A DNA stretch of 64,000 nucleotides from Halpernia humi (lineage in GTDB: Bacteria; Bacteroidota; Bacteroidia; Flavobacteriales; Weeksellaceae), in NCBI RefSeq assembly GCF_900108025.1, contig NZ_FNUS01000001.1:186001-250000 (forward strand). Reading direction: 5' to 3'. Each line of letters begins with the position of its first letter. The stretch's first letter is position 1. A program made the translations under genes and the position numbers. Below, one piece after another: positions 1-64,000 of this stretch. Below the pieces are notes generated by a model. That model searched no databases. It was not told the origin of the DNA and was given only the letters and a program-made list of their open reading frames with translations.

Positions 1-150
1 GACGGCGGATCTGCAAGTTCTTTGTTTGAGAAATCCATAGAAAATGGAAATTTTATAGATGATAATCTTCGCGAAAACCTTTTGAAATATTGCGAAAGAG
101 ATACGCTTGCAATGGTGATTATCTACCAATTTTTAGTTGATTTATTTTAA
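1..150 (+). CDS. DUF2779-like protein, C-terminal end only
   Basis: The window opens inside a reading frame of 49 codons that ends in TAA at 148-150. The tail LLKYCERDTLAMV followed by a hydrophobic stretch resembles the end of DUF2779 proteins, which close with a YCxxDTxAM motif typical of an RNase-H-like exonuclease fold. Only the last 49 residues are visible, so the call rests on that short motif. No terminator hairpin was seen after the stop. Confidence 0.55.
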   Translation, partial: DGGSASSLFEKSIENGNFIDDNLRENLLKYCERDTLAMVIIYQFLVDLF

Positions 151-336
151 TTTTAAAATAAATAAAACGACATTTTAAACGCCATGTTTTGTCTGAATCC
201 CTTGGTAATTTTACAGTATTAAAAAATCAATACTATTAAAAATTTTAATTATGAAATCGCCATGATCTGCTAATGCAAACACCTATGAAGATTCAGCGAG
301 TGCAGATGACCTAAAAAAAACAATAAACATCTATAT

Positions 337-1014
337 ATGAAAGGCGAAAGAGACACCGTATTCCAAATGACAAATGAAAATAATCTCATCCAAATTATTT
401 GTTTAAAAAAAGAAGAACAACAAGGATTCGACTATTTTGTGGAAGAACTCAATCATCAGAATTTAGATTTTGTAAAACCAAAAATTCACGAAAGTTTTTA
501 TAGCGCTTTTGATGAATTAAACGAGAGATTTCCGTGGCATACTTATCATTTGGAATATTCGGATGAAGATTTCAGAGATTACGTCGCAGATTGCTTGGTA
601 GAAAAAGTAAATGACAGCAAGCGCATGTTTTTTGCGCCAAGAAAACGCCACTTCGAAGACATTTTAAAAATTCACTTAAAAACGAAAGACGTTAAAGTAA
701 AAACTGGCGTATTTAGTATTGAAGTCTGCAACCTCAATAAGGAAACGCAATATTTTTACCAAGAATTTGTAGATTCTTACGCCCAAGAAATCGGTCAGAA
801 ATTTAAACTCGAGAGCACCACAGAAACTTGGGAAACTTACAGTTCAGATTCGTTTGATTTTATAGGTAATATAGAGGTCTTAGGAAATTCTGTTTTAAAA
901 GACAGCGATGGCGATATTTGTTACGTTTTGGCAGCGGATAAATATAAGTTTACAGCAACGCCGCTCACTTATACCGCCCAGAAATGGGAGTGGAATTTTG
1001 TAAAAAGAAATTAA
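337..1014 (+). CDS. hypothetical protein, 225 aa
   Basis: A complete frame with no signal peptide and no membrane segment. It is acidic and rich in Phe/Tyr/Glu, with a mixed alpha/beta look; the C-terminal third has alternating beta-like stretches (residues about 165-220). I do not recognise the family and assign no function. Translation may start at Met1 (337) or Met11 (367); neither has a clear ribosome-binding site. It stands alone between the DUF2779 gene and the restriction operon, on the same strand, with 257 bp of AT-rich spacer after it in which I found no clear promoter or terminator. Confidence 0.7.
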   Translation: MKGERDTVFQMTNENNLIQIICLKKEEQQGFDYFVEELNHQNLDFVKPKIHESFYSAFDELNERFPWHTYHLEYSDEDFRDYVADCLVEKVNDSKRMFFAPRKRHFEDILKIHLKTKDVKVKTGVFSIEVCNLNKETQYFYQEFVDSYAQEIGQKFKLESTTETWETYSSDSFDFIGNIEVLGNSVLKDSDGDICYVLAADKYKFTATPLTYTAQKWEWNFVKRN

Positions 1015-1271
1015 ATGTAACAATCTAAAAATCAGTTTTTTAAAAAAGAAAACAAAAAATTTCACCATTATACGGTTTGCCTTTTTTTTACTTTAAATTC
1101 TTTGCTTAAATTACACTCTTTTTAAAAATTAAAACTTACAATGAATCAAAATTGCTTTTATAAGATCATTTTTTTCTTTTATTAGCGATTGAAATTTGTT
1201 GTTTTTCTTTCATTTATTTAATTAAAATCTGCTTTTATTTATTTATTTTAGTGCACCAAACAAAAAACTAA

Positions 1272-4200
1272 ATGGCTTTCAACGAAGATTCTCGCGTAAA
1301 AATTCCTGCAATACTGCATTTGATGCGTTTGGGATATCAATATATTTCGAAAGGAGAGCAAAAGAGAATTGAAGAAAGCAACATATTTCCTGATATTTTT
1401 AAAGAAAGTCTGCAGAGAATAAATCCTGAAGTTAGCGATGCAGAACTGGATTTGTTATTGGATGAAATCAATTTGAAGTTGGATTTTGAAGATTTGGGAG
1501 AAGATTTCTACAAAAATTTGGTTTCTGGTTCGGGAATTAAATTAATAGATTTTGAAAATTTTAATAACAATTCTTTTCACGTTACTACAGAACTGACTTG
1601 TAAAAATGAAGACGAGGAGTTTCGTCCAGATATTACGATTTTAATTAATGGATTGCCTTTAGCGTTTATCGAAGTGAAAAAACCCAACAATAAAGAAGGT
1701 GTTTTGGATGAACGCAAAAGAATGAATGCGAGATTTAAAAATAAAAAATTCCGGAAGTTCGCCAATATTACGCAGTTGATGATCTTTTCCAATAATATGG
1801 AATATGAAGATGGCGTGATAGAGCCAATTCAAGGTGCGTATTATACCACTTCGGCTTATGCAGATTTAAGGTTTAATTATTTTCGTGAAGATGCAGATTT
1901 CCCAGTAATCACCAAATTTATTCCTGATTCTGAAGCACTGGAAAATTTTGTTTTGAAAGATAATAATTTGAGTGCGATAAAACATTCACCAGAATTTATC
2001 ACCAATAAACATTACGATTCTCCAACCAATAGAATTCTCACTTCACTTTTAAGCAAACAAAGATTTGCATTCGTTTTAAAATATGCTTTGGCTTATGTGG
2101 AAGAAGAATCTGGTTTAGAAAAACACATAATGCGTTATCCGCAGATGTTTGCAACCATGGCCATTGCGAAAACGCTGGACGATGGCATCAAAAAGGGAAT
2201 TATTTGGCATACACAAGGTTCCGGTAAAACGGCTTTAGCATATTACAACGTAAAATTTCTGACAGATTATTTTCAAAAGAAAAATATAATTCCAAAATTC
2301 TTTTTCATTGTTGATAGAATAGATTTATTGATACAATCTTCCACTGAATTTTCGAATCGTGGTTTGAAGGTCAATAAAGTCAATTCTCGTGCAGAATTTT
2401 TAAAAGAAATAAAGAAAGTAAGCGCGCTTCAAAATGATTCTGGTGAAATGGAAATCACCGTTGTCAATATTCAAAAATTTACGGAAGATTCTACCGTTAC
2501 GGAAGAAATTGATTACGACATCAACACTCAAAATATTTATTTTTTAGACGAAGCGCACCGAAGTTACAACCCGAAAGGAAGTTATCTCGCCAATCTTTTA
2601 AATTCAGATAAAAATGCGGTAAAAATCGCTTTAACAGGAACGCCACTTTTAAAAGAAGTTACCCGGCTTTATGATTCTAAAGATTTGTTTGGCAATTACA
2701 TTCACAAATATTATTACAACCGATCTATTGCTGATGGTTATACTTTACGCCTGATTCGGGAAGGAATTGATACCAAATTCAGAATGAAGATGAAGGAAAT
2801 TTTGGATCAAATCGAAATTTTAAAAGGAGAAATTGGCAAAGAAAAAGTTTATGCGCACGATAAATATGTAGAACCTTTGCTGGAATACATTGTTGATGAT
2901 TTAATAGAATTTAGAAAACAAGAAGACGACAGTTCTTTAGGTGGAATGGTCGTTTGTGATTCTTCTGCTCAAGCGCAAAATCTGTTTCGATATTTTGAGG
3001 AAACTTACGGCGAACAGGAGGTTTATGCAGCAAATTTAGTTGCAGAACCTTATAATCCTTACAAAACACCAAATCCAAAACTGAAAGCCGCGCTCATTCT
3101 TCACGATGAAAATGATAAGGAAATTCGCAAAGATTTAATAAAAGCCTACAAACACAGCAAAGTAGATTTACTTTTTGTTTACAATATGTTGCTCACAGGT
3201 TTTGATTCCAAAAGATTGAAAAAACTGTATTTGGCAAGAGTCATAAAAGATCACAATCTTTTGCAGACTTTAACGCGTGTCAACAGACCTTATAAGAGTT
3301 TTAGATACGGTTACGTTGTAGATTTTGCAGATATTTCTAAAGCATTTGATAAAACCAATGAATTGTATTTGGATGAACTAAATGCAGAATTGGGCGATGA
3401 AATGAAAAACTACAGCAATCTCTTTAAATCCAGAGAAGAGATTGAAAATGACCTGAAAGAACTGAAAGAAATTCTCTTTCAATTTGATACCAATAACAAA
3501 GAAAGATTTTCGCAACAAATCAGTGAATTAAGAGATAAACCGGATTTGCTAAAAATCATCAAAGCCTTGCGAAATGCGAAAGAATTGAAAAACATCATTC
3601 GTCTTGGTGAAGAAGATCTACAGGATCTTTTGCAGAAAATAGATTTTAATAAACTCAATATTTTTCTTGCCGAAGCGCAAAGACAATTAGATAAACTCAA
3701 TCTTATAGATTCCATCAACAATGAGCAGAAAACGCAAAATCTGTTGAATGTGGCTTTAGAAGATATTTGGTTTTCTTTTGTGAAAGTTTCAGAGAACGAA
3801 TTGATTTTAGCAGACGAGCAAAAAGGTCAGATGCGGAAAACCAGAGAAGCCTTGCAAAGAAATATCGACCAAACGGATCCGCAATTTATCACGCTTCGGG
3901 AAGAACTGGAAAACATTTTTAAGAAAAAAAATCTGGAAGAAATCACGCAGGAAGGAATGCGTGAAAATATTCAACTGCTGAAAACCATTTACGAAAGGGT
4001 TTTAAAACTGAACCAAGCCAATGAAAATTTGCAACACAAATATTTGGAAGATGAAAAATATGTTCGCATTCACAAAAGATTGATGGAAAAAGGAAATCTT
4101 AACTTGAAACAAACCCAACTTTACGATGCACTTCTGAAAGTAAAAGAACAAACCGACGAACAAATTCTACATAACAGCAATATCATAGATAACGACGCTT

Positions 4201-4343
4201 ATTTTAAAAAATATTTGATGACTTTGGTGATCAATGAATTTAAAAACAACAGCGATGTGAAAGTAGATTTTGAAACCACAAAACAAATAAACCAACTCAT
4301 TGTTGCAGAATACCAACAACAATACAACGGATACAGAATATGA
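1272..4343 (+). CDS. hsdR: type I restriction enzyme, R (endonuclease/translocase) subunit
   Basis: Motor and nuclease subunit of a type I restriction-modification enzyme: ATP-driven translocation and cleavage of unmodified DNA. The N-terminal PD-(D/E)xK nuclease is visible as Asp120, Glu134 and Lys136 (EVK). The SF2 helicase core follows: Walker A with GSGKT at 316-320, DEAH at 426-429, TGTP at 455-458, and the late motif QTLTRVNR. The last roughly 300 residues are helical and charged, as expected for the domain that docks on the methylase. At 1023 aa it is full length. The stop overlaps the hsdM start by 4 nt (ATGA), indicating translational coupling. It is the first gene of the operon; I could not place its promoter in the 257-bp spacer. 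Confidence 0.95.
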   Translation: MAFNEDSRVKIPAILHLMRLGYQYISKGEQKRIEESNIFPDIFKESLQRINPEVSDAELDLLLDEINLKLDFEDLGEDFYKNLVSGSGIKLIDFENFNNNSFHVTTELTCKNEDEEFRPDITILINGLPLAFIEVKKPNNKEGVLDERKRMNARFKNKKFRKFANITQLMIFSNNMEYEDGVIEPIQGAYYTTSAYADLRFNYFREDADFPVITKFIPDSEALENFVLKDNNLSAIKHSPEFITNKHYDSPTNRILTSLLSKQRFAFVLKYALAYVEEESGLEKHIMRYPQMFATMAIAKTLDDGIKKGIIWHTQGSGKTALAYYNVKFLTDYFQKKNIIPKFFFIVDRIDLLIQSSTEFSNRGLKVNKVNSRAEFLKEIKKVSALQNDSGEMEITVVNIQKFTEDSTVTEEIDYDINTQNIYFLDEAHRSYNPKGSYLANLLNSDKNAVKIALTGTPLLKEVTRLYDSKDLFGNYIHKYYYNRSIADGYTLRLIREGIDTKFRMKMKEILDQIEILKGEIGKEKVYAHDKYVEPLLEYIVDDLIEFRKQEDDSSLGGMVVCDSSAQAQNLFRYFEETYGEQEVYAANLVAEPYNPYKTPNPKLKAALILHDENDKEIRKDLIKAYKHSKVDLLFVYNMLLTGFDSKRLKKLYLARVIKDHNLLQTLTRVNRPYKSFRYGYVVDFADISKAFDKTNELYLDELNAELGDEMKNYSNLFKSREEIENDLKELKEILFQFDTNNKERFSQQISELRDKPDLLKIIKALRNAKELKNIIRLGEEDLQDLLQKIDFNKLNIFLAEAQRQLDKLNLIDSINNEQKTQNLLNVALEDIWFSFVKVSENELILADEQKGQMRKTREALQRNIDQTDPQFITLREELENIFKKKNLEEITQEGMRENIQLLKTIYERVLKLNQANENLQHKYLEDEKYVRIHKRLMEKGNLNLKQTQLYDALLKVKEQTDEQILHNSNIIDNDAYFKKYLMTLVINEFKNNSDVKVDFETTKQINQLIVAEYQQQYNGYRI

Positions 4344-5953
4344 GCGACCTGCAATTTATAACGCAAACCAAACATTTAATTGATGAATTAAAAAGCGTTT
4401 GCGCCAATTACGGACTGGGAAATGACGGCAACGAATTTAAAATTATTACTCAGGTTTTCCTCTACAAATTCATTAATGACAAATACATTGATGAAGCCAA
4501 AAAAGAAAATAAATCTTTAAAAAATGCCGAAAAGTTTCAAGAGGCGCTGGAAGAATTATCGGAAGAAGAACTTAATTTTTTGAATTATGGAATGAACCCA
4601 GATATTCCGAAACTGCAACCCAATCACACGATTTCTTATCTTTTTAACCGCCAAAACGAAGCGGATTTTGGAAAGTTGTTTGATGATACTCTGCGTGCAA
4701 TCAGCATTGATAATTCTGATATATTTTCTGTAAAATCTGCGACTGGTGCGAAAGATAAACTCTTTGATGAATTGTCTAATTATATTTCTGATGCTTCACA
4801 ACGAGATGCTTTTTGCCGTGCTTTAATCAATAAAGTAGCGACTTTCAGTTTTGGCAAAATGTTCAGCGAAAAATATGATTTCTTTGCCACAATTTTTGAA
4901 TATTTAATTAAAGATTACAACTCGGATAGTGGAGGGAAATACGCCGAATATTACACGCCACACGCAGTTGCGAGAATTATGGCGCAAATTCTGGTGCAAG
5001 AACCGCAGCAAGGCGTGAAAGTCTATGATCCAAGTGCAGGTTCTGGAACATTGCTGATGAGTTTGGCGCATAAAATTGGCGAGAAAAATTGCAGCATTTA
5101 TTCGGAAGATATTTCCCAGAAATCTTCTACGATGTTGAGGTTGAATTTAATTCTCAACCATTTATCCCAAAGTATTCCCAATATTATCCGAAGCAATACC
5201 ATTGCAAATCCGTCTTATTTAGAAACTAAATTTGATTACATCGTTTCTAATCCGCCGTTTAAATTAGATTTTTCAGATTTTCGGGAAGATTTAGAAAAAG
5301 ACAAATTCAAAGAGCGGTTTTTTGCCGGAATTCCAAATGTCCCGAAAGCCAAAAAAGAATCCATGGCCATTTATTTAATGTTCATTCAGCATATTATGTA
5401 CAGTTTGAACGATACGGGAAAAGCGGCAATTGTAGTTCCCACAGGTTTCATCACCGCGCAATCTGGAATTGAAAAAAAGATAAGGGAAAAGTTGATCAAT
5501 AATGGTTGGTTGAAAGGTGTGGTAAGTATGCCGAGTAATATTTTTGCGAGTACCGGAACCAATGTTTCTGTGTTGATTTTAGACAAATTAGCAGACAACG
5601 AACATATTGTATTAATGGATGCTTCTAAACTTGGCGAAACCGTGAAAGAAGGCAAAAACCAGCGAACCGTTCTCACAGCCGAAGAAGAAAATAAAATAAT
5701 TGAAACTTTTAACAAGAAAGAAGCAGTAGAAGATTTATCTGTGGTAGTTTCTAAAGATGAAATTGCTGCCAAGAATTATTCTTTTTCAGCCGGACAATAT
5801 TTTGAAGTAAAGATTGAATACATCGACATTACCGCAGAAGAATTTGCAGAAAAAATGATGGGGTTTGAAAATAATCTGACAGATATGTTTGCCGAAGGTG
5901 CAGAGTTGGAAAAGAAGATTCAGGAGAATTTGAAAAAATTGAGGTATGAATAA
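4340..5953 (+). CDS. hsdM: type I restriction enzyme, M (N6-adenine methyltransferase) subunit
   Basis: Transfers a methyl group from S-adenosylmethionine to adenine N6 in the sequence chosen by HsdS; HsdM and HsdS also form the core of the restriction complex. A helical N-terminal HsdM_N region (about 1-150) precedes the methylase domain. The AdoMet loop YDPSAGSGTL lies at 229-238 and the catalytic NPPF at 304-307, in the order of the gamma-class N6 methylases. The C-terminal tail is helical, suited to packing on HsdS. At 537 aa it is intact. It overlaps hsdR by 4 nt and the next gene by 8 nt. Confidence 0.95.
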   Translation: MSDLQFITQTKHLIDELKSVCANYGLGNDGNEFKIITQVFLYKFINDKYIDEAKKENKSLKNAEKFQEALEELSEEELNFLNYGMNPDIPKLQPNHTISYLFNRQNEADFGKLFDDTLRAISIDNSDIFSVKSATGAKDKLFDELSNYISDASQRDAFCRALINKVATFSFGKMFSEKYDFFATIFEYLIKDYNSDSGGKYAEYYTPHAVARIMAQILVQEPQQGVKVYDPSAGSGTLLMSLAHKIGEKNCSIYSEDISQKSSTMLRLNLILNHLSQSIPNIIRSNTIANPSYLETKFDYIVSNPPFKLDFSDFREDLEKDKFKERFFAGIPNVPKAKKESMAIYLMFIQHIMYSLNDTGKAAIVVPTGFITAQSGIEKKIREKLINNGWLKGVVSMPSNIFASTGTNVSVLILDKLADNEHIVLMDASKLGETVKEGKNQRTVLTAEEENKIIETFNKKEAVEDLSVVVSKDEIAAKNYSFSAGQYFEVKIEYIDITAEEFAEKMMGFENNLTDMFAEGAELEKKIQENLKKLRYE

Positions 5954-6959
5954 ATTTTTAGAAAAATCTGCTAATGAAAATTTAGTTAATGAGCTTTCCA
6001 CTTTAATTGAACATAGTAAAAAACAAGTACAAACTGTTGCTAATAGTGCGCTTACCTTGTTGTTTTGGCAAGTTGGCAAGCGGATTAATGAAGAAATCCT
6101 GAATAATGAGCGTGCTGAATATGCAAAAGCAATTGTTTCTACCGTCGCTACTCAATTAGAAAGTAAATATGGACGAAGTTTTACCGAAAGAAATGTAAGA
6201 CGAATGATGCAATTCTCAAATGATTTTTCTGATTTATCAATTGTGTCGCCACTGGCTACACAATTGAGTTGGTCTCATTTTATAGAATTATTTCCCCTGA
6301 AATCAAAAGAATCTAAACTTTTTTATGCTCAAAAATCAATTGAGGAACAATGGGGGAAACGTGAACTACGCAATCAAATAAGCAGAAAAGCTTTTGAACG
6401 AAAAGAAATAGCGGATACGCATTTGTCAAAATTTCCATCAGATTTGCAAAACACCTTCAAAGATCCTTATTTATTAGATTTTTTAAACTTGAAAAATACT
6501 TATTTAGAAAATGATTTAGAACGTGCAATTTTACAAGAGCTAGAAAATTTTATATTAGAATTGGGCAAAGGTTTTGCCTTTATGGAGCGTCAAAAACGAA
6601 TGATTATTGATGGCGAAGATTTTTATTTGGACCTTTTATTTTTTAACCGAAAATTAAAGAGGCTGGTTGCAATAGAATTAAAACTGGGGAAATTTGAAGC
6701 CTCGCACAAAGGTCAAATGGAATTGTACCTAAAATGGCTAAACAAATATGAAAAACAAGAAGGCGAAAACGAACCCATTGGTTTGATTTTATGTGCCGAA
6801 AGCAACAAGGAGCAAGTGGAATTATTAGAAATGCACAAAGACGGAATTATGGTAGCCGAATATTGGACAACTTTACCACCAAAAGCTGAACTAGAAGCGA
6901 AAATACACCAACTATTAATTGAGGCTAAAGAACGAATTGAGCGAAATAGAATTTATTAA
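5946..6959 (+). CDS. DUF1016/YhcG-family PD-(D/E)xK nuclease-like protein
   Basis: The helical N-terminal half contains the LTLLFWQVGKRI and GRSFTERNVRRMMQF stretches characteristic of DUF1016 N-terminal domains. The C-terminal half carries a PD-(D/E)xK nuclease pattern: Asp229 in FYLDLLFFN, then Glu244 and Lys246 in AIELKLG, followed by a helix with Gln257. The family is widespread beside type I restriction genes but its role there is not settled; a nuclease activity is inferred from the preserved residues. It lies between hsdM and hsdS, overlapping hsdM by 8 nt, so it is co-transcribed with the system. Confidence 0.88.
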   Translation: MNKFLEKSANENLVNELSTLIEHSKKQVQTVANSALTLLFWQVGKRINEEILNNERAEYAKAIVSTVATQLESKYGRSFTERNVRRMMQFSNDFSDLSIVSPLATQLSWSHFIELFPLKSKESKLFYAQKSIEEQWGKRELRNQISRKAFERKEIADTHLSKFPSDLQNTFKDPYLLDFLNLKNTYLENDLERAILQELENFILELGKGFAFMERQKRMIIDGEDFYLDLLFFNRKLKRLVAIELKLGKFEASHKGQMELYLKWLNKYEKQEGENEPIGLILCAESNKEQVELLEMHKDGIMVAEYWTTLPPKAELEAKIHQLLIEAKERIERNRIY

Positions 6960-7015
6960 ATAATGAAAAATCTAGCATTTTTATCGAGAAATTATACGCA
7001 AAATACGCTTTCATT

Positions 7016-7040
7016 GGTGGTTGAGCTTGCCGAAACCACC
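7016..7040. repeat. REP-like imperfect palindrome between nuclease gene and hsdS
   Basis: A 25-bp sequence whose ends are a perfect 7-bp inverted repeat, GGTGGTT (7016-7022) and AACCACC (7034-7040), around a GC-richer 11-bp core. Its composition stands out from the AT-rich surroundings. It falls in the 109-nt gap between the DUF1016 gene and hsdS, the only real gap within the restriction operon. It resembles short dispersed intergenic palindromes of bacterial genomes (recollection, not a search). A 37-codon frame (6963-7076) runs through it but is probably not a gene. Confidence 0.5.
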
Positions 7041-7068
7041 ATTCAAAAACAATTAAAAGGGTTGAAGT

Positions 7069-8346
7069 ATGGATAATGTAATTTTAAATGATGTAATAAA
7101 TGTTATTAGCGGTGGAACGCCAAAAACTAATAATTCTGAATATTGGGAAAATGGTACAATTGGCTGGTTATCAATTAATGACTTCAATAATGACTTAAGA
7201 AAAGTATATATTTCTGAAAAAAAAATTACAGAAAAAGGATTAAAAAATAGCAGTACCAAATTATTAAAAGTAGATGATTTGATAATTTCAGCAAGAGGAA
7301 CTGTCGGTGTCCTTGCGCAAATTGGTTTTCCAATGGCTTTTAACCAGTCATGTTTTGGTTTAAGAGGTAAAGAAGATATAGTGGATAATACCTATTTATA
7401 TTATTGTCTTAAAAACTATGTTTCCAATATTCAGAAACGAGGTCAAGGATCTGTATTTAATACTATCAATTTAGATAGTTTTAAATTAATGGAAATTAAT
7501 ATAGAAAATTTTATTAATCAGAAAAAAATCGCCGCTGTTCTTTCCGCATTAGATGATAAAATTGAGTTGAACAATCAACTCAATGCAGAATTAGAACAGA
7601 TGGCAAAAACCATTTATGATTATTGGTTTGTGCAGTTTGATTTTCCAGATGAAAACGGTAATCCTTACAAATCTTCTGGCGGAAAAATGATTTATGATGA
7701 GGTTTTGAAAAGGGAAATTCCGGTTGGTTGGGAAGTGAAAATATTGAGTGAAGTCGCAAATATTACAATGGGACAATCGCCTTCTGGAGAATCATACAAT
7801 GAACAAAATAAAGGAATGATATTTTTTCAAGGTTCTACGGATTTTGGGTGGCGTTTTCCTGAAAATAGGATTTACACAACTTCCCCAACAAGATTTGCAA
7901 AAGAAAATGACATTTTATTAAGCGTTCGTGCACCAATTGGAACTATGAATATTGCAATGTATGATTGTTGTATTGGTCGTGGACTTTCTGCTTTAAATAG
8001 TAAAGAAAATTTTAATTCATTTTTAATTTATCAAATGAATTATTTTAAGAAGAAATTCGATTATTTAAATTCAGTCGGAACTACTTTTGGCTCATTGACA
8101 AAAGATGATTTATACAATTTAGAATTTTGTTATCCAAGCGAAAATATCCTCAGAAAATTTGAAAAGACAGTTTCAACCTTCGATAGTAAAATAAAAATCA
8201 ACTCGAAACAAAACCAAGAACTCGCACAATTGCGGGATTGGTTGTTGCCGATGTTGATGAATGGGCAGGTTAGGGTTGGTTCTGGCGAATATGAAAGGGA
8301 AGAAGGTGGTTTGGTAATGGTGGCGGAAGGGAAAGGGAAATATTAA
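7069..8346 (+). CDS. hsdS: type I restriction enzyme, S (specificity) subunit
   Basis: Sets the DNA sequence recognised by the HsdRMS complex. Two target-recognition domains are present: residues about 1-145 and about 215-370, each opening with the usual pattern (first GGTPKTNNSEYW, second GQSPSGESYN). Each is followed by a conserved helical spacer: about 150-191 (KKIAAVLSALDDKIELNNQLN onward) and about 372-410 (ending LRDWLLPMLMNGQV). The length of 425 aa fits a complete two-domain subunit with a bipartite target. Neither domain is truncated, and I saw no inverted copies nearby that would allow domain shuffling. Confidence 0.94.
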   Translation: MDNVILNDVINVISGGTPKTNNSEYWENGTIGWLSINDFNNDLRKVYISEKKITEKGLKNSSTKLLKVDDLIISARGTVGVLAQIGFPMAFNQSCFGLRGKEDIVDNTYLYYCLKNYVSNIQKRGQGSVFNTINLDSFKLMEINIENFINQKKIAAVLSALDDKIELNNQLNAELEQMAKTIYDYWFVQFDFPDENGNPYKSSGGKMIYDEVLKREIPVGWEVKILSEVANITMGQSPSGESYNEQNKGMIFFQGSTDFGWRFPENRIYTTSPTRFAKENDILLSVRAPIGTMNIAMYDCCIGRGLSALNSKENFNSFLIYQMNYFKKKFDYLNSVGTTFGSLTKDDLYNLEFCYPSENILRKFEKTVSTFDSKIKINSKQNQELAQLRDWLLPMLMNGQVRVGSGEYEREEGGLVMVAEGKGKY

Positions 8347-8357
8347 AAAGACTAATT

Positions 8358-9518
8358 ATGATTGAATCAAAAAAAGAAGATAATAGATTATGGGAACCCT
8401 TTGTAATTGTTATACTTGTTATTGCAGGTATTTTACTTTTATTTAGTTTATTTAGTCCATACATTTTTACGCGGATAACAAAAGATGTTAATTACCAATT
8501 TGATGCAAATAGTGGTGTAATTGGAGATACCTTTGGCATTATGAATCCGTTTATTGGATTGATTGGCATTTTACTAACTTTTCTCGCTTTCTATATGCAG
8601 ATAAAAGCAAATGAAGAACAAATAAAACAATTTAATTTAACTAGGGACGACGATAAAAAAATGTTACTACAAACGCAGAAAATTGAAGCGTTTGACAATC
8701 TAGATCTTCTATCTGTGAATTTAGATTCTATAATTAAAGATTTAAATCATAAAGGCGAAAGGATTAAAGAATATGAAAATTCTTTAAGAAATGAACCTCT
8801 CAATTCTCATCTATTATTGCACACTTCTTCCAAAAATTATGGTACTATTTTAGATATTAATAGAGGTGCAATATACAAGGCTTATCGTTTTTTCAAAGTC
8901 TCTAATACCGAAGACTATATTAAATTATATAACATTTTAGATTTTCTACCAGAATTTTTTGACGATTTTTATCCTAAAATTTCTGCTTACATAAGTGATT
9001 CATTTAATACAAAAATGTCAATCAGAAATAAAATTATTGAGTTTTTAAACCAGAATGCTGAATTTCTAATCCATTTAAAATCAGAGTTAGGTGAAAATTA
9101 TTTGCTTAATGAAAATGCATTTGCAGCAAACGATGCAATTAGAATAAATTATGAAATTATTAAAGAAAATTATGACGAAGATGGTAATCCTTTATCAGAA
9201 ACAGATTGGATGGAAATAGATTCAAAACTATTAAAAACATTCATTGAAAGAACTTCTTCAATAAATAATCAAGGTAATTTGGATACTAGATTATTGCCAA
9301 TAATAACAATGTCAAGTGATATTAGAAAAGATATTAAATTGATAACTCAAAGAGCAAAAGAATTTTCTGAACAAATTACTTTACAATGTAATGATTTATT
9401 TAATGATGAAATTGGTGAATTGAGCGTTGAAACTACGTTAATAAAAATTAATGAGAAAATTAAAAATTCTCTGGAAGTGGCGCAAATTGAGATTGATTTA
9501 TTTTATATAACTAATTAA
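8358..9518 (+). CDS. AbiC-like putative phage abortive-infection membrane protein
   Basis: Two transmembrane helices lie near the N terminus (about 14-37 and 61-82), joined by a short loop containing GDTFGIMNPFIG, followed by a roughly 300-residue cytoplasmic part that is charged and helical with coiled-coil character just after the second helix. The pattern of TM, 'GDTFG-NP' loop, TM and long helical tail is that of the putative phage abortive infection (putAbiC-type) family as I recall it. It starts 11 nt after hsdS stops, so it belongs to the restriction operon. Role in phage defence is inferred from family resemblance and position; the mechanism is unknown. Confidence 0.62.
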   Translation: MIESKKEDNRLWEPFVIVILVIAGILLLFSLFSPYIFTRITKDVNYQFDANSGVIGDTFGIMNPFIGLIGILLTFLAFYMQIKANEEQIKQFNLTRDDDKKMLLQTQKIEAFDNLDLLSVNLDSIIKDLNHKGERIKEYENSLRNEPLNSHLLLHTSSKNYGTILDINRGAIYKAYRFFKVSNTEDYIKLYNILDFLPEFFDDFYPKISAYISDSFNTKMSIRNKIIEFLNQNAEFLIHLKSELGENYLLNENAFAANDAIRINYEIIKENYDEDGNPLSETDWMEIDSKLLKTFIERTSSINNQGNLDTRLLPIITMSSDIRKDIKLITQRAKEFSEQITLQCNDLFNDEIGELSVETTLIKINEKIKNSLEVAQIEIDLFYITN

Positions 9519-9525
9519 AAAAATT

Positions 9526-10014
9526 ATGAATTATTTATTATTTGGCGGTCAACCAGACACTGGAAAAACTTCTACAATAACTAGATTGACAATTACTTTA
9601 ATTTCTATTCCATTTGCATTTAGCATAGTTGATGGTGTTTTTTCGCCAATTAGTGGAAATGATTTTTTAATTTTAATTGAAAGGATAAATTTGGGTCAAA
9701 GCCAGTTTATCATTATTAATTCAGCCACTGATGATAAAGTATGTATTGACAATTTAGTAGAATTTATTAAAAAGCATAACGACAAAAATATTGATTTGGT
9801 CATTAGTAGTGTTCGAGATATTGGTTGGGAAAGAACTTATTTCTTTAGTTCATTAAAATTCAATGAGACTGATGCAAACGTTTTTGAAATTCCTTTGGCA
9901 AGAGTAACAAGAAGAAGTACATCGGGGCTATTTGCACCGGCAATAAATTGGTACGAAACAACTTTGGATAGACATATAAATTTTATCATAACAAATCCAC
10001 CTTTTAATTTATAA
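9526..10014 (+). CDS. small P-loop NTPase, 162 aa
   Basis: Opens with a nucleotide-binding loop: a beta strand (YLLFGG) then GQPDTGKTS at residues 8-16, matching the Walker A pattern GxxxxGKT. The rest looks like a small alpha/beta kinase or adenylate-kinase-like fold: strand FIIINSA near 70 and strand IDLVISSVRD near 98, then an Arg-rich lid-like patch (RVTRRS, about 127-132). I cannot assign a specific enzyme. It follows the AbiC-like gene by 7 nt and its stop is 1 nt before the HEPN gene start, so the two are probably made together. A sensor, or a kinase acting with the HEPN protein, is possible but unproven. Confidence 0.72.
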   Translation: MNYLLFGGQPDTGKTSTITRLTITLISIPFAFSIVDGVFSPISGNDFLILIERINLGQSQFIIINSATDDKVCIDNLVEFIKKHNDKNIDLVISSVRDIGWERTYFFSSLKFNETDANVFEIPLARVTRRSTSGLFAPAINWYETTLDRHINFIITNPPFNL

Positions 10015-10015
10015 T

Positions 10016-10708
10016 ATGTCAAGAAATTCTAAAAAAATTAGTTTGATTCAATTCATTGATTTCGAATTAATGTTGTTAAGAGATTATGTAAATTATGTAG
10101 AGGAATATTTTACTTCAAAAGCAAAAGAATTAGATGTCAAATTTAAAGAACTTCAGACGATCGCAGGAGATGATCCTAGTCGAGATCAGATGGAAAATTA
10201 TGATCAAAGTTATTATGAAGTGATGTTGGATAACTTAATTGATGATAATTTCTACATTGAAGAATTTACTCAAAGATTTAGGTATTCTTTAATCATTCAA
10301 ACCTATTCGTTTGCGGAGAAATATCTTTCAAAAATTGTAGATTATTTCACTAAAAAAAACAATACACAACCAGTAAATTCGAAATATTTAGAAAATCTTG
10401 AAAAATTGATAAGTCCCAATAGCATCAAAAAATGTGAACACTATAATTTTATCGTGTATTTCACAGATTTGCGAAATTGCATAGTTCATAGTGAAGGTGT
10501 GTTTTACTCAGATATGAAAAATACCAAAAGGCTTGGAGGATTAAATACATTGAAACAACTTAAATTAATTAACTTTAAAGAAACTAAAGGACTTAAAAGA
10601 ATGAGGTATAAAATAATTATTGATGAAAAATTATTTATTGACAAGTCTATTGATAAAATTGAGAATTTTTTAAGAGAGATTGATGAACTTCTTCAAACAC
10701 AATATTAA
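10016..10708 (+). CDS. HEPN-domain protein with RNxxxH motif (candidate RNase toxin)
   Basis: An all-helical 230-residue protein. Residues 153-158 read RNCIVH, an exact RNxxxH motif, placed in a late helix after long helices at about 85-110 and 122-150. That is the arrangement of catalytically active HEPN ribonucleases, which dimerise so that two such motifs form the active site. The N-terminal 80 residues are helical and acidic and match nothing I know. It starts 1 nt after the P-loop gene and ends the restriction-linked operon. Proposed role: an RNA-cleaving effector in defence. The motif is seen; activity and pairing with the P-loop protein are inferred. Confidence 0.72.
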   Translation: MSRNSKKISLIQFIDFELMLLRDYVNYVEEYFTSKAKELDVKFKELQTIAGDDPSRDQMENYDQSYYEVMLDNLIDDNFYIEEFTQRFRYSLIIQTYSFAEKYLSKIVDYFTKKNNTQPVNSKYLENLEKLISPNSIKKCEHYNFIVYFTDLRNCIVHSEGVFYSDMKNTKRLGGLNTLKQLKLINFKETKGLKRMRYKIIIDEKLFIDKSIDKIENFLREIDELLQTQY

Positions 10709-10805
10709 AAGCAATTATCGAATCTAAAAACGTAAAATATTAATACGAAATTAAAAATTGTTAAAACAATTTAAAGATGAATATTTTGTAAATTTGTTAA
10801 AGTAG

Positions 10806-10819
10806 TGTTATATATAACA
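10806..10819. promoter_or_regulatory. 14-bp perfect palindrome, probable antitoxin operator
   Basis: TGTTATATATAACA is its own reverse complement. It lies 6 bp upstream of the TTG of the promoter of the toxin-antitoxin-chaperone operon and 41 bp upstream of the toxin start. HigA-type antitoxins bind such AT-rich dyads at their own promoter, so autoregulation by the helix-turn-helix protein at 11246-11713 is the natural reading. Confidence 0.6.
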
Positions 10820-10825
10820 AAACAC

Positions 10826-10856
10826 TTGTATTTAATTAACCTATAGATTAACTTTG
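10826..10856 (+). promoter_or_regulatory. Bacteroidota-type promoter of the TAC operon
   Basis: TTG at 10826-10828, 20 bp of spacer, then TAACTTTG at 10849-10856, matching the TTG / TAnnTTTG consensus. Only 4 nt separate the final G from the TTG start codon at 10861, so transcription should begin at or next to the start codon and the toxin message would be leaderless. A second -7-like match, TAAATTTG at 10789-10796, has no well-spaced partner. Confidence 0.7.
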
Positions 10857-10860
10857 CACT

Positions 10861-11256
10861 TTGAAAAGAAAATGTAAAAAAATTATTTCAACTAAAGACG
10901 GCACTAGAGCAATCTATATAGATGATGAAAATTCTGCGGAAATTCTTGAATATATTAATCGAGACGATCGACACAAAAAGAAGTTTAAGTTTATCACAGA
11001 TTTAATTTTGGGAAAATTTAAAAATACAGATTTATATGATAAAGAGGATATCGATGATTCTTGTAAAGATGTGACAGTAATGAAATTTTTTAAAGGGCAA
11101 GAAAATGATAGGATTTATTGCAAAGAAGTTAAAAGTGATAAAGGTGTATTTGTAGTTGTGGCGGGAATATTACACACTAGAAAAAAATCACAAAAGAACA
11201 GTAGTAAAGAAAAGAGTTTAATAACAAAATTAGGAAAATACGATTATGAAGTTTAA
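10861..11256 (+). CDS. HigB/RelE-like toxin of a toxin-antitoxin-chaperone operon
   Basis: 131 aa, basic at both ends. The central pattern (KKFKFITDLILGKFKN, then VTVMKFFKG, RIYCKEV, GVFVVVAGILHTRKK) resembles RelE/HigB-like mRNA interferases: two helices, then beta strands ending in a basic segment. The only plausible start is TTG at 10861: an in-frame TAA lies at 10849-10851 and the next in-frame ATG would remove more than half the protein. With the promoter 4 nt upstream the message is probably leaderless with a weak start codon, which would keep toxin output low. It overlaps the antitoxin gene by 11 nt. Identity as a toxin rests largely on the three-gene arrangement. Confidence 0.7.
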   Translation: MKRKCKKIISTKDGTRAIYIDDENSAEILEYINRDDRHKKKFKFITDLILGKFKNTDLYDKEDIDDSCKDVTVMKFFKGQENDRIYCKEVKSDKGVFVVVAGILHTRKKSQKNSSKEKSLITKLGKYDYEV

Positions 11257-11713
11257 CGAGAAATATAATATTGATAATGAATTCGAAGATTTATTCAACT
11301 TTAAAAGTGAAGAAGAAGAACTAGAACACGATGCAAAAATGATTATGTTCCGTTTCTTTAATGAACTGGCAAAATTAGAAGTTGATACACCAATTCGCAA
11401 TAAAGATATTGCAGAAATTTTTGGTACTTCAAAGAGTTATGTTACCCAGTTAATGAGAGGAGATAAGTTAATCAATTTGTTGAAGATTGCAAAATTGCAA
11501 AATTCGTATGATGTTACTTTTGAAATAAAGGCAAAAAGGAATTCTGAAAATTATCGTTCAGAAATTGAGCATAATTTTCCACTTTCTGATAAGAAAAAAT
11601 TACATAACGATTCTAATGGTTTCTGGGCATATCACAACACAAATCAAAAATATGGTAATTGTGAACCTTTCAAATATGATTCAAGTAAGAACACAACATT
11701 AAAGGTTGCATAA
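11246..11713 (+). CDS. HigA-like helix-turn-helix antitoxin with C-terminal extension
   Basis: 155 aa. A helix-turn-helix of Xre/HigA type lies at about 50-80 (NKDIAEIFGTSKSYVTQLMRG), preceded by a helical region. The C-terminal 35 residues are Asn/Tyr/Phe/Trp-rich (SNGFWAYHNTNQKYGN near 123-138). They are longer than a simple antitoxin needs and match the idea of a chaperone-addiction segment, which in SecB-dependent TAC systems keeps the antitoxin unstable until the chaperone binds. It overlaps the toxin by 11 nt and the chaperone by 1 nt (TAATG). It probably represses the operon through the palindrome at 10806-10819. Confidence 0.8.
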   Translation: MKFNEKYNIDNEFEDLFNFKSEEEELEHDAKMIMFRFFNELAKLEVDTPIRNKDIAEIFGTSKSYVTQLMRGDKLINLLKIAKLQNSYDVTFEIKAKRNSENYRSEIEHNFPLSDKKKLHNDSNGFWAYHNTNQKYGNCEPFKYDSSKNTTLKVA

Positions 11714-12180
11714 TGAAACCATTACTTTCTCCACTAATATTATTGGATTTCTCTATTTTAAATTGTAATTTTCAATTTATCCCTCCAACTGAAAATCAAG
11801 AAATTAATCAAGATTTTTTTTCTGATTATGATATTGATTTAGATTTTGCTTTTTTTACGGAGGACGACACAAAAGTATTTGTAAAATTAAGTATTAACCA
11901 AGTTGAAGATCCGAAACCTGGTTATTCTATTTTTGCAGAAGGTGTAGCATTTTTTAAACTAAATGAAGGTGAAAAACTATCCGAGGATGATAAAAACTCT
12001 TTATTGCAATTTTCTGCATTTTCAATTACTTTAAATAGTTTAAGAGGTTTTATAACGGCTTTAACATCTGTTGCTCCCTTGGGAAAATATATCGTGCCTT
12101 CAATAGATGTTAATGATGTATTTCGACAAAAATCAGAAAAATCGAATAAAAAAGTTACAAAAATCAAATCTAAACCATAA
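11713..12180 (+). CDS. SecB-like chaperone of the TAC operon
   Basis: 155 aa with the SecB-family outline: an N-terminal strand-rich part with the FAFFTEDDTKVFVKLS and YSIFAEGVAFFKL strands (about 45-82), then a helix and the signature SLRGFITALTSVAPLGKYIVPSIDV (about 109-133), the counterpart of the SecB segment that leads into a pro-rich loop. A Lys/Ser-rich tail follows. SecB-like third genes occur in tripartite toxin-antitoxin-chaperone systems (Mycobacterium Rv1955-Rv1957 type), where the chaperone folds and protects the antitoxin. The start overlaps the antitoxin stop (TAATG), so production is coupled. A general secretion role is less likely given the context. Confidence 0.8.
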   Translation: MKPLLSPLILLDFSILNCNFQFIPPTENQEINQDFFSDYDIDLDFAFFTEDDTKVFVKLSINQVEDPKPGYSIFAEGVAFFKLNEGEKLSEDDKNSLLQFSAFSITLNSLRGFITALTSVAPLGKYIVPSIDVNDVFRQKSEKSNKKVTKIKSKP

Positions 12181-12277
12181 TTCGTTTTTCAATTGTTGAA
12201 ATTTATTTTATCAAAAATTAAGGTTTAATTTATTTTTTAAATAGATTAGCATATTAGTTTAAGTCAAATTACAAAAA

Positions 12278-12367
12278 ATGTCAAAGCAAGAAAGCAATAC
12301 AAACGGATATATTGTAATTGTAGCAATTGTAATAATTGTTATTTACGTATTATATAAATTATTTTAA
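12278..12367 (+). CDS. possible single-span membrane peptide, 29 aa
   Basis: ATG at 12278 opens a 29-codon frame: a polar start (MSKQESNTNG), one hydrophobic helix of about 18 residues rich in Ile/Val, and a short Tyr/Lys end. The composition is that of a small membrane peptide. It follows the SecB-like gene by 97 nt and its stop (12365-12367) is also the in-frame stop immediately before the mcrC relic. No promoter or ribosome-binding site is clear. It may be a real small gene, a toxin-like peptide, or a by-product of the deletion that removed the 5' part of mcrC. Confidence 0.35.
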   Translation: MSKQESNTNGYIVIVAIVIIVIYVLYKLF

Positions 12368-13189
12368 CAAAATAAGGTTATAGTTGGTACAAATATTAAG
12401 CAAAATATTTTCAAAAATAGACTGACGAAAACATTTTGCGAATATGAAGTTTTTGGTGTTAATAGCAACGAAAATAAATTCTTAAAAAAAGTGTTTCAGT
12501 TTTGCATAAGTTACTTTCAAAACAACCAAATTTTTACAGTTGAAACAAAAGCTGGAATCAATAATATTATCAATTATTGCAGACCTGCTTTTGAATTAAT
12601 AAAGGATGATTTAAAGCAAACTCAACTTCATCATTTAAAATATAATCCATTTTTTAAAGAATACAAAGAAGCCATAAAAATCGGCAATTATATTTTGAAG
12701 CAATTTGCTTATAATATTTCCGCAACTTCTGCAAACAAAATAGAAACACCACCTTTTTGGATTGATATGCCGCGATTATTTGAACTTTTTTTTTATCAAA
12801 AATTATTAAAAGCCAATAACTTTGATAGGAAAAAAATACAATATCAGTTCAGTACTTTCGGTAATTCACTGGATTTTCTAATAAATGATGGAGAGAATTC
12901 TATGGTGATTGACACCAAATATAAACTGCACTATAAACAAAGTCACATTCATTCCGACATTCGGCAAGTTGCAGGTTATGCGAGATTAAGAAAAGTAAGA
13001 AATGATTTGGGGTTAAATGTAGAAAGCGATGAAATTATTAAATGTTTAATTATTTATCCCGAAATTGCACTAGAAAAAGACTTTAATTATTCTTTAGAAT
13101 TCTTGAGTAAAATTTGCGGAAATCCTGAAAACGAAATTAAAGCCTACCACAAAGTTTATAAATTAGGAATTAAATTACCGCTTATTTAA
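12368..13189 (+). pseudogene. mcrC relic, 5'-truncated
   Basis: From the codon after TAA 12365-12367, the frame reads as the C-terminal two thirds of McrC, the nuclease partner of the McrB GTPase in modified-DNA restriction. Visible are the helical section with NIFKNRLTKTFCEYEVF and NKFLKKV (coded at about 12401-12493), then the nuclease core: WIDMPRLFELFFYQKLL, Asp in LDFLI, and Asp-Lys in VIDTKYK, followed by the DIRQVAGYARLR helix. The first 100-200 residues of a normal McrC are missing, no ATG exists at the relic's beginning, and no mcrB is nearby. A GTG at 12491 could initiate a 232-residue fragment, but homologous sequence continues upstream of it. Confidence 0.75.
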
Positions 13190-13228
13190 AATTGTTTTAA
13201 AAGAAAACCACAACATTTTAGTAAGGAA

Positions 13229-13236
13229 TAGATTTG
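13229..13236 (+). promoter_or_regulatory. -7 promoter element for the RhuM-Fic gene
   Basis: TAGATTTG matches TAnnTTTG. There is no well-spaced TTG upstream (nearest at 13192-13194, spacer 34 bp), so the promoter is incomplete by consensus. It overlaps a possible upstream TTG start at 13234, which argues that translation begins further down, at ATG 13348. Confidence 0.4.
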
Positions 13237-13347
13237 CACCATAATTGTTCCAACCTTTTGTACAGAATTCTATATTCTTCTGATTATAACTTTTTAATTC
13301 CTAAAAATATTGCCGAACTTTACAAATTCACAGTGCAATTACAACCG

Positions 13348-14319
13348 ATGAAAACCGAAAACCAAATAGAAATCTACCAAGCCAATGATGGCTCAACTCA
13401 AATTAATGTACAACTAGAGCAGGATACAGTTTGGCTTACTCAAGCGCAAATGGCGGAACTATTCGAGACCACACCTCAGAATATAACTATGCACTTAAAA
13501 AGTATATTTAAAGAAGTGGAGCTTTTGGAAAGTGCAACTTGTAAGGATTTCTTACAAGTTCGACAAGAAGGTACTAGAACAGTGAAACGTAAGCAATTAC
13601 ACTATAATTTAGACGCAATTATTTCAGTAGGTTACCGTGTAAAATCAGCAAGAGCAACCCAATTCCGTATTTGGGCAAACAAAATCCTAAAAGAATATCT
13701 AGTAAATGGTTATGCTGTAAACGAAAAAAGATTAGCACAAAAAGAGCAGGAAGTTCAACTCCTGAAAAATGGAATTCAGATTTTAAGCAGAGCGATTGAA
13801 GAAAAAGCCAATGAAAATGAATGGCTATCTGTTTTTTCTAAAGGCTTGAAATTATTAGATGACTACGACCATGAAGAATTGGATTCCAAAGGTTTAACCA
13901 AAAAGCAGGCAATTTATCCGACCAGAGAAGATTATCAGGAACTCATTAATGAAATGGTGGTCGATTTTGATTCGCAAGTGTTTGGAAAAGAAAAAGATCA
14001 AAATTTTCAAAGTTCAATTGCGCAAATAGAAAAAGGTTTTGGAGAAAACGATTTTTATCCAACTTTGGAAGAAAAAGCCACCATGCTTTTGTATCTCGTG
14101 GTGAAAAATCATTCTTTCGTAGATGGCAATAAAAGAATTGCTGCAGCATGTTTTCTGAAGTTTTTACAATCAAATCAAATGCTTTTTAACGAGCAAAATA
14201 AGCTGATAATAGGTAATGACACTTTAGCAAGTTTAACTTTGCTGATTGCATCGAGTAAACCCGAAGAAATGCAGACTGTGAAAAGATTGGTGGTAAGTGT
14301 ATTGAATAGAAATAAATAG
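13348..14319 (+). CDS. RhuM-family / Fic-domain fusion protein
   Basis: 323 aa from ATG 13348. The frame is open back to a TTG at 13234, but that codon overlaps a -7 promoter element and the extra 38 residues look non-homologous. The N-terminal half is a RhuM domain with a winged-helix-like stretch (TVWLTQAQMAELFETTPQNI) and the FRIWANKILKEYL motif. A coiled linker leads to a C-terminal Fic/Doc fold whose active-site loop is HSFVDGNKR at residues 255-263, matching HxFxxGN(K/R). Fic enzymes usually transfer AMP or phosphate-containing groups to proteins; the target here is unknown. It closes the defence island and has its own promoter. Confidence 0.85.
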   Translation: MKTENQIEIYQANDGSTQINVQLEQDTVWLTQAQMAELFETTPQNITMHLKSIFKEVELLESATCKDFLQVRQEGTRTVKRKQLHYNLDAIISVGYRVKSARATQFRIWANKILKEYLVNGYAVNEKRLAQKEQEVQLLKNGIQILSRAIEEKANENEWLSVFSKGLKLLDDYDHEELDSKGLTKKQAIYPTREDYQELINEMVVDFDSQVFGKEKDQNFQSSIAQIEKGFGENDFYPTLEEKATMLLYLVVKNHSFVDGNKRIAAACFLKFLQSNQMLFNEQNKLIIGNDTLASLTLLIASSKPEEMQTVKRLVVSVLNRNK

Positions 14320-14360
14320 ACAACTATATTGCTCCATCTAAGATTAGCACATAGTAACAT

Positions 14361-14397
14361 ATTCTGTCGCATATATATCCTAAATTTGCGACAGAAT
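14361..14397 (+). promoter_or_regulatory. 11-bp inverted repeat bracketing a -7 element
   Basis: ATTCTGTCGCA (14361-14371) and TGCGACAGAAT (14387-14397) are perfect reverse complements 15 bp apart. TAAATTTG (14381-14388) lies between and within them, overlapping the right arm by 2 bp. A protein bound to the dyad would cover the promoter, so this looks like an operator; a structural hairpin is the alternative, but no T-run follows. Confidence 0.45.
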
Positions 14398-14403
14398 TAA
14401 TAG

Positions 14404-14476
14404 AAAATAGCGAAGTAAAGTTTTGATAATAAAATAGTTGAAAAATTTAAAAAAGCGAGCAGGGGTTCGCTATTTT
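14404..14476 (+). repeat. 11-bp inverted repeat, possible RNA stem
   Basis: AAAATAGCGAA (14404-14414) and TTCGCTATTTT (14466-14476) are perfect reverse complements enclosing 51 nt. The right arm can also pair locally with AGCGA (14454-14458) to make a small competing hairpin, so the RNA could form two mutually exclusive stems. Confidence 0.4.
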
Positions 14477-14768
14477 ACATTGAATATTTTATTAAAACTT
14501 GCTTAATTAATTTGAAGTGTTTTAAATCAAATGATAAGTATAAGTATGATTTAATCATAAAAAAAATGATAATTTTAATCTTAAATTCTTTTTTATCAAC
14601 TGAAAACCTAGAAAAATATAAAGTAATGGTTATCAGTCGATTAGATATTTTTAGTTAAAAAATCATGTATAATCAATACCTTATTTGTACCATAAAATTA
14701 TAAATAATTGATTATCAGTACCCGTTATTTTTGAAGAAGTCAAATAAATTTTCAAAAATATATTTAGA

Positions 14769-14801
14769 AATTCCCCGAGTGAAAACTTGGGGAATTTTTT
14801 T
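14769..14801 (+). terminator. rho-independent terminator
   Basis: AATTCCCC (14769-14776) pairs with GGGGAATT (14789-14796), followed by a run of T. The T-run is on the + strand. No gene lies immediately upstream, which is why a non-coding transcript is suspected. Confidence 0.7.
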
Positions 14802-14873
14802 AGATAAACATTCATTGAGTTTCGAAATTAATTAAAAAAAACTAAATTTACATGATATAAAATTTATTAAAAC

Positions 14874-15389
14874 ATGAAATTCACAAAAATCCTTATTCTC
14901 GCTCTATTATTTGTTACTTTCCAAACGGCTTTCTCACAAGAAAAAGCAGAAATCGTTATTGCAAATGCTCAGAAAAAAGCCAAAGCAGAACACAAAAATG
15001 TGATGGTATTTTTCCATGCGTCTTGGTGCGGTTGGTGTAAGTTGATGGACAAAAAAATGAACTTGCCTTCTACCAAAAATCTGTTTGATGAGAATTATGT
15101 ATTGGCATCTTTAGACGTTTTAGAAAATGGAGAAAAAGTGAAATTAGAAAACCCAAATGGAAGAGAATGGATGGCAAAATATGGCGGCAAAGACGCTGGT
15201 TTACCTTATTTCGTATTTATAAATAACAAAGGCGAAGTTTTAGAAAATTCTTTTAACGACAACAAAGAAAATCTCGGTTGCCCTTCTACGACAGAGGAAG
15301 TTGCAAGTTTTACGGCTAAATTGGCAAAAACTTCAAAGTTGAATAAAGAACAGTTAGAAACCATCAAATCTGTTTTCTTGCAAAAATAG
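14874..15389 (+). CDS. secreted thioredoxin-family protein
   Basis: 171 aa with a signal peptide (cleavage near SFS/QE, about residue 21) and a thioredoxin fold carrying WCGWC at 51-55. The aromatic residue between the active-site cysteines and the DUF255-like context (KNVMVFFHASWCGWCKLMD) are typical of periplasmic thiol-disulfide proteins. The cis-Pro loop is GLPYFVFI near 104-111. It probably reduces or isomerises disulfides of exported proteins. It is the first gene after the defence island and is followed by its own terminator at 15414-15449. Confidence 0.88.
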   Translation: MKFTKILILALLFVTFQTAFSQEKAEIVIANAQKKAKAEHKNVMVFFHASWCGWCKLMDKKMNLPSTKNLFDENYVLASLDVLENGEKVKLENPNGREWMAKYGGKDAGLPYFVFINNKGEVLENSFNDNKENLGCPSTTEEVASFTAKLAKTSKLNKEQLETIKSVFLQK

Positions 15390-15413
15390 TTGGGCTCAAA
15401 ATACTTTGCTTTC

Positions 15414-15449
15414 CAAAAATTCCTCTTTCGAAAGTTTGAGGATTTTTTA
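15414..15449 (+). terminator. terminator after the thioredoxin gene
   Basis: CCTC (15422-15425) pairs with GAGG (15438-15441), extended by A-run/T-run pairing with one bulge; an inner CTTTCGAAAG can also pair. A T-run follows on the + strand. Confidence 0.65.
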
Positions 15450-15496
15450 GTTTAAAAAGTAGGGAAATAAAACTTTAAAATCATTATTTTCGCAAA

Positions 15497-16531
15497 ATGA
15501 TTTACCATGATGAAACGCAGTTGCAAAGAATCTGCATCAATTTTGTAGGAAACCAAACGCAGCAAGAAAGCCTCGTTACTTCTGAAACGGAAACTTTTTT
15601 AGATGATGAGATGAAAAATCTGCTGAAAGACTATTTTCTAAAATCCTTTAAACCAGAAATTTTATTTGAATTTTTTCACCAAAATAGTTTAGATCAAAAT
15701 GAAGTTTTCACTTTGGTTTCTGAAATATTTGAGCAACCAGAATTGCTAGAAAATCAGTCGAAAAAATTAGCGAAATTGCTGTTTGATGTCTCCATAAATC
15801 CGCGCACAAAAGGCGGTGAATTTTATGTTTGCTATTTCACAGATTGCGTTTTAAAAGGAGAAAGATATGATGCGGTTGGCTTATTCAAATCTGAAAATAA
15901 AGATACTTTTATGCAAGTTTCGCCGTCAGATGCAAGTTTCAAATTAGAAACAGCAAAAGGTATAAATTTGAATAAAGTAGATAAAGGTTGTATCATTTTT
16001 AATTCGAAAAAAGAAGAAGGCTACATTATTTCTGTGATAGACGGAACGAGTAGAGCAGAAACCAGTTATTGGATGGACGATTTTCTTCAACTTAAACAAA
16101 AGCAAGACGATTATTTTGATACGCAAGAAACATTGACGGTTTATAAAGATTTCATCACCAAGCAATTGCCACAAGAATTTGAAATTAGCAAAGCCGACCA
16201 AGCAGAATTTCTAAACAATTCTATCAATTTTTTTAAAGAAAAAAAACAGTTTGATTTTGAAGAATTTAGCAAAGAAGTGTTGAAAGATAATGAAGTGATA
16301 GAAAGTTTTAGTAATTATAAAACCGATTATGAGCAAGAAATGCAAGTGTCTATTTCAGAAGATTTTGCCATCAATAATGCCGCGGTAAAAAAGCAAAATA
16401 GCAGTTATAAAAGTGTGATAAAATTAGATAAAAATTTTCATATTTATGTGCACGGCGATAGAAAACTCATCCAACAAGGGCAAGACGAAAACGGAAAATT
16501 TTATATGCTTTATTTCGAAGAAGAGAAATAA
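15497..16531 (+). CDS. nucleoid-associated protein, NdpA/YejK-like
   Basis: 344 aa, without signal peptide or membrane span. It matches the 37-kDa nucleoid-associated protein family: a helical N terminus, the central GGEFYVCYFTDCVL and AVGLFKSENKDTFM strands (about 112-140), the KVDKGCIIFN stretch and a C-terminal basic segment (YKSVIKLDKNFHIYVHGDRKL). Family members bind DNA and associate with the nucleoid; the precise role in Bacteroidota is unknown. A TATTTTCG element ends 4 nt before the ATG (15485-15492), suggesting a leaderless message with a near-consensus -7 box. Confidence 0.85.
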   Translation: MIYHDETQLQRICINFVGNQTQQESLVTSETETFLDDEMKNLLKDYFLKSFKPEILFEFFHQNSLDQNEVFTLVSEIFEQPELLENQSKKLAKLLFDVSINPRTKGGEFYVCYFTDCVLKGERYDAVGLFKSENKDTFMQVSPSDASFKLETAKGINLNKVDKGCIIFNSKKEEGYIISVIDGTSRAETSYWMDDFLQLKQKQDDYFDTQETLTVYKDFITKQLPQEFEISKADQAEFLNNSINFFKEKKQFDFEEFSKEVLKDNEVIESFSNYKTDYEQEMQVSISEDFAINNAAVKKQNSSYKSVIKLDKNFHIYVHGDRKLIQQGQDENGKFYMLYFEEEK

Positions 16532-16568
16532 TTAAGAATAAATACTTTAAACTAATAAATTCTTAGAA

Positions 16569-17303
16569 ATGCCGGAAGGGCCAACTATAAAGTTTTTCGC
16601 TCAAAAATTACAGAAATTTGTGGGCAAAAAAGTCACCGAAGCGTCTGGCTATGGTGAAATGGACAAATCGAAAATAGAAGTTCTTAAATTAGAAAACATC
16701 GAGACTTTTGGTAAAAATCTAATTTTTGTGTTTAAAGATTTCTTTGTAACGGCACATTTTGGTCTTTTTGGAAGTATGCTCATTAATGAAAGAAAACAAG
16801 TAAACGCCAGTTTTGCGCTACATTTTGCAGACGAAGAAATAAATTTTTATGTAACCCGAACCAAATTGTATGAGGGAAAACCACGAGATATTTTCAATTT
16901 TAAAACCGATATTTTAAAACCAGAATTCGATCAGGAGTTGGTTTTAAAAACTTTGCAAAATACATTTTCAAACAAAGAAATTGGCGATGTTTTGATGGAT
17001 CAAAGTATTTTTACCGGTGTCGGAAATATCATTAGAGTTGAGGTTTTGTATCGTTCAAAAATTCATCCTGAAAGTATAGTTGAAAAAATTCCTGTTAAAA
17101 AACTAAAAGAATTAATAGAAATTTGCGCCCTTTATGGCGAAGAATTTTTAAACCAAATGGCGACAAATACTGTAAAAAGTGATGCTTTAATTTATGGCAA
17201 AAAAATATGCCCAATTCATAAAACCGACTTGGAAATATACATTTTGGGAAAAGTGAAACGCAAAACGTATTGCTGCGAAATCTGCCAAAAATTATATAAA
17301 TAA
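16569..17303 (+). CDS. nei: Fpg/Nei-family DNA glycosylase
   Basis: 244 aa beginning MPEGPT, so the catalytic Pro2 and Glu3 of bifunctional glycosylase/AP lyases are in place. The helix-two-turn-helix region surrounds FTGVGNIIRVEVLYRS (about 155-170). The C terminus has a zinc-finger pattern with Cys/His pairs (CPIH near 216, then CCEIC near 236-240). It excises oxidised bases. Nei is preferred over Fpg from the sequence after MPEG, but the distinction needs alignment. It starts 37 nt after the ndpA-like gene. Confidence 0.88.
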   Translation: MPEGPTIKFFAQKLQKFVGKKVTEASGYGEMDKSKIEVLKLENIETFGKNLIFVFKDFFVTAHFGLFGSMLINERKQVNASFALHFADEEINFYVTRTKLYEGKPRDIFNFKTDILKPEFDQELVLKTLQNTFSNKEIGDVLMDQSIFTGVGNIIRVEVLYRSKIHPESIVEKIPVKKLKELIEICALYGEEFLNQMATNTVKSDALIYGKKICPIHKTDLEIYILGKVKRKTYCCEICQKLYK

Positions 17304-17333
17304 AAAATCCTGTCGCAAAACAGGATTTTTTTT
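17302..17333. terminator. bidirectional terminator between nei and cysK
   Basis: AATCCTGT (17306-17313) pairs with ACAGGATT (17320-17327), flanked by an A-run and a T-run, so it can serve both converging genes. Confidence 0.85.
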
Positions 17334-17336
17334 GGT

Positions 17337-18266
17337 TTAATATTTAAAAACATTTTCTTCAAAAAGACCGTCAACCGACCAATATCGTTCGCCAGTGTCA
17401 TAATTAAAAGTCAATATTTTGGAGCCTTTCGGTATTTCGCTTAGTTTTTTATTAATTGCAGCTAGTGAAGATCCTGTAGAAATTCCAGCCAAAATGCCTT
17501 CTTCGCTCGCTAATCTTCTCGTAAATTGAAATGCTTCATCTTTTTCAACTGAAATGGTGCCATCTAAAATATTTGTATGTAAATTTTTTGGAACAAAACC
17601 CGCCCCAATTCCTTGCAAAGGATGTGGCCCAGGATTACCACCAGAAATTACTGGCGAGTCTTTTGGTTCTACCGCAAAACTTTTAATATTTGGAAATTTT
17701 TCTTTCAAAACTTCGGTTACACCTGTTATATGGCCGCCAGTTCCTACACCTGTAATGTAATAATCAAAGCCTTCTGGGAAATCGTTTAGAATTTCTTGGG
17801 CTGTTGTTTTTGCGTGAATTTCGGGGTTTGCACTATTTTCAAACTGTTGCGGGATCCAAGAATTATCGATTTCTTTAGCCATTTCTAGTGCTTTTGCAAT
17901 TGCGCCAGAAGTTCCTTTTTCTTTTGGAGTTAGTTCAAAAGCGGCGCCATAAGAACTCATTAGTTTTCGTCTTTCTACACTCATACTTTCTGGCATTACG
18001 AGGACTAATTTGTAGCCTTTCACGGCGCAAACCATTGCTAAACCAACGCCTGTATTTCCAGAAGTGGGCTCAATAATGAGTGTTTCTTTATTAATTTTTC
18101 CTTCTTTTTCGGCTTTTTCAATCATTGCCAAAGCAATTCTATCTTTAATGCTACCGCCAGGGTTTTGCTTTTCTAATTTCATCCAAACTTCGTGCTCGGG
18201 AAAGATTTTACTGAGTTTCACCATGGGCGTATTGCCAATGGCTTCTAATATATTATTCAGTTTCAT
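17337..18266 (-). CDS. cysK: cysteine synthase (O-acetylserine sulfhydrylase)
   Basis: 309 aa PLP enzyme that makes cysteine from O-acetylserine and sulfide. The PLP lysine is Lys41 in NPGGSIKDR; the substrate loop TSGNTG is at 68-73; the phosphate-binding GVGTGGH and the late STGSS loop are present. Length and motifs fit CysK/CysM. It lies downstream of a serine acetyltransferase gene on the same strand with a 93-bp gap, so the two successive steps of cysteine synthesis are neighbours and probably co-transcribed. Confidence 0.93.
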
Positions 18267-18359
18267 GTGCTAAAATTTTTGTAGTTCTGCGCAGGTTTTC
18301 TACGTTTTTTATTTTTGAGACAAACTGTTTTTCAAAAATCGCGCCGTAAAATACTTTTT

Positions 18360-19175
18360 TTAAATACTGAAAATAATGGGTTCATTTTCAGGGAATTTAT
18401 TTTTTACAGTCACTTGGCCTTTGTGGTAAACGATGGAATTTGCGGCGACACTATCGGTAATCCAAACATTTCCACCAATGATAGAATTTTCGCCTATGGT
18501 GGTTTCTCCACCAAGAATTGTGGCGTTTGCATAAATTACCACATTATCTTCGATTGTTGGATGTCGTTTAATATTTTGCAAATTTTTAGCAACATAAAGC
18601 GCTCCCAAAGTTACACCTTGATAAATTTTGACATTATTACCGATTTCAGCGGTTTCGCCAATAACAATTCCGGTGCCGTGATCTATGAAAAAATTTGCGG
18701 CAATTTTTGCTCCAGGATGAATATCAATGCCAGTTTTGCTGTGTGCAAATTCCGTCCAAATTCTTGGGATAAGAGGAATTTTATTTTTATAAAGTTCATG
18801 CGCAAATCTGTAAACAGCGATGGCAAAAAATCCTGGATAAGAAAACATAACCTCTTCTTCGCTTTGTGCGGCGGGATCATTTTTTGCGATTATTTTTGCA
18901 TCATTTTCTAATGTTTCATAAATTTTTGGAAAGCTTTCAAAAAATTGTTCGGTTTTGAGGCTTTCGCTCTCTTCAGTTACAGAAAATAATATGGTTTGAA
19001 ACTCATTTTTAAAATCATCTAAACGTGCTTTTATATTTTCATAATTAGAACATCTTTGGTATTCTAGAAAAAATATAAACCGGAATAATCGATCTATAAA
19101 ACTTTCAATTTTTTGTTTGTCTATATCAAATTTCCTGTTAGAATAGCCTTTGTGCAAACGATCAGCAAAACTCAT
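18360..19175 (-). CDS. cysE: serine O-acetyltransferase
   Basis: 271 aa. A helical N-terminal domain (about 1-130) is followed by a left-handed beta-helix of hexapeptide repeats, with the catalytic segment DIHPGAKIAANFFIDHGTGIVIGE and the GVTLG turn. It makes O-acetylserine for CysK, whose gene follows. The N terminus is longer than in E. coli CysE, as in EpsC-type enzymes of Bacteroidota. A -7 element (TAAATTTG on this strand) lies 18 nt upstream of the start codon. Confidence 0.9.
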   Translation of the reverse strand: MSFADRLHKGYSNRKFDIDKQKIESFIDRLFRFIFFLEYQRCSNYENIKARLDDFKNEFQTILFSVTEESESLKTEQFFESFPKIYETLENDAKIIAKNDPAAQSEEEVMFSYPGFFAIAVYRFAHELYKNKIPLIPRIWTEFAHSKTGIDIHPGAKIAANFFIDHGTGIVIGETAEIGNNVKIYQGVTLGALYVAKNLQNIKRHPTIEDNVVIYANATILGGETTIGENSIIGGNVWITDSVAANSIVYHKGQVTVKNKFPENEPIIFSI

Positions 19176-19193
19176 AGTGCTTTTTATTTAATA

Positions 19194-19201
19194 CAAATTT
19201 A
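19194..19201 (-). promoter_or_regulatory. -7 promoter element of cysE-cysK
   Basis: CAAATTTA on the + strand is TAAATTTG on the minus strand, 18 bp before the cysE start. No correctly spaced TTG was found, so only the -7 half is supported. Confidence 0.45.
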
Positions 19202-19316
19202 GTGAAGATTACGGAGGTTTTATCTTGATGTAAGTTAATAAATTGGTAAAAAAATTATAAATTTAAAAAAGCAGCCTTTTTTTTGAATATTTAATAAAAC
19301 TTTAAGAATTACAAAA

Positions 19317-19347
19317 TTGCTCAAAACTATTACATTTCGTAAATTTG
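19317..19347 (+). promoter_or_regulatory. promoter of mdh
   Basis: TTG (19317-19319), 20-bp spacer, TAAATTTG (19340-19347): a full Bacteroidota-type promoter. Transcription starting near 19352 would give a leader of about 118 nt before the mdh start; no conserved structure was recognised in that leader. Confidence 0.7.
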
Positions 19348-19469
19348 AACATTGTTAAACAAAGTATTTTATTACATAAAATAATTAAAATCAGAAGTTA
19401 AAACAACAAAGAAACTTAGTTTTGAAAATATCCTTTTCATAGAATCAATAAATTATTAAAAATATAAAT

Positions 19470-20396
19470 ATGAAAGTTACCGTAGTTGGCGCAGGAGCAG
19501 TGGGCGCAAGTTGTGCAGAATATATTGCAATGAAAAACTTTTCTTCAGAAGTTGTTCTTGTGGATATCAAAGAAGGTTTTGCGGAAGGCAAAGCGATGGA
19601 TTTGATGCAGACCGCATCTTTGAATGGCTTTGATACCAAAATTACTGGTACAACGGGCGATTATTCTAAAACGGCAGGTTCTAAAGTAGCAGTAATCACT
19701 TCTGGAATTCCGAGAAAACCAGGAATGACGCGCGAAGAACTAATCGGAATAAATGCAGGAATTGTAAAAGATGTGACTGAAAATTTGGTGAAACACTCGC
19801 CTGATGTTATCATTATAGTGGTTTCTAACCCGATGGATACGATGGCTTATTTGGTTCACAAAACTTCTGGTTTGCCAAAAGAACGCATAATCGGAATGGG
19901 AGGTGCGCTTGATTCTGCTCGTTTTAAATACAGATTAGCCGAAGCATTAGATTGCCCAATTTCTGACGTAGATGGAATGGTAATCGCGGCTCACAGTGAT
20001 ACGGGAATGTTGCCTTTGCTAAGTAAAGCAACGAGAAATGGTGTTTCTGTTTCTGAATTTTTAGATGAAGAAAAACAAAATACTTTAGCCGAAGCTACGA
20101 AAGTTGGTGGGGCTACTTTAACAAAATTATTAGGCACTTCTGCTTGGTATGCTCCTGGCGCAGCGGTTTCAATGTTGGTGCAATCCATCGTTTGCGACCA
20201 GAAAAAAATGGTGCCGTGTTCTGTAATGTTGGATGGCGAATATGGTGAAAGCGATATTTGTCTTGGCGTTCCATGTATCATCGGGAAAAATGGCGTTGAA
20301 AAAATTGTAAATATATCATTAACTGACGCAGAAAAGGAAAAATTTGCAACGGCTGCAAAAGCAGTGAGAGATGTGAATGGTGATCTAAAATTCTAG
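19470..20396 (+). CDS. mdh: malate dehydrogenase
   Basis: 308 aa NAD-dependent enzyme of the TCA cycle. The NAD-binding loop is GAGAVG at 7-12; substrate arginines lie in the PRKPGMTR loop (Arg82, Arg88), where Arg82 rather than Gln marks malate over lactate; the catalytic His175 is in VIAAHSDTGM with Asp148 as partner. It is the lactate-dehydrogenase-like, short malate dehydrogenase type. It is monocistronic, with its own promoter and a strong terminator. Confidence 0.95.
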   Translation: MKVTVVGAGAVGASCAEYIAMKNFSSEVVLVDIKEGFAEGKAMDLMQTASLNGFDTKITGTTGDYSKTAGSKVAVITSGIPRKPGMTREELIGINAGIVKDVTENLVKHSPDVIIIVVSNPMDTMAYLVHKTSGLPKERIIGMGGALDSARFKYRLAEALDCPISDVDGMVIAAHSDTGMLPLLSKATRNGVSVSEFLDEEKQNTLAEATKVGGATLTKLLGTSAWYAPGAAVSMLVQSIVCDQKKMVPCSVMLDGEYGESDICLGVPCIIGKNGVEKIVNISLTDAEKEKFATAAKAVRDVNGDLKF

Positions 20397-20420
20397 TTAG
20401 AATTCTTTTTTGACACAATA

Positions 20421-20453
20421 AAAAAAACGCATCTTTTTGAGATGCGTTTTTTT
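20421..20453. terminator. bidirectional terminator after mdh
   Basis: AACGCATCT (20426-20434) pairs with AGATGCGTT (20440-20448), with an A-run before and a T-run after. The converging peptidase gene ends 63 bp further on. Confidence 0.85.
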
Positions 20454-20515
20454 GTTTAAATCAATATTTTAAGTTTAGTATTAAATTTTTTTTACAATTT
20501 AAAGAATTTTTAAAA

Positions 20516-22741
20516 TTATTTTAAGGCTGCTGCTTTTAAATAATTTGCCAGTTTTGTGATGGCTTTTGCATCCGCATAAATTTGATCTTGTGCTTCTTGC
20601 CATTTTCTTTGCTCTATTGCCTCGCGAATGCCGGGTAATGTTTTTACACCATAACCAGTGTAAAATCCTGGCGCATAAATGCTGTGTTTATACCAAGGAC
20701 GACGCGGTAAACCTGTTTCTGTAAGCAATTGCTGTTCTGCTTGGTAAAGCAATTGGTTAAAAGCAATACTGTTGCCACCGTTTTTATTTATTTTGTCTTG
20801 AAAAATAACTTTTAAATGATCTGCGCTATTTTTTAAATCTTCCAAAGCATTTTGTAAAGGCGAAAAATCCAAATATGGCACTTCCGATTTTGCAGTTGGG
20901 CTTATTAAATTCTTTTTAGGATCTTCACCTACAGCAAAATAATTTAATTTTATCATTTTGTTTTTAATGTTTGTGCTTTCTCTTTCATTTTTTATTAGGC
21001 TTTGTAATTCTTCATTATAACCATTAATTGTACTGTATAAATGCGTGAAATCAAATGGTAAAATATCGGCTTGCGACATTCTTAAAACGGCTCTTCCTGC
21101 AGTTTTTGATAGTGCAACACCATAATGAAAACCGGGATCTTTAAAAGTGGAAAAATCATAAAAAGAATCATAAATAGAGTGGTACTCGCCACCACTTCCT
21201 TCACCGCCAAAGCCTAAATTTAGAGATGGAATTCCGGCGTGTTGTATAAACGAAGAATAATCAGATCCCGAACCCATTGCATCTAATTTAAAATTATTTT
21301 CATTGATAATTTTTTCTCGTCCGTCTGTGCTGTTTTCAGAAAGAGCATCTTTTGCTTTTCTTCTTTCAAAAATGCTGACATTGGTTTGCGGATCTATTAC
21401 ATTTTTTACGATTCCATCCATTAATGGTTCCAAAGCGTGTGAGCCTTCAGCATAAATAAATCCTCGTTCGTTGCCATCTGTATTAATATAAATGACTGCT
21501 TTTTCTTGCAATTCTTTCTGATGCGTTTCTACCCATTCCGTGGAACCTAGCAAACCTGGTTCTTCGCCATCCCACGAACAATAAACCAAAGTTCTGTCTG
21601 GTTTCCAACCTGTTTTCATTAGTTCTGTGATAGATTTTGCTTCTTCCAACATTGCTGCTTGACCGCTAATTGGGTCGGATGCGCCGTTTACCCAAGCATC
21701 TTGGTGATTTCCTCTTATGACCCATTCGTCTGGATATTTTGCACCTTTTATTTTTGCAATAACATCATAGCAAGGAACAATATCCCAGTTGAAAGCCAAT
21801 TTTAAATGCACTTTTGTTTTTCCTGGTCCGATGTGATATGCAAATGGAAGTCCGCCTTGCCAATTGGCAGGAACATTTGGTCCGTCAAGTGCTTCTAGCA
21901 ATGGTTTTGCATCGTGGTAACTTATTGGTAAAACTGGAATTTTTAAAATATTTAAGGCTTCCGATTTCTCTATTCTTTTTGCATCTTTAGTTGCGCCAAT
22001 TCCTGGCGTTAACGGATCTCCCGGATTTATAACCATATCCATTATAGAACCTCTTTGCACGCCATATTCATTTTTAAAAGGGCCTTTTGGATAAACATCA
22101 CCTGCAAAATATCCATCATCCATCGGGTCGCTGTAAATGATACAGCCAATTGCGCCGTGTTCTTGTGCCACTTTTGGTTTTGTGCCGCGCCAACTATGGC
22201 CATATTTTGCAATCACGATTTTTCCTTTGACAGAAATCCCCATTTGGTCTAAAATTTTGTAATCATCTGGTAAACCGTAATTTACGAAAACCAAATCGGC
22301 GGTTACATCTCCGTCTGCGCTATAAGCATTGTAAGTTGGTAATTGGCCAGATTGACCGCTTGTGGGATCTTCTTTCAGCGCGGGTTCTTTTAGAATTGCT
22401 TTGTAAGAAGTGGGCGAAACCATTTCTAAAACCCTGGTTTTTGGTGTTGGGAATAGCACATAAAAAGTTTCAATTTGGGCGTCCCAACCCCATTTTTTAT
22501 AAAGTGAAAGAATGTATTCGGCGTTTTCTTTACTTCCGGGCGAACCGATGTGATGCGGTTTTGCGGAAAGTAATTTTACAGTAGCACCAACATTTTCGGC
22601 GCTTAAATTTTTATCAAAGGATGATTCTAAAGATAATTGGGTCGCAGCATCTTTTTCATTAAAACCAAATATATTCTTGGTTTGCGAATATGAAAAATTA
22701 AAGACAGAAAGCAGTAGGATTGGAAATAGTTTTTTTAGCAT
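20516..22741 (-). CDS. secreted M28-family metallopeptidase, glutamate carboxypeptidase II-like
   Basis: 741 aa with a signal peptide ending near residue 20. Domain order is that of the transferrin-receptor/GCPII group: a protease-associated insert (about 130-300), the zinc peptidase core and a C-terminal helical dimerisation domain (about 600-735). Zinc ligands and catalytic residues are visible: His346 (GNHQDAW), Asp356, Glu393 as general base with Glu394 as ligand (SWDGEEPG), and the late His in GGEYHSIYD. The His346-Asp356 spacing equals that in GCPII. It probably trims acidic dipeptides or peptides in the periplasm. Confidence 0.92.
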   Translation of the reverse strand: MLKKLFPILLLSVFNFSYSQTKNIFGFNEKDAATQLSLESSFDKNLSAENVGATVKLLSAKPHHIGSPGSKENAEYILSLYKKWGWDAQIETFYVLFPTPKTRVLEMVSPTSYKAILKEPALKEDPTSGQSGQLPTYNAYSADGDVTADLVFVNYGLPDDYKILDQMGISVKGKIVIAKYGHSWRGTKPKVAQEHGAIGCIIYSDPMDDGYFAGDVYPKGPFKNEYGVQRGSIMDMVINPGDPLTPGIGATKDAKRIEKSEALNILKIPVLPISYHDAKPLLEALDGPNVPANWQGGLPFAYHIGPGKTKVHLKLAFNWDIVPCYDVIAKIKGAKYPDEWVIRGNHQDAWVNGASDPISGQAAMLEEAKSITELMKTGWKPDRTLVYCSWDGEEPGLLGSTEWVETHQKELQEKAVIYINTDGNERGFIYAEGSHALEPLMDGIVKNVIDPQTNVSIFERRKAKDALSENSTDGREKIINENNFKLDAMGSGSDYSSFIQHAGIPSLNLGFGGEGSGGEYHSIYDSFYDFSTFKDPGFHYGVALSKTAGRAVLRMSQADILPFDFTHLYSTINGYNEELQSLIKNERESTNIKNKMIKLNYFAVGEDPKKNLISPTAKSEVPYLDFSPLQNALEDLKNSADHLKVIFQDKINKNGGNSIAFNQLLYQAEQQLLTETGLPRRPWYKHSIYAPGFYTGYGVKTLPGIREAIEQRKWQEAQDQIYADAKAITKLANYLKAAALK

Positions 22742-22878
22742 TTTTTAGTTTTTTTGCAGTTAAAAAAATAATTTAGAAATGTTTCTTTTTAATTATTAAT
22801 AAATGTATAAAGAATTTATCAAAAAGTGATTAAGCAATAAGTATTTTAAACGAATATTTATTTCTAATGGCTTTATTA

Positions 22879-24363
22879 TCAAAGTAATTCGCGCGCATTT
22901 TTAATAATTTCATCAGAATAATTATACATTTCTAAAATTTTGATGGCATTTGTTTTTTGGCTAATACCTTTATTTAAAATATAGGGAAATGAGATTTTAT
23001 TTAAAGTAATATCTTCATCAAAATAATACAATTCAAAATTATTTGCCTCTAAAAATTGTGCAATTTCTAAATCGTGTGTGGTGATAACGACGAGGTTTTT
23101 TTCGTCTTTATTTAATGCAGAAAGCACGGCTTTGCTGATGGCGATTCTCTCTTTTGTGTTTGTTCCGCTGAAAATTTCATCAATTAAAATTAGAGCAAAA
23201 GTGTCTCTTTTTTCTAGAAAAGTTTTTATTCGCATTACTTCTTCTAAATAATAACTTTTATTTTCTTCAATATTATCTTGAATAGAAATAGACGTTAATA
23301 TTTGCATTTTTGGGCACTCAAAAGAGTCGGCAAAACACAAGTTAAAATTTTGTGCAAAAAGAGAATTAATCGTCATACAACGCATAAATGTTGTTTTCCC
23401 CGACATATTAGAACCCGTTAAAACCAAACTTTTATCAGAAATCATCAAGTTATTTTTCACACAATTATCTATAAAAGGGTGGTAAATATTTTCGGTTTTT
23501 ATTTCTTTTTTATTGATGAAAATGGGCTCGCAAGTTTTGTAATTTAATTTTATTTCAGAAATGGTTATTGCCGTGTCTATTTTGCCAATAAATTTTACCA
23601 ATTTTAAAAGATCTTCTTTTGAATCTTTCAGGATTTTTACTTTTTTTCTGAAACCAAAGATTTCAGTATTAAATGAAATGCGGTAAAATTCTATAGCCGA
23701 CCAAATTACAAGTAAATACTCATTTTTTACCAAGGCTTGTTCGACTTCGCTGAAACCGATAATTTTGCTTAGTTTATTAATATTAATAAAATTAAATTCT
23801 TCTGTAAATTGCGAAAATTTAGAAATATTATTAGCGGTTTTAATGCTTGCACTTAATCGCGAAATCACCAATTTATAATATTGTACGTAAGCTTTGTTGT
23901 TGTAGTGGTAATAAAAATTAATGAAAAATAAGGGTATTAAAAACACCAAAACTTTTGGAACAAAAAAACTAGAAATCACAATCATAGTCAAAGCAAGTGT
24001 TGCTAATCTTGCATAATTGTAATAGCGTTCATTCACAGAAATGTCTTCCGAAATAAGGTCTATTAAATGGTAATCTTTATCTTGGTTTAGTTTTGATAAT
24101 TGCTTGGCAACCTGGTTTTTTTCAATGTCATTTTTTGCAAAATAATCTACATATTTAGTAAAATACTGATCGCTTTTATTTTCTAATAGTCTAAATTTTG
24201 AATAGAAATATTGCTGGCCAATTTTAGAAAAAGTTTGGTCTAGTTTAAAGAAAAGTAAATCCAGATTTAAGTCGTAAGCCGTTTTTTCGGAAAGAATTTG
24301 CAGATGATTTTCATCTTTTATGTAATTAAAATATTTTTCTACCGGACTTGTATCGTTTATCAT
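22879..24363 (-). CDS. MutS-related ATPase without mismatch-recognition domain
   Basis: 494 aa. The C-terminal half is a MutS ATPase: Walker A TGSNMSGKT, the signature region, Walker B LILIDEIFSGTN and the TTHD switch. The N-terminal half holds lever/core helices and a likely pair of membrane-like hydrophobic helices (LALTMIVISSFFVPKVLVFLIPLFFINF, about 125-152). The mismatch-recognition and connector domains of true MutS are missing, and there is no Smr domain as in MutS2. Short MutS-like ATPases of this kind are common in Bacteroidota and their role is unknown. The hydrophobic segment suggests membrane attachment. Confidence 0.85.
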   Translation of the reverse strand: MINDTSPVEKYFNYIKDENHLQILSEKTAYDLNLDLLFFKLDQTFSKIGQQYFYSKFRLLENKSDQYFTKYVDYFAKNDIEKNQVAKQLSKLNQDKDYHLIDLISEDISVNERYYNYARLATLALTMIVISSFFVPKVLVFLIPLFFINFYYHYNNKAYVQYYKLVISRLSASIKTANNISKFSQFTEEFNFININKLSKIIGFSEVEQALVKNEYLLVIWSAIEFYRISFNTEIFGFRKKVKILKDSKEDLLKLVKFIGKIDTAITISEIKLNYKTCEPIFINKKEIKTENIYHPFIDNCVKNNLMISDKSLVLTGSNMSGKTTFMRCMTINSLFAQNFNLCFADSFECPKMQILTSISIQDNIEENKSYYLEEVMRIKTFLEKRDTFALILIDEIFSGTNTKERIAISKAVLSALNKDEKNLVVITTHDLEIAQFLEANNFELYYFDEDITLNKISFPYILNKGISQKTNAIKILEMYNYSDEIIKNARELL

Positions 24364-24422
24364 TTTGGCGAAAATTATACTATTGAGAATTTAATTAAAA
24401 AAAAATAAAATTTATCCTTTTT

Positions 24423-25121
24423 TTACTCAAAATCTTTGTCGCTTATAAATTGGTTTACAATAAGTTCTTTCAAAATCGCAACTTGCTTAGAATCTCCTGA
24501 AATATAAGTTTGTTTGGTCTCATTGAGTAAATTTCCAAATTTTTTATAATCTTCATTTACAACTGTTTCAAAGGTGTTTTTGTTGGCATTCGCAACGGTT
24601 TCTTTTTTCGTTAAGAGATTGGTGCTTTTATCGTAGTACAAATAGGATATTTTACCATTGACGTAAGTGGCTTTTATTTTATTGTTTTTATCATCGGCAC
24701 TTGTTTCTATATATTCTAGTTTATATAATTCTGGATCAATATATTCTAAATCGTTCATAATATATTTTCGGTATTTTTTGTCTTTATATTCATCTTGATC
24801 GGCCAATTTTTTTTCGCCTCTCACCATTTCGTAGCCTTTTTTACCGTCATAAAAAGATTTGTAAACTGTTCTTCCTTGGTATTCTATTTCGAAACTGCCT
24901 TTGTTGGGCGCCATCTCTTTTGTAATCCAAAATACATCTCTACCGTCCATCGTTGTTGCCATTTTGGTATAAAGCGTTTTTACATTCATTAGCGCTTCTT
25001 TGCCTCCTTTTGCGGCAATAGATTTTTCAATAATAGCGATTGCTTTCGGGTCGGTTTTTTGAGAAAAAATTTGCACAGAAGTTAATAAGAAAAGGCTGAA
25101 AAGTGTCATTTTTAATTTCAT
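24423..25121 (-). CDS. secreted outer-membrane-lipoprotein-sorting-like protein
   Basis: 232 aa with a signal peptide (cleaved near IFSQ, about residue 20). The mature protein starts with a helix (AIAIIEKSIAAKGGKEALMNVKTL) followed by repeated antiparallel strands, the layout of the LolA/LolB-like fold seen in many Bacteroidota periplasmic proteins. Cargo and partner are unknown. It is divergent from pafA, with a shared 117-bp spacer. Confidence 0.7.
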   Translation of the reverse strand: MKLKMTLFSLFLLTSVQIFSQKTDPKAIAIIEKSIAAKGGKEALMNVKTLYTKMATTMDGRDVFWITKEMAPNKGSFEIEYQGRTVYKSFYDGKKGYEMVRGEKKLADQDEYKDKKYRKYIMNDLEYIDPELYKLEYIETSADDKNNKIKATYVNGKISYLYYDKSTNLLTKKETVANANKNTFETVVNEDYKKFGNLLNETKQTYISGDSKQVAILKELIVNQFISDKDFE

Positions 25122-25150
25122 TTTGTGGGATATTTTAATTTTTAGTTAAA

Positions 25151-25158
25151 CAAATATA
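25151..25158 (-). promoter_or_regulatory. -7 element of the LolA-like gene
   Basis: CAAATATA on the + strand is TATATTTG on the minus strand, 29 bp upstream of the start codon. A possible upstream partner is 24 bp away, at the long end of the usual spacing. Confidence 0.4.
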
Positions 25159-25203
25159 AACAACTATTAATAATGCTTTTCTCAAATTTTGAATATTTTC
25201 TCT

Positions 25204-25211
25204 TAAATTTG
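25204..25211 (+). promoter_or_regulatory. -7 element of pafA
   Basis: TAAATTTG, 27 bp before the pafA start. No TTG at proper spacing was found. Confidence 0.4.
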
Positions 25212-25238
25212 AAGTTGAATTTTAATTAAATAAAAAAA

Positions 25239-26882
25239 ATGTTTAAAAAATCCCTTATGGTGGCGCTTGCCATCTTTTCAACAGGTCTATTTGCCCAAAA
25301 AAATAATACATCCAATGTGCAAAGGCCGAAATTGGTCGTTGGTTTAGTTGTCGATCAGATGCGTTGGGATTATTTGTATCGTTATTATGATAAATTTCAA
25401 AATGATGGTTTTAAACGTTTATTAAACCAAGGTTTTGCTGTTAACAATGTGCATATTCCTTATATTCCAACTTATACAGCGGTTGGACATAGTTCTATTT
25501 ATACAGGTTCAGTACCTGCAATAGACGGAATTCCGGGAAATGATTGGTATGAAAAATCGCTAGGGAAAAGCGTGTATTGCACCGAAGATGAAAGCGTGCA
25601 GCCAGTTGGTACGGCTAACGTAAAAGTGGGAAGCCAATCGCCAAAAAATTTATGGTCTACCACAATGACGGATCAATTGAGGCTTGCTACAAATTTTCAA
25701 TCAAAAGTTGTGGGTGTTTCTTTGAAGGATCGCGCTTCTATTTTGCCTGCGGGTCACAATCCTACAGGTGCATACTGGTTTGATGATTCTTCTGGGAATT
25801 TTGTAACGAGTTCTTATTATATGAAACAGTTGCCGAAATGGGTCAATGATTTTAATGCAAAAAAAGTACCCGATGAATTGGTGAAAAATGGTTGGAATAC
25901 TTTGCTCCCGATTTCAGAATATACAGAAAGTTCTCCCGATAATTCGCCTTGGGAAGGACTCCTTGGAAGTGCTAAAACGCCAACATTTCCGTACAATAAT
26001 TTTGCAGCAGATTATCAAAAAGAAAAAGACAACATCAGAACGACGCCTTTTGGTAATACTTTAACTTTAAAAATGGCAGAAGCAGCCATTAATGGAGAAA
26101 GTTTAGGCGCAGATTCTGTTACGGATTTTCTAGCCATCAATTTGGCCTCAACTGATTATGCGGGGCATAAATTCGGGCCTAATTCTGTAGAAGTAGAAGA
26201 TGTTTATTTGCGTTTAGACCGCGATTTGGGAGATTTTTTTAAATATTTAGATAAAACGGTGGGCGCTGGAAATTATACTGTTTTTCTTACAGCCGATCAT
26301 GGTGGTGCGCATTCTGAAGGATTTATGGAAGCACATAAAATGCCAACAGGTTTCTATGGGGAAGGTGCAAAGAAAATGTATAATCAACTTTTGAAAGATA
26401 AATTTGGTGTAGATAAATTGGTGCTTTCTTATACAAATAGCCAAATTTATTTAGACAATAAATTAATGGCAGAAAATAAATTGAATGAAGATGAAGTTAA
26501 AGATTTTCTAATAAATCAATTAAACCAAGATAAGAGCATTCTGTTTGCCGTTGATATGAAAAAAGTAGCGCAATCTTCTATTCCAGAGCCTATTAAAACA
26601 AGAATTATGAATGGTTATAATTGGCAAAGAAGTGGTGATATTCAAATTATTTATCACGATTCTTGGTTGCCAAGTTATTCAAAACTTGGAACAACTCACG
26701 GCGCTTGGAATTCTTACGATTCTCATATTCCCTTAATTTTTATGGGATGGGGAATCACAAAAGGGGAAACGAATAAAGATTATAAAATGACGGATATTGC
26801 GCCAACGATTTCTGCACTTTTAAAAATTCAATTCCCAAGTGGAAATATAGGAAATCCGATTACTGAAGTTTTGGGAAAATAG
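25239..26882 (+). CDS. pafA: PafA-type alkaline phosphatase
   Basis: 547 aa, exported (signal peptide ending near FAQ, about residue 19). Member of the alkaline phosphatase superfamily closest to the phosphate-irrepressible PafA of flavobacteria. Visible are the metal-binding Asp39 (VVDQMRWDY), the nucleophile Thr80 in PTYTAVGHSS, Asn101 (GNDWY) and the second metal cluster (ADHGG near 352, THGAW late). It releases phosphate from many monoesters in the periplasm without needing phosphate starvation. The length matches known PafA proteins. Confidence 0.92.
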   Translation: MFKKSLMVALAIFSTGLFAQKNNTSNVQRPKLVVGLVVDQMRWDYLYRYYDKFQNDGFKRLLNQGFAVNNVHIPYIPTYTAVGHSSIYTGSVPAIDGIPGNDWYEKSLGKSVYCTEDESVQPVGTANVKVGSQSPKNLWSTTMTDQLRLATNFQSKVVGVSLKDRASILPAGHNPTGAYWFDDSSGNFVTSSYYMKQLPKWVNDFNAKKVPDELVKNGWNTLLPISEYTESSPDNSPWEGLLGSAKTPTFPYNNFAADYQKEKDNIRTTPFGNTLTLKMAEAAINGESLGADSVTDFLAINLASTDYAGHKFGPNSVEVEDVYLRLDRDLGDFFKYLDKTVGAGNYTVFLTADHGGAHSEGFMEAHKMPTGFYGEGAKKMYNQLLKDKFGVDKLVLSYTNSQIYLDNKLMAENKLNEDEVKDFLINQLNQDKSILFAVDMKKVAQSSIPEPIKTRIMNGYNWQRSGDIQIIYHDSWLPSYSKLGTTHGAWNSYDSHIPLIFMGWGITKGETNKDYKMTDIAPTISALLKIQFPSGNIGNPITEVLGK

Positions 26883-26990
26883 TTTTTAACACAAATATTT
26901 TTGTAATATCTGTGAATTCTGTGCGCCAATAACACACACTGATTTCACAAATTTCTACAGATTTATTTAAAAAAAACAGAAGAAAAATTA

Positions 26991-27027
26991 AAAAAAAGAC
27001 CGATTTTGTAATCGGTCTTTTTATTTT
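26991..27027. terminator. bidirectional terminator between pafA and the DUF4136 gene
   Basis: AAAGACCGATT (26995-27005) pairs with AATCGGTCTTT (27010-27020), with an A-run before and a T-run after. Confidence 0.85.
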
Positions 27028-27038
27028 TTCAGGGAAAA

Positions 27039-27569
27039 TTATTTCTTCATATTGGGCGGATAGTTGGCCATAATTTCACCTACGATTTCTGGGATTTGTT
27101 TTTGTTTTGCTCTAGGTGAATCTACAGAAATACCACTTCCAATGCCTTGCCATACTAATTTTTGCGAATTGGCATCTATTAAATCAATAACTAAAGCGCC
27201 TCTGTTATAATTGCTGGTAAAAGTTCTGTTAATACCAAAACCAAAACCACCATATCCGAAACCACCAAACATTCCAAAAGGACTCGTAGATTGGATGTCG
27301 CGTATTTGTTTGTGATTGGCTTTCAAATTCACAATTAAGTCTGGATTATTTGAAACTTTCAAACCTTTCATTTGAAGTTGTTTAGAAACCTCGTTCAGCA
27401 CGCGATCTTTGTCGATATCATTAAGGTTCAAATCATCAATTCTTAATTTGTAAGTTTTGTAGTTGCTAAAATTAGCCGTTGCCGCATAATCTGATTTTAC
27501 TTGAAATGGGCTGCATGAAGAAAGTCCTAAAGTGGCCGCCAATAAAATGACTAAATATTTTTTTTTCAT
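27039..27569 (-). CDS. DUF4136-family lipoprotein
   Basis: 176 aa with a lipoprotein signal: the lipobox LSSC puts the acylated Cys at residue 19. The mature part begins with the VKSDYAATANFSNYKTY segment typical of DUF4136, has alternating strands, and contains a Gly/Phe-rich loop (about 100-115, FGMFGGFGYGGFGFG). Function is unknown. It is followed upstream on the same strand by the small DUF5522 gene with a 26-bp gap. Confidence 0.85.
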   Translation of the reverse strand: MKKKYLVILLAATLGLSSCSPFQVKSDYAATANFSNYKTYKLRIDDLNLNDIDKDRVLNEVSKQLQMKGLKVSNNPDLIVNLKANHKQIRDIQSTSPFGMFGGFGYGGFGFGINRTFTSNYNRGALVIDLIDANSQKLVWQGIGSGISVDSPRAKQKQIPEIVGEIMANYPPNMKK

Positions 27570-27595
27570 GATGAAGTTACTTTTAAATTGAAAAT

Positions 27596-27787
27596 TTATT
27601 TTAAAATTTTATCTGTTAAATTTATTTTTTTGAAAGAATCTGTTTTCTTATCATACCCAAAAGGGCAATGCTTACACCCGCTTTTGCAACAATAACCACG
27701 TTTTAAATGGTAATTTTCCGTAAAAACCCGATAGCCTTGCTCGTTGTAATAATAGTCTTCATTCTCTTTGATTTCTTTTTGCGTCAT
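27596..27787 (-). CDS. DUF5522-family small cysteine-rich protein
   Basis: 63 aa containing the family motif YYYNEQGYRVFTENYHL then RGYCCKSGCKHCPFGY; the four clustered cysteines (residues 33, 34, 38, 41) could bind a metal. The remaining tail is Lys-rich. Function is unknown, but the motif is highly conserved in Bacteroidota, so this is a real gene despite its size. It is divergent from the HExxH gene at 27824. Confidence 0.8.
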   Translation of the reverse strand: MTQKEIKENEDYYYNEQGYRVFTENYHLKRGYCCKSGCKHCPFGYDKKTDSFKKINLTDKILK

Positions 27788-27811
27788 AAGTTAAATCCTA
27801 AAAATGATTTT

Positions 27812-27819
27812 TATATTTG
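27812..27819 (+). promoter_or_regulatory. -7 element 4 nt before a start codon
   Basis: TATATTTG, then TGAT, then ATG at 27824. The spacing places transcription start at or beside the A of ATG, implying a leaderless message. No matching TTG was found upstream. Confidence 0.45.
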
Positions 27820-27823
27820 TGAT

Positions 27824-28153
27824 ATGATAATAGTGTGCCATTTTTTACTCAAAAATACAAAAATAAACGGCATTGCGCTTTTTCCTTTTATATTACTTAA
27901 AAATGCGGCCGATAAAAATAATAAGTTTTTGATTAACCACGAAAAAATCCACTTGCGACAACAGATTGAATTATTAATTATTTTTTTTTACGCTTGGTAT
28001 TTGCTCGAATATTATTTTTGGCTCATCAAGTTCAGAGATCCATTTCTCGCGTATCGCCGCATCAGTTTTGAGCGAGAAGCGTACGCAAATGAACAAGATA
28101 TTAATTATTTGAAATCAAAGAAATTGTGGAGTTTTTTTAAATATTTAAAATAA
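27824..28153 (+). CDS. small membrane protein with HExxH motif
   Basis: 109 aa from ATG 27824; a longer frame is open upstream but overlaps the divergent DUF5522 gene and lacks a good start. HEKIH at residues 39-43 is an HExxH zinc-protease motif, followed by a hydrophobic helix (about 49-70) and EREAYANEQ near 83-91, where a downstream Glu could be the third ligand. The pattern recalls the protease domain of M56/BlaR1 sensors but without the remaining membrane helices. Peptidase activity is possible; substrate unknown. Confidence 0.65.
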   Translation: MIIVCHFLLKNTKINGIALFPFILLKNAADKNNKFLINHEKIHLRQQIELLIIFFYAWYLLEYYFWLIKFRDPFLAYRRISFEREAYANEQDINYLKSKKLWSFFKYLK

Positions 28154-28178
28154 AAAAAGAGACTTAAAAAAGTCTCTT
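28152..28178 (-). terminator. terminator after dnaJ
   Basis: AAGAGACTT (28157-28165) and AAGTCTCTT (28170-28178) form the stem. The T-run is strong on the minus strand, so it mainly ends the grpE-dnaJ transcript. Confidence 0.75.
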
Positions 28179-28183
28179 AAATT

Positions 28184-29299
28184 TTAATTAAATAAATCTC
28201 TCACTTTATCAAAAAAAGTTTTTTCTTTTCCTGATGGTTCTGCCATCATTTCTCCATTTTCAATTTGAAGTTCAAAAAATTCTTTTTGTGATGGTGTTAA
28301 ATTTTGTGGCGTCCAAACATTGATATGGATGAACATATCGCCTTTGCCATAAGATTCTAAACTCGGTAAACCTTTTCCTGCCAAACGCAAAATTTTGCCA
28401 GATTGTGTACCGCTATCTATTTTAATTTTTACTTTTCCACCAACGGTATTCACTTCTTTTGATGTTCCTAGAGCAGCTTCTGCAAAAGAAATGTATAATT
28501 CTTGGTGCAGATTATCGCCTTCGCGTTTTATATTTTTATCTGCTTCTTCTTCTACAACGACTAATAAATCGCCGGCAACACCACCAAATGGCGCATCATT
28601 TCCTTTGCCGCGAACACTCAACTGAACGCCTTCTCTGGCACCTGCTGGAATATTGATCGTTACTTCTTCGTCTTCTTTTATTAAACCTTGCGCATTTGCA
28701 CCAGGCGGAATTTTATCTGCAACTTTACCAATTCCTTGGCAAGTGCTACATGTTTGTTGCGTTTGCATTTGCCCAAACATAGTGTTCATCACTTTTATTT
28801 GTGCGCCTTGTCCGTGGCAAGTAGGGCAGGTTTTAGAAGTTGCACCTTTCGCAAACTTCATTTTTTTTACCTTAATGGTTTTTTGAGTTCCGTTTAGAAT
28901 TTCTTCTAAATTTAATTTTATTCTTACTCGAAGGTTAGAGCCACGCGCTTGCTGTGGTCTTCCGCCGCCACCTCCGCCGCCAAAATGACCGCCGAAAATA
29001 TCTCCAAATTGGCTAAAAATATCTTCCATATTCATACCACCGCCAAAACCGCCGCCTCCGAAGCCGCCATTTCCGCTCATTCCAGCGTGACCGTATTGGT
29101 CGTAGCGTGCTTTTTTGTTGGGATCACTTAATACTTCATAAGCCTCGGCTGCTTCTTTAAATTTCTCTTCAGAAGTGGCATCTCCAGGGTTTTTATCCGG
29201 ATGGTACTTTATAGCCATCTTTCGATAGGCTTTTTTTATTTCTTCTCCGGAAGCCGATTTTGTAATTTCTAAAACTTCGTAATAATCTCTTTTGGTCAT
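28184..29299 (-). CDS. dnaJ: chaperone DnaJ with reduced zinc domain
   Basis: 371 aa co-chaperone of DnaK. The J domain (1-70) has HPD; a Gly/Phe-rich region follows (about 73-118); the C-terminal substrate domains are complete. The zinc region has only two CxxCxGxG repeats (CPTCHGQG and CSTCQGIG, 26 residues between first cysteines) where most DnaJ proteins have four. The kept pair corresponds to the repeats that build zinc centre II; centre I is missing. Sequence around them is otherwise conserved, so this looks like a lineage feature, not damage. It lies 92 bp downstream of grpE. Confidence 0.93.
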
Positions 29300-29391
29300 A
29301 ATTTTTAATAATAAATTATTGATTAATAATAATTGATAACTTTCTGTTCATAAAATTTCATCAATTATCACTTATCTTTTATCATTGATAT

Positions 29392-29946
29392 TTAGCTTCC
29401 GGTTACTACTTTTGCGAATCGAATTACTTTGTCGTGCAATAAATAACCAGTTTCTACTACATCAACTATTTTTCCTTTTAAATCTTCTGAAGGTGCAGGA
29501 ATACTTGTGATGGCTTCATGCAAGTCTACATTGAAAACGTCGCCTGCATTTACTTCTATTGGTTTTAAACCTTTTTCGGTTAATTTACTTTTGAATTTTT
29601 GGTAAATTAATTCTACACCTTTCAAATCTGCTTCGTTTCCATTTTTAGAAATTTCTTTTAAGGCGCGTTCAAAATCATCCAAAACACCGAGCATAGAAAT
29701 CATCATTTCTTGATGCGCGTATTGAAAGAATTCATTGCGTTCTTTTACGGTTCTTTTTTTGTAATTTTCAAATTCTGCAAAAAGACGAATGTATCTGTCT
29801 TTTTCTTCTGCCAATAGTTCTTCTGTAGATTTTTCTTGTGTCAGATTTTCAGTTTCTTGCGCTTTGTTTTCTTCTGCAGCATCTTGCATGTTTTCTTCTG
29901 CAACAGAAAAATCTTCGTTTGTATCTTTATTGTCTTCCATTTTCAT
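29392..29946 (-). CDS. grpE: nucleotide exchange factor GrpE
   Basis: About 184 aa from ATG 29946 (or 182 from ATG 29940). The open frame reaches a TTG at 29982, but the two ATGs and an upstream AGAGG favour the shorter form. An acidic, disordered N terminus (about 1-50) leads to the long dimerisation helix (LAEEKDRYIRLFAEFENYKKRT) and the C-terminal beta-wing with the GxVxxVxxxGY pattern (KGKIVDVVETGYLLHDKVIRFAKVVV-like end). It releases ADP from DnaK. It precedes dnaJ on the same strand. Confidence 0.92.
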   Translation of the reverse strand: MKMEDNKDTNEDFSVAEENMQDAAEENKAQETENLTQEKSTEELLAEEKDRYIRLFAEFENYKKRTVKERNEFFQYAHQEMMISMLGVLDDFERALKEISKNGNEADLKGVELIYQKFKSKLTEKGLKPIEVNAGDVFNVDLHEAITSIPAPSEDLKGKIVDVVETGYLLHDKVIRFAKVVTGS

Positions 29947-30182
29947 AATTTTATAAAACCTCTTTCGCAAAATTTTTGCCAAAGAACAGAGTAGGACATT
30001 TAGGCAGATTTATGGTTTGAGTTATCATATAATTTTCACTTACAAATATGATTTTATATTCATTGATTCGCTTTTAAATAGTACTTTTTTAGTAGTGTAA
30101 AATCAATAAAGCAAAATAATTTACCTTTTCACTTTTTATTGATTTACATTTAAACTTAGATTCAAATTAAAGTTTCATTAAA

Positions 30183-31505
30183 TTAATTTGGAAAAAAAGT
30201 GGTGTACAATAGATAGAGGTTTAAAACGAGTATAATTCCCGTAATAATCCAAACGAAAAATTTTAAAATAGGTTTGTTAGCAAATTCACCCATTTTTGCT
30301 TTAGAATTGGTAAACATTACTAATGGAATGACAGCAAAACTCAATTGCATAGAAAGTATGACTTGGCTTAAAACCAATAATTGTGTAGTTCCTTTTTCCC
30401 CATAAAGAATGGCGACAATTAATGCCGGAACGATTGCGATTAATCTGGTAATCATCCTTCTAACCCAAGGTTTTAATTTAATATTTAAAAACCCTTCCAT
30501 CACGATTTGTCCAGCTAAAGTTCCGGTTAATGTTGAGTTTTGACCAGATGCTAAAAGTGCGATTGCAAAGAAAATACTGGCCACGCTGGTTCCTAAAAGT
30601 GGATCTAATAGTTTGTGTGCATCAAAAATATCTGCCACATCTTGGTAACCTGTGTTGTGAAACGTTGCAGCGGCGACAATTAAAATTGCGGCATTTACAA
30701 AAAAGGCTAAAAACAAAGAGACACTGCTGTCTATTGTGGCGTATTTAATGGCCATTTTTTTTCCTTCCTTATCTCGTTTGTAGTTTCTCGTTTGTACGAT
30801 TGAACTGTGAAGATAGAGATTATGCGGCATTACAGTTGCGCCTAGAATTCCAATTGCAATGTAGAGCATTTCAGGATTATAGACGATTTGCGTAGTTGGT
30901 AACAGGCCTTTTAGCAATGGAAATAGATCCGGTTTACTCGCAATAATTTCGTATCCGAAGCAGGCAAAAATGACGAAAATTAAACCCGCAACGAAGGCCT
31001 CTATCCAGCGGAAACCGCGAGATTGGAGGAGTAAAATTATAAAGACGTCGATACCTGTAATGGCGATTCCCCAAGTGAGTGGAATACCGAATAGTAAATT
31101 TAAGGCAATTGCGGAGCCTATAACTTCTGCTAAATCGCAGGCTGCAATTGCAATTTCACAAAGAACCCACAATATAAAATTGGTTGTCGGTTTGTAGTGA
31201 TCTCTACAAGCTTGCGCTAAATCGCGTTCTGCAACAACACCTAATTTAAGTGCCAAATGTTGCAATACAATTGCGAAAATATTTGAAATTAATATTACAG
31301 AAAGTAGGGTATAGCCAAATTTTGCGCCACCAGCAATGTCTGTGGCCCAATTTCCTGGATCCATGTAACCGACCGCAACCATCAAACCAGGACCTGTAAA
31401 TGCTAATAATTTTTTCCAAAATCCTGCATTTTTTGGAATATTTATGGATGAGAATACTTCTGATAAGGAATTTTGATGTTTTTCTTTTCTCCAAGCTCTA
31501 CTCAT
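30183..31505 (-). CDS. mntH: Nramp-type divalent metal transporter
   Basis: 440 aa from ATG 31505, with about 11 membrane helices. The metal-binding motifs of Nramp proteins are intact: DPGN at 49-52 in helix 1 and MPHN at 226-229 in helix 6, followed by the LYLHSS continuation. It imports Mn2+ (and possibly Fe2+) with protons. The frame is open to 31532, but those first codons cover a 16-bp palindrome that looks like an operator, so the downstream ATG (MSRAWRKE) is preferred. It stands alone on the minus strand. Confidence 0.92.
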   Translation of the reverse strand: MSRAWRKEKHQNSLSEVFSSINIPKNAGFWKKLLAFTGPGLMVAVGYMDPGNWATDIAGGAKFGYTLLSVILISNIFAIVLQHLALKLGVVAERDLAQACRDHYKPTTNFILWVLCEIAIAACDLAEVIGSAIALNLLFGIPLTWGIAITGIDVFIILLLQSRGFRWIEAFVAGLIFVIFACFGYEIIASKPDLFPLLKGLLPTTQIVYNPEMLYIAIGILGATVMPHNLYLHSSIVQTRNYKRDKEGKKMAIKYATIDSSVSLFLAFFVNAAILIVAAATFHNTGYQDVADIFDAHKLLDPLLGTSVASIFFAIALLASGQNSTLTGTLAGQIVMEGFLNIKLKPWVRRMITRLIAIVPALIVAILYGEKGTTQLLVLSQVILSMQLSFAVIPLVMFTNSKAKMGEFANKPILKFFVWIITGIILVLNLYLLYTTFFPN

Positions 31506-31514
31506 ATCATTATT

Positions 31515-31530
31515 GTTAGTATAGTCTAAC
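31515..31530. promoter_or_regulatory. 16-bp dyad upstream of mntH, candidate metal-regulator operator
   Basis: GTTAGTATAGTCTAAC has perfect 5-bp arms (GTTAG / CTAAC). It sits 9 bp upstream of the preferred mntH start. TTAG-N6/7-CTAA-like dyads are bound by DtxR/MntR-type manganese or iron regulators, so Mn-dependent repression of mntH is plausible. No regulator gene is in the window. Confidence 0.45.
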
Positions 31531-31585
31531 AAAAGTAGTTTAAATATTCTTACTATTAAAATAAATTAAAAAAAACAATGTATTT

Positions 31586-31783
31586 ACCTGAGTTCGTTTA
31601 TTATTCAATTTTCAAAATATTAATTATCAATAACTTAAAAATATCAATTGCGTCGGGCTTTAGCCCGATGAAAGATGTAATGCGACATTTGGCTAAAGCC
31701 AATTTTTATTTAAAACCTTATAAAACGGGCTAAAGCCCGTTCCTATTGACGTTTTTCAAAAATATTATTATTCTAACTCAAGT
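31586..31783. mobile_element. MITE-like element, copy 1 (198 bp)
   Basis: Non-coding element with imperfect terminal inverted repeats (ACCTGAGTTCG at the left end, the complement of ACTTGAGTTAG at the right), flanked by an identical 5-bp TATTT on both sides (31581-31585 and 31784-31788), as expected of a target-site duplication. Inside are three palindromes: CGGGCTTTAGCCCG, TTGGCTAAAGCCAA and AACGGGCTAAAGCCCGTT. It is closely similar, end to end, to the copy at 44605-44830. The 357-bp spacer 31506-31862 holds this element, the mntH dyad and a terminator, and no gene. Confidence 0.72.
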
Positions 31784-31813
31784 TATTTAGAATTTTTGAG
31801 TTTATATTTAAAC

Positions 31814-31843
31814 AAAAAAAATCCCAGAATTTTCTGGGATTTA
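31814..31843 (-). terminator. terminator after the DUF937-OmpA gene
   Basis: AAATCCCAGAA and TTCTGGGATTT form an 11-bp stem. The T-run (TTTTTTTT) is on the minus strand, so it ends the gene at 31863-33161. Confidence 0.8.
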
Positions 31844-31862
31844 AAAATTATGAGGCTGAAAA

Positions 31863-33161
31863 TTATTTTGTAAATCTTACTGCCATTTTTCTATCTACTG
31901 CTCTGTCTGCAACAGATGCAGTTGCAGGAAGTTTTGCCTGCTCACTTCCATAGCCTTTTGCTACTATTACCTGTGAACCAACGCCTGCTTTCGTTAAAAG
32001 CGATTTTATTTCGTCGGCTCTTGCTTGGGAAAGTGCTAGGTTTTTGGCTTCGTCTCCAGATTTATCGGTATAGCCGCCCACATTTATTTTTGCGTCTGGG
32101 TATGCTTTTAAAATAGCAACTAAATTATCGATTTGTCTTTGTGAACCTTCTTCTAATTCGGTTGCGCTTCCTATTTTGAAGTTGACATGATCGAAATTAA
32201 ACCAAGTCGTTTTCAATGCATCATCATTGGCTGCATTTTTATAATTTCCGCTTTTTAAGAAGGCAATCATTGATTCTTCCATTCCGTTGGCGTAACCTTT
32301 TAATTTTACCCCGTTCAAATCTATATCTGTTTCAATTTTTGCTGAAGTGTTCATATCAGTAGAATCTTTCATCATGGAAGTATTTGCACTGTCCGATTTC
32401 ATCATGGTAGAATCTGTATCAGATTTTGTTGGGTTCATTTTGTTATGTTGGTATTGGTTCCAAATCCACCAACCTGCTGCTAATAATAAAATTAAAGGTA
32501 AAAGCCATTTCCAGATTGAACCAGCATCATCATTATTTTCGGGTGCTACATTTACATGCGCATCGCCACTTTTTGTAACATCTACTTTTGGCCCATCATG
32601 AGTAGTGACTGTTATATTTTCAGGCTCGGGAACTACTACTTTTTCTGAACTTCCCAAGTGGCCAAGTCCTAAAGAAGCCAAAGATAAACCTGCCGGTAAT
32701 AATGAAGATAAACCATCTTTTTGATGTGAAAGTAAACTTGATAAACCTGATGTGCCCAAATTATTCTCAGTGGCATATTTTCCTATAGAACCGACGGCGG
32801 CAGCAGTTACCATATTTAATAAAGAACTAGAAGATGCATTGCTTACACCAGAAAAACTTGAAATTGAATTTGTAATTGCATCAATTTTATCGCCAAAAAG
32901 CGACGTTAGTAAATTTGTAATCATTGATGTGTGCGAATCTCCCATTAGGTTTCCCAATATGTTGCTAGATGATGCACTCATAATAGTATCTAAAACCCCA
33001 GATTTGTCTGCATTATTTGCTAAACCACCCACAATTGTTGGTAAAAGCGCCGTAATTGCTTTGCTTACAGAAGATTCACTTTCTCCCAAATGAGTTGATG
33101 CTTGTGAAATTACTGCTGGACCAATTTGTCCCTTAATAAGATCAATAATGTCTAATGCCAT
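31863..33161 (-). CDS. DUF937 - transmembrane - OmpA fusion protein
   Basis: 432 aa. The N-terminal 170 residues are a DUF937/YidB-like helical domain (LIKGQIGPAVISQAS, ALLPTIVGGLANNA). A single membrane helix lies at 216-234, followed by a Ser/Thr/Met/Asp-rich linker (about 240-270). The C-terminal 110 residues are an OmpA-like peptidoglycan-binding domain (INVGGYTDKSGD, LSQARADEIKSLL, GYGSEQ). With no signal peptide and a central helix, the DUF937 part should be cytoplasmic and the OmpA part periplasmic, bridging inner membrane and cell wall. Function is unknown. It has its own terminator. Confidence 0.88.
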   Translation of the reverse strand: MALDIIDLIKGQIGPAVISQASTHLGESESSVSKAITALLPTIVGGLANNADKSGVLDTIMSASSSNILGNLMGDSHTSMITNLLTSLFGDKIDAITNSISSFSGVSNASSSSLLNMVTAAAVGSIGKYATENNLGTSGLSSLLSHQKDGLSSLLPAGLSLASLGLGHLGSSEKVVVPEPENITVTTHDGPKVDVTKSGDAHVNVAPENNDDAGSIWKWLLPLILLLAAGWWIWNQYQHNKMNPTKSDTDSTMMKSDSANTSMMKDSTDMNTSAKIETDIDLNGVKLKGYANGMEESMIAFLKSGNYKNAANDDALKTTWFNFDHVNFKIGSATELEEGSQRQIDNLVAILKAYPDAKINVGGYTDKSGDEAKNLALSQARADEIKSLLTKAGVGSQVIVAKGYGSEQAKLPATASVADRAVDRKMAVRFTK

Positions 33162-33266
33162 AATAGTTTTTTTAAATTAATTAGTAAATATAATTAAATC
33201 TATTTATAATTTTATGAATAATGCAAGTTTTATAATAAGATTAACATAAATTATTTAATTGATTAA

Positions 33267-34742
33267 TTAATAAGCCTTTGCAAATAACACACGCTGTTTT
33301 GATGGCTTTTTTGAAATCATTGAAATACCTTCTTCTAACGTATTATTTAAAGGAATACATCTAATAGTTGCTTTCGTCTCCTCTTGGATTTGGGCTTCTT
33401 CTTCTTTTGTACCGTCCCAATGTGCATAAATAAAACCGCCTTTTTCTTCTAAAACTTTTTTAAATTCTTCATAAGAATCCACCGAAGTTGTATTTTCAGT
33501 TCTGTGCTTTTCTGCTTTTAAATAAATATCTTTTTGAATAGTTGCAAGTAAATTTTCAATATAAGTATCTAAGCCTTCAAGCGCTTTTGTTTCTTTTGTT
33601 AAATTATCCCTTCTGGCTAATTCTACAGATTTATTTTCTAAATCTTTCGGGCCAATTGCGATTCTTATCGGAACGCCTTTTAATTCGTATTCGGCAAATT
33701 TCCAACCGGGTTTATTTTCTGTTCGGTTATCATACTTTACAGAAATTCCTTTTAATTTTAATTTATTTTGAATGTATTCTGCTACTTTATTTATTTCTGC
33801 CAATTGCTCATCACTTCTAAAAATTGGTACAATCACAACCTGAATAGGGGCTAAAGTTGGTGGTAAAACCAAGCCAAAATCGTCTGAATGCGTCATAATT
33901 AACGCGCCCATTAATCGGGTAGAAGTTCCCCAAGATGTGGCCCAAGCGTATTCTATTTTTCCTTCTTTATTGGTAAATTTTACATCAAAAGCTTTCGCGA
34001 AATTTTGTCCTAAAAAGTGGGAAGTTCCTGCTTGTAATGCTTTCCCGTCTTGCATTAAAGCCTCAATGCAATAGGTTTCATCGGCGCCGGCAAATCTTTC
34101 AGATTCGGTTTTTATTCCTCTAATGACTGGCATTGCCATAAATTGCTCTGCGAAATCTGCATATACGTGAAGCATTTTTTCTGTTTCTTCTATGGCTTCA
34201 GTTTTTGTAGCGTGTGCGGTGTGGCCTTCTTGCCAAAGAAATTCGGCAGTTCTCAAAAATAATCGCGTGCGCATTTCCCAGCGTACTACATTTGCCCATT
34301 GGTTAATTAGAATAGGTAAATCTCGGTAAGACTGTATCCAGCCGCGGTAAGTATTCCAGATTATGGCTTCAGAAGTTGGCCTCACAATGAGTTCTTCTTC
34401 TAATTTTGCTTCCGGATCAACAATTAATTTTTTGGGATTATTTGGGTCGGTTTTTAATCGATAATGCGTTACAACTGCACATTCTTTTGCAAAACCTTCT
34501 GCGTTTTTTTCTTCTGCTTCAAAATAACTTTTCGGTATAAAAAGTGGGAAATAAGCATTTTGATGCCCTGTTTCTTTGAATTTTCTGTCCATTTCATCGC
34601 GCATTTTTTCCCAGATAGCGTAGCCATAGGGTTTTATAACCATACATCCTCGTACGCCAGAATTTTCTGCTAAATCTGCTTTTACCACAAGTTCATTGTA
34701 CCATTTGCTGTAATCTTCACTTCTTGTTGTAAGTTTTGCCAT
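33267..34742 (-). CDS. proS: proline--tRNA ligase (ProS type 3, short form)
   Basis: 491 aa class II synthetase charging tRNA-Pro. Motif 2 ([18 protein letters not shown]) and the proline-binding region [25 protein letters not shown] are visible; the anticodon-binding domain begins near 285 and a C-terminal zinc-binding-like domain ends in the conserved Tyr (AKAY). It is the archaeal/eukaryotic-like short form without the editing insertion of E. coli ProS. It is divergent from the lipoprotein gene at 34887; a candidate -7 element lies at 34852-34859. Confidence 0.95.
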
Positions 34743-34806
34743 ATTTTTAAAAATTTGTTTTAACCTTTTTTAACTTTTAATATCTAATAATAAATGCTTA
34801 TTTTTA

Positions 34807-34843
34807 ACCAAAATTCTAACTTTTTAATTGGTACAATTTTGGT
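34807..34843. promoter_or_regulatory. 9-bp inverted repeat in the divergent proS/lipoprotein spacer
   Basis: ACCAAAATT (34807-34815) and AATTTTGGT (34835-34843) are exact reverse complements, 19 bp apart, in the 144-bp divergent spacer. It could be a shared operator; AT-richness makes chance occurrence possible. Confidence 0.25.
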
Positions 34844-34851
34844 AGAAAGTG

Positions 34852-34859
34852 CAAATATA
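34852..34859 (-). promoter_or_regulatory. -7 element of proS
   Basis: CAAATATA on the + strand is TATATTTG on the minus strand, about 110 bp before the proS start. No -33 partner was found. Confidence 0.35.
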
Positions 34860-34886
34860 ATTTTTAATTAAAATCTATACATCATC

Positions 34887-35921
34887 ATGAGAAAAAATAT
34901 ATATAAAAATTGGGGTTTTAAACTCGCATTAAAAAGTCTTTTGGTTTTGCCATTAAGTTTAATGCTGACTTCTTGCGTTATGCAAACTGGTGCTTACACG
35001 GAAACAGACGGCGTTTATTATGACCCTAGTACAGACACACTTCCCGAAGGTTACGTTACAAATGATGGCAACCAAGTAGGAGATTATTACGATTACCAAG
35101 ATCAATCTGTGATAGAAAAAAGTAATCAAAATCAAAATATGAAGGAAAATCGTTATGATTCTTGGAATAATGGTAGTTCAGATTCTGATTGGGGAAATTT
35201 TGCCGGCACCGAGGTTAATTATGATATTTATCCTGATTATGGATTTGGAAATTATTTTAATATAGGTTTTGGCGGATTTTATAATCCTTATGGTTTCGGC
35301 TATGGCTTTGGCTTCAACCCTTATTGGTCTTTTGGTTTTAATCCGTATTTTTCATATTATGGTTTTAGCCCTTTTGGTGGCTTTTATAATCCATATTTTG
35401 GTGGTTTTTACGGTAATTATTATGGTGGATTTTATAATAATTATTACGGCAACTTTTATCGTAATAATTATAATCGATTCCCATACAAAAGAAGTGGCGC
35501 CAATGGTGGTGGCTTAAATAACAGACAAATTAACCGACAAACTCTTAACAACCGACTTTATAACAATACAAATTATAATAGAAATAATGGTTTTAGAGAA
35601 GGAGCCAATAGTAGAAACAACATGCAAAACCCCGTAAGAACTAGAAATGACGGGTTTAGAAATGGCAGTCAAAATTCTCAACCTAGATATAGAAATAATG
35701 ATAATTCTGGCACGAGAAATCAACAATATCAACCTCGAAGAGTGCAACCAAACCAAGCACCAAGAAATAGAAGCCAAGAATATCAACCACAAAGAACTCA
35801 GCCAACATACCAACCAAGACAAAATTCAAATGATGGCGGTGGTTTTAGAAGCGGATCTTCTGGTGGTTTTAGAAGTGGATCATCATCTTCAGGAAGATCA
35901 AGTGGTGGTTTTAGAAGATAA
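34887..35921 (+). CDS. low-complexity secreted lipoprotein (Gly/Phe/Tyr then Asn/Arg/Gln-rich)
   Basis: 344 aa. A long signal peptide ends in a lipobox LTSC (Cys31). The mature protein has three parts: an acidic linker (about 35-115), a Gly-Phe-Tyr-Asn-Pro-rich part with repeated FGxFYNPY-type units (about 118-200), and a very basic Asn/Arg/Gln-rich tail ending in GGFRSGSSGGFR-like repeats. No globular domain is apparent; most of it should be disordered or form aromatic-rich assemblies at the cell surface. Function is unknown. It precedes an outer-membrane protein gene by 32 nt, so they are probably one operon. Confidence 0.8.
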   Translation: MRKNIYKNWGFKLALKSLLVLPLSLMLTSCVMQTGAYTETDGVYYDPSTDTLPEGYVTNDGNQVGDYYDYQDQSVIEKSNQNQNMKENRYDSWNNGSSDSDWGNFAGTEVNYDIYPDYGFGNYFNIGFGGFYNPYGFGYGFGFNPYWSFGFNPYFSYYGFSPFGGFYNPYFGGFYGNYYGGFYNNYYGNFYRNNYNRFPYKRSGANGGGLNNRQINRQTLNNRLYNNTNYNRNNGFREGANSRNNMQNPVRTRNDGFRNGSQNSQPRYRNNDNSGTRNQQYQPRRVQPNQAPRNRSQEYQPQRTQPTYQPRQNSNDGGGFRSGSSGGFRSGSSSSGRSSGGFRR

Positions 35922-35953
35922 TTAATAATAAATAATTTTAGAAATATAAAAAA

Positions 35954-37348
35954 ATGATAAAAAATTCATTAGCAATTTTAACAATTGCAGGTAGTTTTTC
36001 TCTGATGAGTGCCCAAGATATTTCAACAATAAGAAATACGGTAGATGTATATTCAAATAATAATCCCACTGGTTCTGCAAAATATCAAGCAATGGCTGGT
36101 TCTATGGGTGCTTTGGGCGGAGATATTTCTACTTTGAATAATAATCCGGCAGGTTTAGGCGTGTTTATTGCAAGCGATTTACAACTTTCTTTAAATATAA
36201 ATAGCAGTAAAAATACCACTCAATTTAATGGTACTTCTAAAGATTTTAAAATTAATAAAACGAATCTTTCCCAAACTGGTGGTGTAATGACCTTTCAATT
36301 GCCCGAAAATTCTGCATGGAAATTTGTAAATGTAGGTGCAAATTATTCCGAACAATCGCTTGAAGATTATTCTGAAACTGGCGGAAATAATAATATAAGT
36401 TTTGCGATTCCTGCCGCAACCACTTCTTTAAATTTTGATGGTCACGCTTACAACCGATACGGTACACTCTCAAATAGTAGCATTGGTTTAGGTGCGAATT
36501 ATAACAATAATCTATATTTTGGGGCTGCGCTACATTTCAAAACCGCAGATATTGAACAGTACGATACCGCCGCTTTTATAGATACCGCTTTAAATTCTAC
36601 CGAAATTTTTAATAAACAATATACCCCATTTTCAGAGAGGTCTAATGGTTTTGCTGCAAGTTTGGGTGTAATTGGTAAAGTAAATAAGCAGTTTAGATTA
36701 GGCGCAAGTTTAGAATCTCCAACATGGTGGCAAGTTACACGTATTTATGATTCTTACGACAACCCGACAGACGGTACTTATACTGAAGACCGTAAAATCG
36801 CATCACCTTTAAAAGCAACTTTAAGTGCGGCTTTTGTTGCCAATAAAGATTTTGCCATCAATGTAGATTATACTTTGGGAATTACAAAGCCAAAATATAC
36901 AGTTTATGGTGCAGCAGAAACTGAACTTAATAATTATTTTGAAAATAATTATAAAAATTTATCAGAAGTAAAAGTTGGTGCTGAATATAGAATTATGGGT
37001 TTAAGATTGCGCGCAGGTTACGGCTTTACGAGTAGCCCGTTTGATTCGCAAAGCGTTTCTGCTTACAGAAGCGATGGTACTGCGGCAAACGCCAGTTTCA
37101 ACAATTTTATTTTAGGTAAAAGAACCACTGTTGCCGGCGGAATTGGATACGATTTTGGCTCAATTTATTTAGACGCAGCGTACCAAAATGTGCAATCGAC
37201 TTACAATAATCCATTTTTACAAGGTGATAATTCTGTAAATTCTAATTATTTCTCAAATAATTTTGTTTTACCAAGTAGTAATTATGCGGTTAGCAAAGTA
37301 GAAAATAATCAAAATAATATTTCCTTAACATTAGGATATAGATTTTAA
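35954..37348 (+). CDS. outer-membrane beta-barrel protein (FadL/TodX-like 'hemin receptor' type)
   Basis: 464 aa with signal peptide (ending near MSAQ, residue 20). The start of the mature protein (TGSAKYQAMAGSMGALGGDISTLNNNPAGLGVF) is the conserved N-terminal plug-like segment of FadL/TodX-related porins, and the rest alternates aromatic-ended strands and finishes with the C-terminal Tyr-Arg-Phe of outer-membrane barrels. It probably transports a hydrophobic compound; the 'hemin receptor' name in this family is not backed by motifs here. It follows the low-complexity lipoprotein and is followed by a terminator. Confidence 0.85.
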   Translation: MIKNSLAILTIAGSFSLMSAQDISTIRNTVDVYSNNNPTGSAKYQAMAGSMGALGGDISTLNNNPAGLGVFIASDLQLSLNINSSKNTTQFNGTSKDFKINKTNLSQTGGVMTFQLPENSAWKFVNVGANYSEQSLEDYSETGGNNNISFAIPAATTSLNFDGHAYNRYGTLSNSSIGLGANYNNNLYFGAALHFKTADIEQYDTAAFIDTALNSTEIFNKQYTPFSERSNGFAASLGVIGKVNKQFRLGASLESPTWWQVTRIYDSYDNPTDGTYTEDRKIASPLKATLSAAFVANKDFAINVDYTLGITKPKYTVYGAAETELNNYFENNYKNLSEVKVGAEYRIMGLRLRAGYGFTSSPFDSQSVSAYRSDGTAANASFNNFILGKRTTVAGGIGYDFGSIYLDAAYQNVQSTYNNPFLQGDNSVNSNYFSNNFVLPSSNYAVSKVENNQNNISLTLGYRF

Positions 37349-37370
37349 GATTAAAGTAAAATTTAATTTA

Positions 37371-37403
37371 AAAAAAGACTTTCAATTTTGAAAGTCTTTT
37401 TTT
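37371..37403. terminator. bidirectional terminator
   Basis: AAAGACTTTCAA pairs with TTGAAAGTCTTT around a short loop, with an A-run before and a T-run after, between converging genes. Confidence 0.85.
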
Positions 37404-37430
37404 GTCAAATTTTAATAGTGTTTAAAGAAT

Positions 37431-38711
37431 TTAATGCGTTAATTTAAACCTTTCAAAAGTCGCTTTTTCCAACATTTCTCGATCGTCAGGATGCGAAATT
37501 TCTATTAAAGCCTTCGCGCGTTGCAATAGATTTTTGCCATAAAGATAGGCTACACCAAACTCTGTTACCACATAATGCACATGTCCTCGTGTTGTTACAA
37601 CACCTGCGCCTGGTTTTAGAAAAGGCACAATTCTCGGCACACCTTTTTTTGTTCTTGAAGAAATGGCAATAATAGGTTTTCCACCTGGGCTTAATGCAGC
37701 ACCACGCATAAAATCCATTTGCCCACCAATACCACTAAACTGAAAAGTACCAATAGAATCTGCACAAACTTGTCCGGTTAAATCGATTTCTATAGCAGAA
37801 TTGATGGCAACCATTTTCTTATTTTTCATAATATTGATGGGATAGTTCACGTGCTCTACGTCCATAAATTCAAACGAAGGATTATCATCAATATAATCGT
37901 ATAATTTTTTTGTTCCAAATGCAAAACTGGTGATTGTTCGGTTGAGATGTGTGCCTTTAAATTTATTATTAATAATGTCTTTTGCAACTAAATCTACAAT
38001 TCCATCGCTGATCATTTCTGTATGAACGCCCAAATCTTTATGATTGTGAAGACAGCTTAAAACCGCATCAGGAATAGTTCCGATGCCCATTTGCAAAGTG
38101 CTTTTGTCATCTATTAATTCTGCAATATTTTTACCGATTATAAGTTCACAATCGGTTACTTTTGCACCATAATCTACGGTGAGTAGTTCTTCTTCGTGCC
38201 ACACCATTTTGTAAATTCTAGATACGTGAATCATTCCTTCGCCGTGTGTTCTTGGCATTTTTGGGTTCACTTGCGCGATGATTAATTTTGCTGTGTCAAT
38301 TGCGCCACGCGCCACATCTACAGAAGTTCCAAGCGTGCAATAGCCATGTCTATCAGGCGGCGAAACGGTAATCATGGCCACATCTATCGGCAAAATTCCA
38401 CTTTTAAATAGAGTTGGTATTTCACTTAAAAAGACGGGTACAAAATCGCCACGCTCCGAGTTTACAGCATCACGAACCGGTGTTGAAACAAATAATGAAT
38501 TTATAAAAAATGAATCTTTATATTGTGGTTTTGCAACTTCCACATTGCCTTGTTGCGTTATAGAAACGAATTCTACGTTTCTCAACCGAGAAGATTGTTT
38601 GGCTAATTCATTTATTAAAAAATTGGGTGTGCACGCGCTTCCGTGGGAAAAAACTCTGTCGCCGCTTTTAATAACTGATACTGCCTCTTCGACACTTACA
38701 TAATTTTGCAT
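37431..38711 (-). CDS. acetyl-CoA hydrolase/transferase family protein
   Basis: 426 aa, two-domain CoA-transferase fold. The catalytic Glu is in LGVHTEMISDG; the AFGTKKLYDY and FGVAYLYGKNL segments are characteristic of the acetate/4-hydroxybutyrate CoA-transferase family. It exchanges CoA between short acyl-CoAs and acids, or hydrolyses acetyl-CoA; which one is not settled from sequence. It stands alone; a TAACTTTA sequence 18 bp before the start resembles a -7 element with the last base changed. Confidence 0.9.
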   Translation of the reverse strand: MQNYVSVEEAVSVIKSGDRVFSHGSACTPNFLINELAKQSSRLRNVEFVSITQQGNVEVAKPQYKDSFFINSLFVSTPVRDAVNSERGDFVPVFLSEIPTLFKSGILPIDVAMITVSPPDRHGYCTLGTSVDVARGAIDTAKLIIAQVNPKMPRTHGEGMIHVSRIYKMVWHEEELLTVDYGAKVTDCELIIGKNIAELIDDKSTLQMGIGTIPDAVLSCLHNHKDLGVHTEMISDGIVDLVAKDIINNKFKGTHLNRTITSFAFGTKKLYDYIDDNPSFEFMDVEHVNYPINIMKNKKMVAINSAIEIDLTGQVCADSIGTFQFSGIGGQMDFMRGAALSPGGKPIIAISSRTKKGVPRIVPFLKPGAGVVTTRGHVHYVVTEFGVAYLYGKNLLQRAKALIEISHPDDREMLEKATFERFKLTH

Positions 38712-38953
38712 CTTGATTAGTTTTGTTTCGTAAAGTTACAATTTTAATGAAAATTATTAAAAATTCTGAAGCGTGATATAAATCAATTCGAGCGTGAAGT
38801 CTTCATTTAATAGTTTAAAGTTTTGAATTATTTCTGTTTTAGGCTAAAGAATTTTGTTTTAGAAATACTGTCTTTATTTAAAATAATATAATTAAGAATA
38901 ATGCATTAATTTTAAATAACACATTTATAATCATTTACGAAAAATATATCCGT

Positions 38954-38975
38954 ATGTTAACCAAATGTTAACTAA
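38954..38975 (+). repeat. tandem 11-bp direct repeat upstream of the 39051 gene
   Basis: ATGTTAACCAA is followed directly by ATGTTAACTAA (one mismatch). Each contains the palindrome GTTAAC; the two sit one helical turn apart, about 30 bp upstream of the -7 element at 39004. This is a plausible activator or repressor site. The rest of the 339-bp spacer 38712-39050 shows nothing else. Confidence 0.35.
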
Positions 38976-39003
38976 AGATGAACGTAGTATTAAAAGTTTT
39001 TAC

Positions 39004-39011
39004 TATCTTTG
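39004..39011 (+). promoter_or_regulatory. -7 promoter element of the 39051 gene
   Basis: TATCTTTG matches TAnnTTTG, 39 bp before the start codon. No TTG at the expected distance upstream. Confidence 0.4.
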
Positions 39012-39050
39012 ATTATCAATTACTTAGTATAATAATTAAATAAAATTCAA

Positions 39051-39467
39051 ATGAAAAATTCTAATACACCTTTAAACTTTTTATCTTTTCCGAAATCTTG
39101 TGTTTTTATTGCTTTTTTCGCTTTGTTTAGTTTTAATACAATCTGCGCCCAATCTAATTCAATAGAAGAAGTAAGAATTAATAATGATGGATTTAATGAA
39201 TTGCGCAGTTTGGTGATTAATAATTTTGATTTTACTACTCCAAATTTAGCGGTAGGCACAAATAATGCAAAAATTGAATTCGATGTTGCCGAAAATGGTA
39301 AAATTTCTAATATTAAAGTAAAAGGCGATTGCAAATATGTAGATTTAGAATTAGAAAATGTAATGAAAAACCTAGTTTACAAAATTGATAAAGACAACGT
39401 TACTACAAGAAATATGTTAGCGAATCATTACGTAATGCCAGTTACGGTATATATTGCTGAAAATTAA
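39051..39467 (+). CDS. secreted protein with TonB C-terminal-like domain
   Basis: 138 aa with a signal peptide (ending near TICAQ, residue 34). The mature 100 residues contain the pattern AKIEFDVAENGKISNIKVKGDCKYVDLELENVMKNL, which resembles the C-terminal domain of TonB-like proteins (strand, turn with NGKI, strand, helix). There is no proline-rich spacer or inner-membrane anchor, so it is not a complete TonB. Function is unknown. It is single, with its own promoter and terminator. Confidence 0.7.
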   Translation: MKNSNTPLNFLSFPKSCVFIAFFALFSFNTICAQSNSIEEVRINNDGFNELRSLVINNFDFTTPNLAVGTNNAKIEFDVAENGKISNIKVKGDCKYVDLELENVMKNLVYKIDKDNVTTRNMLANHYVMPVTVYIAEN

Positions 39468-39483
39468 ACTAAAAAAAGTATCC

Positions 39484-39519
39484 AAAAAAACCCCGAAATT
39501 ATTTTATTTCGGGGTTTTA
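39484..39519. terminator. bidirectional terminator before hmgA
   Basis: AACCCCGAAAT pairs with ATTTCGGGGTT, with A- and T-runs outside, between converging genes. Confidence 0.85.
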
Positions 39520-39569
39520 TTTTATTAGTGATTAGCATCAAACCTAGAATAAATTGGTCAAAAAATTTA

Positions 39570-40724
39570 TTATTGGCCTAACCAAGACGTTTTGTACGAT
39601 GGATCTTCTACTTTTATTGCTTCTTCGGTGATTTTAAATGGTCTGAAAGGATCAACCATTACGGCAAATTCTTCCGTAAATTTTTTGCCAATACTGCGTT
39701 CCATTGCACCCGGATGCGGGCCGTGAACAATTCCGCCGGGATGCAAAGTAAAATCCATTAAATCAACGTGATTTCTGCTCATAAAATCGCCTTCAGTGTA
39801 AAATAAAACTTCGTCTGAATCAATATTTGAATGGTTATACGGCGCCGGAATACTTTCTGGATGATAATCATACATTCGCGCCACAAAAGAGCAAACCACA
39901 AAATTGTACGCTTCAAAAGTCTGATGAACAGGGGGCGGTTGATGAATTCTTCCCGTAATTGGCTCGAAATTTTTGATATTAAATTTATACGGATAAAAAT
40001 AACCGTCCCAACCAACTACATCAAAAGGATGCGTTGCATAAATAAAATCTGTAATCTGATTTTCTTTTTTTACTTTAATTAAAAAATCACCTTTTTCATT
40101 GATTGGCTCTTGCAAAACTGGCGTTTCCAAATCTCTTTCACAAAATGGCGAATGTTCTAAAAGTTGCCCAAACTCATTTCTATACCGTTTCGGCGTGGTA
40201 ATTGGCGAATGACTTTCTAAGAAAAATAAGACGTTTTCTTTGGTGTCAAAATGAATTTTATAAATCGTTCCGCGCGGAATAATTAAATAATCGCCTTTAG
40301 AAAAAGTAAGATTTCCTAAAAAAGTTTTTAAAATTCCCGTTCCTTCATGCACGAAAACAAGTTCGTCACATTCTGCATTTTTATAGAAATAATCGGTAGA
40401 ATTTTGCGGTTTTGCTAAACCCATTTTTAGGTCATTATTTACCAAAAGCACTTTTCGACTGTCAAGAAAATCTGCTTCAGGCGAAACATTCATGCCTTTA
40501 AACATTCTTGGCGTTACGTTTTTTTCTACTGCAATTTTTGGTGAGACGTCTTTTGGTTCGCCGATGGATTTTATCTGCGTCGGTCTTTCTAAATGATATA
40601 GCAAAGACGAAATCCCGTGAAAACCTTCCGTTCCAAAGAGTTGTTCGTAGTAGAAATTACCTTCGTCGGATTTGAAAATGGTATGTCTTTTTGGTGGAAT
40701 TTTGCCTTGATGAACGTAACTCAT
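39570..40724 (-). CDS. hmgA: homogentisate 1,2-dioxygenase
   Basis: 384 aa cupin enzyme that opens the ring of homogentisate in tyrosine/phenylalanine breakdown. The C-terminal cupin holds the iron ligands: the region VHQTFEAYNFVVCSFVARMYDYHPESIPAPYNHSN with its His and the DEVLFYTEGDF Glu, and the last His in LHPGGIVHGPHPGAME. The length fits the shorter bacterial forms. Other tyrosine-degradation genes are not adjacent. A TAACTTTA sequence upstream resembles a -7 element. Confidence 0.93.
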   Translation of the reverse strand: MSYVHQGKIPPKRHTIFKSDEGNFYYEQLFGTEGFHGISSLLYHLERPTQIKSIGEPKDVSPKIAVEKNVTPRMFKGMNVSPEADFLDSRKVLLVNNDLKMGLAKPQNSTDYFYKNAECDELVFVHEGTGILKTFLGNLTFSKGDYLIIPRGTIYKIHFDTKENVLFFLESHSPITTPKRYRNEFGQLLEHSPFCERDLETPVLQEPINEKGDFLIKVKKENQITDFIYATHPFDVVGWDGYFYPYKFNIKNFEPITGRIHQPPPVHQTFEAYNFVVCSFVARMYDYHPESIPAPYNHSNIDSDEVLFYTEGDFMSRNHVDLMDFTLHPGGIVHGPHPGAMERSIGKKFTEEFAVMVDPFRPFKITEEAIKVEDPSYKTSWLGQ

Positions 40725-40809
40725 AACTTCGCTTTTTGATTTAGGTAAAGTTACGAAAAAAAAGAATTTTGATGGTTTAAAATATTTTAGCGATAATTTA
40801 AGAAATGCG

Positions 40810-41565
40810 TTATTTCTTCTTTTTAAGATGAATTTCTACCACACCATTTTTACCTTTTTCACCATATTTATCCGTGGCATTTTTATCTTTAAGTACTACT
40901 ATTGATTCAACATCTTCAGGTTTGAGATTGTTTAATGCATCTTCTTCAACTTCTTTTCCTTCCAAAATTATTAAAGGTTTTATTTTCTTGGAATTTGTTT
41001 CGTAATAAGAATAACAATCTGAAATAATATCAATTCCTTCCACAAGTTGCTCATTGTAATATTTTTCATCAATAGGATATTGTGGTTGTTTTTCTTTATT
41101 AATTTTTACATAAAAATAAAGTTGTTTTTTATAATTTATTCCCCAATAATCGGAACATCCTCTTGAAGTCCACATTTTTAAACTGTCATATTTTTTTCGA
41201 ATATCTTGCGCTGTTAATGTTTTTAAATCAACATAATTTCCGTCTGGCAAATAACCTTTGAAATCTTTTGTTAAATGTATTTTTCCAATTGTATTTAAGT
41301 CAGATTGATATTTTTGAAAAATTACGCCTGGATATAATTTGCTTTCATATCCAATTCTATTTTCAAATCTTCCATCTTGCACAAATCCATCAGAACATAA
41401 ATTCATTTCTTCAACTTTTAGCTGTTTTAAATCTGGATCTTTTTGTTTTAGTTGATCAATTGTTAATTCACATAATTTGAATTCTGAAAGTTTAATAGTA
41501 TCAGATTTTTGTGAAAATGCTTTAAAAGAGTAAATAAAAAGAAAAAATGTAAAGATGAATTTCAT
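40810..41565 (-). CDS. secreted protein with TonB-plug-like C terminus
   Basis: 251 aa with a signal peptide (ending near AFSQ, residue 19). The last 45 residues (LNNLKPEDVESIVVLKDKNATDKYGEKGKNGVVEIHLKK) match the plug segment of TonB-dependent receptors, where a 'VLKDxxATxxYGxxGxNGVI' strand is conserved. No beta-barrel follows. Such stand-alone tails occur in Bacteroidota envelope proteins of unknown role. The middle section has acidic, Tyr/Lys-rich stretches with four or five Cys. The downstream gene is a lipoprotein. Confidence 0.7.
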   Translation of the reverse strand: MKFIFTFFLFIYSFKAFSQKSDTIKLSEFKLCELTIDQLKQKDPDLKQLKVEEMNLCSDGFVQDGRFENRIGYESKLYPGVIFQKYQSDLNTIGKIHLTKDFKGYLPDGNYVDLKTLTAQDIRKKYDSLKMWTSRGCSDYWGINYKKQLYFYVKINKEKQPQYPIDEKYYNEQLVEGIDIISDCYSYYETNSKKIKPLIILEGKEVEEDALNNLKPEDVESIVVLKDKNATDKYGEKGKNGVVEIHLKKKK

Positions 41566-41637
41566 GTAGTAAAATATTTTAATTTTAAAAAGTTTTTTAA
41601 ATACTTTCAGAAAACTTTTAATTCCGTATTTTTAAAA

Positions 41638-41666
41638 CCTTGTCAAGGTTTTAAACCTTGACAAGG
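41638..41666. repeat. 29-bp near-perfect palindrome (REP-like)
   Basis: CCTTGTCAAGGTTT (41638-41651), a single T, then the exact reverse complement AAACCTTGACAAGG (41653-41666). Each arm itself contains an 11-bp palindrome (CCTTGTCAAGG). It lies 9 bp after the stop of the lipoprotein gene at 41676-42410, so it may also act as its terminator or 3' stabiliser on the minus strand. It resembles dispersed palindromic repeats of Bacteroidota genomes (recollection, not a search). Confidence 0.6.
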
Positions 41667-41675
41667 ATAATTTAA

Positions 41676-42410
41676 TTATTTTGATTTACTATATTCAGAA
41701 TAAACGCCATTCCACATTGTTGCGATTTCTTTGGAAAGTTTTGAAAAAGATTCTTTTTCAGATTCAATTCTTAAATTATCAACCTCCTGATTTTCTTTCC
41801 AAATATTTGATTTTTTTGATTTTTCAGCCGTTGCTTCTGCAAGTCCGTAAAGATATTCTGTTTGAACGTCAAAAAGTGCAGCAGAAGAAGTGGTTCTAAC
41901 TTTTAATTCTTTGTTTTTTAAATAACCGAGTGCAAAAACATTTTGAGGGCCATAATTTTTTGCATCAATTGAAAATTCAGTATCAAAAGTATAAATCAAT
42001 AACATCTGGGCTTTCATTTTTGCTGCGGCAAGTCTTAAATCTTTGATAGTTTGATAATTATATGGTAACAAAAGTCTATTAAAAGGTGAAATTTGTTTTA
42101 TTCCTTTTAATTTTGCCAAATTGCCAATCACTTCTTCTTCATTTGGCTCTCTCGTTAAAATCATTGTAAATCTTCCATTTGGATTTCCTTGCCTTTTACT
42201 ATATAAGTAATTCGAGTAATTTGGCGCTTGAATTCTTGCTACTGCTATATTTACGGGGAATTCTGCACTTGGCTTGTTTTCTAATATTTTTGAAATATCT
42301 TCATCTGCTAGTGCAGAAATTTTAACGTCACTTCCAGGTGTAACGTATTTTGTAGCGCAAGAATTTAAAATAGTTACCAACGCAATAAAAATTAAAATTT
42401 TAGTTTTCAT
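41676..42410 (-). CDS. lipoprotein of unknown function, 244 aa
   Basis: Lipoprotein signal with the lipobox LNSC (Cys18). The mature part alternates strands and helices: the PVNIAVARIQAPNYS strand and a helix-strand region with AAAKMKAQMLLIYTFDTEF (about 135-155), as in lipoproteins with a CsgG- or FlgO-like outline, but I cannot assign the family. It lies 14 nt downstream of the PorV/PorQ-like gene on the same strand, and so is probably co-expressed with it. Confidence 0.7.
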   Translation of the reverse strand: MKTKILIFIALVTILNSCATKYVTPGSDVKISALADEDISKILENKPSAEFPVNIAVARIQAPNYSNYLYSKRQGNPNGRFTMILTREPNEEEVIGNLAKLKGIKQISPFNRLLLPYNYQTIKDLRLAAAKMKAQMLLIYTFDTEFSIDAKNYGPQNVFALGYLKNKELKVRTTSSAALFDVQTEYLYGLAEATAEKSKKSNIWKENQEVDNLRIESEKESFSKLSKEIATMWNGVYSEYSKSK

Positions 42411-42424
42411 TATGTTTATTTAAT

Positions 42425-43510
42425 TTAATTCCGAAAATCTCCCATATCCAATTTCAAAGAAAAGAAATTAGAATAGAAATTACTACCGCTAATTCCAGAG
42501 TTTGTGATGGCATAATCTAAAGTAAGACCGCGGTATTTGATGCCAATTCCGCCACTTGGTTGGAAGGAAACTTTGCGTTTTAAACTCTCAATATCGGTAA
42601 TATTTTGAAACTGATTCACACCAAGTCGCACAAAAATCATATCCTGAAATTTTAATTCTGCTCCTGCATAAGGCGTGATACTCGCAAAATCTGTAGAAAT
42701 TAATGCGGCAGTTTTTGCAAAATCTACATTTATACCTACTTCGGGCAGTAAGGATAAATCTCGGTTGAGGTCGAAGTTTTTGCTTGCACCGATGTTTAAT
42801 TTCGGCATTGTAATTTCTAATTTATCTGTTGGCGCAGGATTAAATTCTTGCCCATTCACTATTGTTGAAAGTTCTTTTTGATTGACGGTCCAGAAATTAA
42901 CAGTTGTAGTTGCATCGCGCAACATTCCGCCGAAATTTACGCCATTTTCTGCGTGGTAAATCGCACCCAAATCGAAGCCAAAACCATATCCAGACGCAAA
43001 TTTACCAATATTTCGGTAAACAATCTTTGCATTTACGCCCAAATCTAAACGCTGATTTCCACCAGGATGAAAAGCGAAAGAAACCAATGCAGCGTAATCT
43101 GACGCCGAAAAACTGGTGATTTTATCATAATCTATATTACCTTCACTATCAATAAGTTGTGTTGTGTTTAAAATATTATCAACACCCAAACGAACAATTG
43201 AAACCGCGAAAACGGCATTTTTACTGTCTAAAGGTTTTGCAAAAGCGATATAATCGTATTTGGCGATACTTTCAAAATATTCTGCGTGCATTGCCGCTAC
43301 TTGGTAATCTCTATCAATTCCCATCAAACCTGCGGGATTCCACATAGGCGAATACACATCATTTTGATTGGAAATTACCGCACCGCCCATTCCTAAACCT
43401 CTTGCGCCTGCACCGATATTTAGAAATTCATTAGAATATTTACGGATAATTTGCGCCTGCAAAATGCATCCATAAAAAATGAGTATAAAAAGTAAATTTT
43501 TCTTCATCAA
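42425..43510 (-). CDS. PorV/PorQ-family outer-membrane protein
   Basis: 361 aa with a signal peptide (ending near LQAQ, residue 20). The mature start GAGARGLGMGGAVISNQNDVYSPMWNPAGL is the hallmark of PorV/PorQ proteins, FadL-like barrels that in PorV's case carry proteins of the type IX secretion system. It could be a PorV paralogue; no other secretion gene is in the window and I saw no type IX C-terminal sorting domain nearby. It is flanked on the same strand by an EamA transporter (5 nt upstream) and a lipoprotein. Confidence 0.85.
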   Translation of the reverse strand: MMKKNLLFILIFYGCILQAQIIRKYSNEFLNIGAGARGLGMGGAVISNQNDVYSPMWNPAGLMGIDRDYQVAAMHAEYFESIAKYDYIAFAKPLDSKNAVFAVSIVRLGVDNILNTTQLIDSEGNIDYDKITSFSASDYAALVSFAFHPGGNQRLDLGVNAKIVYRNIGKFASGYGFGFDLGAIYHAENGVNFGGMLRDATTTVNFWTVNQKELSTIVNGQEFNPAPTDKLEITMPKLNIGASKNFDLNRDLSLLPEVGINVDFAKTAALISTDFASITPYAGAELKFQDMIFVRLGVNQFQNITDIESLKRKVSFQPSGGIGIKYRGLTLDYAITNSGISGSNFYSNFFSLKLDMGDFRN

Positions 43511-43515
43511 AAATA

Positions 43516-44412
43516 TTAAACCGTAATTTCTAATTTTTTCTTTTTGGCTTTAATAATACCATTTGCTATAATTGCTAAAATCATTATTAACGAAGCAATA
43601 TAAAAAATAGGACTCATGTGCTCCGATTCTCCAAAGATAAAATAAGCAAAAATAATCCCATAAACTGGTTCTAAATTTACCGTTAAAATTAAGGTAAATG
43701 GCGAAATATACTTCATTAAATTTACAGATTCAAACATCGGAAATGCTGTAAATAAACTCGCTAATATTGTTAATAACGCTAAATCTCTATAACTTATTTC
43801 ATTGAAAGAGAAAATACTTCCGGTGGCTAAAAATACTAAAGAAATTAGAAACCAACCGCCAAAAATTTCATAAAAAATAATGTTCCCGGATCTTGTTTTA
43901 CCAAACATTTTGCCATTTAAAACTGAAAATAAAGTTCCGAAAAAAGCGCATAAAATGCCTGCAATTATTCCAATTTTATAATGCAATTCTGCCTGAAAAA
44001 TTACAGAAATACAGATCACGATAATCACACCAATGATCACTTCTGTTAAGTCTATTTTCCGCTTAAAAATAATTGGTTCTAAAATAGACGCAAATAAGGT
44101 GGAAAGCGCAAGGCAAGAAAGCGCGATAGATACATTAGAAACTTTTATAGAGTAAAAGAAGCAAAGCCAGTGAAACGCCATCAAACCGCCAATTCCTATA
44201 AGTTGAAAGAAAATTTTCCGAGAAACGTGAATGCTTCTTTTTTTGATAATTCGGATATAAATAAATAAGAAAATTGCCGCAAAAAGCATTCTATAAAAAA
44301 CCAAAGCCATCGCTTCGGCATGGATTAGTTTGCCTAAAATAGCCGTAAAACCCCACAAAAATACGATGAGATGCAGCCTAAAAAGCGAAGATTGGTAAAG
44401 TTGATTTTTCAC
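43516..44412 (-). CDS. EamA/DMT-family transporter
   Basis: 298 aa with ten predicted membrane helices in two EamA repeats (about 8-140 and 150-285); the second begins at the KIGIIAGILCAFFGTLFSVLNG segment. Substrate is unknown; family members export metabolites. Translation starts at GTG 44412, with TAGTTTTG ending 4 nt upstream (44417-44424 on the minus strand), the same spacing as at other likely leaderless genes here. It heads the minus-strand run EamA - PorV-like - lipoprotein. Confidence 0.88.
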   Translation of the reverse strand: MKNQLYQSSLFRLHLIVFLWGFTAILGKLIHAEAMALVFYRMLFAAIFLFIYIRIIKKRSIHVSRKIFFQLIGIGGLMAFHWLCFFYSIKVSNVSIALSCLALSTLFASILEPIIFKRKIDLTEVIIGVIIVICISVIFQAELHYKIGIIAGILCAFFGTLFSVLNGKMFGKTRSGNIIFYEIFGGWFLISLVFLATGSIFSFNEISYRDLALLTILASLFTAFPMFESVNLMKYISPFTLILTVNLEPVYGIIFAYFIFGESEHMSPIFYIASLIMILAIIANGIIKAKKKKLEITV

Positions 44413-44416
44413 CTTG

Positions 44417-44424
44417 CAAAACTA
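44417..44424 (-). promoter_or_regulatory. -7 element 4 nt before the EamA start
   Basis: CAAAACTA on the + strand is TAGTTTTG on the minus strand; CAAG then separates it from GTG 44412. A leaderless transcript is likely, though AAGG just before GTG could also serve as a ribosome-binding site if transcription starts earlier. Confidence 0.4.
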
Positions 44425-44604
44425 TCTAAAATTTCTTTAGAATGAAAGATTTTTTAAACACAAGCAATCCCGATTTCAAAACGGGATAACAAATACTGTT
44501 ACAAGTTTTGATTTTAAACAATATTAGTACACAATATTTTTCTGAAAATTAAAGATATTTTATTTTGTCTTCTAAAGTATGACAATATTTAACTAAATCT
44601 CATA

Positions 44605-44830
44605 ACTTGAGTTCGATTATTATTCAATTTTCAAAGTATTAATTATCAATAACTTTAAAATATCAATTGCGTCGGGCTTTAGCCCGATGAAAGATGTAAT
44701 CCGTCATTTGGCTTTAGCCAAAACCTAATATATGTTTTGGCTAAAGCCAATTCTTATTTAAAACTTTATAAAACGGGCTAAAGCCCGTTCCTATTTATGT
44801 TTTTCGAAAAATTAATATTCGAACTCAGGT
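44605..44830. mobile_element. MITE-like element, copy 2 (226 bp)
   Basis: Same structure as the element at 31586-31783: terminal inverted repeats (ACTTGAGTTCG left, complement of ACCTGAGTTCG right), palindromes CGGGCTTTAGCCCG and AACGGGCTAAAGCCCGTT, plus an extra palindromic pair TTGGCTTTAGCCAA / TTGGCTAAAGCCAA of which copy 1 keeps one. Flanking 5-mers are TCATA (44600-44604) and TTATA (44831-44835), a 4/5 match consistent with an aged target duplication. The 503-bp spacer 44413-44915 holds this element, a small hairpin and a terminator, but no gene. Confidence 0.72.
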
Positions 44831-44858
44831 TTATATGACTTATCTAGTGAATTAAACG

Positions 44859-44893
44859 CAAAAAAAAACATTTCAACTCGCATTGAAATGTTT
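44859..44893 (-). terminator. terminator after the DUF1232 gene
   Basis: AAACATTTCAA (44866-44876) pairs with TTGAAATGTTT (44883-44893). The A-run at 44861-44868 gives a T-run on the minus strand. Confidence 0.8.
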
Positions 44894-44915
44894 AAATTTT
44901 TACTTCTAATTCCTA

Positions 44916-45245
44916 CTAAGAAACGATTTCCGCATCGATTACTTTATTGCTCATTTTTTCAGTTTCCCAGGCTAAAAATCGTTCTGTTTCCTTAATCAAA
45001 AGTGGAATTGCGAGGGCAAGCATCGCCAAATCGTCCATTTGTCCTAAAACCGGAATAAAATCTGGAATAAAATCTAAAGGCGAAATGATATATAAAAGTA
45101 TCGCGCCTGGTATTAAAAGATTTTTTATTTCTGGTTTATAAAATCCGTTTTTTATTGATTTCAACATTCGCCACATTGTAGGTAATTTTTTCACAAAACC
45201 TTTATGTTTGAACGCTTCGATTGCTAAGTTTATTTTTGAGGCCAT
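44916..45245 (-). CDS. YkvA/DUF1232-family small membrane protein
   Basis: 109 aa. The conserved DUF1232 core LIPGAILLYIISPLDFIPDFIPVLGQMDDLAML (about 43-76) forms a membrane-inserting hairpin with the PLDFIPDFIP signature. The N terminus is basic, and the C terminus is a charged helix. Function is unknown. It is followed by a terminator. Confidence 0.88.
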   Translation of the reverse strand: MASKINLAIEAFKHKGFVKKLPTMWRMLKSIKNGFYKPEIKNLLIPGAILLYIISPLDFIPDFIPVLGQMDDLAMLALAIPLLIKETERFLAWETEKMSNKVIDAEIVS

Positions 45246-45300
45246 ATTTTATTAAATTTTCTTCATCTTTTGCAAAATCTATTCCAAATATTTTTGGCAA

Positions 45301-45858
45301 TTATTTTGTGACATTATCTATGAAATCAAGCACGTTTTTAGAGTTCCAATCTTTAGAACCATCTTCTTTTTGCAATATTCTTCCGCCTTTTGCTAAAATA
45401 TAAGTAGTGGGAAAAACGCTTGGCAACAATTTTTCGGTTAGCGGACTTTGCGCCACATATACTGGTACATTATAATTATTTTCTTTTAAAAATTTTCTAA
45501 TATCTTCCTCTTTATCTTGCATCGCAATGAGAACGAATTTCATTTTCCCATTTTTTGCATCGTATAATTTCTGAATTGTTGGCCATTCTGCACGACATGG
45601 CGGGCACCAAGTTCCCCAAAAATTTAGAAAAACAGTTTCATTTTTAAAATCTTTTAAATTGGCATCAGGAACATTTATTCCTTTTAAAGCAATATTATAA
45701 TCGCTATCTGAAAAAGTAATTTCACTTTCCACTTTGCTAATTGAGGGACTCATTAAAATCTGCCCACGTACAAAATCTCCAAATTTTGGAATGGCAAAAA
45801 CCGCTATCATAAATGCGGTTAATATTAAATAAAAAATATTTTTCTTTAAAAAATTCAT
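45301..45858 (-). CDS. TlpA-like membrane-anchored thioredoxin
   Basis: 185 aa. An uncleaved N-terminal membrane helix (about 8-24) is followed by a periplasmic thioredoxin/AhpC-type domain with WCPPC at 84-88 (FLNFWGTWCPPCRAEWP) and a cis-Pro loop (SVFPTTYIL). The CPPC motif marks reductants of the TlpA/ResA type, used in cytochrome c maturation or general thiol repair. No cytochrome genes are adjacent. Confidence 0.9.
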   Translation of the reverse strand: MNFLKKNIFYLILTAFMIAVFAIPKFGDFVRGQILMSPSISKVESEITFSDSDYNIALKGINVPDANLKDFKNETVFLNFWGTWCPPCRAEWPTIQKLYDAKNGKMKFVLIAMQDKEEDIRKFLKENNYNVPVYVAQSPLTEKLLPSVFPTTYILAKGGRILQKEDGSKDWNSKNVLDFIDNVTK

Positions 45859-45942
45859 CTGAAATTATTTATTGTTTTCAAAATGTATATGCAATCGCCT
45901 AAATTATATTTGTTTTTTTAATTTTTTCAGTGCGATTTCATG

Positions 45943-46554
45943 TTAAAGCAAATTCACAATCTCCTCAATAATATCTTTCCCTCGGTTTTTTGCGTAGTAA
46001 ACTTGCAAATCATTATGAAAGTCATCAATTGAATAAATTTCTGGATTTTGTTTAAATTTCTTCAATAACTCTGTGCCGTGTTTTGGTCTCGGTCCCCAAA
46101 CGTTCTTAACGGTAAAATCTTCATTAAGCAAAAGTACAATCGGGATGGCTTGTCCACCATTTGTTAAATATTGATCAATTAATGAAGTATCAGAATCTCT
46201 CAAAAAAATTTTAACTTCATTTCCGGCAGTTTCGAAAAACTTTGCAACTGCGGGAACGGTTGCACTGGCATCGCCACACCACGGTTCTGAAATCATTAAA
46301 ATTTTGCCATTGAAATTTCTATTCTTTAGTTCAGAAAGTAGGGTTTCATCCACTTTAAATGTTTTTAAAGTACGATTCATCCGTTGAAGCCCCAATTCAT
46401 AATATTCTTGATGTTCATCATTTTTATTGGGATTTTGGTGAATTCTTTCCGCTGTAATACTCAAATATTCCTCAAAATTTACGGCGTTTTGCCAGTAATC
46501 TTTAATTGTTTTTTCGGACTTTAAAGTTTCGTTTTCTTGGATTGTTGATTTCAT
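45943..46554 (-). CDS. thioredoxin-fold protein with single cysteine
   Basis: 203 aa, cytoplasmic. A thioredoxin fold starts near 82 (NGKILMISEPWCGDASATVPAVAKFFE) with an active-site-like WCGDA: the resolving cysteine is replaced by Ala96, and I see no other Cys in the protein. The cis-Pro loop is QAIPIVLLL. A redox role by a two-cysteine cycle is therefore unlikely; it may act through a mixed disulfide with a small thiol or have no redox role. Members of this thioredoxin-9-like group are common in Firmicutes and Bacteroidota. Confidence 0.82.
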   Translation of the reverse strand: MKSTIQENETLKSEKTIKDYWQNAVNFEEYLSITAERIHQNPNKNDEHQEYYELGLQRMNRTLKTFKVDETLLSELKNRNFNGKILMISEPWCGDASATVPAVAKFFETAGNEVKIFLRDSDTSLIDQYLTNGGQAIPIVLLLNEDFTVKNVWGPRPKHGTELLKKFKQNPEIYSIDDFHNDLQVYYAKNRGKDIIEEIVNLL

Positions 46555-46704
46555 TTTTTAAATTTTGTACAAATTTCGGAAACGTTATGCTGAAACTTGG
46601 TGATGATAATTACATTGAATTTTCACATTGTATAAAACTTTTAAAAATAATTGGGAATTTGGAGTTATTTTTTCATTTTCTCTAATTCTTAATTAGTTTC
46701 TCAA

Positions 46705-47766
46705 TTATAACTGTCTCAATTTATTTATCAAAAATAAATCTGCCAAAATATACGCCGCCAAATTTTCTACAATTGGCACTGCTCTTGGCAAAACGCAAGG
46801 ATCGTGCCTTCCTTTTCCTTCCACAATTACTTTGTTTCCCTCTTTGTCTATGCTGTCTTGTGGTCGCAAAAGTGTTGCGATTGGTTTAAAAGCAACTCGG
46901 AAATAAATATCCATTCCGTTTGAGATTCCGCCTTGTATGCCACCTGAAAGATTGGTTTTTGTGCTACCATCTTCGTTAAAAATATCGTTGTGTTCTGCTC
47001 CCGTCATTTTTGCGCCACAAAATCCGCTTCCGTATTCAAATCCTTTTGCAGCATTGATGTTCATCATGCCTTTGGCTAATTCTGCTTGCAATTTGCCAAA
47101 AACCGGTTCGCCAATTCCGATTGGTACATTTTGCAAAACGCAAGTAATTGTGCCGCCAATTGTGTTGCCTTCTTTTTTAATTTCTTTAATTCTGGAAATC
47201 ATTTTTTCAGCTGTTTCCATGTCCGGACATCGAACGTCATTAGATTCTATTTTAGAAAAATCTAAATCCTGATATGGTTTTTCGCAAAAAATATCGCCAA
47301 CTGAAGAAACGTAAGCGTTTATTTTAATACCTTTTGGCAACAATTGCTTGGCAAGACTTCCTGCAATGACCCAATTTAAAGTTTCGCGAGCAGAAGATTT
47401 GCCGCCACCGCGATAATCTCTGATTCCGAATTTTTTATCGTAAGTAAAATCGGCGTGCGATGGTCTGTAATATTGCGAAATATGATCGTAATCTTTAGAT
47501 TTTTGATTTTCATTCGGAACTATAAAACCAATTGGCGTTCCAGTCGATTTACCATCAAAAATACCAGATAAAAATTTTACAGTGTCGCTTTCTTTTCGTT
47601 GTGTGACAATCGAAGATTGCCCAGGTTTTCTGCGGTCCAATTGTTTCTGAATTTCTTCAAAATTAATTTCTAATCCTGCTGGAAAATTATTGATTATACC
47701 GCCATAAGCCTCGCCGTGACTTTCACCAAAGGTTGAAAGTGTGAGAAAATTTCCTAATGTGAACAT
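46705..47766 (-). CDS. aroC: chorismate synthase
   Basis: 353 aa, last common step to aromatic amino acids: EPSP to chorismate, needing reduced FMN. Signatures are [18 protein letters not shown] (about 14-31), the arginine-rich RRKPGQS loop, [12 protein letters not shown] and the late [25 protein letters not shown] element ends exactly 4 nt before the ATG on the minus strand, pointing to a leaderless message. It is a single gene between a thioredoxin-like gene and a large membrane protein. Confidence 0.95.
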
Positions 47767-47770
47767 TGTA

Positions 47771-47778
47771 CAAATTTA
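47771..47778 (-). promoter_or_regulatory. -7 element 4 nt before aroC
   Basis: CAAATTTA on the + strand reads TAAATTTG on the minus strand, followed by TACA and the ATG at 47766. An exact consensus match, but no upstream TTG at the right distance. Confidence 0.5.
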
Positions 47779-47833
47779 AGATAATTTTAATGAAGGAAAA
47801 TAATTTTTTGGTAATCACAAAGGCGCTATTTTT

Positions 47834-49465
47834 TTAATTATCGGAATATTTTATTTGTTTTAAAATTTCAGCGAGTTTTTGATGCTCCTCAACGTTTAAT
47901 TTTTTCCAAACAAAACCATCTTTTAAATCATCTGAAATCATTTGTGGAAAAATACCAGCGTCATAATCTTCTTTTAAATATTCTGGTGAAATGGCAGGAA
48001 TCGGCGTATCAAAACTAAAAGGATAATTTTTCACAACATTAAATTTTAAATTCCCAATTTGATAGGTTTTAAATTTATGGAGTTCAAAGCGAGCCGGTTT
48101 TAGCCACTGATTTTTAGTAATGCCCGACATAAAATGCCCTAATTTAAAACTAGGAATATAGTTCTGAAGGAGATTTGGAAAACTTAAACCTATAAAGGCA
48201 AAACTTGTTAAAATGGAAGTGACCATAAAAATTAAATTTTTACTAAAAGTTTCAAAAAACAAAATAAAAAAGATCACGAAAAATACATCAATAAAAAATC
48301 GGTATTGTGCTGAAAATAAGAGAATTAAAATAATTTTAATTAAAATAGAAATATATAGAAAAAAAAATATTCTTGATTTTTTATTAAATGCGAATACTGT
48401 AAAAATAAAAATTGAAATGATAAAAACCCAGTGAATCACCGATTTTATGCCCTTTAAAAACAACCAATTTTTAATGTATTCAATACTTGAAAAACTTTTG
48501 ATTTGTGCTACCGAATATTGCATATCATAGGTTTTCTGAATGGCAATTTCAGATGATATTTTTAATAATTCTATATTCGGTTTCCAACTTAAATTAAAAT
48601 CTAAAAGTGCAACAGGAAAGACTGGAAAACCAAATGCATAAAGGTTTTTAACAATAAAAAGTAGAAAAATAATTGAACCAAAAATGATGAATTTTAATTT
48701 AGATTTTAAAATAAAAATAGAGTAGAGCAGCGTGAAAATGGGCATCCAAATCATCGTTGGTTTTATAGCAAAAACAAATATTGAAAGGGCAAATAGTAGT
48801 TTTGTATTTTTATTGCCACTTAAAATTTCATTTAAAATAATTAAAGAAAAAACGATTGCCGGCAAATCTGGACTAGGAGATTGTGTGAAAAGCAGCAAAA
48901 TCGGGAAAAATACTAAATGAAGCCAGGATTTTTTTTCTAAAATATAGATTAAATAAAACACCATTAAAACGGCATTTAAACGCAAATAAACATCCGAAAA
49001 ATTTGAAAATCCGGCTTGTAGAAAATGCCAAAAAGACATTTGGCCGAGAAGCAAATCTAAATTAGAAATTCCTTTTACCAAACCGATTTCTGAAAGCCAT
49101 TTTATCGTGGGAACATAATAGCCAAAATGGTCTAAAATAAAGGGATAAAAACTTCCGAATAGTAATATTATGACTGTAAATATTGAAAAAACTCTGTAAT
49201 TAAATTTTAAAAAATGCAAAAATTCTTGGTATAATTTAAAATAGAAAAATAGACTAAAACCAATGAAAATCGTTGAAAGTTCTAGGTATAAATTTAAGGG
49301 AAAAATGAAAGTAAAGCCAACAAAAAAAGTTGATATAGAAAGAATTCCTGAAAATATTTTCCCAGAAAAGCCCTCAAAAAATTTGCCTAGAAATAGTTCT
49401 GATAAACGACCAAAACCCGCAAAAACAGGAAAAAGAATCAAAAGAGAAAATAAAATATAAAGCAT
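47834..49465 (-). CDS. large integral membrane protein, LIC_10190/GT-C-like
   Basis: 543 aa with about 11-12 hydrophobic helices over residues 1-420 and a soluble C-terminal stretch of about 120 residues. An Asp-containing loop after the third helix (ILDHFGYYVPTIKWLSEIG, about 109-127) has the look of the first periplasmic loop of GT-C glycosyltransferases. I recall this type as the LIC_10190 membrane protein family; the donor and acceptor, if any, are unknown. It has no obvious operon partner. Confidence 0.65.
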   Translation of the reverse strand: MLYILFSLLILFPVFAGFGRLSELFLGKFFEGFSGKIFSGILSISTFFVGFTFIFPLNLYLELSTIFIGFSLFFYFKLYQEFLHFLKFNYRVFSIFTVIILLFGSFYPFILDHFGYYVPTIKWLSEIGLVKGISNLDLLLGQMSFWHFLQAGFSNFSDVYLRLNAVLMVFYLIYILEKKSWLHLVFFPILLLFTQSPSPDLPAIVFSLIILNEILSGNKNTKLLFALSIFVFAIKPTMIWMPIFTLLYSIFILKSKLKFIIFGSIIFLLFIVKNLYAFGFPVFPVALLDFNLSWKPNIELLKISSEIAIQKTYDMQYSVAQIKSFSSIEYIKNWLFLKGIKSVIHWVFIISIFIFTVFAFNKKSRIFFFLYISILIKIILILLFSAQYRFFIDVFFVIFFILFFETFSKNLIFMVTSILTSFAFIGLSFPNLLQNYIPSFKLGHFMSGITKNQWLKPARFELHKFKTYQIGNLKFNVVKNYPFSFDTPIPAISPEYLKEDYDAGIFPQMISDDLKDGFVWKKLNVEEHQKLAEILKQIKYSDN

Positions 49466-49564
49466 TTTTTATTTTAAAACTTTAACAAAGTAACAAAAAT
49501 CTTGCTTTGAAATATTTCAAATTAATTAAAAAAAAACAAGCTATTGAAAATCAATAACTTGTTT

Positions 49565-49638
49565 TGGAGGTTTCGAGCGGATTCGAACCGCTGTAGATGG
49601 TGTTGCAGACCACTGCCTAGCCACTCGGCCACGAAACC
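49565..49638 (-). tRNA. tRNA-Cys (anticodon GCA)
   Basis: On the minus strand: acceptor stem GGTTTCG / CGAAACC, a D arm, anticodon loop with GCA (CTGCAAC), short variable loop, and T arm with GGTTCGAATCC. The discriminator is T, usual for tRNA-Cys, and CCA is encoded at 49567-49565. The total is 74 nt with CCA. Confidence 0.96.
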
Positions 49639-49711
49639 GTTTTTTAAAGGAGTGCAAATATAAGATAATATTGTTTTGAAAAAAAATTTTAAAATTTAAA
49701 AACTAAAAAAT

Positions 49712-50215
49712 TTAATTTCTTTTCCCCAAATTATCTAAATCTGCTTGCTGTGCTTGCGCTTCTTCGTAGGCTTTTTTCTTCACGACTCTTGTGTCAGTAA
49801 AAGAATCATGCCATCCGTTATTGCCAAGAAAACTAAACGCATCAAAAGGAATTCCACGGCTAATATTTCTTAAAAAATAATCTTTAATTGTTAAATTTCT
49901 TCCGTCTGTTCTAACAACCATAGTACCTGTAATGAATTTTCCTAAACTTCTGCCTTTTGTAAAATATTCTAATAAAAACATTGAAAGCAGATAAGCAACG
50001 AAAGTAATAAAACGGTCTAAATATTCATTCACATTTGACAGTATGGAACCTATTTCTCTTAAATCTCTACCAGATAAAAATGAATATAAAAATGCAGAAA
50101 TGCCTAAAATAATAATCAAAATTATATAACAAAATGCATAATCTATAATTAAATTTAAAAATCGCAGACCTTTTTCTGCCTTATTGTCGTGAACAATTTT
50201 TAAAAGTTTAGCCAT
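49712..50215 (-). CDS. RDD-family membrane protein
   Basis: 167 aa with three membrane helices (about 22-48, 70-92, and a weaker one near 100-125). The first has the RDD pattern, Arg and Asp in LRFLNLIIDYAFCYI, and the conserved TKGRSLGKFITGTMVV follows the second. RDD proteins are often Na+/H+ exchangers or channel-like proteins; function here is unknown. It lies downstream of the DUF4403 gene with a 27-bp gap. Confidence 0.88.
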   Translation of the reverse strand: MAKLLKIVHDNKAEKGLRFLNLIIDYAFCYIILIIILGISAFLYSFLSGRDLREIGSILSNVNEYLDRFITFVAYLLSMFLLEYFTKGRSLGKFITGTMVVRTDGRNLTIKDYFLRNISRGIPFDAFSFLGNNGWHDSFTDTRVVKKKAYEEAQAQQADLDNLGKRN

Positions 50216-50242
50216 AATTTTTTTTGCTAAAATATAAAAAAA

Positions 50243-51610
50243 TTACATGCCTTGAACTTTTAATTGCAATGTGGCTTCTGTTAAAATGACGGCAGTAATT
50301 CCGTTTTGTGTGAGAAGTATTTGTGTTGGTTTTAGTTTATAAACTTGCCCACTAATTTTTAAACCTTTGTAATATTCTTTGTTAAAAGCATCTTCAATAC
50401 TACTTTTAGAACTCAATTCTAAATGGGAAGTTGGAATACCGTATTCATCTTCAATCATTTTTGTGATTTTTTTCTGAAATAATAATGTCAAAGTTTTCTG
50501 AAAAATATTGCTGGTTTTGAGTTTAAATTTGGTGTCGCTTAAAACTATTTTATGCTTTACTTCATCATAAACTGGAATGCCAGAAATGTATGAAGTTCCA
50601 TTAATAGTGCCCGAAGTTTCCGCTTCAATCATTAAGCGATCATCGTCGCCGTAAACTCTAATTCCGGTGATTGTAATTGATGATTTCCCTTCTCTAAAAT
50701 CATATTTTTTATCTAAAAAAGTTTGTTCTGCAATTTTTGTGGCCGCTTCATACGGAATATTTGCTGTGGTATTTAAAGTGAAAGAATTTTGAAGTTGCGG
50801 CACAAAATTAAAATTAGCAATTGCGCCTACGTATGGCGAATTTTCAGGTTTTAAACCCGTAAAAGTTTCAGAATAAACATCTAAACCAATGTTGGTGTCA
50901 ATTTCATTTCCGTAAAATTTTAAAGGTGTGAGATTTACATTTAATGGCGTTATTTTTAGCCAAGTTTGATAATCTTGAGACACTTCAAAAGGTTCCGAAA
51001 ACAAGTTCCACGCGGTGATGGCGAGTTGCTGAAAGTTGAGTTGCGTCGCCATTTGAGAATCAATAATTGCACAAAATTTTGTTTGTTGTTCTTTCAAACT
51101 ATTTTCTACCAAAGGCGTGATTGGGATTTTTATTCTACCATAATCTAAAACAGGTTTTGTTATCCATTGAAATCCATTTGCCGATGTCTTTGTAGAAATT
51201 GTCCAGTTATTATTAACCGTCAATTGCGTGTTAAAATACATCACAGTTTCAAAAGTGGTATTTTGATACGTGTAAACGCCCAAGGTTCCAATGCCTTTTT
51301 CTGCCCAAACTTTAAGCGGAACTGCAATCAATAAATTATCATGTGTTCCACCGACAATTCTGATGGGTTTTGTTTTCCAAACTTTTACTTTAAACTGGTC
51401 ATTATCATTGTCTTCGTAAGAATTATCTTCATAAATTAAATCTTTTACAGAAGAATTTACCAGCGCACTTATTTCCCTTAATGGAATTTTTACCGGTAAT
51501 GTAATGCTAGATTGTATTTTTGGAAAAGTATAAATTGGCGAAATTACCGGTGTTTCTTGCGCACAAATAGAGAAAAATACAAATAAAAAAAGGAATTTCA
51601 AGAATTTCAA
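50243..51610 (-). CDS. DUF4403-family exported protein
   Basis: 455 aa, with a signal peptide (ending near SICAQ, residue 18) and long strand-rich repeats, the second a partial copy of the first. Segments SITLPVKIPLREISALVNSSVKDLIY and GTLGVYTYQNTTFETVMYFNTQLTVN match DUF4403, related to SMP/BPI-like lipid-binding folds. A lipid-transfer role is plausible but unproven. Translation seems to start at TTG 51610 (or the in-frame TTG three codons later); no ATG fits the signal peptide. Confidence 0.82.
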   Translation of the reverse strand: MKFLKFLFLFVFFSICAQETPVISPIYTFPKIQSSITLPVKIPLREISALVNSSVKDLIYEDNSYEDNDNDQFKVKVWKTKPIRIVGGTHDNLLIAVPLKVWAEKGIGTLGVYTYQNTTFETVMYFNTQLTVNNNWTISTKTSANGFQWITKPVLDYGRIKIPITPLVENSLKEQQTKFCAIIDSQMATQLNFQQLAITAWNLFSEPFEVSQDYQTWLKITPLNVNLTPLKFYGNEIDTNIGLDVYSETFTGLKPENSPYVGAIANFNFVPQLQNSFTLNTTANIPYEAATKIAEQTFLDKKYDFREGKSSITITGIRVYGDDDRLMIEAETSGTINGTSYISGIPVYDEVKHKIVLSDTKFKLKTSNIFQKTLTLLFQKKITKMIEDEYGIPTSHLELSSKSSIEDAFNKEYYKGLKISGQVYKLKPTQILLTQNGITAVILTEATLQLKVQGM

Positions 51611-51628
51611 AATAATCTATTTTTAAAA

Positions 51629-52171
51629 TTAATAATAGTTTTTATTTTCAATAATACTTTCATAATTTACCTGTCCGAGTTTTCCTGCATCAACATATTT
51701 TTTTAAAACCAAAGTGTCTTTTAATCTATTGTCGCTGGTTTGTTCAAAATTATAATTAATGCTGTTTCCATTTAATAAATTTATAATTAATTCATTTTTA
51801 GTACCTTGCGATACAAAACCTTGAAAATCTCCTTTAATATCATTCCCTTTAATTCTAATTTTAGAAATACTTTCTAATGGATAGATTTTGTCTAAAACTT
51901 CTATCTCATTGTCTTTGAATATAAGATCACCAATAAATTTGCCTTTTTTTTGTTGAAAAAAAATATAATGTATCACTTTAACCAACACAAAAAATAGATA
52001 AAAACCACCAATCCATTGCGTAACAAAATCTTTTTGGTATTGATGAAATCGATGAAAAACCGAAGCAAGAGAAAATAATAAGATAAAAACGTTAAGAATA
52101 ATAATTACAAATTTTAGTATTTTACCAATTGTAAATTTATTTTCGGGGGATTTTTCTAAAACTCTAAACAT
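51629..52171 (-). CDS. membrane protein with PH-like domain, unknown function
   Basis: 180 aa from ATG 52171 (MFRVLEKSPENK). A longer frame starting at 52213 would overlap folB by 29 nt, so the shorter start is preferred. Two membrane helices (about 20-42 and 55-75) are followed by a strand-rich C-terminal domain (GDLIFKDNEIEVLDKIYPLESISKIRIKG) like the bacterial PH fold. I do not recognise the family. Confidence 0.7.
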   Translation of the reverse strand: MFRVLEKSPENKFTIGKILKFVIIILNVFILLFSLASVFHRFHQYQKDFVTQWIGGFYLFFVLVKVIHYIFFQQKKGKFIGDLIFKDNEIEVLDKIYPLESISKIRIKGNDIKGDFQGFVSQGTKNELIINLLNGNSINYNFEQTSDNRLKDTLVLKKYVDAGKLGQVNYESIIENKNYY

Positions 52172-52184
52172 AAATAAGTTCAAA

Positions 52185-52547
52185 TTAACTAAAATTACTT
52201 TCCATTTCCACACTTACACCGTCCATTTCACCTCTCATTGGCGGACTGGTTTTGGTTAATTTCACTTTTATAAACGCAATCTGTGGAAAATTATTTTTTA
52301 TATTTTTAATAATCCTGCCACAAACATGTTCTAAAAGTTTTGAAGAAATTGCCATTTCTGCATGCAAAATATCATTTATTTCTGCGTAATTAATCGTGTC
52401 TTTTAAATCATCAGATTCTGCGGGTTTTTGTAAATCTGCATGAATTTCTACATTTAAAATATAGTAAGTCCCCAGAATTTTTTCTTCCGGCAATACGCCA
52501 TGATAAGCGTAGATTTTTAGGTTTTCGAAGATTATTTTTGAAGTCAT
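52185..52547 (-). CDS. folB: dihydroneopterin aldolase
   Basis: 120 aa, full length for FolB, a tunnelling-fold enzyme of folate biosynthesis. The start segment (IIFENLKIYAYHGVLPEEKILG) has the conserved YHGV...E, and the C-terminal KVKLTKTSPPM carries the catalytic Lys. It overlaps the next upstream gene by 4 nt (ATGA). Other folate genes are not nearby. Confidence 0.92.
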   Translation of the reverse strand: MTSKIIFENLKIYAYHGVLPEEKILGTYYILNVEIHADLQKPAESDDLKDTINYAEINDILHAEMAISSKLLEHVCGRIIKNIKNNFPQIAFIKVKLTKTSPPMRGEMDGVSVEMESNFS

Positions 52548-53191
52548 CTTTTTTGAAATTCAAAATTTTCTGAAATAAAATAATTATTTCCAATAAAAAT
52601 TATTTTTAAATTTTTATTAATTTCTGAGTTTTTATAGTTGTTTGCAGTTTCTAAATAGTATGGGTTTTTATTTCCATTTTTCAGTAATTGAAAATATTCT
52701 TCCAAAATGGATATCGGACCCCTCGCAAAAAGAGCATTATTCGAGTTTAATAACTTAGTCAAATTTCTATTACAAATAAATTTGTCCATTGCAATAAAAT
52801 CATCAAATGTGTATTTATGCAAATTATAAAACTCTACAAATAATTGGTTTACATTTTTATTTTCTCCATTAAAATAAAGTTCTTTCCACTTTTCTTTAAA
52901 ATTAGACAATAAAATATGTTCAGAATAAACATAAATAAAAGATTCAAAGTCGCGAGAATCTTCTATTCTATATTCTCTACAATTATTTATTAATAAATTC
53001 CATGAATGATTTTCATTAAATCCAATTTCTGAATAATCTCCTTCAATATTAACAGTAAAATTAAAATGTATGTTGTCTTGATTATTAATTTCTATAGAAT
53101 CAATTAATAACTTTCCAAAATCTTCATATTCGACACTTTCAAAAATATTTTTAAGTTCTAATGGAAGAAATTCGTCTGTAATTTCACTCAC
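52544..53191 (-). CDS. hypothetical protein, 215 aa
   Basis: An acidic protein rich in Asn/Glu/Phe, mostly helical in its second half (KYTFDDFIAMDKFICNRNLTKLLNSNNA). No membrane span, signal or known motif was recognised. It overlaps folB by 4 nt and follows nadA by 12 nt, so it is probably translated with the nadA-folB group. I assign no function. Confidence 0.65.
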   Translation of the reverse strand: MSEITDEFLPLELKNIFESVEYEDFGKLLIDSIEINNQDNIHFNFTVNIEGDYSEIGFNENHSWNLLINNCREYRIEDSRDFESFIYVYSEHILLSNFKEKWKELYFNGENKNVNQLFVEFYNLHKYTFDDFIAMDKFICNRNLTKLLNSNNALFARGPISILEEYFQLLKNGNKNPYYLETANNYKNSEINKNLKIIFIGNNYFISENFEFQKR

Positions 53192-53203
53192 TATTTTAAA
53201 ATT

Positions 53204-54220
53204 TTATTTAATACTTTTACTCATTTCCAACATCGCTTCAATTGGTTTCAAGGCTTTCAAACGTAATTCTTCATCCATCGTAATTTCCGGTAATTCATAT
53301 TTCATGCAGAGGTAGAGTTTTTCTAAAGTGTTTCTTTTCATATAAAAACACTCGCTGCAATTACAACTTTCGTCAAAAACCAAAGCGGGAATTAATTCTT
53401 TTTGCGGCGCACGTTTTCTCATTTCGTGCAAAATTCCTTCTTCTGTTGCCACAATAAATTTCTGTGAGTCGTCTTTTTCCACATAATTTAAAAGGGCAGA
53501 AGTGGAACCGATAAAATGCGCCAAATCTAAAACCGCAGTTTCAGATTCTGGATGCGCAATTAGTTTTGCATCGGGATTTTCTGCCAATTGTTTTGCGATT
53601 CTTTCCATGGAAAATGCTTCGTGAACGATGCAACTTCCGTCCCACAAAATCATATTGCGGCCGGTTTTTTTCATTAAATATTTGCCTAAATTTTTATCCG
53701 GTGCAAAAATAATTGGTCGGTCTTTTGGCAAAGATTCTATGATGGTTTCCGCGTTTGAACTCGTTACAATTATGTCAGATTCTGCCTTTGTTTCTGCGTT
53801 ACAATTGATGTAAGTTGCGATTAATGCGTTTGGATGTTTCGCGCGCATTTCGCGCAAACCTTCGCCGCTACAACCGTCTGCGAGTGAACAACCCGCTTGC
53901 AAATCGGGTAAAACAACTTTTTTTGTTGGATTTAAAATTTTTGCCGCTTCTGCCATAAAATGAACGCCACAAAAAACGATCATATCGGCGTCGGTTTTTT
54001 TTGCTTCTCGCGCCAATTGTAAGGAATCACCAAGAAAATCTGCAATATCTTGAATGTCTGCAGTTTGGTAATAGTGCGCCAAAATAATGGCATTTTTTTC
54101 CTTTTTTAAATCTAAAATCGCTTGTACCAATGCTTCACCTTGCGGAATTGCAAGATCTTTAAATTTTAAAAATCCATGAACGGGAAGCGTTGCTTTTGCT
54201 TTTTCTAAAGTCTTTTCCAT
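53204..54220 (-). CDS. nadA: quinolinate synthase
   Basis: 338 aa from ATG 54220; a longer start at 54247 would overlap tpiA by 17 nt. Makes quinolinate from iminoaspartate and DHAP for NAD synthesis, with a [4Fe-4S] cluster. The cluster ligands are visible in order: Cys in [12 protein letters not shown], Cys in [13 protein letters not shown] and Cys in [17 protein letters not shown]. Immediately upstream is tpiA, the enzyme that consumes and supplies DHAP. nadB and nadC are not in the window. Confidence 0.94.
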
Positions 54221-54230
54221 TATCTGATTT

Positions 54231-54989
54231 TTAATTAAATCCTTCAATAATTTTTGAAAAATCTTCTATTTTTAAAGCGGCGCCACCAATTAAGCCACCG
54301 TCAACATCAGGCATTGAGAAAATTTCTTTGGCATTTTCTGGTTTTACAGAGCCGCCGTATAAAATTGAAATTTCATCGGCCACTTCTTTTCCGTATTGGT
54401 TTGCGATTAAATCTCTTATAAAAGCGTGAACTTCTTGCGCTTGTTCTGCCGTTGCCGTTTCTCCCGTTCCAATTGCCCAAACTGGTTCGTACGCAATTAC
54501 TACTTTTTTAATTTCTTCTGCAGAAAGTGTAAATAAAGCCGTTTTTGTTTGGTTGCCAACAACTTCTAAGTAGTCACCGTTTTTTCTTTGGTCTAGATTT
54601 TCGCCGTTGCAATAAATGGGCGTCAAGTTTTTATCTAGTAAATTTTTTATTTTTCGATTCGCATGAGAATCGGTTTCACCGTGGTATAATCTGCGTTCTG
54701 AATGGGAAACCAAACTTCCGTTTATATTAATTGAACTCAACATATCAACAGAAAGTTCGCCGGTATAAGCGCCAGATTGGTATTCTGAAACGTCTTGCGC
54801 AAAAATACCAATTTCGCCATTTTCAAAAATGTCTTTCGCTTTTGTAAGATACAAACTTGGTGGCGCAATGTAAACTTCGCAGTTAGTTTGGTTATTTTTT
54901 TTGTATTCTAAAAGTTGATACATCAGACTTTGTGCGTCTGCATAATTCAAATTCATTTTCCAGTTTCCTGCTACAATATTTTTTCTCAT
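54231..54989 (-). CDS. tpiA: triose-phosphate isomerase
   Basis: 252 aa TIM-barrel enzyme interconverting DHAP and glyceraldehyde-3-phosphate. Catalytic residues are in AGNWKMN (Lys11), SHSERR (His about 97) and [11 protein letters not shown] (Glu about 168); the phosphate-binding GGSV and GGLIGGAAL lie near the end. Full length. It is in a minus-strand run between the 116-residue gene and nadA. Confidence 0.95.
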
Positions 54990-54993
54990 AGTT

Positions 54994-55344
54994 TTAATTT
55001 AATTTCCAGATTTTTTTCATTAACATATAAAATTGGTGCTCTCTTTCGGTTACTTCATCATCAATTTTAATTAAATTTTTGACAAATTTCGCAAACGCTT
55101 TTCGTTCTTGTTCGGTAGAATCTTCATAAAAACAGCGCGCATGAAATTCGAAATGGTCTTTCCATTCTTCGGGTTGAAGCGTTGCAATGACGTCTAATTC
55201 ATTGTCTAAATTCATTTTAAAGGGAAATTCTTCCGCCAAATATTCTTGAATTAAAAGTCCTTCTTCAGGAGAAAATTCGAAATCGACAGACGATAAAATC
55301 ATCAATAAATGATAGCCTGCGATGGATTTATTAGATTTTTGCAT
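54994..55344 (-). CDS. TerB-like helical protein, 116 aa
   Basis: An all-helical protein with the pattern SVDFEFSPEEGLLIQEYLAE then ERKAFAKFVKNLIKIDDEVTEREHQFYMLMKKIW, where paired acidic residues recall the metal-binding loops of TerB/tellurite-resistance domains. The exact family is uncertain. It ends 4 nt before tpiA and lies 9 nt after the DoxX-like gene, so it is co-transcribed. Confidence 0.7.
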   Translation of the reverse strand: MQKSNKSIAGYHLLMILSSVDFEFSPEEGLLIQEYLAEEFPFKMNLDNELDVIATLQPEEWKDHFEFHARCFYEDSTEQERKAFAKFVKNLIKIDDEVTEREHQFYMLMKKIWKLN

Positions 55345-55353
55345 AGTATAATT

Positions 55354-56430
55354 TTAATTTTTTAAATAATCTTCCGCTGAAGATTTCGCGGTAATTTTTC
55401 CGTTTTGTAAAGTTAAGATAAATGGATTACTTCTGGCAATTGTTTTAATGGCAGTTCCATCCATCAATCCGTTTTTGATGTTTTTAAAAGTATTTGGTGA
55501 AGTAGAAACGCCCAAAATAAATGCATTTTTATTGCTTTTCATTTTTGCTATTGCTGCTTCTAAATATTTGGTTTTCATTTCAGCAGGTTTGTAAGAAAAA
55601 ATGAGAATGGCTTTTGGTGCATTTAAAATTTCATCTGTTACATTATTTCCAATTTCGTCTTCTATTTTAAATTTTGAAATTTCTGAAACGTAACCTTGTT
55701 TTACGATTTCAGATTTTGTTTTATCCGATTCAATTTCCAAATCTGGGTTTTGCCAATAATTTTTTGAAATATAATCGTCTTGATTGACTTTTAATTCTTC
55801 ACCTGTTTTTTTATTTTTTAAAGTGTAAAAAGTTTTAAATTCTGAAGGATCTGCGGCAATTTTTGCTTGTTCTACTTTTAAATCTGTACCAATTTTATAA
55901 TCGCGGAAATCGATTAATGGTTCATGTTTTATGCCATAGAAAATAAAAAAAGCAAAAAGTAAAAAAAGAAGACTGAAAATTGACCATTTTAAAGTTTCAA
56001 AAGATGACTTCTCATCATTTTTTCTAAACAAAAAATAGAGAACAAATAACGCAATTAGTAAAACAATATCTTTCCCGAAACTTTGCCAAGGTGTAAATTT
56101 TATCGCATCGCCAAAGCAACCACAATCTGTAACGACTTTAAAATAAGCAGAATAGAAAGTTAAAAAAGCGAAGAAAATGCAAAGCAAAATCAACAAATTA
56201 AGTGTCCATTTTAATTTAATTTTTAAGACCAACATCAAACCTAAAATTAGTTCTAAAAGCACCATAAAAATGGAAAGTGGCAAAGCCAATTTTTCTAAAA
56301 AAGGCATATTAAAAACATCTGCGGCGAAATATTCTTCCATTTTAAAGGAAAAACCAACAACATCAACCGCTTTTACAAAACCTGATGCAATAAAGACTAA
56401 ACCGACAAAAATTCGTAAAATATTTTTCAT
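55354..56430 (-). CDS. DoxX-family/BT_3928-like membrane protein with thioredoxin-like tail
   Basis: 358 aa from ATG 56430; an upstream frame to 56478 passes through heptamer repeat sequence and is discounted. Four membrane helices form a DoxX unit (about 1-150: ILRIFVGLVFIASGFVKAVDVVGFSFKMEEYF), with a CGCFGD motif in the third loop; a fifth helix follows near 155-175, then a periplasmic region of about 180 residues with a thioredoxin-like outline (SYKPAEMKTKYLEAAIAKMKSNKNAFILGVS) without the cysteine pair. Function is unknown; DoxX relatives act on quinones or thiol redox. Confidence 0.82.
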   Translation of the reverse strand: MKNILRIFVGLVFIASGFVKAVDVVGFSFKMEEYFAADVFNMPFLEKLALPLSIFMVLLELILGLMLVLKIKLKWTLNLLILLCIFFAFLTFYSAYFKVVTDCGCFGDAIKFTPWQSFGKDIVLLIALFVLYFLFRKNDEKSSFETLKWSIFSLLFLLFAFFIFYGIKHEPLIDFRDYKIGTDLKVEQAKIAADPSEFKTFYTLKNKKTGEELKVNQDDYISKNYWQNPDLEIESDKTKSEIVKQGYVSEISKFKIEDEIGNNVTDEILNAPKAILIFSYKPAEMKTKYLEAAIAKMKSNKNAFILGVSTSPNTFKNIKNGLMDGTAIKTIARSNPFILTLQNGKITAKSSAEDYLKN

Positions 56431-56439
56431 TTTATTATA

Positions 56440-56464
56440 GATGGAAGTTGAAAGATGGAAGTTT
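56440..56464 (+). repeat. left arm of inverted heptamer repeats around the four-helix-bundle gene
   Basis: On the + strand this region reads GATGGAAGTTGAAAGATGG and onward to 56464, built from GATGGAA/GTTGAAA-type heptamers. Positions 56440-56463 match the reverse complement of 56903-56926 at 23 of 24 bases. It sits 18 bp past the four-helix-bundle stop. Confidence 0.7.
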
Positions 56465-56481
56465 AGAAAATTGCCCATATT

Positions 56482-56838
56482 TTAGTCTTTTAATTGATTT
56501 CTAAAACCGATTATTTGATTCATTAAGTGAAAGGATTCATTATACAATTCATTAAATTTTTCGTCTGAAATATAATTTCTATTTTTTGCTTTATACATAC
56601 AAGTTACAACTTCAGCAAGAGAACGAATAGAATAACCTAAAAATTTTTTAAACTCCAATTTTGATTGTAAAATAGAGCCTTCTGAAATATTTAGTGCAAT
56701 AGAATCTACCGCTCTTCTGATTTGAGAAACCAAATTAAACATTTCATCTTTTGGAAAATTTTTAGAAATTTCAAATATTTTTTCTCCAAAATCCATTGAT
56801 TTTTGCCAAATAATCAGTTTTTCAAATTTAAAACTCAT
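56482..56838 (-). CDS. four-helix-bundle protein (23S rRNA intervening-sequence/S23 family)
   Basis: 118 aa forming four amphipathic helices: the family start LIIWQKSMDFGEKIFEISKNFP, then MFNLVSQIRRAVDSIALNISEGS, then the EFKKFLGYSIRSLAEVVTCM helix, and a last helix. The family was first seen in proteins encoded by intervening sequences of 23S rRNA genes, and it also includes the Avd accessory proteins of diversity-generating retroelements; its molecular role is unknown. Unusually, the gene is bracketed by GATGGAA/GTTGGAA heptamer repeats in inverted orientation (56440-56464 and 56874-56971). No reverse transcriptase is nearby. Confidence 0.88.
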   Translation of the reverse strand: MSFKFEKLIIWQKSMDFGEKIFEISKNFPKDEMFNLVSQIRRAVDSIALNISEGSILQSKLEFKKFLGYSIRSLAEVVTCMYKAKNRNYISDEKFNELYNESFHLMNQIIGFRNQLKD

Positions 56839-56873
56839 TCAATATTATATGAAAATTAATTTATTTTTTTTTA

Positions 56874-56971
56874 AATCTTCCAACTTCCAACTTCCAACTT
56901 CCAACTTCCATCTTCCAACTTCCATCTTCCATCTTCAATCTTCAATCTTCCATCTTCCATCTTCCATCTTC
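56874..56971. repeat. heptamer array, 14 units
   Basis: Fourteen consecutive 7-bp units of the form CAACTTC, CATCTTC or AATCTTC (minus strand GAAGTTG/GAAGATG), in perfect phase over 98 bp, with a partial unit after. Part (56942 onward) forms the end of the DUF1599 reading frame. Units differ in a patterned way, suggesting expansion by slippage. Part of it pairs with the left arm at 56440-56463. Confidence 0.85.
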
Positions 56972-57502
56972 CATCAATTTTATTAAACAAAAAACGGCAT
57001 AATTTAAAATATCAAAATAATTAGCATCTAAACCTTCAGAAACAAGCGTTTTACCGTTATTGTCTTCAATTTGTTTTGTTCTTAAAACTTTTTGATAAAT
57101 TAAATCTGTAATTGAAGAAATCCGCATTTCTCGCCATGCTTCGCCGTAATCGTGGTTTTTTTTCTGCATGAGTTCTGTGGCTTCTTTCGCGTAGAAATCA
57201 TATAATTTTAAAATTTCTGTAGGATTTTCATCCAAAACTTCGCTAAAACCTTTTTCCAATTGAATTAAACCAATTATCGAATAATTCACAATAGCAATAA
57301 ATTCGCTTTCTTCACTTTCTTCAATCATTTGCACTTCGCTCATCTGCAAAGTTCTGATTCTGTTTACTTTAATGTAAATTTGATCGGTGATTGAACTTGG
57401 TCGCAAAACGCGCCACGCTGCGCCGTAATCGGAAAGTTTTTTTTCAAACAATGCTTTGCATTGCAGCAATATCTCCGAAAATTGAAATTTTGTATTGTGC
57501 AT
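56942..57502 (-). CDS. DUF1599-family protein
   Basis: 186 aa from ATG 57502 (MHNTKFQFSEILLQCK). The frame is open to 57577 but that start is upstream of a consensus -7 element at 57520-57527, so the shorter start is preferred. Two copies of the DUF1599 unit are visible: KLSDYGAAWRVLRPSSITDQIYIKVNRIRTLQ and KNHDYGEAWREMRISSITDLIYQKVLRTKQIE. The family is unknown but may bind nucleotides (all-alpha NTP-pyrophosphatase-like). The last dozen residues (MEDGRWKMED) are translated from the heptamer array and so are probably acquired. Confidence 0.85.
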   Translation of the reverse strand: MHNTKFQFSEILLQCKALFEKKLSDYGAAWRVLRPSSITDQIYIKVNRIRTLQMSEVQMIEESEESEFIAIVNYSIIGLIQLEKGFSEVLDENPTEILKLYDFYAKEATELMQKKNHDYGEAWREMRISSITDLIYQKVLRTKQIEDNNGKTLVSEGLDANYFDILNYAVFCLIKLMEDGRWKMED

Positions 57503-57519
57503 ATTAAATCTTAACGCCT

Positions 57520-57527
57520 CAAATATA
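57520..57527 (-). promoter_or_regulatory. -7 element of the DUF1599 gene
   Basis: CAAATATA on the + strand is TATATTTG on the minus strand, 17 nt before ATG 57502. It lies inside the longer possible frame, which supports the shorter start. No upstream TTG at proper spacing. Confidence 0.45.
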
Positions 57528-57615
57528 GTGAAAATTGGGATTTGATTATGAATTGAAACGGTCTTAATTGATTTCAAAAAGTATTAATTTTAAGTTAAAA
57601 TACTTACTATGGAAT

Positions 57616-57623
57616 TAATTTTG
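57616..57623 (+). promoter_or_regulatory. -7 element, likely promoter of the pentose-phosphate operon
   Basis: TAATTTTG matches TAnnTTTG. It would give a leader of about 108 nt before tkt. No clear TTG at the expected distance upstream; it is the only consensus element in the divergent spacer on the + strand. Confidence 0.35.
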
Positions 57624-57735
57624 CATCGGTTTTTTTCGTAAGATTTTCTTCAATCCTTCTTAAATCTTATAATTTAATTTTTACTCAAAAAATTAAAAAC
57701 TCCTTTAAAGAAGAAACTTAAGAAAATTTTACACT

Positions 57736-59742
57736 ATGAAAACTAATAATCTAATTCAAAAAGGAATTGATACTGTCAGAATTTTAGCCGCAGATGCCGT
57801 TCAAAAAGCAAATTCCGGACATCCTGGAACCCCGATGGGTTTAGCGCCAATTGGCCACGTTTTGTGGGCGGAAGTAATGAATTATAATCCACAAAATCCG
57901 GAATGGGCGAACCGGGATCGTTTTATTTTATCTTGCGGCCACGCTTGCATGTTGCAATACAGTTTTTTGCACCTTACAGGCTACAATGTCTCGATGGGTG
58001 ATTTAAAATATTTTCGACAACTGCACGGTATTGCAGCAGGTCATCCCGAATATGGATTAATGCCAGGAATTGAAGTTACAACAGGACCCCTTGGTCAAGG
58101 TTTTGCCAATGGAGTAGGCGTTGCAATTGCAGAAAAATATATGGCGGCACGTTATAATCAGCCAGATTTTGAAATTTTTAATTCTTACGTCTATGCTATT
58201 TGCAGTGATGGCGATTTAATGGAAGGCGTTTCCGCAGAAGCCGCGTCATTTGCAGGTCATTTAAAATTGGGAAATCTGATTTATTTATATGATGACAACC
58301 ACATTACAATTGAAGGAAATACCGATATAAGCTTTAATGAAGATGTGGGCAAACGTTTCGAATCTTATGGATGGCAAGTTCAAACCGTGTCTGATGGTAC
58401 TGATTTAGAAGCCATTTCGGAAGCCATTAAAAATGCAAAAAATGAAACAAATCGTCCTTCCTTAATTAAAGTAAGAACACAAATTGGCTACGGAAGCCCA
58501 AACAAACAAAATACTTCTGCTGCACATGGCTCGCCTTTGGGCGAAGAAGAAGTTCGATTGGTAAAAGAAAATTTTGGATTTGATCCGGATAAAAGTTTCG
58601 TAGTTCCAGATGAAGTTTTAGATTTTTATAGAAATGTAGGGAAAATTGGCGCAAAAAAAGAAGCCGAGTGGAACGAACTTTACAAAAAATACAAAGAAAG
58701 ACATCCCAAACTTGCCGAAGAATATGAAACGATTCGCGATGGAAAAATGCCGAAAGATTGGGAGAAAAAGTTACCCGTTTTTCAAGCAGGTGAAAAAATG
58801 GCGACGCGCAAAGCTTCGGGCAAAACCTTAAATACTATTGCAGAATTTTTGCCTCAATTAATTGGCGGTTCAGCAGATTTGGCACCTTCCACAGATACTA
58901 ATCTTAATGATTATGAATCTTTTTCACCAAAAAATTGGGACGGCAGAAATTTTCATTTCGGAATTCGCGAACACGCAATGGGCGCAGTTTTGAATGGAAT
59001 GGCTTTAAGCAAATTTTTAATTCCTTATGGTGCTACTTTTTTAATTTTTTCAGATTATATGCGGCCACCATTGCGATTGGCAGCGATTATGAAAATTCGT
59101 CCAATTATGGTTTTCACGCACGATAGTATTGCTTTGGGCGAAGATGGAACAACACATCAGCCTGTGGAACAATTAATTGGGCTGCGTTCTGTGCCGAATA
59201 TGACGGTCATTCGTCCTGCCGATGCGAATGAAACAACTCAAGCCTGGAAAGTTGCAATTGAAAAAAAAGATGGTCCCGTTTGCATTATTTTAACCCGACA
59301 AGGAATTCCAGTTTTAGATCAAAATAAATATACAAAAGCCAAAGAATTAGAAAAAGGTGCATACATTTTATCAGACTGTGAGGGAACTCCAGAAATTATT
59401 TTAATAGCAACAGGCTCTGAAGTTCAATTGATTTTAGCAGCCCAAGAAAAATTACAATTAGAAGGAATCAAAGCGCGAGTCGTTAGTTTTCCATCTTGGG
59501 AATTATTCGAAAAACAAAGTTCAGATTACAAAGAAAAAATATTTCCAAAAAACATAAGAAAAAGATTATCCGTTGAAGCGGGCTCCACAATTGGTTGGTT
59601 GAAATATGTAAGCGATGAAGGTTTTAGCATTGGAATAAGCCAATTCGGAGAATCTGCACCAGGCGATGAAGTGATGAAAGAATATGGCTTTACGGTAGAA
59701 AATGTCATTGAAAAAGCCAAAGCATTACATCAAAAAAAATAA
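57736..59742 (+). CDS. tkt: transketolase
   Basis: 668 aa, full length, both halves in one chain. Thiamine diphosphate and metal binding: GDLMEG at 159-164 and Asn188 (YDDN); the first His loop is SGHPG at 28-31. The second domain has the catalytic Glu region (FGIREHAMGAVLNG) and the substrate His/Asp/Arg of THDSIALGEDGTTHQPVEQL. It moves two-carbon units between sugar phosphates. First gene of the pentose-phosphate operon; rpiB begins 5 nt after its stop. Confidence 0.96.
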   Translation: MKTNNLIQKGIDTVRILAADAVQKANSGHPGTPMGLAPIGHVLWAEVMNYNPQNPEWANRDRFILSCGHACMLQYSFLHLTGYNVSMGDLKYFRQLHGIAAGHPEYGLMPGIEVTTGPLGQGFANGVGVAIAEKYMAARYNQPDFEIFNSYVYAICSDGDLMEGVSAEAASFAGHLKLGNLIYLYDDNHITIEGNTDISFNEDVGKRFESYGWQVQTVSDGTDLEAISEAIKNAKNETNRPSLIKVRTQIGYGSPNKQNTSAAHGSPLGEEEVRLVKENFGFDPDKSFVVPDEVLDFYRNVGKIGAKKEAEWNELYKKYKERHPKLAEEYETIRDGKMPKDWEKKLPVFQAGEKMATRKASGKTLNTIAEFLPQLIGGSADLAPSTDTNLNDYESFSPKNWDGRNFHFGIREHAMGAVLNGMALSKFLIPYGATFLIFSDYMRPPLRLAAIMKIRPIMVFTHDSIALGEDGTTHQPVEQLIGLRSVPNMTVIRPADANETTQAWKVAIEKKDGPVCIILTRQGIPVLDQNKYTKAKELEKGAYILSDCEGTPEIILIATGSEVQLILAAQEKLQLEGIKARVVSFPSWELFEKQSSDYKEKIFPKNIRKRLSVEAGSTIGWLKYVSDEGFSIGISQFGESAPGDEVMKEYGFTVENVIEKAKALHQKK

Positions 59743-59747
59743 TTTTT

Positions 59748-60209
59748 ATGCAGATAAAATCAAAGAAAAAAATAGGGATCTGCTCAGATCATGGTGGATT
59801 TGAATTAAAGGAAAAAATCGTTTCTTTTTTAATTAGAAACAATTATGATATCATTGATTTTGGTGCATTTTCTTTAGATAACACAGACGATTTCCCAGAT
59901 TTCGTTATTCCTTTAGCAAAAGCCGTTTCTAATGCGGAAGTTTTTCGTGGAATTGCAATTTGTGGCAGCGGAGTAGGTGCTTGTATTGCAGCAAATAAAA
60001 TTCCTGGCGTTCGCGCCGCTCTTATTAATGATTATTTTTCTGCGCATCAAGGTGTGGAAGATGATGATATGAATTTGATTTGCCTCGGTGGAAGAATTAC
60101 CGGTTTTGCAAGTGCGGAAGAATATATTTTGGCATTTTTAAAAGCAGAATTCATCGGCGCAGAAAGGCATTTGCGACGTTTGAAAAAAATTCAGGATATC
60201 GAAAAATAG
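59748..60209 (+). CDS. rpiB: ribose-5-phosphate isomerase B
   Basis: 153 aa, RpiB/LacAB type. ICSDHGGFELK (residues 11-21) and the phosphate loop CGSGVGACIAANK with catalytic Cys72 are intact. Interconverts ribulose- and ribose-5-phosphate. It begins 5 nt after tkt and is followed 53 nt later by tal. Confidence 0.94.
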   Translation: MQIKSKKKIGICSDHGGFELKEKIVSFLIRNNYDIIDFGAFSLDNTDDFPDFVIPLAKAVSNAEVFRGIAICGSGVGACIAANKIPGVRAALINDYFSAHQGVEDDDMNLICLGGRITGFASAEEYILAFLKAEFIGAERHLRRLKKIQDIEK

Positions 60210-60262
60210 TAACGCCTTCATCATTTATCATATAATATTATCATTAATTAAAATTAAAAAAA

Positions 60263-61348
60263 ATGAACCCATTAAATAAAATACGAGAACACGGCCAAAG
60301 CATTTGGCTAGACCTTCTAGACAGAGAAATAATGAATTCTGGCAAATTGAAAAAACTTATCGAGGAAGACGATTTACGTGGTCTAACTTCAAACCCTTCT
60401 ATTTTTGAAAAAGCCATCACAGGAAGTTCGGATTACGATAAAGACATCGCCGAAAATTCAAAAAACGAGAACGATAATGCTGAAATTTTCTTCAATTTAG
60501 CCATTGCAGATATTCAACGAGCGGCTGATATTTTTAAGCCCGTTTTCGATAAAACCAATGGTGGCGATGGTTTTGTGAGTTTAGAAGTGTCGCCACTTTT
60601 AGCGCGCGATACGGAAGGAACAATTCAGCAAGCGCGCAATTTATGGAAAAGAGTGAATCGCGAAAATGTGATGATAAAAATCCCAGGAACCAAGGAAGGT
60701 TTGCCCGCCATTCGAAAATGTTTGAGCGAAGGAATAAATATAAATGTCACTTTACTTTTTGGTTTGCCACGTTATCGTGAAATTACCGAAGCCTTTATGA
60801 GTGGTTTGGAAGACCGTTTAGAAGCAGGAAAATCAATTGAAAATGTGGCTTCAGTAGCCAGTTTTTTCTTAAGCCGAATTGATGTCTTGGTCGATCCGAT
60901 TTTAAAAGAAAAAAATGCAAATCAATTGGTGGGAAAAGTCGCCATTTCCTCTGCTAAAAAGGCCTATCAAATTTATTTGGAAATGATTGCAAGTGATCGT
61001 TTTAAAAAATTAATAGAAAATGGCGCGCAAAAGCAAAGAGTGCTTTGGGCAAGTACGAGCGCGAAAAATCCCGATTTTAGTGACGTGATTTATGTAGAAA
61101 ATTTAATCGGTAAAGATACTGTGAATACGCTTCCGATGGAAACAATAGATGCTTTTCGCGATCACGGGAAAGTTGCTGATACTTTAACGCAAGGAATTTC
61201 TGAAGCCAATAAAGTGATGGAAGATCTAAAAAAGTTGGGAATAAATATAGATGAAATCACGCAAAAATTAGAAGACGAAGGAATTGGAAAATTTAATGAT
61301 GCTTATGAAAAATTATTGAAAAGCATTGAAAATCAAATTAAAAAATAA
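60263..61348 (+). CDS. tal: transaldolase
   Basis: 361 aa, of the longer actinobacterial/cyanobacterial-like transaldolase group (opening SIWLDLLDREIM and GLTSNPSIFEKAI). The Schiff-base lysine is Lys139 in VMIKIPGTKEG. It transfers a three-carbon unit between sugar phosphates. The A of its last codon TAA is the A of the next gene's ATG (TAATG), indicating coupling to the HAD gene. Confidence 0.93.
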   Translation: MNPLNKIREHGQSIWLDLLDREIMNSGKLKKLIEEDDLRGLTSNPSIFEKAITGSSDYDKDIAENSKNENDNAEIFFNLAIADIQRAADIFKPVFDKTNGGDGFVSLEVSPLLARDTEGTIQQARNLWKRVNRENVMIKIPGTKEGLPAIRKCLSEGININVTLLFGLPRYREITEAFMSGLEDRLEAGKSIENVASVASFFLSRIDVLVDPILKEKNANQLVGKVAISSAKKAYQIYLEMIASDRFKKLIENGAQKQRVLWASTSAKNPDFSDVIYVENLIGKDTVNTLPMETIDAFRDHGKVADTLTQGISEANKVMEDLKKLGINIDEITQKLEDEGIGKFNDAYEKLLKSIENQIKK

Positions 61349-61974
61349 TGACAGATTTAGACGTTTCAAAAATAAAAGTTGTTTTTATGGATGTTGGTGG
61401 CATTTTGCTTTCCAATGGATGGGATCATGTGAGGCGACAAAAAGCCGCAAAATATTTTGATTTTGATTATGAAGAAATGAATAATTTGCACAACTTCATA
61501 TACAATGTTTTTGAAATCGGAAGCATTTCTTTGGATGAATATTTAGAAACAGTGGTCTTTTATTGCCCAAGAAATTTCACTAAATTTGATTTCAAAGAAT
61601 TTATGTTCGCACAATCTGAAGAGCAAGCAGAAATGTTAACTTGGCTAAAATCGTTTAAAAAGCAAATTAATTTGCCAGTTTTTGCCATCAATAATGAAAG
61701 TAAAGAACTAAATAATTACCGAATAAAAACCTTTGGTTTACATGAAATTTTTGATGGATTTTTCTCTTCCTGCAACTTGGGAATGAGAAAACCTGATCCC
61801 AGAATATTTCAAAAAGCCTTGGAAATTGCACAAGTAAAACCAGAAGAAAGCATTTATTTTGATGATCGCCCAATGCTCGTAAATGCAGCAAAAAAATTAG
61901 GAATGAATGCGATTTTACACGAAAAATTTCAAACCACGAAAAATATTTTAGAAAAACTAACATTAAAAGAATAA
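61348..61974 (+). CDS. HAD-family hydrolase (haloacid-dehalogenase-like phosphatase)
   Basis: 208 aa. Motif I is DVGG (nucleophile Asp15), so the second acidic position of the usual DxD is Gly, as in the YihX-type D-x-G-N/G sugar phosphatases. Motif II lies in FAINNES (about 112-118), the Lys of motif III in GMRKPDPRIF (about 148), and motif IV in YFDDRPMLVNAA. A helical cap is inserted after motif I. Placed between tal and gnd with a 1-nt overlap and a 1-nt gap, it probably works on a sugar phosphate of the same pathway, possibly as a repair or 6-phosphogluconolactone-related step; this is inference. Confidence 0.88.
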   Translation: MTDLDVSKIKVVFMDVGGILLSNGWDHVRRQKAAKYFDFDYEEMNNLHNFIYNVFEIGSISLDEYLETVVFYCPRNFTKFDFKEFMFAQSEEQAEMLTWLKSFKKQINLPVFAINNESKELNNYRIKTFGLHEIFDGFFSSCNLGMRKPDPRIFQKALEIAQVKPEESIYFDDRPMLVNAAKKLGMNAILHEKFQTTKNILEKLTLKE

Positions 61975-61975
61975 A

Positions 61976-63388
61976 ATGGAAAATATACAATACGATTTCG
62001 GAATGATTGGCCTCGGAACAATGGGTTCCAACCTTTTACAAAATATCTCCGATCACGGCTATCGTTCCGCGGGTTACGATTTAGACAAAGCAAAAGTGGA
62101 AAATTTGAACCAATTAAACCAAGAAAATATCCACGGATTTTCAGATTTAAAAGAGTTTACAAGTAGCCTAAAATCGCCAAAAACTGTAATGCTCCTAGTT
62201 CCTGCAGGGAAAATTGTAGATTCTGTAATTAATGAATTACTTGAAGTTTTAGACAAAGGCGATATTATTATAGACGGTGGAAATTCACATTTTACAGACA
62301 CGGAACGTCGCTTCGTAGATTTAGAAAAAAAAGGATATCATTTTATTGGAATGGGCGTTTCTGGCGGCGAAGAAGGCGCAAGAAGAGGGCCGAGTATGAT
62401 GCCCGGAGGAGATAAACAAGCCTACGAAGTTGTTGCGCCAATTCTTAAAAAAATTGCCGCGCACGTAGATGGAGAACCGACTGTTGCTTACATGGGAGAA
62501 CGTTCTGCTGGCCATTTTGTGAAAATGGTTCACAACGGTATTGAGTATGCAATTATGCAATTAATATCAGAAACTTATGAAATTTTGAAAAGAGGATTGC
62601 AACTTTCTGACGCCGAAATCTACGACGTTTTTAAGAAATGGAATGACGGTAGATTGCAATCTTATTTAATGGAAATTACGCGCGATATTTTTGCTTTTAA
62701 AAAACCGGGCGAAAATCATCTTTTGCTAAATGACATTAAAGACGAAGCAAAAGCCAAAGGAACAGGGAAATGGACGTCGCAAGCAGCAATGGATTTGGCG
62801 CTACCAATCCCAATTATTGATGTTGCCGTTTCCATGCGCGACCTTTCAAAATACAAAGATTTACGAACCAAAGCCGCAGAAATTTATCCTAATTCTCTAG
62901 ATGAAAATAATTCAAGAAAACTTGAAATAAACACCGATCAATTAGAAAATGCCTTTTATTTTGCGATGGTTTCAGCGTATGCGCAAGGAATGCATTTGCT
63001 TTTTGCGGCAAATTTAGAGTATAAATATGGATTAAGTTTAGATACAATCGCAAAAATCTGGCGAGGCGGATGCATTATTCGTTCAGCATTTTTAGAAGAT
63101 ATTTTTGCGGCTTATGAGAAAAATCCAGAATTAAAGCATTTATTTTTAGATAAAAATATTCAAGAAAATATTTCAAAAAGTGTATCTAGCATTAGAAAAG
63201 TAATTTCAGAAGCAGCCTTAAAAGGAATTGCAATTCCGGCATTTTACGCTTCCATGGGCTATTTCGATAATTTTAGAAATGAAACTATGCCTGCAAATCT
63301 CATTCAGGCGCAACGTGATTTTTTCGGTTCGCATACTTATGAATTGATAGGGAAAGAGGGTGTTTTTCATACAGAATGGGAAGATTAA
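61976..63388 (+). CDS. gnd: 6-phosphogluconate dehydrogenase (decarboxylating)
   Basis: 470 aa, the long decarboxylating form. The NADP loop is GLGTMG at 12-17; the catalytic Lys/His/Asn lie in FVKMVHNGIEYA (about 182-193), and the substrate arginines in GGCIIRSAFLEDI and the C-terminal QAQRDFFGSHTYE. Produces ribulose-5-phosphate, CO2 and NADPH. It starts 1 nt after the HAD gene and is followed 51 nt later by zwf. Confidence 0.95.
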   Translation: MENIQYDFGMIGLGTMGSNLLQNISDHGYRSAGYDLDKAKVENLNQLNQENIHGFSDLKEFTSSLKSPKTVMLLVPAGKIVDSVINELLEVLDKGDIIIDGGNSHFTDTERRFVDLEKKGYHFIGMGVSGGEEGARRGPSMMPGGDKQAYEVVAPILKKIAAHVDGEPTVAYMGERSAGHFVKMVHNGIEYAIMQLISETYEILKRGLQLSDAEIYDVFKKWNDGRLQSYLMEITRDIFAFKKPGENHLLLNDIKDEAKAKGTGKWTSQAAMDLALPIPIIDVAVSMRDLSKYKDLRTKAAEIYPNSLDENNSRKLEINTDQLENAFYFAMVSAYAQGMHLLFAANLEYKYGLSLDTIAKIWRGGCIIRSAFLEDIFAAYEKNPELKHLFLDKNIQENISKSVSSIRKVISEAALKGIAIPAFYASMGYFDNFRNETMPANLIQAQRDFFGSHTYELIGKEGVFHTEWED

Positions 63389-63439
63389 AACTAGAAATAG
63401 TTCAAAATTTCTTAAATATTTAATTTTAAATCAATTCAA

Positions 63440-64000
63440 ATGCTAAAAATAAATGACAAAAATTCTAAGCCAACCATTTTTATTATTTTCGGTGGAACTG
63501 GCGATTTATGCAAAAGAAAAATTTTACCAGCGCTGTATAATTTATACATAGACAATCAGTTACCGAAAGATTTTGCGATTATTGGCACGGGAAGAACTGA
63601 GTTTACAGATAAGCAATATCAAAATATTTTGCACGATGCTGCCAATGCATTTTCTCGCCGCGGAAAAGTAAAAGACATAGTTTGGAAACAATTTGTTTCT
63701 AACATTTCTTATCAAATTGCAAATATTAAAGATGCCGCAGAATATGAAGAATTTCAGATAAAAATTGCAAAATTGCAAAATGCTTGGGGAAAAGAAGCCA
63801 ACATTATTTATTACTGCGCAGTTGCACCACAATTTTTTTGCACCATTGCAGAAAATATCAATAAAAGCAGCTTAGGAAATAGTAAGAAAAATGCGCGGAT
63901 TGTGATTGAAAAGCCTTTTGGTCGTGATTTAAAATCTGCAATGGACTTGAATGAAAAATTGCTTACTATTTTTGATGAGAATCAAATTTATAGAATTGAT
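63440..64000 (+). CDS. zwf: glucose-6-phosphate 1-dehydrogenase, N-terminal part
   Basis: The first 187 codons from ATG 63440, running off the window end. The NADP loop is FGGTGDLCKRKILPALYNL (about 16-34) and RIVIEKPFGRDL (about 153-164) is the sugar-phosphate/NADP segment; the frame stops just before the expected catalytic DHYLGKE, with YRID as the last residues. Oxidises glucose-6-phosphate to 6-phosphogluconolactone with NADPH formation. It is last in the visible pentose-phosphate operon; pgl would be expected to follow but is outside the window. Confidence 0.92.
   Translation, partial: MLKINDKNSKPTIFIIFGGTGDLCKRKILPALYNLYIDNQLPKDFAIIGTGRTEFTDKQYQNILHDAANAFSRRGKVKDIVWKQFVSNISYQIANIKDAAEYEEFQIKIAKLQNAWGKEANIIYYCAVAPQFFCTIAENINKSSLGNSKKNARIVIEKPFGRDLKSAMDLNEKLLTIFDENQIYRID

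Follow-up and report, generated by a model that had tools for sequence, protein, structure and literature searches.

Convergent heptamer arrays around four-helix-bundle (S23p/IVP) genes recur in many bacteria and may mark a small mobile DNA element

In Halpernia humi a gene of the 23S_rRNA_IVP (S23p) family is enclosed by two arrays of 7-nt repeats that point towards each other, and judged from the genome sequences compared here this is one case of a general arrangement recurring in many bacteria. The heptamer sequence varies from copy to copy, yet the copies follow one rule, RGWNNNN, and one polarity, towards the gene. We consider it probable, though far from assured, that the feature is a copy of a small (about 0.5 kb) mobile element acting at the DNA level, the ends of which would be recognised by its ring-shaped protein. 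This layout may account for scattered heptamer repeats of unexplained spread, and it joins two puzzles treated apart in the literature we found, namely these repeats and the S23p/IVP proteins. The stretch of DNA analysed, called the window below, is 64,000 nt long and carries the following features.

55354..56430, minus strand: MauE-domain / BT_3928-family host gene that follows the element
56439..56466, plus strand, convergent with the upstream arm: downstream arm of four RGWNNNN units (AGATGGA AGTTGAA AGATGGA AGTTTAG)
56440..56975: entire element, 536 nt from one outer edge to the other as used for the empty-site comparison
56482..56838, minus strand: 23S_rRNA_IVP / S23p (four-helix-bundle) gene, 118 aa (PF05635, E 9e-33; predicted structure)
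56872..56969, minus strand (the sense strand of the gene): upstream arm of 14 consecutive RGWNNNN units (AGATGGA/AGTTGGA/AGATTGA)
56942..57502, minus strand: DUF1599 host gene before the element, start placed at an inner ATG

The right-hand array (56875-56975; period 7, 14.4 copies, 93% matches) is the sole period-7 row among the 18 tandem-repeat rows of the 64-kb window, and the unit of the upstream arm closest to the gene reads AGATTTA. With up to one mismatch, CTTCCAWCTTCCAW has 14 matches in the window, all of them inside the two arrays, where shuffled sequences lead one to expect 0.17. The best inverted pair, 56439-56463 with 56903-56927, covers 25 nt at 96% complementarity. An earlier note on this DNA had described inverted heptamers on both sides of the gene and a 24-bp inverted match with 23 identical positions; both descriptions are borne out. 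The heptamer array now supplies the last codons of the DUF1599 gene (MEDGRWKMED), and the start of the BT_3928-family gene, MKNILRIFVG, was set by comparison with relatives. The element has terminal inverted repeats that could pair into a stem, as in a 23S intervening sequence, but it is located between two protein genes and not in a 23S rRNA gene. Its single gene encodes a helical bundle and no recombinase was found within it, nor did Rfam give a match across 56000-57600.

The window protein scores 113.1 bits against PF05635 (curated cut-off 33.8) and 106.8 against TIGR02436 (cut-off 24). Its AF2 model, with a pLDDT of 96.5, is a four-helix bundle, and the best PDB matches of the model are 2gsc (Z 20.9) and 2rld (Z 17.7), both of which are entries with five chains. 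A Xanthomonas protein of the S23p family forms a toroidal homopentamer, and as of 2016 S23p/IVP proteins had no known function (PMC4990558). Carried over from 2gsc, 2rld and the Xanthomonas protein, a ring of five subunits may be assumed for the window protein as well. The family is under purifying selection, with a median dN/dS of 0.088 and a maximum of 0.20 among the 64 of 95 orthologous-site pairs that were computable.

Next after 2gsc and 2rld come 8ub7 and 4dwl at Z about 15, which are Avd proteins from diversity-generating retroelements. The window protein shares the four-helix-bundle fold with them at 6% identity; unrelated helix bundles score Z 12.1 or less. This common fold would suit a retroelement that depends on a reverse transcriptase (RT), with the protein acting like the Avd partner. 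Against it, the window's genome has nine IVP matches and no match to PF00078, a PF00078 match is present in only 9 of the 20 genomes with at least 10 IVP matches, and the two families are distributed independently over 148 genomes (both in 46, IVP only in 70, RT only in 12, neither in 20; Fisher p 1.0). A reverse transcriptase supplied in trans is rejected for this lack of association, and we regard the retroelement reading as extremely improbable.

The arrangement is not confined to the window. PF05635 matches were found in 40 of 59 related genomes and in 116 of 148 genomes sampled from the phylum, but in none of 14 control genomes. Of 576 relatives in a scan of named genomes 80 were kept, some of them from Acidobacteriota, Planctomycetota, Nitrospirae, Chloroflexi and Proteobacteria. 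After removal of 39 of 253 matches (25 lay close to the end of a contig or locus, 10 were partial and 4 belonged to the same element), 214 elements from 223 loci were left, and the upstream flank of each was scored against its downstream flank as an inverted repeat. A score of 26 or more was reached by 165 of the 214 elements with their own partner flanks, by 2.5% of swapped partners and by none of the 214 outer-flank controls. At the looser threshold of 22, 7.9% of swaps also pass, as do 7 of 214 outer flanks. Removing 66 further elements gave a non-redundant set of 148 elements with 296 arms, 12 of which elements lack an arm by either of the two criteria. Period 7 dominates: lag-7 runs are present in 57% of arms and 1.9% of outer flanks, compared with 19% and 0.7% for period 8, and some elements are indeed built of 8-nt units. 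Two loci outside the 214-element set, L204 and L205, have arms as well (scores 33 and 45).

Three of the nine PF05635 matches in the window's genome contain an inner stop. By eye, all nine are flanked by inverted short repeats, each copy having a unit of its own (AGATGGA, AGTTGTC, AGAGCCA, AGATTTG and others); by alignment seven are clear (scores 32-50) and two, L034 and L036, are weak (18-22). One of these elements (L033, G000:C11:48291-48599) splits what we take, from flank translations read by eye, to be the methionine synthase gene metH between its N-terminal and pterin-binding parts. Downstream of another, L031, heptamers (G000:C3:272529-272549) encode the first residues of what looks like MurB, and the same apparent gene contains a second run of AGTTGTC type.

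The family is also present on plasmids (43 records), and inverted arrays were found at 10 of the 12 plasmid loci examined (7 of 8 in a first batch, 3 of 4 in a second), although L494 and L287, both among the 12, are near copies of each other. The two loci without inverted arms are from Pseudanabaena (L289, with direct arrays) and Nostoc (L497, no arrays). Nostoc plasmid IVP genes are framed by arrays of the cyanobacterial heptamer-repeat type, and since Nostoc-type heptamers recur, some swapped plasmid pairs (L288, L290) score as high as the true pairs.

A heptamer matrix trained on the upstream arms of 137 elements alone reads [A/G]G[T/A]NN[not G]N. Its median score is 5.9 on upstream arms and 6.2 on the reverse complement of downstream arms, against 1.2 and 1.4 on the wrong strand and -0.3 to -1.0 in far flanks. 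The earlier expectation that GATGGAA-type heptamers would flank other copies of the gene stands as far as most copies have arms, and fails for the sequence itself: GATGGAA as a universal unit is ruled out, other copies carrying other heptamers. Among pairs without shared flanks, heptamer similarity follows protein similarity weakly (Mantel rho 0.107, a value reached in 0 of 300 permutations).

The arrays have a preferred length. When RGW units following one another at a period of 7 or 8 were counted in the 296 non-redundant arms, 127 had one or two recognisable units, which is the level of far flanks, 29 had three, 38 four, 75 five, 10 six, 9 seven and 8 more than seven. Exactly five units are thus found in 75 of the 169 arms having three or more, and five on both sides is the commonest combination (24 of 148 elements). 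With the control motifs WGR, RTW, WAR and YTW the peak at five is absent. The gene-proximal unit of five-unit arms is distinct in carrying A as its third base in 73% (left) and 71% (right) of 45 elements, against 35-46% in units 1-4. The window copy, with 14 and 4 units, departs from five and five. The five-unit arrays match the five-chain toroid of the family, suggesting one heptamer per subunit, and the reading as a mobile element with a ring protein makes a sharp prediction here, five heptamers for a five-subunit ring.

Comparison with relatives shows that the window copy is an insertion, as far as sequence comparison can tell. The DUF1599 gene was found in 57 of 59 genomes, and 30 of its loci were compared, 29 of them from other genomes. 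The same next gene follows within 300 nt of the DUF1599 stop in 26 of these 29, the IVP gene is absent from the junction in all 29, and the longest RGW chain there is two or less. The outcome that the earlier note had named as refuting its proposal, an arrangement kept by every relative with no empty sites, is therefore not the one seen. The sister genome G001 has 50 nt where the window element has 536. A short CCCTAAT heptamer run without an IVP gene is present at the DUF1599/BT_3928 junction of one genome, G031 (L075). The closest relatives of the window element among those collected, L216 (75% identity) and L224 (71% identity), come from two other genera and share no flanking ORFs with the window. 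L216 keeps the window's heptamers and its PF05635 match has an inner stop, while L224 carries AGTCCGA/AGACCGA on both arms, a remnant of GATGGAA surviving on its outer left edge.

Two plasmid sites gave further empty counterparts. L291, located between a TraM-like and a hypothetical gene on pC052_D of Nostoc sp. C052, is missing from C057 p057_A, where the flanks are identical at 139/144 and 146/150 bases and 42 nt of target stand in place of 480 nt. At this TraM site pNsp_c of ATCC 53789 shows, by eye, heptamer arms but no annotated IVP gene. L287 on plasmid1 of Calothrix NIES-22 was compared with Tolypothrix PCC 7601 and Nostoc carneum, whose flanks are 84-90% identical to its own and which have 11 nt where the element has 515. 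Target duplication was not found at either plasmid site, the 42 and 11 nt being replaced; AATAAAAT is present on both outer edges of the window element, which could be a duplication or a coincidence in AT-rich sequence. Movement appears to be slow, since 117 of 135 between-genome protein pairs with at least 65% identity share both flanks.

Arrays without a gene are also found. In the window's genome, exact AGATGGA-type 14-mers occur at one other place, inside murG, and allowing one mismatch adds scattered single matches. The murG copy (G000:C5:163191-164354, L334) is a palindrome of four and three units read in frame. The gene was found in 30 other genomes, of which 29 were taken as loci and 27 aligned. 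At the same point the sister G001 (L335) has an AGTTGTC palindrome of five plus five units, and murG of G008 and G010 has an apparent single arm. This MurG loop is a hot spot of insertion: the palindromes of the two sister species differ in their heptamer, and in two other genera (G012, L338; G004, L339) the loop holds an unrelated, PLSPEGGKNGKN-like in-frame insert.

AGTTGTC-type 14-mers are frequent in these two sister genomes, the window's and G001, with 36 and 72 matches against 0 and 2 for a reversed control. We inspected 20 stretches of the two genomes, 19 around AGTTGTC-type places and one at the murG of the window's genome, chosen partly for close matches on both strands though not for their order. 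Opposite arrays within 200 nt of each other form 11 pairs, every one of them convergent, and 17 of the 34 arrays have exactly five units. Several arrays fall within long open frames. When aligned over 74 columns, palindromes in two G001 genes (L482, L483) are identical at 63. Two pairs (L476, L479) are chimeric in that one side carries another heptamer than the other. Nine of the stretches contain only unpaired arrays and one has no array by the criteria used. Dispersed copies with the same ends but without the gene, as in MITEs and REPINs, are present within single genomes. In-frame palindromes inserted into essential genes could have their origin in mobile elements with such copies.

Random stretches away from IVP genes were drawn from 24 genomes with at least 8 IVP matches (1.15 Mb) and 20 genomes without a match (0.77 Mb). 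Lag-7 arrays are present in 9 of the 24 and in none of the 20 (p 0.002, from unequal amounts of sequence and with genome kinship ignored), 18 arrays against 0, four of the 18 being from a single genome, G108. Periods 5, 6 and 8-10 show no such preference for the gene-rich group. This comparison rests on lag-7 arrays because RGW chains are no commoner than reversed-motif chains: RGW does no better than its reverse as a marker of stand-alone arrays in gene-rich genomes (18 vs 19), 10 of the 18 RGW chains coming from one stretch (L330), and gives 2 vs 1 in genomes without the gene. Neighbouring RGW chains within 200 nt form five same-direction pairs and one convergent pair, the latter of five plus five units (L384). 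The single arrays and same-direction pairs slightly lower the odds that we give to a mobile element. L330 itself, on contig 1 of G108, is a 20-kb stretch with many clustered heptamer arrays of mixed types, mostly in one direction.

Ordinary microsatellites could also produce such arrays, slippage making them anywhere and IVP genes landing in them by chance or preference. The variable number of units per array (14 and 4 in the window), the run without a gene at the L075 junction and the heptamer repeats known from Xanthomonas, Nostoc and Beggiatoaceae (PMC4692102, PMC4679880) are in line with this explanation. It fits poorly with the peak at five units, the fixed polarity and the nearly empty outer-flank controls, with the 29 sister junctions lacking longer RGW chains, and with the complete lack of lag-7 arrays in 0.77 Mb of the 20 genomes without IVP genes. 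We hold it to be very unlikely.

The earlier note had suggested a mobile or RNA-processed unit. Arms at other copies, empty sites and relatives at unrelated sites favour the mobile half of this suggestion. In the other half, the arms would pair in the transcript and RNase III would cut the stem, so that the element is tolerated since it is removed from the mRNA. The window transcript is predicted to fold into a strong hairpin (z -4.6), and arm identity in register exceeds that out of register at three of four variable positions. A precedent exists in the 23S intervening sequence of Coxiella, which is 428 nt long, has tandem GACAGAT heptamers before an S23p ORF and a 28-bp terminal stem, and is excised by RNase III (PMC4990558). 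However, in 110 non-redundant elements the stem mismatches on the sense strand comprise as many G.U as A.C combinations (102 each, beside 314 transversions), and in a first test of 90 elements the bias was opposite to that expected for RNA (G.U 87 vs A.C 116, p 0.049). Furthermore, 7 of the 55 elements with at least four RGW units in both arms pair poorly, one of them having 8-nt units on the left and 7-nt units on the right, and the gene-less copies L476 and L479 have unlike heptamers on their two sides. An RNA stem as the conserved feature is rejected on these results, and we judge RNA processing of the element to be unlikely. Since G.U equals A.C and some well-armed elements pair poorly, the arrays look more like two separate recognition sites, their units copied from a common source, than like a stem.

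A regulatory role has also been considered, in which the heptamer arrays and the protein would affect expression of the adjoining genes. A median of 24 nt separates upstream arms from the start codon, purifying selection acts on the protein, orthologous sites are often kept, many arrays are single, and regulation by heptamers has been proposed (PMC4679880). This is countered by the convergent layout around both the gene and gene-less gaps, by palindromes inside murG and other open frames, and by the relatives at other sites and the empty sites, which leaves regulation quite unlikely.

Under the reading as a mobile element, the pentameric toroid would bind one array with one subunit per heptamer, and two rings would hold the element's two ends. 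Gene-less array pairs would be moved in trans. Insertion may proceed via host replication or repair, for example by annealing or template switching, because no recombinase is encoded, reverse transcriptase is not associated, and a short target is replaced rather than clearly duplicated. Copying of one array from the other arm, or from another element of the genome, would change the heptamers on both arms together.

The elements resemble REPINs and MITEs, in which a gene-bearing copy (with a RAYT or IS transposase) accompanies dispersed gene-less palindromes, some of them in coding sequence. They differ in having no transposase, no clear target-site duplication and ends made of arrays instead of a fixed sequence. 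With the 23S rRNA intervening sequences of Coxiella, Leptospira, Xanthomonas and Brucella they share the protein family and the inverted repeat ends, and the Coxiella heptamer, read as AGATGAC, fits RGWNNNN. Unlike these, they are located between protein genes, have arrays on both sides, occur several times per genome and have gene-less copies, and whereas excision from RNA is a trait of the 23S sequences, the present elements are known from DNA.

Intergenic arrays of 7-nt units, some in convergent inverted pairs, are likewise known from cyanobacteria, Xanthomonas and Beggiatoaceae. Published examples are GGGAATC in Xanthomonas, with 70 and 75 paired convergent sites, GGGGA(C/T)T in Nostoc (PMC4692102), and TAACTGA in Beggiatoaceae, cyanobacteria and five Bacteroidetes, for the spread of which MacGregor saw no evident mechanism, naming S1, Csp and CsrA as candidate binders (PMC4679880). 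The terms 'S23', 'helix bundle' and 'four helix' do not occur in the main texts of PMC4692102 and PMC4679880, and our search of the literature, which covered few subscription journals, brought up no paper connecting IVP genes outside rRNA with heptamer arrays. The cyanobacterial heptamer repeats are termed STRRs, and the tandem intergenic 7-nt units that define them are also seen in our lag-7 arrays and Nostoc plasmid loci.

It is conceivable, although we lean against it, that all of these belong to one previously undescribed class of mobile DNA. Its ends of five RGWNNNN units would be read by two toroidal pentamers; it would have no recombinase of its own and borrow host replication or repair; its heptamer dialects would be exchanged on both arms; STRRs, GGGAATC and TAACTGA repeats would be gene-less copies, and the 23S intervening sequences copies in rRNA genes. 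Such elements could be one reason why intergenic repeats are patchily distributed in Bacteroidota and cyanobacteria.

In Flavobacterium columnare, a four helix bundle protein encoded between two host genes, those of guanylate kinase and a nucleotide adenylyltransferase, is included in a table of 'phage elements' (PMC5524665), and may be such an element; the word 'heptamer' is absent from the available text of that paper. On two cyanobacterial plasmids, pANA02 of Anabaena sp. 90 (L288) and pPg_01 of Pseudanabaena galeata (L289), IVP genes are located between cas6 and cas4 of CRISPR loci, and in L289 long direct arrays of AAAAGCT/AAAAGCC take the place of the inverted ones.
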